DNA from: Thiotrichales bacterium
Lineage (GTDB): Bacteria > Pseudomonadota > Gammaproteobacteria > Thiomicrospirales > Thiomicrospiraceae
Length of the DNA: 35,791 nt
Direction of reading: 5' to 3'
Assembly (NCBI GenBank): GCA_022759035.1
Contig: JAEMQD010000150.1
Span: 1-35,791, forward strand
This document shows positions 1 to 35,791 of the stretch, piece by piece. A program made the position numbers and the translations under genes. Under the pieces are notes generated by a model that saw only the letters and a list, made by a program, of their open reading frames with translations, searched no databases and was not told the origin of the DNA. The number at the start of each line of letters is the position of its first letter. Position 1 is the stretch's first letter.

Positions 1-23
1 CTATAGTTAGATAGCGTAATAAT

Positions 24-875
24 ATGATAGAAACTTTTGAACAAAAATTACGTCGTGCCTTCCTTGCTATACAAGGCATTGCTATTCCAGATGTGCCAGA
101 AGAAATTATGGCAATGGAAAAAGAAATGAATGGGCGTTATCCGAATACGCAAGTAGTTACTCAGATTATTTGCAAAAACGCGTTATTAGCTGCAGACGTC
201 TTAACGCTAGCCAATTCACCCGCGATGCGTCCTAAACAACCTATTCAGTCGATTGCCCAAGCAGTTGCTGTTCTTGGAACAAAAAACCTAAAAAATATGG
301 TCATCGCTTCAGCATTAAAGCAGGTATTGGGTAGCGCTGAAACGATTAGAGAGATTATGGATCATTCGGTTGACGTGGCTTATTGTATGGCAGAACTCGC
401 TTATTTTGTTCATGGTGTATCGCCAGATGAAGCTTATTTGTGTGGGTTGTTTCATAATTGTGGTGCTTTTTTGCTTGCTGCTAAAGATGCTAGCGCTTAT
501 AGTGATGTGTTTTTTCAATCGCATAGTTTCCCGATTACCAGTATTGAAAAAGAGGAAGCGATTTTTAAAACCAACCATGCCGTTGTTGGTGTGTTGATGG
601 CTAAAAAATGGCAATTGTCTGCGGAAATGGTACAAGCAATTTATGATCATCACATTGAGCAATGTGATCGTATTACTGCGGATAAGGTTAGCGTACTCGT
701 TGGCTTGTTAAAAGTAGCTAATGGTATTGTCGCGGACACCTCGTTAGGTGCTTATATTGGCGAGGAGATGACGAACTACTTAGAAGATGGTATGGATGTT
801 TTGATGCTGTCTAAAGCGAATATTAAAGAAGTGCGTATGGCTTTGCAGACTTATGCCGCAGTCGGTACTAATTAA
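24..875 (+). CDS. HDOD-domain signalling protein
   Basis: A 283-residue soluble protein that looks like a single HDOD (HD-related output) domain with little else. Family-like features are the N-terminal helix, the segment around residues 55-75 with LANSPAM (HDOD proteins usually have a similar L-x-N-S-x-x-x), the SIAQAVAVLGTKNLKNMV segment near residue 80, and AYLCGLFHNCGAFLL near residues 137-151. The HD-phosphodiesterase metal pair is not intact here (HNCG), as is normal for HDOD proteins, which are regulatory rather than hydrolytic. Members of the family act in signalling linked to motility, stress or c-di-GMP. The gene is followed after 18 bases by convergent lpxH, so it is probably monocistronic; its upstream region lies outside the window. 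Family call is firm; partner and signal are unknown. Confidence 0.8.
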   Translation: MIETFEQKLRRAFLAIQGIAIPDVPEEIMAMEKEMNGRYPNTQVVTQIICKNALLAADVLTLANSPAMRPKQPIQSIAQAVAVLGTKNLKNMVIASALKQVLGSAETIREIMDHSVDVAYCMAELAYFVHGVSPDEAYLCGLFHNCGAFLLAAKDASAYSDVFFQSHSFPITSIEKEEAIFKTNHAVVGVLMAKKWQLSAEMVQAIYDHHIEQCDRITADKVSVLVGLLKVANGIVADTSLGAYIGEEMTNYLEDGMDVLMLSKANIKEVRMALQTYAAVGTN

Positions 876-893
876 TAAGCATCTGAAAAAGAT

Positions 894-1637
894 TCAATCA
901 GGTAAAAAGGTTTGTAACGCGAGTTGATTGTTTTTCCATTGCAGATAAATGGCTTGTGGTCGCCAGTCACCGACTACCCAGCGGGTTACGCTCGTATTAT
1001 CTGAATGCTTCATTGGACGGTGTGTATGGCCGTGGATGATATGGTTGACGGTTGGATGACGTTGAACGAGTTCGGATACCCCCATGGTGGTTACATCCAT
1101 GATCTCTTCTTGCTTGTTTTGTTTTTCGCTACTACTGGCATCTCTCAGTTGCTGGGCAATAGCAATGCGCTCAGTTGCTGATTTTTTAAGTTGTTCTGCT
1201 TGCCATGCTGGATTAAACATAATCGCGCGCATTGTTAAATAGGTGGTGTCGTCAGTACAAAGCGTGTCTCCGTGTAGTAACACCGCTTTGTTATTGCCGT
1301 CGAGCTGGACTTCTGTTTCATCATCAAGCAATGTTGCTCCTGTGGCTTGAGCAAACGCTGCTTTCAGAAGAAAATCACGGTTACCACGACCAATGTAAAG
1401 CGCTTTTCCTAAACGTGTATAGTCGGATAGTGCCTGTATCACTGTTGCGTAGGCAATAATCCCAATATCATCTCCTAACCAACCGTCAAATAAATCGCCC
1501 AAAATGTATACTGCGTCAGCTTCCTTGGCGGTGGTTTGCATAAACTGCAAAAATGCTTTGGTTAGTAACGCATCTGCCTGGGGTGGCAAATGGACATCGG
1601 CGATAAAAATTATGTTGTTGGCTGGCGATGATATCAT
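894..1637 (-). CDS. lpxH: UDP-2,3-diacylglucosamine diphosphatase LpxH
   Basis: Manganese-dependent calcineurin-like phosphoesterase that cleaves UDP-2,3-diacylglucosamine to lipid X and UMP, the fourth step of lipid A synthesis, at the inner face of the cytoplasmic membrane. All metal-binding blocks are visible: FIADVHLPP at the N terminus (D-x-H), GDLFDGWLGDD, GRGNRD, LLHGDTLCTDD and HGHTHRP. At 247 residues it matches the usual LpxH length of about 240. It is the last gene of a leftward operon, 12 bases after an exported cyclophilin. A cyclophilin gene beside lpxH is also the E. coli arrangement (ppiB-lpxH). The ribosome site before the ATG is weak, so translation may depend on the upstream gene. 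Confidence 0.93.
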   Translation of the reverse strand: MISSPANNIIFIADVHLPPQADALLTKAFLQFMQTTAKEADAVYILGDLFDGWLGDDIGIIAYATVIQALSDYTRLGKALYIGRGNRDFLLKAAFAQATGATLLDDETEVQLDGNNKAVLLHGDTLCTDDTTYLTMRAIMFNPAWQAEQLKKSATERIAIAQQLRDASSSEKQNKQEEIMDVTTMGVSELVQRHPTVNHIIHGHTHRPMKHSDNTSVTRWVVGDWRPQAIYLQWKNNQLALQTFLPD

Positions 1638-1649
1638 GGTGCGAACAAC

Positions 1650-2216
1650 TTAAAGCTGATGTGCTTCTTGAATAATTACAGGCTCTTTAGGTACATCTTG
1701 GTACATGCCTTTATTACCTGTTGGTACAGAACGAATTTCGTTTACTGTTTTCATGCCATCAATAACACGTCCAAATACAGCATAACCCCAAGCGCGCGGT
1801 GTTTTTTCGCGGAAGTCTAGAAAGTCATTATTAACCGTATTAATGAAGAATTGCGCTGTTGCCGAATGAGGATCATTGGTGCGTGCCATGGCAAGTGTAC
1901 CAATCGTATTTCTTAGGCCATTGTCGGCTTCATTTTCAATAGGTTCATGTACTGGCTTTTGTGTCATATCTGCCGTAAAACCACCGCCTTGAATCATAAA
2001 GTCTTTAATAACGCGATGAAAAATCGTGCCGTTATAATGGCCTTCTTTTACGTAAGTTAAAAAGTTGGCAACGGTTTTGGGTGCCTTGTCAGCAAAAAGC
2101 TCGACGGTGATATCACCGTGATTTGTCTTAAATAAAACTTTCGGATTATCTGCAAGAACTTCTGTCGATGTCATAAAAAATAAAACTCCAATCAATGCAA
2201 AAAAACGACGCATCAT
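1650..2216 (-). CDS. ppiA: Exported cyclophilin-type peptidyl-prolyl isomerase
   Basis: Cyclophilin that isomerises X-Pro bonds during folding. The catalytic core is complete: [13 protein letters not shown] (with the active Arg), [12 protein letters not shown] (the QFFI block) and [13 protein letters not shown]. Total length is 188 residues. The first 22 residues form a signal peptide: two Arg, a hydrophobic stretch ([11 protein letters not shown]) and a probable cut after VLA. The protein is therefore predicted to be periplasmic, like PpiA, although its position next to lpxH is that of cytoplasmic PpiB in E. coli. Two ATG codons in tandem follow a good AAGGAG; either could be used. The symbol rests on predicted location, not on orthology. 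Confidence 0.88.
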
Positions 2217-2246
2217 TATGCTCCTTTTAAAAACGGGGTTATTGTA

Positions 2247-3488
2247 TCATGTGCTCATTGTCTGATTTTGATTCAATTCGGCACTCACCAATGCTTGCAC
2301 TTGTGCTACGCTAATGGCGGTCATACAAACGGGTTGTGAACAGGGTGTTTTACGATGGTTTGCAGCAGAGACACAAGGCGCACAAGCTAATCCTGCCCAA
2401 ATAGGGGTGCTGTTGCCTAACGAACCATAAAGTGTTGGTGTTTCTGGGCCAAATAACACAAAGGTTTTCAGCGGTGTGATTGCAGAAAAATGGCCTGGAC
2501 CAGAGTCGTTACTCACCATTAGGTGGCTGACCCAATATAATGTGGGGAGTTCGGCGAATTTGACGCCGCCAGCAAAATTGATGACGCGATCACTATCACA
2601 TTGTTGCTTTAGGGCTTCAGCTTCTTCTCGTTCTGCTGGCGCACCAGTAATCAGGATAACGATGTCATGATGTGCGCTAAGCAGGTTGCGCATAAGTTCA
2701 GCATAGCGTTCTTTTGGCCAACGACGTTGTGTCAGTAATTCTGAAGCATTAGGGTTAATGAGTACAATACGTTTATTGTGAAGGGTTTGCTCAGGGCATA
2801 GCAGCGCAATGCGCTGGCGCATTTCTGCTTTGGCTTGTTCACTAACGACAGCTTGCGTTAGCTTAATGTCTTCATCGCTAATAGTGGTTTTTGCATAGGG
2901 GATTTCTGTTTGGTTGCATTCCAAACTGTACACAAGTGCAATAAAGCTTTTGGCAACGTGTTGATGTGCATTGTAGGCAACCTTGTGCGTTAGCATAAAG
3001 CCGCGCCATAGCCCTTCATTATGAAAGCTATGGAAACCAACGCGTCGCCATGCACCAGATAATCCTGTTAGTAAAGCGCTAACGCGAGAGAAAAGCTCTA
3101 GGTCGATTACTGTGTCGATGTGGTTTTTACGGCACCAGACGAGGTAGCGTAAGCTGTCCCATAGTAAGGTAAGAAGACTATCTTCGCGTAAGGTAAATAC
3201 ATTCGCTGGTTTGACAGTATCAAGTAGCGCTAAACTGGGGCGATTTTTGGCAAAAATAACGAAAAATAGTTCTGCGTTTAGGTTTTTTTGTGCACGACGC
3301 ATCGCTGGATCAGCAATGATGGTGCTACCCATTTCAGAAAGCTCAACAAATAAAATGCGTTTGATGTCTGGTTGTTCTATGCTTGCTTGGTTTCTAAACC
3401 AATCTTGAAAAGCAACATATAAGCTGGCAATAAAGGTTAAAGGAATGCCGAGCCAGTAGTCGAGTTGGCGCATGGTATCAACACGCAT
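2247..3488 (-). CDS. Glycosyltransferase family 9 (heptosyltransferase-like)
   Basis: A 413-residue GT9 enzyme of the ADP-heptose:LPS heptosyltransferase type. The N-terminal Rossmann half starts near residue 43 (KRILFVELSEMGSTI, where GT9 enzymes usually have a Gly-rich IGD-type loop). The nucleotide-sugar half shows LINPNASELLTQRRWPKERYAEL near residues 243-265 and the GT9 signature SNDSGPGHFSAI followed by FGPETP near the C terminus. About 35 extra residues precede the usual start and look membrane-associating (WLGIPLTFIASLYVAF). The C-terminal cysteines (CAPCVSAANHRKTPCSQPVC) resemble the Cys-rich tail seen in other GT9 proteins. It starts 4 bases before the end of the flippase-like gene, suggesting coupled translation. 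Acceptor and sugar cannot be told from sequence; an LPS or other surface glycan is inferred. Confidence 0.85.
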   Translation of the reverse strand: MRVDTMRQLDYWLGIPLTFIASLYVAFQDWFRNQASIEQPDIKRILFVELSEMGSTIIADPAMRRAQKNLNAELFFVIFAKNRPSLALLDTVKPANVFTLREDSLLTLLWDSLRYLVWCRKNHIDTVIDLELFSRVSALLTGLSGAWRRVGFHSFHNEGLWRGFMLTHKVAYNAHQHVAKSFIALVYSLECNQTEIPYAKTTISDEDIKLTQAVVSEQAKAEMRQRIALLCPEQTLHNKRIVLINPNASELLTQRRWPKERYAELMRNLLSAHHDIVILITGAPAEREEAEALKQQCDSDRVINFAGGVKFAELPTLYWVSHLMVSNDSGPGHFSAITPLKTFVLFGPETPTLYGSLGNSTPIWAGLACAPCVSAANHRKTPCSQPVCMTAISVAQVQALVSAELNQNQTMST

Positions 3489-3491
3489 AAA

Positions 3492-4442
3492 TTAATTTTC
3501 CTTATTGTTGTTATGGGTAGAATGATTATTTTGCCACCATTGTTTGTCGTGGGTAAAAAACCATAATCCAGGAAGGCTTGCCACGATGAGGGTCAAACCA
3601 TAGATAACAGATAATGCGAGTACAGGCTCTGGTGCAGCGCCAATTAGTGCAAATATACCCACCATCGCACCTTCACGAATGCCCCAGCCTGCAAAGGAAA
3701 GGGGGAGTAGCGTTAGCAGTATGACAGGTGGAATGACCACTAAGTACACAATGAGGTCGAAGGTTAGTCCAAGCCCATTGCCAATTGTCATGAGCACTAA
3801 CATGGAAAATAAGTGAATGACCGCAGAGAGTCCAAGTTGAATACTAATGGTTTTGCCATTGCTATAGACCTGTGCAAAGCGTTGTGAAAGTTTTTGTAAG
3901 CTTGACCAAAGCGGAAAAGACCACTTCGGTAGCTTATGCATCAGTAAACCAAAAATAGCACCGATAAAAGCAATTACTAAAATGACACCAATGCTGTAAG
4001 CAATTTGTGCGGGCAACAAAGTGGGTAACCAAAATAGCGCAAGTGCGTTGAGCAGTAATAGCCCTAAAAGGCCTGCGATACGGTCAATAAATACACCAAA
4101 AAAAGCTTCTTTGTGATTGCCAATTCGATTGCCATTTTCTAACACACGATAGGCGTCTCCGCCGATACTGGTAGGCAAAAGTTGATTGAATAGCGCGCCT
4201 TTGAAATAGCTTTTAATATAAAAAGTCGTATCTGGTGGATCGCCAAGCCAACGTTGAATAAGGCTCCAGCGATAGGCAGCAGTTAAGGTGCTAGCGAGTT
4301 GTAATAATAAAGCCAGTAATAAGCTACCAACGCCGATATTGGCAATGCTTTGCCACAAGTGCGTATTATCCAATCGTTGAACAATAAGCCATAGGAGGAG
4401 AAGCGAAAGAATGAGTTTTAACCAAGCTAAAGCAATTTTCAT
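3492..4442 (-). CDS. Flippase-like integral membrane protein (UPF0104/LPG synthase TM family)
   Basis: A polytopic inner-membrane protein of about 316 residues with roughly eight hydrophobic segments. It belongs to the lysylphosphatidylglycerol-synthase transmembrane (YbhN/AglD-like) family. Family marks are the N-terminal amphipathic/TM segment (LAWLKLILSLLLLWLIVQRL), the YFKGALFNQLLPTSIGGDAYRV block and the PLSFAGWGIREGAMVG block. Such proteins accompany glycosyltransferases and are thought to move lipid-linked intermediates; here it lies between GT39 and GT9 genes, which fits. I place the start at the ATG (MKIALAW) and not at the TTG 24 bases upstream, because family members begin right before the first membrane helix. 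Neither start has a good ribosome site. Confidence 0.8.
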   Translation of the reverse strand: MKIALAWLKLILSLLLLWLIVQRLDNTHLWQSIANIGVGSLLLALLLQLASTLTAAYRWSLIQRWLGDPPDTTFYIKSYFKGALFNQLLPTSIGGDAYRVLENGNRIGNHKEAFFGVFIDRIAGLLGLLLLNALALFWLPTLLPAQIAYSIGVILVIAFIGAIFGLLMHKLPKWSFPLWSSLQKLSQRFAQVYSNGKTISIQLGLSAVIHLFSMLVLMTIGNGLGLTFDLIVYLVVIPPVILLTLLPLSFAGWGIREGAMVGIFALIGAAPEPVLALSVIYGLTLIVASLPGLWFFTHDKQWWQNNHSTHNNNKEN

Positions 4443-4499
4443 TAAGGTGCAGTTCGATAAAGGCAATAAAATTTGGCTAATTATACGGGAAATAGCAGG

Positions 4500-5918
4500 T
4501 TAGGGGCTAACAATAAAATGCAAGCAACGGTAGAAGCGGAAGTCTTCATGGGTTGCGGTCAAATATTGACAAGATTCAAAACGGGCCAACCAATCAGAGC
4601 TATTCGTATGCGGTGGTAGGATGAGTAGACCAGAAGTTTGGTTTGTTGGTGAACCAAACCATAGATCAAATTGATCGATGCGATCATCTAACACAATAAC
4701 GGGTGCTGGGCGCGCATACCACGCGATGCGACTACTATCTACCCAATGTGTGGTTAAAATGGGTTCGTTTTCTAGGCGAATTTTTGTTGCAATTTGTGCT
4801 GCTGTTTTCCAACCAATTAGGTCTTGTGCAGGATTGGGATGAAATGCTTCTCCTAGTCGTGGCGAAAAGCTTAATGCAATAATGACCAACGTAATTAACC
4901 AACCATAGGTGAAGTTGGTGGTGAATAGGATGTTAACCAAGCGTCGATTTGATGCATGATATGCTTGTGTGATACGTTGACTCAAACTAGGTAGCCACAG
5001 TAAATAAAAGAAGGCCAGCCAATGCGGCAAGCTGGGCTCTTTACCGGATGAAATTGTAAAAATGATGAGTGCGGGCAATGTAAATGCGACGAGCTGTCTA
5101 TGTTGTATGTTTGAAATAAATTGGCGAAAGTTGGTGGTTAACAACCAAGCACCAAGCCACACAAAGGGAGTGTAGGCAAGAAGTTGACTCGCTTGGCTTT
5201 GCAACAAGTGTGTCCACATAAATGCAGTGTCGGGACTGCCATGATTGAGTTGGTATAAGATGGAAATCCAGTTATGTTGGCTATTCCAAATAAGAATAGG
5301 TAATGTCATTGCGCCCGCGATCGCAACGCTCATCCATAAGCCTAGGTGTTTGAACAAATGGGTAGATTTGCTAACGAGTAGCATCAACACCAGTCCAACG
5401 GCGAAGAGGATGCTGGTATATTTGCTTAAAGCCGCGGTGCCGATGAGTAAGCCGAGCAATAGCCAGTTCTGCCATGAAGGCTTAGTTAATGTGTTTTGCG
5501 CTTGCCAAAATAGTGCGATGGTTAGCGGTAGCAGTAGTGTGTCTGGCACAAGACCGATACCAAGCAGATGTAAAATGGGCATCGCACTAAACAGTAACGT
5601 TGCGATATTGGCGGTGATTTGTGATTGGTAATGCGTTAGCGTATAGCGGTAAACGAGCCATAAGCTGAGGGCGTAGCTTGCAATGGCGAAGCTTCTTAAA
5701 GCCAACTCGTGATCACTTATCATCAGTGCAAGTGCATTTAACCAACCGACGAGTGGTGGATGGTCAAAGTAACTTAATGCAGGTTTTAAGCCATAAAGCG
5801 CATAGTGTGCTTCGTCAACAGTAAGTGGAACATAAGCTGCGGGAATGCTGTGTGCAAGTAGCGTTATTAGCAATAAATAACGAATGAGATAAGGGGAGTG
5901 TAGTGATTTGTTTAACAT
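4500..5918 (-). CDS. Glycosyltransferase family 39 (ArnT/PMT-like)
   Basis: A 472-residue integral membrane glycosyltransferase that would use an undecaprenyl-phosphate-linked sugar and act on the periplasmic face. The catalytic acidic pair sits in the first periplasmic loop (DEAHYAL, D35-E36), followed by the typical YFDHPPLVGWL (residues 50-60). Around ten further hydrophobic segments follow, then a soluble C-terminal region from about residue 370. The acceptor (lipid A, LPS core or another glycan) is not evident, and this need not be ArnT itself: no arn genes are nearby. First gene of the leftward envelope operon. Its ATG is only about 20 bases past a strong terminator hairpin and lacks a Shine-Dalgarno sequence, so its own promoter, if any, is very close. 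Confidence 0.82.
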   Translation of the reverse strand: MLNKSLHSPYLIRYLLLITLLAHSIPAAYVPLTVDEAHYALYGLKPALSYFDHPPLVGWLNALALMISDHELALRSFAIASYALSLWLVYRYTLTHYQSQITANIATLLFSAMPILHLLGIGLVPDTLLLPLTIALFWQAQNTLTKPSWQNWLLLGLLIGTAALSKYTSILFAVGLVLMLLVSKSTHLFKHLGLWMSVAIAGAMTLPILIWNSQHNWISILYQLNHGSPDTAFMWTHLLQSQASQLLAYTPFVWLGAWLLTTNFRQFISNIQHRQLVAFTLPALIIFTISSGKEPSLPHWLAFFYLLWLPSLSQRITQAYHASNRRLVNILFTTNFTYGWLITLVIIALSFSPRLGEAFHPNPAQDLIGWKTAAQIATKIRLENEPILTTHWVDSSRIAWYARPAPVIVLDDRIDQFDLWFGSPTNQTSGLLILPPHTNSSDWLARFESCQYLTATHEDFRFYRCLHFIVSP

Positions 5919-5925
5919 GTTGCTA

Positions 5926-5959
5926 AGTATAAAATAAAAAGCCTGACAAAAGTCAGGCT
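5926..5959 (-). terminator. Rho-independent terminator after yajQ
   Basis: On the minus strand AGCCTGAC and GTCAGGCT form a perfect 8-bp stem around a TTTT loop, followed directly by TTTTATTTTAT. It lies downstream of yajQ and just before the GT39 start, so it should separate yajQ from the glycosyltransferase operon. Confidence 0.85.
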
Positions 5960-6011
5960 AAACCCACAATTTGACCAGAGGAAAACCTGGCAAACAATGT
6001 AAAAACGCTCA

Positions 6012-6049
6012 CAACACCTAAGTAATGATTAATCACTATTTAGGTGTTG
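6012..6049. repeat. 38-base near-perfect palindrome
   Basis: The arms begin CAACACCTAA and end TTAGGTGTTG, with centre TGATTAATCA. Across 19 pairs I find one A/C mismatch and one G/T pair, with no loop at the DNA level. It lies between the yajQ stop and the yajQ terminator. On the minus strand a short T-run (TTTTT) begins about 6 bases after it, so it might be a first, weaker terminator. It could equally be an operator or the stem of a small RNA. Function unknown. Confidence 0.6.
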
Positions 6050-6096
6050 ATAATAATATAATGATAATCTGATATTGTCAATAAGTTATTTAATCT

Positions 6097-6588
6097 TTAA
6101 TCGCGGAAATTATTAAATTGTAATGGGCGTTCTAAATCGTCTAGTTGGCGCAGCATGGCAATGGCTTCTTGCAAGTCGTCCCGTTTTTTTCCTGTGACAC
6201 GCACGGTTTCACCTTGAATGGCTGCTTGTACTTTCATTTTTTGATCTTTAATGGCTTTAGTAATTTTTTTAGCGATCGTTGCGTCTAGCCCTTGATGAAC
6301 AATAATGGTTTGTTTGGCTGTTTTGAGTTGAATATCAGGGTTTTTTCGCTCAATGGAACGTGTATCGATACCGCGTTTAATCAGTTTTGCCGTAAGGATG
6401 TCATACATTTGATCAAGTTGAAATTCGGATTCTGTTTGGAGTTTAATCAGCATTTCTTTGTCGTCTAAGCTAAAGCTAGAATCGGTTCCTTTAAAGTCGA
6501 ATCGAGACGTGACTTCCTTATTCGCTTGATCAACGGCGTTGGCTAGCTCATGTTTGTCAACTTCGGAAACGATATCAAATGAAGGCAT
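6097..6588 (-). CDS. yajQ: YajQ family nucleotide-binding protein
   Basis: A 163-residue protein matching YajQ/UPF0234 in length and from end to end: MPSFDIVSEVDKHELANAVD at the N terminus, then SRFDFKGTDSSF, and the C-terminal KVQAAIQGETVRVTGKKRDDLQ with RPLQFNNFRD at the end. The fold is two ferredoxin-like domains. Family members bind nucleic acid and, in some species such as Xanthomonas, c-di-GMP, influencing transcription of virulence genes. A good AGGAG lies 8 bases before the ATG. It is transcribed alone, divergently from the LonH-like gene, and ends at the hairpin near 5940. Which ligand it binds here cannot be told from sequence. Confidence 0.93.
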   Translation of the reverse strand: MPSFDIVSEVDKHELANAVDQANKEVTSRFDFKGTDSSFSLDDKEMLIKLQTESEFQLDQMYDILTAKLIKRGIDTRSIERKNPDIQLKTAKQTIIVHQGLDATIAKKITKAIKDQKMKVQAAIQGETVRVTGKKRDDLQEAIAMLRQLDDLERPLQFNNFRD

Positions 6589-6625
6589 TTCTTTTCTCCT
6601 GTGCTTGTTTTGATTTGATTGCCTT

Positions 6626-6640
6626 TGGTTAATGTAACCA
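6626..6640. promoter_or_regulatory. Small inverted repeat in divergent yajQ/lonH spacer
   Basis: TGGTTA-ATG-TAACCA, a perfect 6-bp inverted repeat with a 3-base spacer, lies in the 109-base gap between two divergent genes. This is the shape and place of a possible operator, but I could not pick convincing -35/-10 pairs around it. Confidence 0.25.
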
Positions 6641-6697
6641 GTAGCTGCTTAGGATAGAATAGCGTTTCGTCAGTTAAATTTCTACCAGCGGAAGATT

Positions 6698-8344
6698 ATG
6701 TCCAACCTTTTACCTTCGTTAACACCCGAACAACTTTATCGCCAAACACCCATTACTCATCTTGAAAATATCACTGCTAGTTTGTTGCCAATGGCAGAAT
6801 TACATCCACGAGCCGCTTCTGCATTAAGCAGTTTTTTGCGTGCGCGTCGTCAGAAGCATTTAATGGTTGTTGACGAAGGGATAGAGGCTTGGCGCACTTG
6901 GTTAGTTGCAGAGATTGAGTCTGCCGCAGCGGCACAGTATTTGGTGACAGGGCAAAATGTGCCTGTTATGTATGAACCTGCGTTATCTTTGCCACAGTTA
7001 GTCGGTACGGCTGTGGGTAATCATGTTCGTGCTGGTGCGTTGCATCGTGCTGATGGTGGTTATCTGATTGTGCGCGTTGCTTCTTTGTTGCAGGTGGCCC
7101 AGTTGTGGCAAGTAATCAAAGGCGTTTTGCAAACAGGGCGCCTTTCTGCTGATGATTGGTATGCGGTGCAAGGCAATAAGCTAAGCGACAGTTTGCCGTT
7201 AGTGAATGATTGGGCAATCGATATCCGTTTGGTGTTGGTCGGTGAGGCGCATGACTTTTATTCGTTAGAGGAAGCGGATAGCGATGTCGTGGGCTTGTTT
7301 GATCGTTTGATTGAATTTGAAGCCTTTGCGGATAGAACGGCAGTAATGGAGCAAGCGCTCATGTCAGTTTTACTTGCACGTTGTCAAACAGATTTATTGT
7401 TGCCAGTGACTGCTGATGCGTTAGCTTTATTGTGTGCGCTATCGGCACGCATGGGTGAGGATGCAACGCGTTTGGCATTGGTTATGGATCGGTTAGAAGC
7501 GGTGTTAATGCGTGCGCAAGATGAGGCGTTACAGTTAGATAAAAAACAGGTCGATGCGCAGTCTGTGCAACTGGCTATTGAAAAAGACCGTTACGAAGCA
7601 GGGCGTCTTGAAGCGGAGTATCGCCAAGCGATTACTTCTGGTTGGTTAGCCATTGCAACGGCTGATTTAGCAGTAGGTCAAATTAATGCGTTAACGGTTT
7701 ATGAGGTCGGTAGAATGGCTTTTGGTCAGCCTGTCAAGATTAGTGCGCAAACATCGCCTGGTAATGACGGTTTGGTCGATATTGAAAAAGAAGTGGATTT
7801 GGCTGGGCCAATTCATAGTAAAGGGATGCTGATTGTCCAAGGTTATTTACGTGGCCGTTTTATGCGCTCTCGGTCGATGGCGTTGACTGCGAGTGTGGTG
7901 ATGGAGCAAACCTATGAAGGTGTTGAAGGCGATAGTGCATCAGCAGCAGAAACACTTGCGTTATTGTCTTCCATTGCGCAAGTACCATTACGACAAGATA
8001 TTGCGGTAACGGGTGCCATTAATCAGTTTGGTGATATTCAGGCTGTTGGTGGCATTAATGAAAAAATTGAAGGTTTTTTTCGCCTTTGTGCGATGCGTGG
8101 GTTAACGGGTTCGCAAGGGGTATTAATTCCAGCAGTCAATCAGCAGTCGTTGATGTTGGCTGATGACGTGCGAGAGGCTTGTGCTGCTGGTCAGTTTCAT
8201 GTTTATCCCGTGAGTCATTTAGATGAAGCCTTGGCGTTGTTAACCAATCAGCCAGCCGAGTTAATTAATGAGCAAGTAATGCATGTATTGGAGTTAATGA
8301 ATCCAATTAGCACTGAGCATGATGAAGAGCCAAGCCAGCATTAA
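6698..8344 (+). CDS. Lon-like protease of the LonH/YcbZ type without ATPase motifs
   Basis: A 548-residue protein close in plan to E. coli YcbZ (LonH, 586 residues). The C-terminal Lon protease domain (about residues 320-520) is complete: RIGQINAL-type entry at GQINALTVYEVG, IHSKGMLIVQGYL, and the Ser-Lys dyad S413 in GDSAS and K456 in GGINEKIEGFF. The N-terminal half has an AAA-like remnant (GALHRADGGYLIV near 113-125 and FDRLIEFEAF), but I find no Walker A motif, so ATP-driven unfolding is doubtful. Substrate unknown. The stop overlaps the comEC start by 26 bases, so the two are probably translationally coupled. A GCGGAAG ribosome site precedes the ATG. Confidence 0.85.
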   Translation: MSNLLPSLTPEQLYRQTPITHLENITASLLPMAELHPRAASALSSFLRARRQKHLMVVDEGIEAWRTWLVAEIESAAAAQYLVTGQNVPVMYEPALSLPQLVGTAVGNHVRAGALHRADGGYLIVRVASLLQVAQLWQVIKGVLQTGRLSADDWYAVQGNKLSDSLPLVNDWAIDIRLVLVGEAHDFYSLEEADSDVVGLFDRLIEFEAFADRTAVMEQALMSVLLARCQTDLLLPVTADALALLCALSARMGEDATRLALVMDRLEAVLMRAQDEALQLDKKQVDAQSVQLAIEKDRYEAGRLEAEYRQAITSGWLAIATADLAVGQINALTVYEVGRMAFGQPVKISAQTSPGNDGLVDIEKEVDLAGPIHSKGMLIVQGYLRGRFMRSRSMALTASVVMEQTYEGVEGDSASAAETLALLSSIAQVPLRQDIAVTGAINQFGDIQAVGGINEKIEGFFRLCAMRGLTGSQGVLIPAVNQQSLMLADDVREACAAGQFHVYPVSHLDEALALLTNQPAELINEQVMHVLELMNPISTEHDEEPSQH

Positions 8345-10409
8345 GTTGCCTTTCCGCCTAAGTTATTTACCTTGGGTGTTATGGGTTGCTGTTGGTACGG
8401 CGATTAGCGCAACAATTTTAGTGCAACAGGCATCTGTGCCAGATGAAAAGTGGTTGTTTTTATGGCTGCTTTTTGGGGGTGTTGCTGTTTGGTTCATGTT
8501 GCGCACTCAGCGACATGTTTGGGTTTACCATTTAATGCTGGGACTGGCACTTGGTGCTGCGTTGATGCAGGAACGGATGTTGGTTTGGCAATCTGAGGTC
8601 ATTCCAGCGCTTTGGCAGGATGTGTCGTTTTCTGCCAAAGTACGTATTGATGGTGTTGCGGTTAAAAGCGATCAGGGCTGGCGCGTACAGGCAACGCTTA
8701 TTCAGGCGCCTTCGCCAGCATTAACTCATGCTTCCGTTTTATTGTATTTTCCTGAAGCGTATCATCCCATTGCAGGAGAGGTTTGGTCGACCGAGTTGCG
8801 TTTACAACGAAGTCAAGGGCATTATAATCCAGCAGGTATCGACTATGAGGCTTGGTTGTTTTCGCAGCATATTCAAGCGGTAGGGCGTGTTATTAAGGCG
8901 GAAGCAATTTCGTTAGAACATCATCATTGGCAGGCATTGCGTTGGCTTGCGATGGAAAAACTGATGCTTGTCTTACCTAGTGATAGTATTTTTCGCGGCT
9001 TGTCTGTTGCTTTGGTATTAGGCGAAACAAGTGGCGTTGATGCGCAACAATGGCAAGTGTTACGTGATACGGGAACGCTACATATGGCGGTTGTTTCTGG
9101 GTCGCATATCACTTTGGTTGCGGGTTTTGCTTGGTTTCTGGGACTGGCTTTTTGGAAGGTCTTTCCTACACAACGTTACCCAGCAGTGGTGGTAGCCTCT
9201 ATTTTTTCGCTTGTAGCTGCCGTTGCTTTTGCGTTTTTGGCTGGATTTAATGTGCCTGTGCAGCGTGCATTGTTAATGCTGTTAGTTGTCCTTATCGGAG
9301 TATGGTTAAAGCGTCGCTTTCACCCTGTATTAACACTTTCTTGGGCGTTATTGCTTGTGTTGCTGTGGGATATCAGCGCGGTTAATCAGGTAGGCTTTTG
9401 GTTGTCATTTCTTGCGACTGCAATGCTTTTATGGTTATTACACACTTCAGGCAACAGGTTACAAAAATTATTGCTGTTGCATGTAGGTATGAGTGTCCTG
9501 TTAGCACCATTTTTAATATTATTTTTTAATCAAATACCAACTTATTCTGTCGTTGCTAACTTACTTGCTGCACCTATTGTTGAGTGGTTGTTGGTACCTT
9601 TGCTGTTAATCATCGCATTATTAGCATGGGTTAGTCCTACATTGGCAAGTTATTTAGCGAATTGGGCAGACAGCATTTGGTCGTTGTTGTGGCAGTTATT
9701 AGTGACAATTGCAAGTTGGCCAAAAGCGGTTATCTTACTTTCGCCTTTTGCTTGGTTACACCCTTTGCCAGCGCATACCGTTCAATTAACCTTGTTAGAC
9801 ACTGGCACCAGCCCGCTGGTTGCTGTTTGGCAAAGCCATCAAGGAAATTGGTTGATTGGTACAGGAAATGTCGCGACGATGGAACATATGATTTTGCCTA
9901 GTTTAGTGGCCTTAGGGGTGACTGAATTGAATGGTGTGCTTCTGTTAGATCAGGGTGAGGTTGCTCAGGCTGCTGTTGCGCGGTTACAGCGCAATATGCC
10001 AGTAACACAAATGATTAATACCAATACTTGTTCGCTAGATGCGACATTGCTAAAAACAGCGAACGCGCTTCCTTTTCGATTTTTACAAACGCAAGATGGT
10101 CATTGTTGGCTATACTTTAACGAATCCCTTGCTATTCAGCCTTTTGCGTTGACATGGTATAAGCCAAGTACGGATGTGCCTTCTGGTATTGTTGTGATTG
10201 CGCCTCCCGCCGAGGGTAAACCGCTGTATCCTGTTGTTGTACCTCAATGGATTAGTCAAGGCAAAGCGCCGCGTCATGAGTGGGCTAAGGTGGTTAACAG
10301 TACAAATCAGCTTGGTGCTATTGACGTATTATTTACGGATAAATCGGTAGAAATAATACGGGGCTATCGTCAATTTAACCATCGCTTTTATCATCAGGAA
10401 GCATTATGA
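8319..10409 (+). CDS. comEC: ComEC/Rec2 DNA-uptake channel with degenerate C-terminal domain
   Basis: A 696-residue membrane protein that carries single-stranded transforming DNA across the inner membrane. The order is standard: two to three N-terminal helices, an OB-like region (about 100-195, with NPAGIDYEAWLFSQHIQ), and the competence membrane domain with the family block LRDTGTLHMAVVSGSHITL (248-266). A metallo-beta-lactamase-like domain follows from residue 488. In that domain the LLDTG strand and the following helix align with E. coli ComEC, but the H-x-H-x-D-H metal site is replaced by LLDQGEVAQ (542-550). Uptake proper might still work; the proposed nuclease step should not. It starts inside the lonH end (ATG ATG at 8319) and overlaps lpxK by ATGA. 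Confidence 0.88.
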   Translation: MMKSQASIKLPFRLSYLPWVLWVAVGTAISATILVQQASVPDEKWLFLWLLFGGVAVWFMLRTQRHVWVYHLMLGLALGAALMQERMLVWQSEVIPALWQDVSFSAKVRIDGVAVKSDQGWRVQATLIQAPSPALTHASVLLYFPEAYHPIAGEVWSTELRLQRSQGHYNPAGIDYEAWLFSQHIQAVGRVIKAEAISLEHHHWQALRWLAMEKLMLVLPSDSIFRGLSVALVLGETSGVDAQQWQVLRDTGTLHMAVVSGSHITLVAGFAWFLGLAFWKVFPTQRYPAVVVASIFSLVAAVAFAFLAGFNVPVQRALLMLLVVLIGVWLKRRFHPVLTLSWALLLVLLWDISAVNQVGFWLSFLATAMLLWLLHTSGNRLQKLLLLHVGMSVLLAPFLILFFNQIPTYSVVANLLAAPIVEWLLVPLLLIIALLAWVSPTLASYLANWADSIWSLLWQLLVTIASWPKAVILLSPFAWLHPLPAHTVQLTLLDTGTSPLVAVWQSHQGNWLIGTGNVATMEHMILPSLVALGVTELNGVLLLDQGEVAQAAVARLQRNMPVTQMINTNTCSLDATLLKTANALPFRFLQTQDGHCWLYFNESLAIQPFALTWYKPSTDVPSGIVVIAPPAEGKPLYPVVVPQWISQGKAPRHEWAKVVNSTNQLGAIDVLFTDKSVEIIRGYRQFNHRFYHQEAL

Positions 10410-11392
10410 GTGATCAAAAAACGGGCGGTTGGCCGATGTTTTGGTATGTTGGTCGAACACCGCCCATATGGGCCAAGGTACTCATGACCGTTTATTGTGC
10501 GCTGTTGTGGCTAAAACGAATTGCTTATCAGTTGGGGGTGTTAAAGACGGTTAAGCTACCCGTTCCAGTTGTGGTTGTGGGTAATCGTGTTGTTGGTGGT
10601 GCTGGTAAGACGCCACTATTATTAGCTTTGGTTCCAGTATTGCAAGCACAAGGGTGGCGTGTTGGTATTATTAGCCGTGGTTATGGTCGTAAAGACCACT
10701 TGGTGCGAGCGGTTGATGTGTTGTCTACAAGTGACTTAGTTGGAGATGAACCGTTATTGCTTTGGCAAGCTTTAGGGGTCCCCGTGTATGTTGGTAGTGA
10801 TCGTGTTGCCGCTGCGCGCGAACTACTTGCTAATACACCTGTAGAAATTATTCTTTCTGATGATGGATGGCAGCACTGGCGTTTATCGCGTGATTATGTC
10901 ATTGAGGTTGTCGACGTGGATAAGGGTTATGGTAATGGCTACTGTTTACCTGCTGGCCCGTTAAGAGAGCCAGAAAACAGCTTGCCCTCTGCTGATTTAA
11001 CCTTATACAATGGACGGGATTTTACGTTAGTGCCATGTTACTGGCGCAATGTCAAAACGGGCAAGCAGTGTGCGCTAGATAAGTTGTCTGCTTCTGTTGT
11101 GGCTATGGCTGGCATTGGTAATCCACAACGGTTTTTTGATACAGTCAGTCAGTTGAATATAGAAATTGTACATGCTGTTGCGTTAAAAGATCATCAAGCG
11201 CTCAGTTTGTCAGTTGTACAGCAGTTTGATGATGGTCAACAGCCTTTGGTCATGACCGTGAAAGATGCCGTTAGGTGTCGTGAATTTGCCCAAGAACATT
11301 GGTGGGCGTTGGTTGTTGAAACACAGGTGGATGTGAAGTTGTTTTCATCTTTAATTTCACAACTTAATCAGCAGCTAAGTGAAAATAATTAG
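10406..11392 (+). CDS. lpxK: Tetraacyldisaccharide 4'-kinase LpxK
   Basis: Inner-membrane kinase that adds the 4'-phosphate of lipid A using ATP. The 328-residue length and blocks fit LpxK: an N-terminal membrane-associating helix ([18 protein letters not shown]), the P-loop [12 protein letters not shown] (60-70), [18 protein letters not shown], and [10 protein letters not shown] containing the family Asp-Asp. It overlaps comEC by four bases (ATGA). In many gammaproteobacteria msbA or exbBD separates comEC from lpxK; here neither is present, so the MsbA flippase gene must be elsewhere. The trm112-like and kdsB genes follow in the same operon, an arrangement shared with Pseudomonas and enterobacteria. 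Confidence 0.95.
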
Positions 11393-11399
11393 GGATGTT

Positions 11400-11603
11400 A
11401 TGGATAAAAATTTATTGTCGATATTGGTTTGTCCTGCGAATAAAACGCCACTAATATGGGATAAAACAAAGCAGGAGTTGGTTTCGTTAGCGGCGGGTCT
11501 TGCTTATCCTGTGCGAGATGGTATTCCTATCTTGTTAGTGAATGAGGCGCGCCAACTTTCTCTTGAAGAAGCTGAGCATTATCGCCAACATAAGCAGCAC
11601 TAA
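11400..11603 (+). CDS. Trm112/YcaR family small protein
   Basis: A 67-residue protein of the UPF0434/Trm112 family: [18 protein letters not shown] at the N terminus, then [13 protein letters not shown], the usual end of the domain. The classical zinc-ribbon cysteines are reduced to one (VCPANK), as in other bacterial YcaR-type members. The start is the ATG preceded by AGGG at 11391-11394, spaced five bases, and not an upstream codon inside lpxK. It sits between lpxK and kdsB, the usual position of ycaR. Eukaryotic Trm112 activates methyltransferases; the bacterial role is unsettled. Confidence 0.88.
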
Positions 11604-11605
11604 TT

Positions 11606-12379
11606 ATGCCACGTCCTATTGTCCTTATTCCAGCGCGAATGCAGTCATCTCGATTGCCTAATAAGCCGCTTGCAGATATTGCGGGTAAGCCAATGGTTTG
11701 GCATGTTTGGCAACGTGCTTTGCAAGCAGAGGTTGCTGGTGTTGCCATTGCTACAGATAGTCAACAAGTTTGTGATGTCATGCGCGATTTTGGTGCCCAA
11801 GTCGTGATGACGAAATCAAGCCATTTATCGGGGACAGAACGCTTGGCAGAGGCATCTTCTTTATTGGGGTTGTCTGATGAAACTCCCGTTGTTAATGTGC
11901 AAGGCGATGAGCCACTCATTTCTCCCGATGTGATTAATCAAATTGCGCTGTTGTTGCAGCAGCATCCAGAAGCGTCTATGGCAACTTTATGGGAGCCAAT
12001 TGATAATGCACTGCATTTAATGAATCCGAATATGGTTAAAGTGGTTACAGATCAACAGGGTTACGCCTTAGCTTTTTCGCGATCGCCAATTCCGTGGCAT
12101 CGTGATCTTTTTGGTAGCCAGCTTCATGCAGATACCCGACTACCTAAAACAGTGCCATTTTGTCGGCACTTAGGGATTTATGCATACCGTGCAGGATTTT
12201 TAAGAAGCTATGCACAATGGCCCGCTTGTGAGATGGAGCAAGTGGAAGCGCTGGAGCAATTACGTGTACTTTGGCATGGTTACAAAATCATTCTAGCGCA
12301 AGCTTGCGCACCCACTCATGCAGGAGTAGATACTCCTGAAGACTTGGCGCGTGTTAGGGCGATGATGGCAGAAAAATAG
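11606..12379 (+). CDS. kdsB: 3-deoxy-manno-octulosonate cytidylyltransferase KdsB
   Basis: Activates Kdo with CTP to CMP-Kdo for the LPS inner core. The 257 residues cover the full family length: the nucleotide-binding start VLIPARMQSSRLPNKPLADI, then WHVWQRAL, ATDS, the SGTERLAE block, VNVQGDEPL (metal-binding Asp), AFSRSPIPW, HLGIYAYR, and E-Q-V-E-A-L-E-Q-L-R near the end. It follows the YcaR-like gene by two bases, so it is co-translated or nearly so, and it is the last gene of the rightward operon before a strong hairpin. Confidence 0.96.
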   Translation: MPRPIVLIPARMQSSRLPNKPLADIAGKPMVWHVWQRALQAEVAGVAIATDSQQVCDVMRDFGAQVVMTKSSHLSGTERLAEASSLLGLSDETPVVNVQGDEPLISPDVINQIALLLQQHPEASMATLWEPIDNALHLMNPNMVKVVTDQQGYALAFSRSPIPWHRDLFGSQLHADTRLPKTVPFCRHLGIYAYRAGFLRSYAQWPACEMEQVEALEQLRVLWHGYKIILAQACAPTHAGVDTPEDLARVRAMMAEK

Positions 12380-12420
12380 GCCTTATAAGCTTTTTTGTTT
12401 TCATTTTTTGTTTTCATAAT

Positions 12421-12449
12421 ACGAAAGGCGCTCTTTGAGCGCCTTTCGT
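12421..12449. terminator. Hairpin terminator between convergent kdsB and proS
   Basis: ACGAAAGGCGCTC and GAGCGCCTTTCGT form a perfect 13-bp stem with a TTT loop. On the plus strand it is followed by GTTTGTTCGTT, a loose U-tract, so it most likely ends the kdsB operon. It may also stop proS transcripts, though the minus-strand tail is not T-rich. Confidence 0.75.
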
Positions 12450-12471
12450 TTGTTCGTTAACCGTTTGTGAA

Positions 12472-14184
12472 TTAGCGCGTAATTAACGCTTTTAACTTTG
12501 TTACCGCTTCATCTAAAGACCAATTTTCTGCTGCTTCACTTCGACGATGCTTGTATTCAATCGTACCTGCGTCTAAACCGCGTTCACCAATCACGAGCCG
12601 ATGCGGGATGCCAATCAGCTCGGCATCGGCAAACATAACGCCAGGGCGTTCATTACGGTCATCGAATAACACGTCGATGCCAGCAGCCTCTAATTCAGTC
12701 ACCAATTTTTCGGTAGCGGCTTGTACTCGTGGTGATTTGTGCATCATCATGGGAATTACGGACACAGTGTAGGGGGCAATGGCATCAGGCCAAATAATGC
12801 CTTTAGCATCGTTATTTTGTTCAATTGCCGCGGCGACAACACGCGAAACACCAATGCCATAGCATCCCATTTCTAAAACGGTTGCTTTGCCGTCTTCTTT
12901 GAGCACAGTGCACTGCATTGCTTCAGAGTAAGTTTTTCCTAGTTGGAAAATATGCCCCACTTCGATGCCGCGAGCGATACGAATTTCGCCCTGTCCGCAA
13001 GGGCTTGGATCGCCTTCGACAACGTTGCGTAAATCGGCAGTTAATGCAGGTTCTGGGCAGTCACGACCCCAATTCACACCAGTAAGATGGTAGTCTGCCT
13101 CATTGGCACCGCAGGCAAAGTTAGCAGCATGCGCGGCGCTATAGTCAACGATCATAGGAATGCTTAAATTGAGGACGCCTAAGCTGCCCACAGGTGCGCC
13201 TGTGACTGCTAACACCTCTGCTTCAGTCAAAAAAGTCATTGGTGCAGCAATTTGTGGCAGTTTTTCTACTTTAATTTCATTAAGCTGATGGTCGCCACGC
13301 AATACTAGGGCAACAGCTGGGGTGTCAGCACCTTTAACAATAAGGGTTTTTAAGCATTGGCTTGTTGGTATGGCTAAAAATGCGCAAACCGCTTCAATGG
13401 TTTTTACTTTAGGTGTGTGTACTTTAACCATGGCTTGTGTTGCCGCAGGGCGTGGTGTTGTCGGTGCTAAAGCAGGCGCTAATTCCACATTGGCAGCATA
13501 GTCGCTTGCTGTCGAGAAGGCGATAGCATCTTCGCCAGAGTCTGCTAATACGTGAAACTCGTGTGAAGAATCGCCGCCAATGCTCCCTGTGTCCGCCTTA
13601 ACAGGGCGGAAGTTGAGCCCTAAACGCCTAAAAATGGCGCAGTAAGTTGCGTGCATAACATCGTATGTTTTTTGCAGGCTATCGGTATCTAGGTGGAAAG
13701 AGTAAGCATCTTTCATAATAAATTCACGTGAACGCATGACCCCAAAACGCGGGCGAATTTCATCACGAAATTTTGTTTGTATTTGATATAAATTGGCAGG
13801 AAGTTGTTTGTAAGAGCGAATTTCGCGGCGCACCAAATCGGTAATCACTTCTTCATGGGTCGGGCCTAACACAAAGTCGCGATCATGTCGGTCTTTAAAG
13901 CGAAGCAATTCTTTACCATATTTATCGAAACGCCCCGTTTCTTGCCACAATTCTGAAGGTTGAACAACTGGCATCATCACTTCCATTGCACCCGCTTTAT
14001 CCATTTCTTCGCGGATAATACGTTCAACTTTACGCAATACGCGTAATCCAAGCGGTAACCAAGTGTAAAGGCCGTTTGCTAGAGGGCGAATCATGCCAGC
14101 ACGGAGCATTAATTGATGACTAATTACTGCGGCATCACTTGGTGTATCACGAAGGGTTGCAAGAAGTGTTTGACTCACGCGCAT
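12472..14184 (-). CDS. proS: Prolyl-tRNA synthetase (bacterial type)
   Basis: Class II aminoacyl-tRNA synthetase that charges tRNA-Pro, 570 residues, the normal length of the bacterial type with the editing insertion. Visible parts: class II motif 1 and following ([24 protein letters not shown], split here for length), [26 protein letters not shown], motif 2 in [21 protein letters not shown], the INS editing domain from about 220 to 400, motif 3 in [12 protein letters not shown], and a C-terminal anticodon-binding domain with [20 protein letters not shown]. The gene stands alone, divergent from dgt with a 62-base gap. Confidence 0.97.
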
Positions 14185-14246
14185 AGTATCGATAACCTAA
14201 CTCTGTATTAAAATAATGCCACCATTTTACCATAGCGAGAACAGCC

Positions 14247-15605
14247 ATGTCCCCCCATCCCGAGATTGATTTACCAATTTGGACAGAACGTCGCAGTTGG
14301 GGGGCGCCGCGCCAGAAAAATCCTTCAACGAGAGATGGGTATAGCCGCGATCGCTCGCGTGTCATTCATTCGGCTTCATTTAGACGCTTACAAGCTAAAA
14401 CGCAGGTGTTGGGGCTGCATGAAAGCGATTTTTATCGCACGCGCCTAACGCATTCGTTAGAGGTGGCACAAATAGGCTCCGGTATTGTCGAACACATGCA
14501 ACGCAATAGTGATTGCGCTACTTGTCGTACTTGGTTGCCCAGTCCTTATTTAATTGAAGCGATTTGTATGGCGCATGATATCGGACATCCCCCATTTGGG
14601 CATGGTGGCGAAGTGGCACTTAATTTTATGATGCGTAATCATGGTGGTTTTGAGGGTAATGGGCAAACATTACGTATTTTAGCCAAATTGGGCGAACACA
14701 GCGAACGCGATGGACAAGATTTAACGCGACGAACATTACTTGGTGTGTTGAAATACCCCGTCCTTTATCGAGAGGTAGTCAGAAAAGATGAAGATTATTT
14801 GCGTTTATGTAGGCGAAGTGATTACGACTTTAAAACCATAGACATGCAGCCATGGCTGCCACCAAAATCAATTTTTGATGAGGAAGCAGCGGTAAGAGAT
14901 TGGATATTGTCGCCTTTCTCAGCGACAGATCAATCGACCTTTATTCAAGCTAAACTTAAAGACGGTGCGCACGGACAAGCGCAATTTCACGCATTAGATA
15001 CGGCTATTATGGACATTGCAGACGACATTGCCTATGGCGTGCACGATCTAGAAGATGCGATTGCGATGGGTTTGATTCATGAAAAACTTTGGCAAGAACA
15101 AGTGATGAGCCAAGTTGCTTTTACACACTCTGGCTTGTTTGACGCACAACAAATTACACAATGGCTTTTTGCGGGTAACTCGCGATCGCTGAAGCGTGGA
15201 ATAAGTCATTTAGTGGGTGCATTTATCCACGGTGTATATTTGAAGCAGCAGCAACTTTTTGAGCACCCATTACTCGATTGTCAAGCGTTGCTTACCGATG
15301 AGGCAGCAGCAGCATTGCATGTGCTAAAAGGTTTTGTTTGGGATCACGTTATTAGTATTCCAGAAGTGAAGTCTTTTGAATATAAGGGTCAAGTAACTGT
15401 CATGGAGTTGTTTAGGGTGTTGTGGGCTAATCCAGAGCGTTTATTACCGCGATCACGCTTAAGTAAACTGAATGCTGCCGATAACGAACAAGTAAGAATG
15501 CGTTTACTTTGCGATTACGTTGCAGGTATGACAGATGATTATGCAACGCGGGTGTATGCTAAATTATTTAGCCCCTATTATGGTTCTATTTTTGATCGTT
15601 TGTAA
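14247..15605 (+). CDS. dgt: dNTP triphosphohydrolase (Dgt family)
   Basis: HD-domain enzyme that splits dNTPs into deoxynucleoside and triphosphate, affecting the dNTP pool. The 452-residue length fits the large Dgt subfamily. Metal ligands are present: RTRLTHSLEVAQIG (H69), MAHDIGHPPFGHGG (H110-D111), and MDIADDIAYGVHDLEDAI further on. The N-terminal RDRSRVIHSASFRRLQAKTQV block is typical. The start is the ATG after GCGAGAAC; the gene diverges from proS. Specificity for dGTP versus other dNTPs cannot be read from the sequence, so the symbol is by family. Confidence 0.88.
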   Translation: MSPHPEIDLPIWTERRSWGAPRQKNPSTRDGYSRDRSRVIHSASFRRLQAKTQVLGLHESDFYRTRLTHSLEVAQIGSGIVEHMQRNSDCATCRTWLPSPYLIEAICMAHDIGHPPFGHGGEVALNFMMRNHGGFEGNGQTLRILAKLGEHSERDGQDLTRRTLLGVLKYPVLYREVVRKDEDYLRLCRRSDYDFKTIDMQPWLPPKSIFDEEAAVRDWILSPFSATDQSTFIQAKLKDGAHGQAQFHALDTAIMDIADDIAYGVHDLEDAIAMGLIHEKLWQEQVMSQVAFTHSGLFDAQQITQWLFAGNSRSLKRGISHLVGAFIHGVYLKQQQLFEHPLLDCQALLTDEAAAALHVLKGFVWDHVISIPEVKSFEYKGQVTVMELFRVLWANPERLLPRSRLSKLNAADNEQVRMRLLCDYVAGMTDDYATRVYAKLFSPYYGSIFDRL

Positions 15606-15667
15606 TTTGTGTGCATTTTGTGCAAATATATTTTTGCCTAATGGTGAAGTTATCATCACTTTGTGCT

Positions 15668-15673
15668 TATAAT
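15668..15673 (+). promoter_or_regulatory. Candidate -10 box upstream of cheV
   Basis: A perfect TATAAT lies 62 bases upstream of the cheV ATG, in the 130-base gap after dgt. The -35 region is poor (GTGAAG at an 18-base spacing), so this is only a candidate promoter. Confidence 0.35.
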
Positions 15674-15735
15674 GCGTCAAAAGTAAACACGTCTTATTGG
15701 CTGGTGTGGTTTGATGTTATTAGAAAGGAAAACTC

Positions 15736-16686
15736 ATGGATATTAATTCAATTAATAAAACAGCGAACTTAGTGCATAACAATCAAATGAGTCTGATGAT
15801 TTTTCAGATGCGCTTAGATTTTGGTGGTAAGGCACCAACCTTTTATGGGGTTAATGTCTTTAAAGTGCGCGAAGTCATTGAAGGTAAACGTTTTCCTGTA
15901 GCAGAAACACCCAACGCCCATCCTTTAATTGAAGGGATGATTCAATTGCGTGGCAATTTTATTCCAGTTATTGATATGCCAACTTGGTTGGGTTGCCCAA
16001 TGACACCAGAAGAAAAAGAAAAATCGGTCATTATTGTCTCAGACTTTTCTCACAACATTGTCGGTTTTCGTGTTGCTCATATTCATGGCGTAGAAGAAAA
16101 AGAGTGGAATGAATTACAAGCAGCTGAAAATGTCAATTCTAGCGGCGTCAACCGTGTTGTTAACCAAACCAAGGTCAAACACAATGGTCAAGATGAGCTG
16201 TGTTACATTCTTGATGTAGAAAGCTTGCTGATAGAATGCATGCCCGATATGGCAGAAAAATTGCGTCCAACACTTACTGCTGCAAGCTGGAAAAGTTTTT
16301 ATGAAGGCAAGCAGCTGTTAGCTGCGGACGACTCTAAAGCCATTCGCGGGTATTTATCAACGGTATTTGAGCAACTCGGTATTCCGAATCGCATTTTTGA
16401 TGATGGTAAGCAGTTGATTGATTACATGCAAACCCTGAAAGATGCTTCGGGCATTTCCGCTATTGTGACTGACTTAGAAATGCCAGAGGCTTCTGGGCAT
16501 ACGGTTATCAAGTTTATTCGTGCAGATAATCGTTTCAATAAATTGCCAATTTCGGTACATAGCTCGATGACTTCAGAGAATAACGCTCGTGATGCTAAAA
16601 AACTCGGTGCCGATTTCTTTATTGGTAAAATTGATACCGATGAAATTACGCGCACCTTAGAAGCAATGACAAAAATAGTACACTAA
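15736..16686 (+). CDS. cheV: CheV-type chemotaxis coupling protein
   Basis: A 316-residue fusion of an N-terminal CheW domain (about 15-170, with YGVNVFKVREVIEGKRF and LIEGMIQLRGNFIPVIDM) and a C-terminal receiver domain (about 195-315). The receiver keeps the phosphorylation set: acidic pair in LLAADDSKA, phospho-acceptor Asp in IVTDLEMPE, the hydroxyl position in SVHSSMT and the Lys in FFIGKID. CheV links chemoreceptors to CheA and tunes adaptation. No other chemotaxis gene is visible nearby, so it serves receptors and a kinase encoded elsewhere; a pilus (twitching) pathway is as likely as a flagellar one. The AGAAAGGAAAA ribosome site before the ATG is strong. Confidence 0.9.
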   Translation: MDINSINKTANLVHNNQMSLMIFQMRLDFGGKAPTFYGVNVFKVREVIEGKRFPVAETPNAHPLIEGMIQLRGNFIPVIDMPTWLGCPMTPEEKEKSVIIVSDFSHNIVGFRVAHIHGVEEKEWNELQAAENVNSSGVNRVVNQTKVKHNGQDELCYILDVESLLIECMPDMAEKLRPTLTAASWKSFYEGKQLLAADDSKAIRGYLSTVFEQLGIPNRIFDDGKQLIDYMQTLKDASGISAIVTDLEMPEASGHTVIKFIRADNRFNKLPISVHSSMTSENNARDAKKLGADFFIGKIDTDEITRTLEAMTKIVH

Positions 16687-16711
16687 CAATTAAGTTAGTT
16701 GTTTTATGGCA

Positions 16712-16760
16712 ATAAACCACCTTAGAGCGCGTTTGAAAACTACTGCGAACGGTGGTTTAT
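16712..16760. repeat. Inverted repeat between convergent cheV and queG
   Basis: ATAAACCACC and GGTGGTTTAT form a perfect 10-bp inverted repeat around a 29-base centre, filling most of the 78-base gap between two convergent stop codons. Neither side has a clear T-tract. It may be a two-way transcription stop or mRNA 3'-end stabiliser. Confidence 0.5.
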
Positions 16761-16764
16761 CACA

Positions 16765-17856
16765 TTAGATATAAGATTTTTTAACGGCGACTGCGATCGG
16801 TTTAGTTGTTTTGGTTTGTTGGTCAATCGCCCAATGAATATGTTCTGCAACCAGTGCATCACTCTGAGTAAGCGCACTTTGTAGTGCTTGCATAATCTGC
16901 TGATCATAAGGTGCATTGCCTAGTGCAATCGCTAAATTTCTGCGCCATTTTTGATAACCAATGCGTCGAATTGGACTGCCTTCTAAGTTGCGCAGAAAAG
17001 TTGTTTCAGACCATTGCCATAAGCTTAATAAGTCTGGCTGGTTTAGGTTGTGTCTTGTTTTAAAATCATCGCTAGTGCTAAGTTGTGCGAATTTATTCCA
17101 CGGGCAGGCAAGCTGGCAATCATCACAACCATAAATACGATTACCCATTAAAGGACGAAGTGCAGGATCAATGCTGCCATCGTGCTCAATGGTGAGGTAG
17201 CTAATGCAGCGACGAGCATCGACGGTAAAGGGTGCGACAATCGCCTGTGTTGGACAAACTGTCATACAGGCCGTGCAAGGACCGCAACCACAATGTGTTG
17301 TTGGTGTATCTGCTGGCAAGGGTAGGTCGCAGAGAATCTCTCCTAAAAAGAAAGTAGAGCCTGCTTTGGGATGGATAAGTAAGGTATGTTTGCCGATAAA
17401 ACCTAAACCTGCTTGTTCCGCTAAAGCATGCTCCATAATCGGGGCGCTATCTGTAAAAGGCCGCCAATTGAATGGGCCAATTTCTGTTTCTATTTTTTCA
17501 CAGAGCTGCTTTAGTCTGTGTCGCAGCACCTTGTGATAATCTCTGCCGAGCGCATAGCGTGACAAGTAGCCTAGTGAAGGCGTATTCAATACGGTTAAGC
17601 TGGTGTTTTTATCTTCAGACCAGTAATTTAAGCGAGCACTAATAACAGAACAAGTTGTCGGATGTAAGCGCTTTGGATCGCTTCTCGCTTCTTGATTATG
17701 ATGAAAAAAATGCATATCACCATGGTAGCCTGCTGCTAGCCAATTCTGCATTGCTATTTGATGTTTTTCAGGAATGTTAGGAGCACTAAAACCGATAGTT
17801 AGCGCCAACGCATCAGCCCATATACGAATTTTTTCTGCTAAGGCAGTATAATTCAT
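16765..17856 (-). CDS. queG: Epoxyqueuosine reductase QueG
   Basis: Cobalamin- and iron-sulfur-dependent enzyme that reduces epoxyqueuosine to queuosine in tRNA, the last step of queuosine synthesis. With the ATG start (MNYTALAEK) it has 363 residues; E. coli QueG has 379. The catalytic Asp is in FTDSAPIMEHALA (about residue 136), followed by GLGFIGKHTLLI. Two [4Fe-4S] sites follow: CGCGPCTACMTVCPTQAI (cysteines from about 189 to 201) and YGCDDCQLACPWNKFA. The C-terminal part is the tRNA-recognition region. A TTG 15 bases upstream is in frame, but the ATG has GGGA at a workable distance and gives the usual N terminus. Diverges from tsaE with only 26 bases between starts. Confidence 0.95.
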   Translation of the reverse strand: MNYTALAEKIRIWADALALTIGFSAPNIPEKHQIAMQNWLAAGYHGDMHFFHHNQEARSDPKRLHPTTCSVISARLNYWSEDKNTSLTVLNTPSLGYLSRYALGRDYHKVLRHRLKQLCEKIETEIGPFNWRPFTDSAPIMEHALAEQAGLGFIGKHTLLIHPKAGSTFFLGEILCDLPLPADTPTTHCGCGPCTACMTVCPTQAIVAPFTVDARRCISYLTIEHDGSIDPALRPLMGNRIYGCDDCQLACPWNKFAQLSTSDDFKTRHNLNQPDLLSLWQWSETTFLRNLEGSPIRRIGYQKWRRNLAIALGNAPYDQQIMQALQSALTQSDALVAEHIHWAIDQQTKTTKPIAVAVKKSYI

Positions 17857-17882
17857 CGTTGCTATTCCCAAAGAAGTTTTTT

Positions 17883-18359
17883 ATGTTACAACATCATCTC
17901 TCTACATCAACAGTCGAAGAAACACGGCTGATTGCAGCGACGATTGCGGCGTTTTGTTATCAATACTGTGATGATAACGGCTTTTTGATTACCCTGGAAG
18001 GGCAATTGGGTGCTGGTAAGACAGCCTTTAGTCAAGGCTTTATTCAAAGTTTGTTGCCGAGTGCACGCGTGCGTAGTCCAACTTTCTCATTGATTGAGTC
18101 CTACACTTTAGAAAAGTGCGCTATTCATCACTTGGATTTGTACCGCTTACAAGATGTCGATGAGTTAGAGTACTTGGGTATAAGAGATTTATTTTGGCAT
18201 AACATTTGCTTAATTGAGTGGGCAAGTCGCGGTGAAGGGTGGTTAGCTCCCGCAGACTTAGCAATAACGATACAAGTGTGTGGTCAAAATAGAGAAATTG
18301 CACTGTGTGCAAATACACTTGTGGGAGAGAAAATAATCGAACAACTCATGAATGGTTAG
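17883..18359 (+). CDS. tsaE: TsaE, ATPase for tRNA t6A modification
   Basis: P-loop ATPase that works with TsaB and TsaD to make threonylcarbamoyl-adenosine (t6A37) on tRNAs reading ANN codons. The Walker A motif is in LEGQLGAGKTAFSQGF, followed by RVRSPTFSLIESY and HHLDLYRL, and LIEWASRGEGWL at the end, all standard. I take the ATG at 17883 (MLQHHLS), 158 residues, in place of a TTG 24 bases upstream; AAAGAAG lies just before it. In many gammaproteobacteria a yjeF/nnr gene lies between queG and tsaE; here it is absent. It leads the rightward tsaE-amidase-mutL-miaA-hfq-hflX series. Confidence 0.94.
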   Translation: MLQHHLSTSTVEETRLIAATIAAFCYQYCDDNGFLITLEGQLGAGKTAFSQGFIQSLLPSARVRSPTFSLIESYTLEKCAIHHLDLYRLQDVDELEYLGIRDLFWHNICLIEWASRGEGWLAPADLAITIQVCGQNREIALCANTLVGEKIIEQLMNG

Positions 18360-18375
18360 TAGTGAGTAGGAGGCC

Positions 18376-19923
18376 ATGATGAAAGTGTATCACTTCATGT
18401 TGTTACTTGGTTGCTTAATGACGACGCTATACAGTCCGTTATTATCTGCCGCACAATTAGTGGATGTTCGCACTGGAGAAGTGGGACAAAAAAGCCGGAT
18501 TGTATTAGTCACAGATGAAAATATGCGTTGGTCAAGCGCTATTGTTAATGATTGCTTGGTATTAACGGCGCCACAGGTGCAAACAACACTGCCAACGAAA
18601 ATGCGCGCTTTACGGGCTAATCAAATCGGTGCAATTGATATTAATGTAACCAAACACAATGCGACCATTCAAGCAAAGCTACTGCAAACAATGCGTATCG
18701 TCTCAACGCAGCAATTGGCGGCTAAATCAGGTCAGCCTGCGCGTTGGGTGGTTGATTTAGAGCCCACGGGAACAATAGCAAAAACAGCCGCAGTTAATAA
18801 CCTAGTAGCACAAGCTGCTAAGGTAGCAACTAAGCCAGTTGTCATGCCAGTAGCGTCTAAAATCAGTATGGTAACTAAGCAAGTCGGGCATAAACCTTCT
18901 GCACCAGCAATCGATAAACACACAGAAATAGAGACTCTGGCTAAAACGCCACAAGCCTCAATAGAGCCTTTGTTATCTCAGACAGCGATTGCGCCAGATG
19001 TTTTGTCGATTAAGCCTTTTAAAGGTACAAAAGAGCTTGTGATCGCTATTGATGCTGGTCACGGTGGTAAAGATGTTGGAGCAACCAGTATTTCTGGTGC
19101 ATTAGAAAAAGATATGACTTTGGCAATGGCAAAAGAGTTGAAGCGTCAAATTGACGCACAACCAGGAATGCGTGCTGTGCTAACACGTGATGATGACTAC
19201 TTTTTGCCGCTAGGTCGTCGTCCACAATTAGCGCGCGAGATGGGTGCGGATTTATTTATTTCTTTGCATGCTGACTCTTATAAAGATAGCAAAATTAGTG
19301 GCGCATCGTTTTATGTTATGTCGTTTAACGGTGCTACTTCTCAGTTAGCTAAATTTGTGGCAGCGCATTCAAACAGTGCTGAAAGCAACAGTGTAATGCC
19401 AGATGGTGCAGAACCTTGGAATGCAAATTTGGCCAGTGCACTTGGTCGTATGGCGATGAATGCTTCTATTGAAGATAGTCATAAGTTAGGTAATTTTTTA
19501 ACACAAGGCTTTAGAAAGTCAGGTATTCGTTTGCAGCATACGCAAGTCCAGGCCGCTAACTTTGTTGTATTAAAAAATATTGATATGCCTTCTGTGTTAA
19601 TTGAAATGGGCTTTATTTCTAATCCACAGCAAGACCAGCTAATTCAAAATAAACACTACCAAGCAAAGCTAGCAACTTCTATTGTTAATGGTTTGGTTAG
19701 TTTCGTACAAGTGCAGCCAGAGCCAGGTGTTGTCTATGCTAATCTTAAAACGGTCAAAGGCGATACCTTGGCAAGCTTGGCACAACGTCATAGTACAACA
19801 GTAGCTTATTTAGCCAAGGCGAATGGCTTAAGTGAGAAAGGTACATTAAAAGTAGGGCAACAGTTGCGTATTCCCGTTAATATGACGCGCCGTGTTGCCA
19901 TGCTGGCTGACACAAAAGGTTAG
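18376..19923 (+). CDS. amiC: N-acetylmuramoyl-L-alanine amidase (AmiC type) with LysM
   Basis: Periplasmic zinc amidase that cuts the peptide stem from peptidoglycan, used in daughter-cell separation. Order in 515 residues: signal peptide (about 1-25, ending near LLSAAQ), AMIN domain (about 27-125) for septal localisation, a low-complexity linker (about 130-210), then Amidase_3 (about 218-440) with IAIDAGHGGKDVGA, LEKDMTLAMA, FISLHADS and VLIEMGFISNPQQD. A LysM peptidoglycan-binding motif follows at about 457-502 (KGDTLASLAQRH, LKVGQQLRIP). Start: AGGAGG at 18368-18373 is only two bases from the first ATG and five from the second, so 18379 may be the true start. Pseudomonas-type AmiB homologues share this plan, so the symbol is provisional. 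Confidence 0.9.
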   Translation: MMKVYHFMLLLGCLMTTLYSPLLSAAQLVDVRTGEVGQKSRIVLVTDENMRWSSAIVNDCLVLTAPQVQTTLPTKMRALRANQIGAIDINVTKHNATIQAKLLQTMRIVSTQQLAAKSGQPARWVVDLEPTGTIAKTAAVNNLVAQAAKVATKPVVMPVASKISMVTKQVGHKPSAPAIDKHTEIETLAKTPQASIEPLLSQTAIAPDVLSIKPFKGTKELVIAIDAGHGGKDVGATSISGALEKDMTLAMAKELKRQIDAQPGMRAVLTRDDDYFLPLGRRPQLAREMGADLFISLHADSYKDSKISGASFYVMSFNGATSQLAKFVAAHSNSAESNSVMPDGAEPWNANLASALGRMAMNASIEDSHKLGNFLTQGFRKSGIRLQHTQVQAANFVVLKNIDMPSVLIEMGFISNPQQDQLIQNKHYQAKLATSIVNGLVSFVQVQPEPGVVYANLKTVKGDTLASLAQRHSTTVAYLAKANGLSEKGTLKVGQQLRIPVNMTRRVAMLADTKG

Positions 19924-19954
19924 GGTAAGTTCGATAAAAATTAATCTACGCTGG

Positions 19955-19960
19955 TATAAT
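19955..19960 (+). promoter_or_regulatory. mutL: Candidate -10 box right before mutL
   Basis: A perfect TATAAT with its last base 7 bases before the mutL GTG. If used, transcription would begin at or next to the start codon, giving a leaderless message. No -35 of quality is visible. Confidence 0.3.
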
Positions 19961-19966
19961 GCTAGC

Positions 19967-21790
19967 GTGAACTTAGCGAATCGAAGAATCCAAAATTTAC
20001 CCTCTCTGCTCATTAGTCAAATTGCGGCAGGAGAGGTGATTGAACGACCAGCATCTATTGTTAAAGAGCTTATTGAAAACAGCTTAGATGCTGGCGCTTC
20101 TCGTATTGATATTTTGTTAGAGCAAGGCGGACTAGAACGAATCGAAGTTCGTGATAATGGATCGGGCATCCATTACGATGACTTGCCATTAGCTGTGTCT
20201 GCACATGCTACCAGCAAACTTCACAGTGTTGATGATTTATTTCAAATCCAATCTTATGGTTTTCGTGGTGAAGCTTTAGCGAGCATTGCTGCCGTAGCCC
20301 GTCTTTCATTGACTAGTGCCACACTGTCTTCACCACACGGTGGTCTGCTTGTTGTTGAAAATGGTATTGTCCAAGCAGCGATGCCAGCAGCGCATCCTGT
20401 AGGTTCATCTATTATTGTTGATCGTCTTTTTCATACTATTCCCGCGCGTAAAAAGTTTCTCAAATCCGAGCGCACAGAGTGGGCAAAAGTACATGAAGTG
20501 TTGATTGCTTTTATGTTGGCTAATCCGATGGTTGCTTTTTCAGTAAAGCATAATGGGCAAGTGGTTCATAATGAACCAGCACTGCTGTCAGAAGATTATT
20601 TGTCGCGTACGACGACACTTGTTCATCCAAATTTTGCTTCAGCTAGCGCAGCAATTAGTATGCAAGGAGATGGTTGGCAATTAATGGGTTATATTGGTAC
20701 GCCGCGTTATACGCGAGCAATGGCTGATCAACAATGGTTATTTGTTAATGGGCGTTTAGTTAAAGATAAGCAGTTGGCCTTTAGTATTCGATTGGCGTAC
20801 GACGATTTATTGCATGGCAAGCGTCATCCAGCTTTTTTATTGCTATTAACCATCGATCCAGCCTTGGTTGATGTCAATGTGCACCCAGCGAAAACAGAGG
20901 TTCGCTTCGCCGATCAACGTGCTTTAAGCGATGCACTACGTTATGCGGTTCGAGAGCGACTAGCGCAACTCAGTTTGGTAGATCAATCGACATTGCCTAA
21001 ACGCAATAAGCAAGCTGAATTGGCTAATGAAGATGTGGCGCTGGCACGAGAACCTATGCCAGTACAACAAATTTCGTTAGCGTATCGTGTTCAAGAAAAT
21101 GCAGTTGTTGGCTGGGATAAGCAAGTAACGCGATTTGACAGCAACGAATCCGCTTTAATAACATCAGATGCTCGTCACGTTGCCGCTGATGATGCTACGA
21201 CTGCGCATCCATTAGGTTATGCTAAAGCACAAATTCATGGCGTATATATTTTAGCTGAAAATGCGCAGGGCTTAATTATTGTGGATATGCACGCGGCCCA
21301 TGAGCGCATTGTTTATGAGCGACTAAAGACTCAATGGTCTAATAATGAAAAAATGGTGCAGTCATTATTAGTTCCAGTGTTATTGACCTTAACAGATCAA
21401 CAAATGGCAGAAATGGATGTGCTCATGCCATGGCTGATCGAGCAAGGTGTTTTAGTCGAATGGTTAGGTGAGCGACAAATTGTCGTTCGTTCTGTTCCTG
21501 CGTTATTGGTTAATGCCGATATTCATAGTCTGTTTCAAGCGTTATTTGCAGCGATTACAACAGGTGGAACTGTGGCACACTATTTCGAACGATTTCAGGA
21601 TGTGTTGTTATCTAGCATGGCTTGCCATGGTGCAGTGCGTGCCAACAGACAGTTAAGTATTGCTGAAATGAATGCATTGCTGCGTCAAATGGAGGCAACG
21701 CCTAATGCAGGTCAGTGTAATCATGGACGGCCAACATGGGTCGCGTTTGATATGAATGCGTTGGATAATATGTTCTTAAGAGGTCAATAA
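19967..21790 (+). CDS. mutL: DNA mismatch repair protein MutL (endonuclease type)
   Basis: GHKL ATPase linking MutS mismatch recognition to strand removal. With the GTG start (NLANRRIQNLP) it has 607 residues. ATPase motifs: LISQIAAGEVIERPASIVKE, ENSLDAGA, VRDNGSGI and SYGFRGEALASIAAV. The C-terminal domain carries DMHAAHERIVYE (from about residue 440; the DQHA-x2-E-x4-E endonuclease motif with Met for Gln), ACHGAVRAN (about 552) and GQCNHGRPT (about 582). It should therefore nick DNA itself, as in Pseudomonas and unlike E. coli; strand choice would not need MutH. A GTG 75 bases upstream inside the amidase gene is in frame but would add 25 atypical residues. No Shine-Dalgarno precedes the chosen GTG. 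Confidence 0.95.
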   Translation: MNLANRRIQNLPSLLISQIAAGEVIERPASIVKELIENSLDAGASRIDILLEQGGLERIEVRDNGSGIHYDDLPLAVSAHATSKLHSVDDLFQIQSYGFRGEALASIAAVARLSLTSATLSSPHGGLLVVENGIVQAAMPAAHPVGSSIIVDRLFHTIPARKKFLKSERTEWAKVHEVLIAFMLANPMVAFSVKHNGQVVHNEPALLSEDYLSRTTTLVHPNFASASAAISMQGDGWQLMGYIGTPRYTRAMADQQWLFVNGRLVKDKQLAFSIRLAYDDLLHGKRHPAFLLLLTIDPALVDVNVHPAKTEVRFADQRALSDALRYAVRERLAQLSLVDQSTLPKRNKQAELANEDVALAREPMPVQQISLAYRVQENAVVGWDKQVTRFDSNESALITSDARHVAADDATTAHPLGYAKAQIHGVYILAENAQGLIIVDMHAAHERIVYERLKTQWSNNEKMVQSLLVPVLLTLTDQQMAEMDVLMPWLIEQGVLVEWLGERQIVVRSVPALLVNADIHSLFQALFAAITTGGTVAHYFERFQDVLLSSMACHGAVRANRQLSIAEMNALLRQMEATPNAGQCNHGRPTWVAFDMNALDNMFLRGQ

Positions 21791-21793
21791 CGC

Positions 21794-22717
21794 ATGGATG
21801 CACTCGTCATTGCAGGGCCAACAGCAAGTGGTAAAACGGCCTTAGCTCTTGCCATCGCACATCAGTTGCCTGTTGAAATTATTAATATGGATTCTGCACT
21901 TGTTTATCAAGGCATGGACATTGGTACAGCTAAACCAAGTTTGTCAGAACGAGCAGCAATAACGCACCACCTTATCGACATTAAACCTGTAACTGAAGCT
22001 TATTCAGCTGCTGAATTTGTTGAAGATGTTGAACGATTAATTCCTGAAATACGCGCACGAGGCAAGCTTCCTGTTGTTGTGGGTGGCACGATTTTGTATT
22101 TGCACAGCTGGTTAAATGGCTTGTCAGCATTGCCGTCAGCTGATGCAGAAGTCAGGGCTGCATTACAAAAAGAATGGGAATCGGATCCGATAGCAATGCA
22201 CGCACGCTTGGTATCTCTGGATCCTGTTGCAGGAAACAGAATTCATCCCAATGATCCGCAAAGAATTTTGCGCGCATTAGAAGTTATTACCTTAACGGGC
22301 GTGTCATTGACGGAACAACAGCAACAACGACACCCAACGCAGTTAAACTTGGGTGTTGTGCTGATTGAGCCGCCTTCTAAGCCGTGGCTGCACGAGCGAA
22401 TCGCTTGTCGGTGGGATCAAATGATTGAACAAGGTTTAGTTGACGAAGTTAAACACGTTATGTCACAGACAAAGAACGACTTAACTTTGCCAGCAATGCG
22501 TTGTGTTGGTTATCGCCAAATTGCCCAATACCTACTAGGCGAGCTAGATGCAACACAAATGCGAGAACAAGCACTGAGTGCCACAAGAAGCCTTGCAAAG
22601 CGTCAGCTCACTTGGATGAAAAAGATTCCACATCATTGTTTATTAAGTGCAGATATGCCGCTAGCAGCGCAGTTAGTTGCGGTGACAGCATTACTAAGCA
22701 ATGACAAAATAAGCTAA
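21794..22717 (+). CDS. miaA: tRNA dimethylallyltransferase MiaA
   Basis: Transfers an isopentenyl-type group to A37 of tRNAs reading UNN codons, the first step of ms2i6A. The P-loop is in AGPTASGKTALALAIA, followed by IINMDSALVYQGMDIGTAKPS, HHLIDI, GGTILYL, DPQRILRALEV and GYRQIAQYL; the length of 307 residues is normal. It begins three bases after mutL ends, so the two are co-transcribed. In E. coli the hfq promoters lie in and near miaA; the 106-base gap to hfq could hold one here, but I see no clear box. Confidence 0.96.
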   Translation: MDALVIAGPTASGKTALALAIAHQLPVEIINMDSALVYQGMDIGTAKPSLSERAAITHHLIDIKPVTEAYSAAEFVEDVERLIPEIRARGKLPVVVGGTILYLHSWLNGLSALPSADAEVRAALQKEWESDPIAMHARLVSLDPVAGNRIHPNDPQRILRALEVITLTGVSLTEQQQQRHPTQLNLGVVLIEPPSKPWLHERIACRWDQMIEQGLVDEVKHVMSQTKNDLTLPAMRCVGYRQIAQYLLGELDATQMREQALSATRSLAKRQLTWMKKIPHHCLLSADMPLAAQLVAVTALLSNDKIS

Positions 22718-22823
22718 CTGGTGTAGACTGCACTTTGCATTATCAATCATTGCTTATATTGTGTTGGTAATGTGATGCCCCCTACAAAGAGGCTTGACCC
22801 TAATAATTTATCGGAGAATAACT

Positions 22824-23084
22824 ATGTCAAAAGCCCAGCCCATTCAAGATCCTTACTTGAACGCACTTAGAAAAGACCGTATCCCAGTTTCAATTTATTT
22901 GGTGAACGGTGTAAAACTACAAGGTCGTGTCGATTCGTTTGACCAGTTTGTTGTTATGTTGCGCTCAACTGTCTCACAAATGGTTTATAAACATGCTATT
23001 TCTACTATTGTGCCAGCGCGCGACCCTAAAGGTTACTTTGGTACAGATGAAAATGGCGAAGAAGAAACGCCATCGGCAGAGTAA
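22824..23084 (+). CDS. hfq: RNA chaperone Hfq
   Basis: Sm-like hexameric RNA chaperone that pairs small RNAs with mRNAs. The 86 residues include both key faces: Q8, F39 in SFDQF, and Y55-K56-H57 on the proximal side; the rim patch is R16-K17-D18-R19 where E. coli has RRER. The C-terminal tail is short and acidic ([14 protein letters not shown]) compared with the 102-residue E. coli protein. The ATG at 22824 has CGGAGAA at a good distance; an upstream codon at 22794 would give a non-family extension. Lies between miaA and hflX as in most gammaproteobacteria. Confidence 0.97.
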
Positions 23085-23117
23085 GCTAATCACACCACCT
23101 GATATTGTTTTTTAGTT

Positions 23118-24440
23118 TTGGCTGAGTTATTTCATCGCATTGAGCAGCAACGTCATGCAGAGCGTGCTGTTTTAGTGCATCTTGAACTGTATGATGCGGA
23201 TTATGCAGAAGATTTAGATGAGTTTCGTGAGCTTGTTGATTCGGCAGGGGTAACAGAAGTTGCCCTTGTGATCGCTAAGCCAGCTAATTTTCGCGCACGA
23301 ACCTTATTGGGTAGCGGTAAAGTAGAAGAAATTAGTGCTTTCGTTCAAACCCTAGAAGCCGACGTTGTCATTGTCAATTTTGCACTTTCCCCTAGTCAAG
23401 AGCGTAATTTATCTAACGATTGTCAGTGTCGTGTGGTTGATCGTGTAGGACTGATTTTAGATATCTTTGCGCAGCGCGCCCAATCATTTGAAGGTAAGTT
23501 ACAGGTTGAGCTGGCGCAACTTAAGCACATGTCGACACGGCTTGTGGGTGGTTGGTCACACTTAGAACGTCAGAAGGGTGGTATTGGTTTAAGAGGTCCA
23601 GGTGAGACGCAGTTAGAAAGCGACCGACGTTTATTGCAAGATCGAATGTTGATGCTCGAAAAACGGCTCGCCAAAGTTCGAGGTCATCGAGACTTGTCGC
23701 GTAAAGCGCGTGCAAAAAATGACTTGCCAACAGTGGTATTGGTTGGCTATACCAATGCAGGAAAGTCGACCATTTTTAATGCGCTTACGCGAGCAGGTGT
23801 ATACGCTGAAGATCGGTTGTTTGCGACATTAGACACCACAATTCGCCGGATTCATTTGCCTGGTGTTGGTCCTTGTGCTTTGGCAGATACAGTAGGTTTT
23901 ATTCGTCATATTCCACACGATTTGGTAGCTGCTTTTCGCTCTACATTGGAAGAGACAGTTAATGCGAGTTTGCTCATTCATATTATTGATGCCTCTGATG
24001 CGCGTCGTGATGAAAAAATTAAAGATGTCATGACTGTGTTACAAGAAATTGGTGCTGGAGCTGTGCCAATTATTCATGTCTATAATAAAATCGATGCTTG
24101 CATTCCCGCGATAGAAACCCACGTAAGTCCACCATTGGATGACGGTGCTCGTGAAGCATGGATTTCCGCACGTGAGCAGTTAGGTATGTCTTTGCTTATT
24201 CGGGTGATTGCTGAAAAATTGGAAGGCGAACAAATTAAAGTACGCGTTGGTGTAAAGGCAGATCAAGGAAAACTACGTGCGCAACTTTATGCTACAGGTC
24301 AAGTATTGCAAGAATCCTTTGATGATGAAGGCGTTGCTTGGTTAGATTTGTTATTATCGCCTGCTCAATGGGCAGATATTTGTGAAGATAGTGCCTTTGA
24401 ATATAAAGTTCGACTTGCAACAATGGACGGCAACGCCTAA
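23118..24440 (+). CDS. hflX: Ribosome-associated GTPase HflX
   Basis: GTPase that binds the 50S subunit and splits stalled or stressed 70S ribosomes. In 440 residues: the N-terminal HflX domain (AVLVHLELYDAD onward, with LGSGKVEEI), the glycine-rich RLVGGWSHLERQKGGIGLRGPGETQLE region (given in part), and the G domain with GYTNAGKST (from about residue 210), DTVGFI and NKID. The only in-frame start compatible with the family is a TTG at 23118; the frame upstream closes at 23100-23102, and no Shine-Dalgarno is evident. A weak start is plausible for a low-level GTPase next to the abundant hfq message. Confidence 0.94.
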   Translation: MAELFHRIEQQRHAERAVLVHLELYDADYAEDLDEFRELVDSAGVTEVALVIAKPANFRARTLLGSGKVEEISAFVQTLEADVVIVNFALSPSQERNLSNDCQCRVVDRVGLILDIFAQRAQSFEGKLQVELAQLKHMSTRLVGGWSHLERQKGGIGLRGPGETQLESDRRLLQDRMLMLEKRLAKVRGHRDLSRKARAKNDLPTVVLVGYTNAGKSTIFNALTRAGVYAEDRLFATLDTTIRRIHLPGVGPCALADTVGFIRHIPHDLVAAFRSTLEETVNASLLIHIIDASDARRDEKIKDVMTVLQEIGAGAVPIIHVYNKIDACIPAIETHVSPPLDDGAREAWISAREQLGMSLLIRVIAEKLEGEQIKVRVGVKADQGKLRAQLYATGQVLQESFDDEGVAWLDLLLSPAQWADICEDSAFEYKVRLATMDGNA

Positions 24441-24491
24441 AATTTGCGGGTTTGTCTGTTTAATTTTTATGATAAAAGGGAGTTGGTCATT

Positions 24492-25691
24492 ATGGCCTGG
24501 AACGAACCTGGTAAACCTGGACAAGATCCGTGGGGTGGGCGACCTCCGCGTAAAGACGCATCATCGGATACTGTGCAGCAAGTAAAGCGTCAGCTAGAAG
24601 GTTTTTTAGGTAAGATCGGTCAGCAAGGAAGTGGTGACCAACAGGGCGACTCTGCACCAGAAGGACTTGGTGCTGGTATTGGTGCAATTATCGCTATCGC
24701 AGCGGTAATTTGGCTGGCGCTTGGCGTTTATATCATTGATCCAGCAGAGCGTGGCGTAGTCACCGTATTTGGCGCATTTTCTAGTGAAACAGGTGCAGGA
24801 CCACATTGGAATTGGCCAGCGCCAATTGGTGATGTCGTTAAAGTCAATGTGGAACAAATTCGTAACGCTGAAGTGGGTTACCGCACGATTAAAAATGGTA
24901 GCAGTAGTGATGTTAGTGGCGAATCGTTGATGTTAACGCAAGATGAAAATATCGTAGATATTAAACTGGCGGTGCAATATAACATTCGTAATGCAAGTGA
25001 TTACGTCTTTACTAATCTTGACCCAGATAATGCGCTGAGAGAAGTTGTTGAGAGTGCATTACGAGATGTGGTTGGTAAAAACAAAATGGATTTTGTGTTA
25101 ACTGACGGTCGCAGTCAGCTCGTAGCAAAAGTACGTGAAAGTGCTCAAGCAACTTTAGACAGTTACAAAACGGGTATTCAAATTACCAGCGTAAACTTAC
25201 AAGATGCACAACCGCCAGAGCAAGTTCAGTCTGCATTCGCTGATGTGGTTAAAGCTCGGGAAGATCGTCAGCGTTTAATTAGTGAAGCAGAAGCTTACTC
25301 AAACGATATCTTGCCAAAAGCAAGAGGGCAGTCTGCGCGTTTAACAGAAGAGGCAACAGCTTACCGCGATCAGGTAATTGCACGTGCGGAAGGGGATGCT
25401 AGTCGTTTTAACAGCATTTTAGCGCAATATCAAAAAGCACCAGAAGTGACGCGTCAGCGTATGTATCTTGATACAATGGAACAAGTCCTAGGGGCGAGTA
25501 GTAAAATTATGGTTTCATCAAAAGCAGGTGGACAGATGATGTATTTGCCGCTTGATAAGTGGATGCAAGAGGATAAATCAACTGTATCGGCTGTTTCTAC
25601 AAATGTCTTGCCAGAAGTGGCACCTGTAACAACGACAAGAAGCGCAGCACCAAGTTTAAGAGATAATCTGCGTTCACGGGAGTTGCGATAA
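24492..25691 (+). CDS. hflK: HflK, FtsH-modulating SPFH protein
   Basis: Inner-membrane SPFH/band 7 protein that, with HflC, forms a cage around the FtsH protease and restrains it. The 399 residues start with the typical Gly/Pro/Trp-rich cytoplasmic tail (MAWNEPGKPGQDPWGGRPP), one membrane segment (about 66-85, IGAIIAIAAVIWLALGVYII), then the SPFH domain (PAERGVVTVFG onward) and a long helical region with SEAEAYSNDILPKARG. I chose the ATG at 24492, with GGGAG upstream, over an in-frame codon at 24444 that adds non-family residues. The stop overlaps the hflC start by one base (TAATG). Confidence 0.95.
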   Translation: MAWNEPGKPGQDPWGGRPPRKDASSDTVQQVKRQLEGFLGKIGQQGSGDQQGDSAPEGLGAGIGAIIAIAAVIWLALGVYIIDPAERGVVTVFGAFSSETGAGPHWNWPAPIGDVVKVNVEQIRNAEVGYRTIKNGSSSDVSGESLMLTQDENIVDIKLAVQYNIRNASDYVFTNLDPDNALREVVESALRDVVGKNKMDFVLTDGRSQLVAKVRESAQATLDSYKTGIQITSVNLQDAQPPEQVQSAFADVVKAREDRQRLISEAEAYSNDILPKARGQSARLTEEATAYRDQVIARAEGDASRFNSILAQYQKAPEVTRQRMYLDTMEQVLGASSKIMVSSKAGGQMMYLPLDKWMQEDKSTVSAVSTNVLPEVAPVTTTRSAAPSLRDNLRSRELR

Positions 25692-26560
25692 TGAATATAT
25701 TACGTAATGGTATGTCAACGATTGCTGGTATCGTTGTCGTTGGTTTGTCTATGTCAGTATTTACGGTAGAACAATACGAAAAAGCAATTAAATTGCAATT
25801 AGGTCAAGTTGTTGATGCTGATTATCAGCCAGGGTTACACTTTAAACTACCATTTATCAATAATGTGATTAAGTTTGATGGACGTATCCAAACCTTAGAT
25901 GCAGAACCAGAGCGCTATTTGACGCTAGAAAAGAAAAACTTAATTGTTGATTCATTTGTTAAATGGCGTATTGCTGATGTTCAACAGTTTTATATTTCGA
26001 TGGGCGGCGATATTCGTCGTGCTAACTTGCGCTTAGCTCAGATTATTAAGGATGGCTTACGTGCAGAGTTTGCAGCAAGAACAGTTCAAGATGTGATTGC
26101 TGGTGATCGTAGCAAACTTGTTGAAGGGATTGAAGCGGCAGCTAATCGCCAAGCAAAAGAATTCGGTATTGAACTAATCGATGTGCGCTTAAAACGTATT
26201 GATTTGCCAAAAGAGGTGAGTGAATCTGTTTATCGTCGTATGGAAGCAGAACGTATCCGCGTTGCTAAAGACTTGCGCTCTCAAGGTTCGGAGGCAGCCG
26301 AACGCATTCGTGCTGATTCGGATCGTCAGCGTACCGTATTACTAGCAGAAGCTTACAAAGAAGCAGAAAAACTGCGCGGTGAGGGTGATGCAAAAGCAAC
26401 CGAAATTTATGCAAATGCGCATAGTAAAAATGCCGACTTTTTCTCTTTTTATCGCTCACTTTCTGTATATCGTGAAGCCTTTAAAGATAAACACGACGTG
26501 TTGGTGTTAGATAGTGATGCGGATTTCTTACGTTTCTTGCGTCAACCCTCTGGTAAATAA
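25691..26560 (+). CDS. hflC: HflC, FtsH-modulating SPFH protein
   Basis: Partner of HflK in the FtsH-regulating membrane complex. The 289 residues have an N-terminal membrane anchor (about 8-26), the SPFH domain (FTVEQYEKAIKLQLGQVV to about 200, including QPGLHFKLPFINNV), and the conserved helical ending: RRMEAERIRVAKDLRSQGSE and EAYKEAEKLRGEGDAKATEI (each shortened). The C terminus (VLDSDADFLRFLR) is the usual HflC end. Starts within the hflK stop, so the 1:1 partners are coupled in translation. Confidence 0.95.
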   Translation: MNILRNGMSTIAGIVVVGLSMSVFTVEQYEKAIKLQLGQVVDADYQPGLHFKLPFINNVIKFDGRIQTLDAEPERYLTLEKKNLIVDSFVKWRIADVQQFYISMGGDIRRANLRLAQIIKDGLRAEFAARTVQDVIAGDRSKLVEGIEAAANRQAKEFGIELIDVRLKRIDLPKEVSESVYRRMEAERIRVAKDLRSQGSEAAERIRADSDRQRTVLLAEAYKEAEKLRGEGDAKATEIYANAHSKNADFFSFYRSLSVYREAFKDKHDVLVLDSDADFLRFLRQPSGK

Positions 26561-26577
26561 TGTAGGCAATAGTTGTA

Positions 26578-27759
26578 ATGTCGAGTGAAATGAATCGCTG
26601 GCTTGTGCCAGATGGCGTGGAAGATATTCTGCCACAAGAAGCGGCGCAGATTGAGTACTGGCGTAGACTGCTGTTAGATGAGTTTTCACGCTGGGGTTAT
26701 GGTCAAGTGATGCCGCCTTTGGTTGAGTTTGTTCAATCGTTACTTACTGGCAAAGCGTCTGATTTAAGTTTAGATACGTGCCAATTGGTTGATCAGGTTT
26801 CAGGCAAAATGATGGGTGTCCGCGCAGACATGACCCCTCAAGTGGCGCGTATTGATGCCCATCGCTTAAAATCTAAGCTACCCACACGCTTATGTTATGC
26901 GGGTGAGGTGTTGCGTGCGCGTCCTAATGCCGTTACGAACTCTCGTAGTCCTATTCAGGTAGGCGCTGAGTTATTTGGTCATTCTGGCGTGCAAAGTGAT
27001 ATAGAGATCATGGAGCTGATGTTGGCGACTTGTGAACGTGTTGGTTTAAGTTCGTTAACCTTGAGTTTAGGTCATGTCGGTATTTACCGAGAATTGTCTG
27101 TTTTGGCGGGTTTAACTGCGGAACAGGACACCATGGCACAAGCCATTCTACAACGTAAATCTTTACCAGAATGGCAAAGCTGGTGTGCTTCGTTGACGAC
27201 AGTCTCAGAAAATATCAAAGCGGCACTCTTCGTTTTGCCACAGCTTTGTGGTGACGGTTTGGCTGTTTTAAATCTTGCCGAGAAGCAGTTGTCGAGTTTA
27301 TCGCGCAACATAGAAGCAGCGTTAGTGCGCTTAAAGCACATTGTGAATCATTTAGCAATGACACATCAGTCATTGTGTATGCACTTAGATTTATCCGATT
27401 TGCGTGGCTTCCAGTACCATACAGGGGTTGTGTTCGGTGTCATTGAGTCGTCTCGTCAGCGAATGATTGCTTCTGGTGGACGTTATGATGAATCTGCTAC
27501 GGACACTGCGCGAGCGGCGACAGGGTTTAGTTTGGATTTACGGCAGTTGATGGATCTTCAATTGCCAGGCGTGCCTCTTAAGCGTAAGCGCATTCTAGCG
27601 CCTGCTGTAGCAGATATGCGCCTCGTGGGGGTGATTCAACAACTGCGTCAGGAAGGACATAGTGTTTTAATTGGTTTTCCTGATGTTGATTGGGCGAGTC
27701 AAAGAAAAGAATGCGATGTTGAATTAGTGAAAGAGCATGACCACTGGGTTGTGCGCTAA
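26578..27759 (+). CDS. hisZ: ATP phosphoribosyltransferase regulatory subunit HisZ
   Basis: HisRS-like protein without aminoacylation activity that forms the hetero-octamer with short-form HisG, the first enzyme of histidine synthesis. 393 residues. It opens with WLVPDGVEDILPQEA, the family start, and keeps the class II fold: VMPPLVEF, VRADMTPQVARIDA, LCYAGEVLRARP, QVGAELFG, then FQYHTGVVFGV and ASGGRYDES. Its presence implies that a short HisG is encoded elsewhere. The order hflC-hisZ-purA is common outside enterobacteria. A second ATG (MNRWL) lies 12 bases in and could be the start; neither has a strong ribosome site. Confidence 0.92.
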   Translation: MSSEMNRWLVPDGVEDILPQEAAQIEYWRRLLLDEFSRWGYGQVMPPLVEFVQSLLTGKASDLSLDTCQLVDQVSGKMMGVRADMTPQVARIDAHRLKSKLPTRLCYAGEVLRARPNAVTNSRSPIQVGAELFGHSGVQSDIEIMELMLATCERVGLSSLTLSLGHVGIYRELSVLAGLTAEQDTMAQAILQRKSLPEWQSWCASLTTVSENIKAALFVLPQLCGDGLAVLNLAEKQLSSLSRNIEAALVRLKHIVNHLAMTHQSLCMHLDLSDLRGFQYHTGVVFGVIESSRQRMIASGGRYDESATDTARAATGFSLDLRQLMDLQLPGVPLKRKRILAPAVADMRLVGVIQQLRQEGHSVLIGFPDVDWASQRKECDVELVKEHDHWVVR

Positions 27760-27792
27760 TTTGATGTTTTAGTGTAGTCGATAAATTTCTAA

Positions 27793-29133
<1,341 letters not shown>

Positions 29134-29167
29134 TATTTTTATCACTTAATTAAATGGAATAAAAACG

Positions 29168-31066
29168 ATGTTACAGTTTATTCGTGAACGATCAAAAGGG
29201 GTTTTTGCCTGGATCGTGATTGTTCTTATTATTATTCCTTTTGCCTTGTGGGGCATTGATCAATTTCGTAACGGCGATAAAATCGAAGTCGCAGCAAAGG
29301 TTAATGGTGAGCCAGTTTTAGCGGCAGATGTTGCCCGTGCGTTTGACAATGTAAAACGCCAGTACCAAGAAAATCTAGGTGAAATGTATGCTAGTTTGGT
29401 ACAGGAAGATAAGTTACGCACGCAAGTAATGGATGATTTGATTCAACGCACGGCAATTGATCAAGACATGAAACATGAAGGTTTTGCGATTAATGATCAG
29501 TTGTTAGCGCAAGCTATTCAATCGCAAAAAATGTTCCAGGATAAAGGCGTTTTTTCTGTTTCTCGCTATGAAGAAGTGTTGCGCAACAATAACTATTCTA
29601 AAGAACGTTTTGAGGCATCTCAGCGTCAATTTATGATGCGTAACCAGCTAGAAAGCCTAATTACCTCTGGTGAAATCATTGGACAAACCGAGTTGAATGC
29701 GTTAGCTGCGCTAGAAAGTCAAGAACGCGATATTGGCTACTTGCGTGTGGATTATCGTCCATACCTTGCTTCTGCTCATGTTGACGAAGCCCAAGTGAAT
29801 AGTTATTACGAGCAAAATAAAGATCGTTTTAAAGCGCCAGAACAGGTCGCTGTTGAATATATTCATTTGTCTGCTGCAGATTTAATGAAGTCAATTAAAG
29901 TAACTGATGATCAAGTACTGGCTTACTATAAAGAGCATTTAGATAAAGTGCAGCTTCCTGAAAAGCGTAATGTTCGTCATATTCTTATCATGGCAGCGAA
30001 AGACGCAGATGCTAAAGTTGATGCTGCTGCAAAAGCAAAGATTGAAGGATTGGTTGATCAGATTAGTAAAGGAGCAGACTTTGCAGATTTAGCAAAGAAA
30101 AACTCGGAAGACCCTGGTAGCGCGACACGCGGCGGTGAATTAGGCTTTTTCCAACGTGGAGATATGGTACCAGAGTTTGAGCAAGCTGCTTTTGCTTTAA
30201 AAAATGTGGGTGATCTTTCTCCAATTGTGCGCACGAGTTATGGTTATCATGTGTTGCAATTAGTGGCTGTTGAGCCTGCTAAAACGCCAGCCTTTGAACA
30301 AGTGCGTGACATTATGACCTCTGAGCTTAAAACCGACTTGGCCATGAAAGCTTATACGACACAGCTAGAGACGCTAAAGACTTTGACCTTTGAACAAGAT
30401 GATAGTTTGGCGCCCGCGGCAAAAAAATTAGACCTACCAGTTCAGACAAGTCAGCTCATGACTAAGGAAACGGGAGAAGGCGTGTTCGCAGAGAAATCGG
30501 TTATTGATGCGGCATTTTCTAACAAAGTGTTAAAAGATAAGCTTAATAGTGCGGTTGTTGAAACACAAGCAGGTGAAGCGGTTGTGATGCACCTGAAAGA
30601 CTATATACCAGAGCACGATAAATCTTTAGCAGAAGTGCATGAGGATATTGTTCAGCAACTTAAAAAACAGGCTGCGGTAGCACAAGCGAAAGCACAAGCT
30701 GATGCATTGCTAAGCGATGTTAAAAAGCCCGCTGCTGATCCAGCGATGCTGGTGAAAACAGGCATTACTTGGCAATCGAGCGAGTGGTTAGGTAGAAGTG
30801 CTGATAAGGTGTTGCCAGAAGTATTGGCTGCGGCATTCAAAGCACCAAAGCCGAAAGATACGACACCTGTATGGGTTGAAAAACAGTTATCGACTGGTGA
30901 TACTGTGCTTATTCGTGTTGCAGGTGTCCGCACGGATGATGCAAAAGTTAAGCAGATAGCAGATGAATTGAAACAAGCAGCAATGCAAGTGTTTTCTGAT
31001 GCTACTGTTGAAGCACTAGGTAATGCAGTAAAAGATAAAGCTAAGGTAGAAATACTGGTTAAGTGA
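29168..31066 (+). CDS. ppiD: PpiD-like membrane-anchored periplasmic chaperone
   Basis: Inner-membrane protein facing the periplasm that helps proteins leaving the Sec translocon. The 632 residues run: short cytoplasmic start (MLQFIRERSKG), one membrane anchor (about 12-30, VFAWIVIVLIIIPFALWGI), a SurA-N-type chaperone region to about residue 230, a parvulin domain (about 265-375: KRNVRHILIMA, GADFADLAKKNSEDPGSATRGGELGFF, YGYHVLQL), and a second chaperone-type C-terminal part. In E. coli ppiD follows hupB and lon; here it follows purA. Whether the parvulin domain is catalytically active is unclear, since E. coli PpiD is nearly inactive. Confidence 0.92.
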   Translation: MLQFIRERSKGVFAWIVIVLIIIPFALWGIDQFRNGDKIEVAAKVNGEPVLAADVARAFDNVKRQYQENLGEMYASLVQEDKLRTQVMDDLIQRTAIDQDMKHEGFAINDQLLAQAIQSQKMFQDKGVFSVSRYEEVLRNNNYSKERFEASQRQFMMRNQLESLITSGEIIGQTELNALAALESQERDIGYLRVDYRPYLASAHVDEAQVNSYYEQNKDRFKAPEQVAVEYIHLSAADLMKSIKVTDDQVLAYYKEHLDKVQLPEKRNVRHILIMAAKDADAKVDAAAKAKIEGLVDQISKGADFADLAKKNSEDPGSATRGGELGFFQRGDMVPEFEQAAFALKNVGDLSPIVRTSYGYHVLQLVAVEPAKTPAFEQVRDIMTSELKTDLAMKAYTTQLETLKTLTFEQDDSLAPAAKKLDLPVQTSQLMTKETGEGVFAEKSVIDAAFSNKVLKDKLNSAVVETQAGEAVVMHLKDYIPEHDKSLAEVHEDIVQQLKKQAAVAQAKAQADALLSDVKKPAADPAMLVKTGITWQSSEWLGRSADKVLPEVLAAAFKAPKPKDTTPVWVEKQLSTGDTVLIRVAGVRTDDAKVKQIADELKQAAMQVFSDATVEALGNAVKDKAKVEILVK

Positions 31067-31090
31067 TTAACCACGCTTCACCATAGCAAC

Positions 31091-31118
31091 AAAAAAGCCA
31101 GCAGATGCTGGCTTTTTT
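31091..31118. terminator. Two-way terminator between ppiD and the unknown operon
   Basis: GCCAGC-AGAT-GCTGGC hairpin (31097-31112) with six A on the left and six T on the right. It therefore works on both strands and lies exactly between convergent ppiD and the six-gene leftward operon. Confidence 0.9.
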
Positions 31119-31134
31119 GTTATGTAAACATTAA

Positions 31135-32283
31135 TTAACGCGGGTAGGTTTCAATATCTGGGCTCGTGCGATATTGATACGGCTTTGCTTCACTATTCGT
31201 TTGTTTTAATTGTATGATCTGTTCTTTTAAAGCGGTTTGTAGCGATTTAATTTCGCCTATGTCCTGACGTAAGCGCGCAATTTGCTCTAAAACAACTTTG
31301 TTGTCAGGATGACTGACGATTGTTGCAGTGGTTGGTTGTGGTGTAGCTGTTTGCGATACAACGGTAGGCGTTGCTTTTGCCAATTTAGCGCTAATTTTTT
31401 CGTCTATATTTGCAGGCAATTGACCAAGTTGTTGCTGCATTTCTTGTTGGTTTTTACTGAAACTTGCTTCAAGTTGGGTGAGTTGATTTTGTAATTCGAC
31501 AAGCTTGTCTGCAACTTGTGTATTCACCACATTGTTGTTTACAGTTTCGTTTGTCGCTGTTGTTACTGGTTTAGTATCATTTATCGGCTTGTCCATTGTG
31601 TTTGTTGCTGCGGTAATGACTGGTGCTTCTGTTGGTGTCGTCGAGCTGTCAGTTTTTTCTTCTATAGCGTGCTGTTCGCTAGATTGTGTTTTTACGTTGT
31701 TAGGCGTTAGTTGATCTAGTGATGCTTGCATTTGTTCGATGGTGCTGGCAAGTTCATCCATTTTTAATGTGAGTGTTTTGCTTACAAGGCTTTGGTGTTC
31801 ATCCACATTCTCCAACACACTGTTAGACATGCTTATAAAACCAGCACGGCTCTGGAGCATAACACCAATCGTTGTGCCGAATCCAGCAATGGCAATAACG
31901 CCGCTAATAACGGTCAGGATAATGACATTTTTTTTGGCAGAATTAACTTCTTGTACCGCTTGTCGTGTCGCGTGTCGCCAGCCGCTAGCGGCATCAACCA
32001 GTTCTTTAATGCTTTCGCTCTGAGATTTGGCAAGATCCAGGTTTTTCTGCGCAATTTCTTGTGCTGTTTGCGTTCCATCTTGCAGTGCAAGACTTGCTTG
32101 CTCAATCACATTTGCCCAAGTGTGGCTAGCTTCTAGCGCATTATGTTCGAGTGTGTTTGCGCTAGCCTCCATAATACGCTCTGCTTTCGCTTTACTTATG
32201 TTTCCTGAGGATGCGAGTGTTTCTAATTCGGTTGGGTTGTCCATTAAGCTGTCTAATTCGTCTAAATAGTTGCGATTCGACAT
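31135..32283 (-). CDS. Unrecognised single-pass membrane protein with coiled-coil flanks
   Basis: I do not recognise this 382-residue protein. Residues 1-115 are soluble and helix-rich, with Ala, Glu and Gln heptad-like spacing. One membrane segment spans about 119-144 (NVIILTVISGVIAIAGFGTTIG), preceded by KK, which suggests a cytoplasmic N terminus and a periplasmic C terminus. Residues 155-192 and 256-290 look like coiled coil. Two Thr/Val/Pro-rich linkers (about 195-255 and 302-325) separate them, and a last coiled coil (about 329-362) ends in a short polar tail. There are no cysteines. The ATG at 32283 has AAGGAG; an upstream GTG lies too close to it. It follows the acidic gene by 21 bases and is last in its operon, before a strong terminator. 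A scaffold or tethering role is only a guess. Confidence 0.75.
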   Translation of the reverse strand: MSNRNYLDELDSLMDNPTELETLASSGNISKAKAERIMEASANTLEHNALEASHTWANVIEQASLALQDGTQTAQEIAQKNLDLAKSQSESIKELVDAASGWRHATRQAVQEVNSAKKNVIILTVISGVIAIAGFGTTIGVMLQSRAGFISMSNSVLENVDEHQSLVSKTLTLKMDELASTIEQMQASLDQLTPNNVKTQSSEQHAIEEKTDSSTTPTEAPVITAATNTMDKPINDTKPVTTATNETVNNNVVNTQVADKLVELQNQLTQLEASFSKNQQEMQQQLGQLPANIDEKISAKLAKATPTVVSQTATPQPTTATIVSHPDNKVVLEQIARLRQDIGEIKSLQTALKEQIIQLKQTNSEAKPYQYRTSPDIETYPR

Positions 32284-32304
32284 AGTGCACACTCCTTTTT
32301 TAAG

Positions 32305-33231
32305 TTAAAGTTGTGCGAGTTGTTGGCGCAAACGCGCATTTCTTGCACTAATATCATCTGTTTTTTGCGCAACTTCGCTTGCTTTTCTGCGCCACGTGTC
32401 GGCAGACCAACCCAAGGTTTCAGGTGTTGCCAATGTTGTTCCTAGAGCTTGAGCAATATGATTGATTTCTTCGTATTTGGTGTTGTTCAACTGTTCTGCT
32501 AATTGCTGTTGTTGATGTGTTACTGTGTCTAATAATACATCAAGTTGTGCTAAGTTTTGTTGCGGTCCTTTTTCTTCGCTTTGTTGGCGAAGTTCAAGCC
32601 AATCTTGTAATGCTTGGATGGCGTTAGCAACCACTGCGTGCAAATGTCCAGCAATATTGTCGGAAGGGCTTACTGCCGCTGATATTTCACCCGCAACAGG
32701 TGTTGCTACCATGCTTGTTGCTGTGTCATCTAGTGCTATAGGTGCTTCATCTGCCACAAGATCAGTTGTTTCATTGTCATCTTGGTCAGGTGTTGGAATA
32801 ACTTCTTCACCCAATACTTCTTCATGGCTTTCCATTGTTTCTACTACTGGTTCATTATCAGTAGATGGCATCATGGTTGTTTCATCTGTTGTATCGAGCG
32901 ATGCTTCATCAGCTTCAAGCGTAACCGATTCATCATTGCTGATGTCCAAGTCAGACAATGCATCATTTGCATCACTAGCCACTTCTAAAATATCGACATC
33001 GGTAACGTTGTTTTCAGATATTTCTGGCAACTCATCATCAGCGCTATTTATTTGTGCTAGCATCTCATTGTCTAATGACAGCGAGTCAATGTTAGCTAAC
33101 TCAAGATGCTCCAGTGCTGCCTCTTCTGTTGAGGGCGTGCTGGCTGTTTCTGTTTCACTCGCAGCATTTTCAAACATTTTTAGCATTGCTTCAGTTGCAA
33201 GGGCATCATTATCCAACGGTTCGGTTGACAT
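32305..33231 (-). CDS. Unrecognised highly acidic protein with C-terminal helical domain
   Basis: I do not recognise this 308-residue protein. Residues 1-190 are rich in Asp, Glu, Ser, Thr and Ala and look disordered; between K18 and R215 there is not one Lys or Arg (196 residues). The C-terminal part (about 192-308) is different: predicted helices with IQALQDWLELRQQ, a Gln-rich stretch (HQQQQLAEQL), a Trp-containing segment (LGWSADTWRRKASEV) and a basic coiled-coil-like end. No signal peptide or membrane segment is visible, so it is probably cytoplasmic. GGAGAC before the ATG is a reasonable ribosome site. It is 21 bases upstream of the membrane-protein gene and 20 bases after the EamA gene. 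The adjacent pair suggests that the two products work together. Confidence 0.75.
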   Translation of the reverse strand: MSTEPLDNDALATEAMLKMFENAASETETASTPSTEEAALEHLELANIDSLSLDNEMLAQINSADDELPEISENNVTDVDILEVASDANDALSDLDISNDESVTLEADEASLDTTDETTMMPSTDNEPVVETMESHEEVLGEEVIPTPDQDDNETTDLVADEAPIALDDTATSMVATPVAGEISAAVSPSDNIAGHLHAVVANAIQALQDWLELRQQSEEKGPQQNLAQLDVLLDTVTHQQQQLAEQLNNTKYEEINHIAQALGTTLATPETLGWSADTWRRKASEVAQKTDDISARNARLRQQLAQL

Positions 33232-33251
33232 AGCTTTGTCTCCAATATTAC

Positions 33252-34148
33252 TTACCGGTGTTTATCGGCAGGAATCATAATAAATACAGCCAATCCAAGC
33301 AAAATAAGGCATGCTCCGACCATTAAATAGGGCGTTATGGGTTCGTTATTCACTAACGCACCCCATATTAACGCCAAAGTTGGCGCTAATAAGGTAATGA
33401 AGCTGCTCATTGTTGCAGAAAAGATCGTTAATACTTTGTAGTAAAGCAAAAATCCTGCCAAAGAGCCGATAACACCGAGATAAATGATGGCATAAGCAAC
33501 ATTATTTGTGACATTGCTTGGTATGCTGAATCCATTTAGCCACCAAAAACATAATGTCATTGGAATGGCAATGAGTAAGCCGCCCATAACAGTGTCAACT
33601 GGTGCTAACGTCACCTTAGTGCGTTTTAGTAAGCTGGCACTTAGTGCATGAAAAAAAGTAGAGGCGAGCATAGCAATAATTGACCAAGTCATTGTGTCTT
33701 GTAGTTGGTGTTTGGGGTCGTGAAAAATAATCCATAATCCGTAGATAGCTAAGATAATTCCAAGCCAATGCCATAACTTAAGATGAAGGCTACGAAAAAT
33801 AACCCCTTCCAGTATGCCTGTAAAAAGTGGCGCTAAGCCAAAAATTAAGGCGATCCAGCTAGAAGGGAGTTGCTGTGCGGCCAAATAAACGAGTGACATG
33901 GATAATCCGATACCGAGGCCGCCGACAGCAAAATGTGTTGGCCATGCCGAGGTAGCAAGGGGAAGTGGACGTTTTTGATAAATAAACCAAATTGACAATA
34001 GTATTAATGAAAGCAACATTCTTAGACTGAGGCTTAAGAAAGGGTCAATGGTTTGGTTACTAATAACAATGGCAAGCGGAGTGGTCGACCAAATGAAAAC
34101 AACGGAAGCAAAAATAGCCCAAGATTGTGGAGCTATTTGGGTTTGCAT
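33252..34148 (-). CDS. EamA/DMT family transporter
   Basis: A 298-residue inner-membrane protein with ten hydrophobic segments in two similar halves, the plan of the drug/metabolite (EamA) superfamily. Typical stretches are SWAIFASVVFIWSTTPLAIV at the N terminus, the end of the first half around ALIFGLAPLFTGILEGVIF, and SFITLLAPTLALIWGALVNNEPIT in the second half, where EamA proteins have a comparable P-x-x-A-x-x-x-G block. The C terminus is short and basic (PADKHR). Substrate cannot be predicted; EamA proteins export amino acids, metabolites or drugs. The start codon overlaps the stop of the asparaginase-like gene (TAATG), so expression is coupled. Confidence 0.85.
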   Translation of the reverse strand: MQTQIAPQSWAIFASVVFIWSTTPLAIVISNQTIDPFLSLSLRMLLSLILLSIWFIYQKRPLPLATSAWPTHFAVGGLGIGLSMSLVYLAAQQLPSSWIALIFGLAPLFTGILEGVIFRSLHLKLWHWLGIILAIYGLWIIFHDPKHQLQDTMTWSIIAMLASTFFHALSASLLKRTKVTLAPVDTVMGGLLIAIPMTLCFWWLNGFSIPSNVTNNVAYAIIYLGVIGSLAGFLLYYKVLTIFSATMSSFITLLAPTLALIWGALVNNEPITPYLMVGACLILLGLAVFIMIPADKHR

Positions 34149-34630
34149 TATGATTGCCGAACAAAAACGGCTTGTTGTTTGTCTTTTAATACATTGTTTG
34201 CCGTAAAGTATTCTCCTTGCATGGCAATGTAAACGCCCGGTGCTAAGGTTTGTGCTAGTGCAATTGCATAGCCTAGATTAAAACTAGCATCACTTTGTCC
34301 AAAAGCATGTGGGCGCATTGCTCCTGTTAGCACTAAGGTTTTATCACTAATAACTTCTTGTAAAAAACGCGCTGTTTCGGTCATGGTATCCGTGCCATGT
34401 ACAATAACAATGCGGTCGCTATTGCTTTCGCGACAGGCAGTTAAAATTTGCATACGATCTGCAAGCGTTAATTCTAAGCTGTCTTTTTGCATGAGTGATA
34501 AAAACTGATGCGGTGCGGTCATTCGTGCTTGGCTAATTAGAGTTGGAACACAAGAGTGTGTAAAGTGTAGGTTGCCATTAACAAGATTATAGTCTTTATC
34601 GAAAGTGCCGCCTGTTGCAATAATAAGCAT
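34148..34630 (-). CDS. Half-length asparaginase-like protein (N-terminal domain only)
   Basis: A 160-residue protein equal to the N-terminal domain of bacterial L-asparaginases. It keeps the residues that domain normally supplies: the nucleophile position T9 in IIATGGTFDK, the T80-D81 pair in VHGTDTMTETA, and K97 just before VLTGAMRP. The C-terminal domain (about 150 residues) of full enzymes is missing. The downstream gene starts at its stop and is a different family, so this is not a local frameshift. Short asparaginase-domain proteins of this size occur in other Proteobacteria, so it is likely intact. Activity is uncertain, because the full enzyme's active site also uses residues from a partner subunit. 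Starts two bases after the YciI-like gene. Confidence 0.82.
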   Translation of the reverse strand: MLIIATGGTFDKDYNLVNGNLHFTHSCVPTLISQARMTAPHQFLSLMQKDSLELTLADRMQILTACRESNSDRIVIVHGTDTMTETARFLQEVISDKTLVLTGAMRPHAFGQSDASFNLGYAIALAQTLAPGVYIAMQGEYFTANNVLKDKQQAVFVRQS

Positions 34631-34632
34631 AG

Positions 34633-34929
34633 TTAAAAAACCTGCTTAAACGGTTTAACATCGACATGTGCATATACCCCCGCCTGAAGGTAAGGATCTG
34701 CGTTTGCCCATGTTTTGGCTGCTTCTAAGTCAGGAAACTCGGCGACAATGAGGCTGCCCGTGAAGCCAGCAACAGATGGGTCGTCATTATCTACTGCAGG
34801 AAAAGGCCCCGCAATAATTAAACGTCCTGCATCACGTAGTGCTTGTAGGCGTGCCAAATGGTCAGGACGAGCCTGTTGGCGTTTTGTTAATGAGTTTTCT
34901 ACGTCTGTACCAATAATTACGTAAAGCAT
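34633..34929 (-). CDS. yciI: YciI-like protein
   Basis: A small 98-residue protein of the YciI family (ferredoxin-like fold, dimeric, with a His-Asp pair suggested to be catalytic). Family features: [38 protein letters not shown] with the His, and [24 protein letters not shown] with the Asp. Its start overlaps the yciB stop (TAATG). yciB and yciI are also neighbours in E. coli, which supports the call. The biochemical function of the family is not settled. Confidence 0.92.
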
Positions 34930-35504
34930 TAGTTGTTTTCCTTATGTTGGTCTTGCGTTGCCTCTATTGGTGCATATTGTTGATTCAAACGCATCATATA
35001 AATCGATTGAGCAATAATGAAAACGAAGGTGATACTAAGCAAGCCGAATAATTTAAAGTTTACCCAAGTGTCTGTATCGAAGTGATAAGCAACCCATAAA
35101 TTAATCATGCCAATGCCAATAAAAAACATTCCCCAAAGCCAACTCATGCGTTGCCAAATGGCAGTTGGGAAGTGTTGAAAGGTGCTTTCCATCATACGTT
35201 GTAATATTGGTTTTTTACCGATATAAATACTGGCAATGAAGGCAACGGCAAACAGCCAGTTGACGACAGTTGGTTTCCATTTAATAAAGTTTTCATCATG
35301 CAGAATAAGTGTTGCTGCGCCTAACAATACAATTAGGGCTGTGCTGGCGAGAAGCATTGCAGGAAGGCGTTTTTCGGTAATATACACATAGGTTGCTTGT
35401 AAAACAGAGGCAATAATCACTACAGTTGTCGCCACGTAAATATCGTAATATTTGTAGGCAATAAAAAATAAAAGAATGGGAATAAAGTCCAAAAACGGTT
35501 TCAC
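34929..35504 (-). CDS. yciB: Inner-membrane septation/envelope protein YciB (IspZ)
   Basis: A 191-residue membrane protein with about five to six hydrophobic segments. Recognisable blocks are [23 protein letters not shown] at the N terminus (shortened), [28 protein letters not shown]-like FQHFPTAIW, and [12 protein letters not shown]. YciB proteins help keep envelope and division machinery in order (the Shigella homologue was named for a septation defect). The start is GTG at 35504 with AGGAAG seven bases upstream; no ATG is suitable. First gene of the six-gene leftward operon, about 30 bases after a clear promoter. Confidence 0.94.
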
Positions 35505-35536
35505 GTTACGCTTCCTAATAGCAAAGTAGAGGGTAG

Positions 35537-35565
35537 ATTGTACGCTGAGATGAGGGGGAGTTCAA
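35537..35565 (-). promoter_or_regulatory. Sigma70-type promoter of the yciB operon
   Basis: On the minus strand, TTGAAC, a spacer of exactly 17 bases, then TACAAT (five of six to the -10 consensus). The expected transcription start lies near 35530, about 25 bases before the yciB GTG. This is the best promoter I could find in the window, and it would drive all six genes down to the terminator at 31091-31118. Upstream of it, 35566-35743 holds nothing I can identify beyond the tRNA 3' flank. Confidence 0.7.
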
Positions 35566-35743
35566 AGGCTATTTACGTTATGGTGCAACTGTGTTGCTTT
35601 CGCGCTTCAGCAAGTTGTTTTCTCTATTGTAATCAAGGTCGAAACTGTATATGGTAACAGGCTAAATTAGCTAGGTAGAATTGATGAAAATCAACAACAA
35701 CAAAATATAGGGAAAAGGAGCCTAGCCTAATGCCAAAAATAAA

Positions 35744-35791
35744 TGGGGTGAGTGATGGGGATCGAACCCACGACAACAGGAATCACAATCC
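35744..35791 (-). tRNA. tRNA-His (GTG), 3' part; cut by the window end
   Basis: Read on the minus strand, the last 48 bases are the 3' portion of a tRNA: anticodon loop TTGTGAT with anticodon GTG (plus-strand 35784-35786), anticodon stem strand TCCTG, variable region, T-arm GTGGG-TTCGATC-CCCAT, acceptor strand CACTCAC, discriminator C73 and encoded CCA (35744-35746). C73 with anticodon GTG is specific to tRNA-His. The 5' half, with the D-arm and the extra G-1, lies outside the window. Confidence 0.92.

Follow-up and report, generated by a model that had tools for sequence, protein, structure and literature searches.

The window analysed here (the whole stretch of 35,791 nucleotides) carries, on one strand and with small gaps, the genes ispZ, yciI, a short asparaginase-like gene and eamA, followed by two adjacent genes, here called A and M, whose function is the question raised by this locus. 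A first-pass annotation could not name a family for either protein, and proposed that they form a tether or scaffold between cytoplasm and periplasm with a soluble partner, possibly acting at the division site or the cell pole. Both open reading frames were found as described, with M lying downstream of A at a distance of 21 bases (an alternative in-frame GTG occurs 9 bases 5' of the ATG of M), and neither protein has a Pfam or NCBIfam family at cut-off. Matches in Pfam, NCBIfam and PDB to DUF4618, ZapB, MCP, SMC, syntaxin and designed coiled coils were below cut-off or reflected generic coiled-coil similarity, and A and M are not paralogues of each other (hhalign probability 5.5%). The asparaginase-like gene (window 34148-34630) encodes only 160 aa, corresponding to the N-terminal asparaginase domain alone, and has the same length in two related genomes (L036 and L037). 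The window also encodes a CheV-like protein with a CheW and a receiver domain (15736-16686), away from any flagellar cluster. Coordinates of the main features are given in Table 1.

Table 1. Location of the A/M pair and associated features in the window, and of related genes in other loci.
Feature	Location	Strand	Basis or remark
Gene A, acidic soluble protein, 308 aa	33231..32305	minus	ORF, ATG start
Gene M, single-span inner-membrane coiled-coil protein, 382 aa	32283..31135	minus	ORF, ATG start
Membrane span of M, ~residues 116-144	31852..31938	minus	Hydropathy windows starting at residues 116-126
C-terminal aromatic motif of M, KPYQYR (family PYSYR)	codons 31168..31185	minus	33-protein alignment; Y369 invariant
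EamA-type transporter gene, directly 5' of A	33252..34148	minus	Pfam EamA; L037 synteny; genus-specific context of the pair
Doubtful sigma-54-like match TGGCAGGATTTTTGCT	33445..33460	minus	Pattern scan; ~229 bases upstream of A, inside eamA
Short partner gene 5' of shortened M	L063:7635-7964 (G029), L065:7326-7661 (G015)		109-111 aa, conserved A domain missing
M2 (paralogue of M), examples	L157:4179-5336 (window's own genome, G000 contig C18), L159:4824-5840		
FlgP-like gene of the window's genome	L157:3540-4067		
Small secreted coiled-coil proteins of the M2 cluster	L168:6612-6890, L162:5706-6137, L159:3625-3915		

The two proteins differ in layout. Residues 1-197 of A contain 53 D/E and one K/R (net charge -52 by charge count), and are followed by a helical C-terminal domain (~198-308). 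The helical domain of the first-pass annotation is therefore confirmed, and its acidic "tail" turns out to be the N-terminal and central part of the protein. Across orthologues, A begins with a short conserved motif (DALATEAMLKMF, of the DD.ATQEMLxM type), continues with an acidic linker that varies strongly in length and has almost no K/R, and ends with a conserved, leucine-zipper-like segment, as indicated by the alignment of C-terminal domains and by leucine-zipper-type matches among orthologues. In one orthologue (G023, L064:9479-10417) the acidic region includes a long array of perfect LDEVAE hexapeptide repeats in tandem. M has a single hydrophobic span with K115/K116 at its N-terminal side, so residues 1-115 should be cytoplasmic and the last ~235 residues periplasmic. 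An alignment of 33 M proteins revealed a short DDLLDELE-type motif at the N-terminus and, just ahead of the span, an invariant R103 in the helical cytoplasmic part. The span is followed by a conserved K.DELAS.IE helix, by a low-complexity linker whose length varies, and by a second coiled coil leading to the C-terminal aromatic motif.

Because A and M share one frame in the window, we modelled the segment between the end of A and the start of M as a single read-through chain with AF2, using orthologues as alignment. In the resulting model the end of A consists of helices, and M residues ~31-192 form one continuous helix through the membrane; together with hydropathy, this agrees with the layout first suggested for M, namely a single span, a helical cytoplasmic part and a coiled-coil periplasmic part. 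The helices are fairly confident and their relative placement is not (pTM 0.32 for the window and 0.29 for one orthologue), and at a pTM of about 0.3 the models neither support nor exclude contact between A and M.

To what extent the pair is conserved was examined by profile searches. M was detected in 60 of 63 Thiomicrospirales genomes and the C-terminal domain of A in 57 of 63, and a comparison of the coordinates of both searches placed all 57 detected A genes directly upstream of M; homologues that are rarely neighbours, which would have spoken against a pair, are thus not what the survey found. A class-wide search with the M profile covered 369 genomes, four of them from the window's family, and no full-length relative of M was found in the other 365 gammaproteobacterial genomes. 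Matches outside the order were weak and mostly limited to the coiled coil, and one that covered the span region is set among pseudopilin and rhomboid-like ORFs. Single-sequence searches gave M matches confined to the window's family, and a plasmid search gave none. The named loci with relatives belong to Thiomicrorhabdus, Hydrogenovibrio and Thiomicrospira, which is the basis for assigning the order as Thiomicrospirales. In other genera the pair follows rne, a low-molecular-weight phosphatase gene and an RluA-type synthase gene; in the window's genus it lies in the ispZ-yciI-eamA neighbourhood. G015 and G029, which belong to one genus, have a short M and a short partner that lacks the A domain, and have kept FlhA (FliF was checked in G015 only). 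Since orthologous adjacent pairs occur throughout the order, the arrangement is more than chance, and on the evidence of these searches A and M are a true conserved pair specific to Thiomicrospirales.

The region upstream of A suggests how the pair may be regulated. The motif TGGCAYN6TGCT, which corresponds to the -24/-12 consensus of sigma-54 promoters, is located 15-160 bases upstream of A in 26 of 32 loci. Each of the ten named loci has a match in the equivalent position. The 1.0 Mb of sequence in the 32 loci, both strands counted, contains 32 matches, compared with ~1.6 expected from base composition, and 26 of them are the ones upstream of A. The strict motif is also present 5' of flgB (L169) and of a FliS-like gene (L246, in G001); one further copy lies ahead of an unrelated gene, and several fall within genes. 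In Vibrio, flgBC, fliS and flgP are driven by sigma-54 (PMC6504787). A sigma-28 motif was not clearly enriched upstream of A. Pattern scans detected no intergenic sigma-54 site in the window's genus, nor in L063 and L065, the two loci with the short partner. The match TGGCAGGATTTTTGCT in the window has a near-identical copy in L036 and L037 and is doubtful, as it is explained at least as well by the coding sequence of eamA. Judged from the motif, the pair appears to be under flagellar-type sigma-54 control in most loci, the window's genus not being among them.

Weak additional matches of the M profile led to a paralogue, M2, which aligns with M over 88 columns comprising the span and the following periplasmic helix (hhalign 97.6%, E 4e-12). 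M2 has an almost invariant DLDSIDALLDE motif at its N-terminus, an acidic cytoplasmic part, one span, the homologous periplasmic helix, a linker and a coiled coil, and its C-terminus is of the YQY..P type in most genera. Throughout the order, the gene order is a pepN-like gene, an LppC-like gene, M2 and a gene for an LPP20 (FlgP-like) lipoprotein, and an LPP20 match lies within 1.5 kb of M2 in 52 of 55 genomes. An apparent absence of M2 from G015, G029, G063 and G083 proved wrong, as a diverged M2 is located beside the FlgP-like gene. In three loci (L159, L168 and L169) the M2 cluster adjoins PilZ-flgN-flgM-flgA-cheV, and in L169 the cheV side continues into flgB-flgC-flgD. Small secreted coiled-coil proteins are also encoded in M2 clusters, and in two of the loci listed for them in Table 1 the C-terminus is an aromatic-proline motif (RYSFP, AYTFP) that recalls how M and M2 end. 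It is possible that the aromatic C-termini of M, M2 and the small secreted protein represent a common docking signal or address a common site.

We then considered the distribution of the pair in relation to that of the flagellum. Among the Thiomicrospirales genomes, FlhA is missing in exactly three (G007, G070 and G081), which also lack FliF (present in six others that were checked), and none of the three has an intact M. In G007, A, M, M2 and any LPP20 lipoprotein are all absent and the RluA and phosphatase genes have been kept. G070 has frameshifts in both M and M2, and its FlgP-like gene ends early beside a transposase-like sequence, the neighbouring ORFs for A, SerS and the LppC-like protein being intact. 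M of G081 is frameshifted at a different site, again among intact neighbouring ORFs, and M2 and LPP20 were not found in this genome. Thioalkalimicrobium cyclicum (Thiomicrospira cyclica) ALM1 has been described as non-motile (PMC4891895). M is not intact in 3/3 flagellum-less genomes versus 3/60 flagellated ones (G001, G075 and G061), which corresponds to a one-sided p of 5e-4 if the genomes are treated as independent. G070 and G081 are related (their SerS proteins are 89.7% identical), so only two independent losses of the flagellum are certain, though the lesions in M differ. Both genomes are only 86-88% complete. As far as the genome sequences allow, loss of M goes with loss of the flagellum.

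The three flagellated exceptions are of different kinds. The nearly complete G061 has FlhA and FliF, and frameshifts interrupt each of its genes for RluA, M, M2 and PilZ (L161 and L162); these splits are probably base-call errors, and gene loss was rejected as their explanation because RluA, PilZ and M2 are split as well, although the genome was nevertheless entered as lacking an intact M in the above test. The pair is absent from G075, which is 79% complete. G001, which belongs to the window's genus, is 97% complete and has FlhA and FliF, has neither A nor M, and its ispZ locus was not found within the 42% of the genome that was examined. A flagellated genome without the pair implies either that the flagellum can do without A and M or that the pair is located in an assembly gap.

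Taken together, a flagellar association of some kind is probable and well supported for A and M. The explanation we favour is more specific: the pair would be an accessory scaffold that spans the envelope at the polar flagellum, A acting as the cytoplasmic partner. We give this form of the proposal an even chance. M would form a rod in which cytoplasmic helices pass through the single span and continue as a periplasmic helix, followed by a flexible linker and the second coiled coil, and its conserved aromatic C-terminus would dock on a periplasmic or outer-membrane partner. As M2 has the same layout and is encoded beside the LPP20/FlgP-like lipoprotein, the role proposed for M, which it might share with M2, is to bridge the space between the inner membrane surrounding the motor and a disk of the FlgP type. 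The acidic protein A is predicted to dimerise via its C-terminal zipper and to have an extended disordered acidic region; it may bind the cytoplasmic part of M and so connect it to cytoplasmic flagellar or polar components. The sequences themselves show the pairing, its restriction to the order, the topology, the sigma-54-type promoter, the joint loss with the flagellum, and the homology of M2 and its linkage to FlgP; the contact between A and M, the docking through the C-terminal motif and a position in or beside the motor are our inference. A flagellar role for the window's own pair rests on homology, since the window's genus has neither the usual promoter nor the usual location; the usual rne/RluA location is itself not a flagellar cluster.

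Accessory scaffolds determine the torque of polar motors and how many stators they carry, and every lineage has a set of its own. Such periplasmic scaffolds are known to be lineage-specific and anchored in either the inner or the outer membrane (PMC7990780, PMC13023049). The H-ring of Vibrio (FlgP, FlgO and FlgT), whose parts are sigma-54-dependent (PMC6504787), and the FlgP basal disk of Campylobacter are likewise lineage-specific accessory periplasmic parts of polar motors, and M2 lies beside an LPP20/FlgP-like gene. In contrast to FlgP, FlgO and FlgT, A and M have no match to these families (including no match of either protein to the LPP20 domain, PF02169), and M would be a rod anchored in the inner membrane, half of it cytoplasmic and with its partner on the cytoplasmic side. 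The motor scaffolds FlbB, PflB and FlgY, which lie close to the inner membrane, are also membrane-anchored or periplasmic and surround the MS ring, and FlbB and FlgY contain a coiled-coil rod (PMC13023049, PMC7990780); M matches none of them in sequence, has neither a recognised head nor a TPR domain, and possesses a large cytoplasmic part. The E-ring has been reported to be absent from gammaproteobacteria (PMC13023049).

The main rival explanation is that the pair organises the cell pole, A being an acidic scaffold of the PopZ or HubP type and M its polar membrane anchor, so that the flagellum (perhaps with chemoreceptors) would be placed by the pair without the pair being part of the motor. 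PopZ has an acidic disordered middle and an oligomerising helical end, and A, with its N-terminal motif, acidic and probably disordered linker of variable length and oligomerising C-terminal helices, resembles it; conservation across the lineage is also in favour of such a hub, and flagellum-linked loss and a sigma-54 promoter would fit it equally well. However, the PopZ C-terminal domain had no Pfam match in A or in 31 A domains, searches of Pfam and NCBIfam gave no hit to FimV/HubP (LysM plus FimV C-terminal domain), and G015 and G029 tolerate a short partner that lacks the C-terminal domain. The tie of M2 to FlgP, an outer-membrane component of the motor, favours the motor scaffold. The pair may act at the flagellated cell pole. 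A pole-organising hub we regard as rather unlikely. The pair might instead belong to some other machine of the cell pole or under sigma-54 control, for instance type IV pili or a chemosensory array, which disappeared along with flagella in non-motile lineages. Sigma-54 controls non-flagellar genes too, and loss of motility could take pili and chemotaxis together; yet M2 lies within a FlgP/flagellar cluster and the same promoter motif precedes flgB and the fliS-like gene, which makes such a machine improbable.

The division-site role of the first-pass annotation, which would make the pair comparable to the lineage-specific AdvA/Aeg1 of Acinetobacter, draws on the operon with ispZ in the window and on a layout (cytoplasmic part, one span and periplasmic coiled coil) that is common in divisome proteins. 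Like AdvA/Aeg1, M is a lineage-specific gammaproteobacterial envelope protein, but AdvA, which is essential for division, is described as having a DUF4175 domain and two spans (PMC7481262), whereas M is dispensable and has one span and no DUF4175; a relationship was rejected on these grounds of domain and topology. Several genomes lack the pair or carry a broken version of it, and these cases track the flagellum; the ispZ neighbourhood is confined to the window's genus, the pair following the RluA-type gene elsewhere. With the loss, the sigma-54 promoter and a paralogue in the FlgP/flagellar cluster all pointing to the flagellum, a division scaffold appears very improbable. The idea of a scaffold with a soluble partner fared better, being consistent with the finding that an acidic soluble protein and a coiled-coil protein with one span occur together. 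An envelope- or RNA-metabolism pair tied to RNase E, the low-molecular-weight phosphatase and the RluA-type pseudouridine synthase would account for a synteny kept in nearly all genera, but A and M have their own sigma-54-type promoter downstream of rluA, G007 keeps these neighbours without the pair, and the window's genus has the pair elsewhere, so we consider this the least probable explanation.

Our literature search found no studies of motor accessory parts in Thiomicrospirales. If A and M are indeed an accessory scaffold of the polar flagellum, rods of M and M2 might span the distance from the cytoplasm to a FlgP-type outer disk and would then represent a new kind of trans-envelope flagellar structure, with the acidic, largely disordered dimer A having no counterpart in any studied motor; this is a tentative and somewhat doubtful extension of the scaffold proposal. 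In this order, whose members are sulfur oxidisers of the sea and of soda lakes, a candidate set is made up of A, M and M2 together with the LppC-like protein and the FlgP-like lipoprotein, and families of hypothetical proteins thereby become flagellar candidates.
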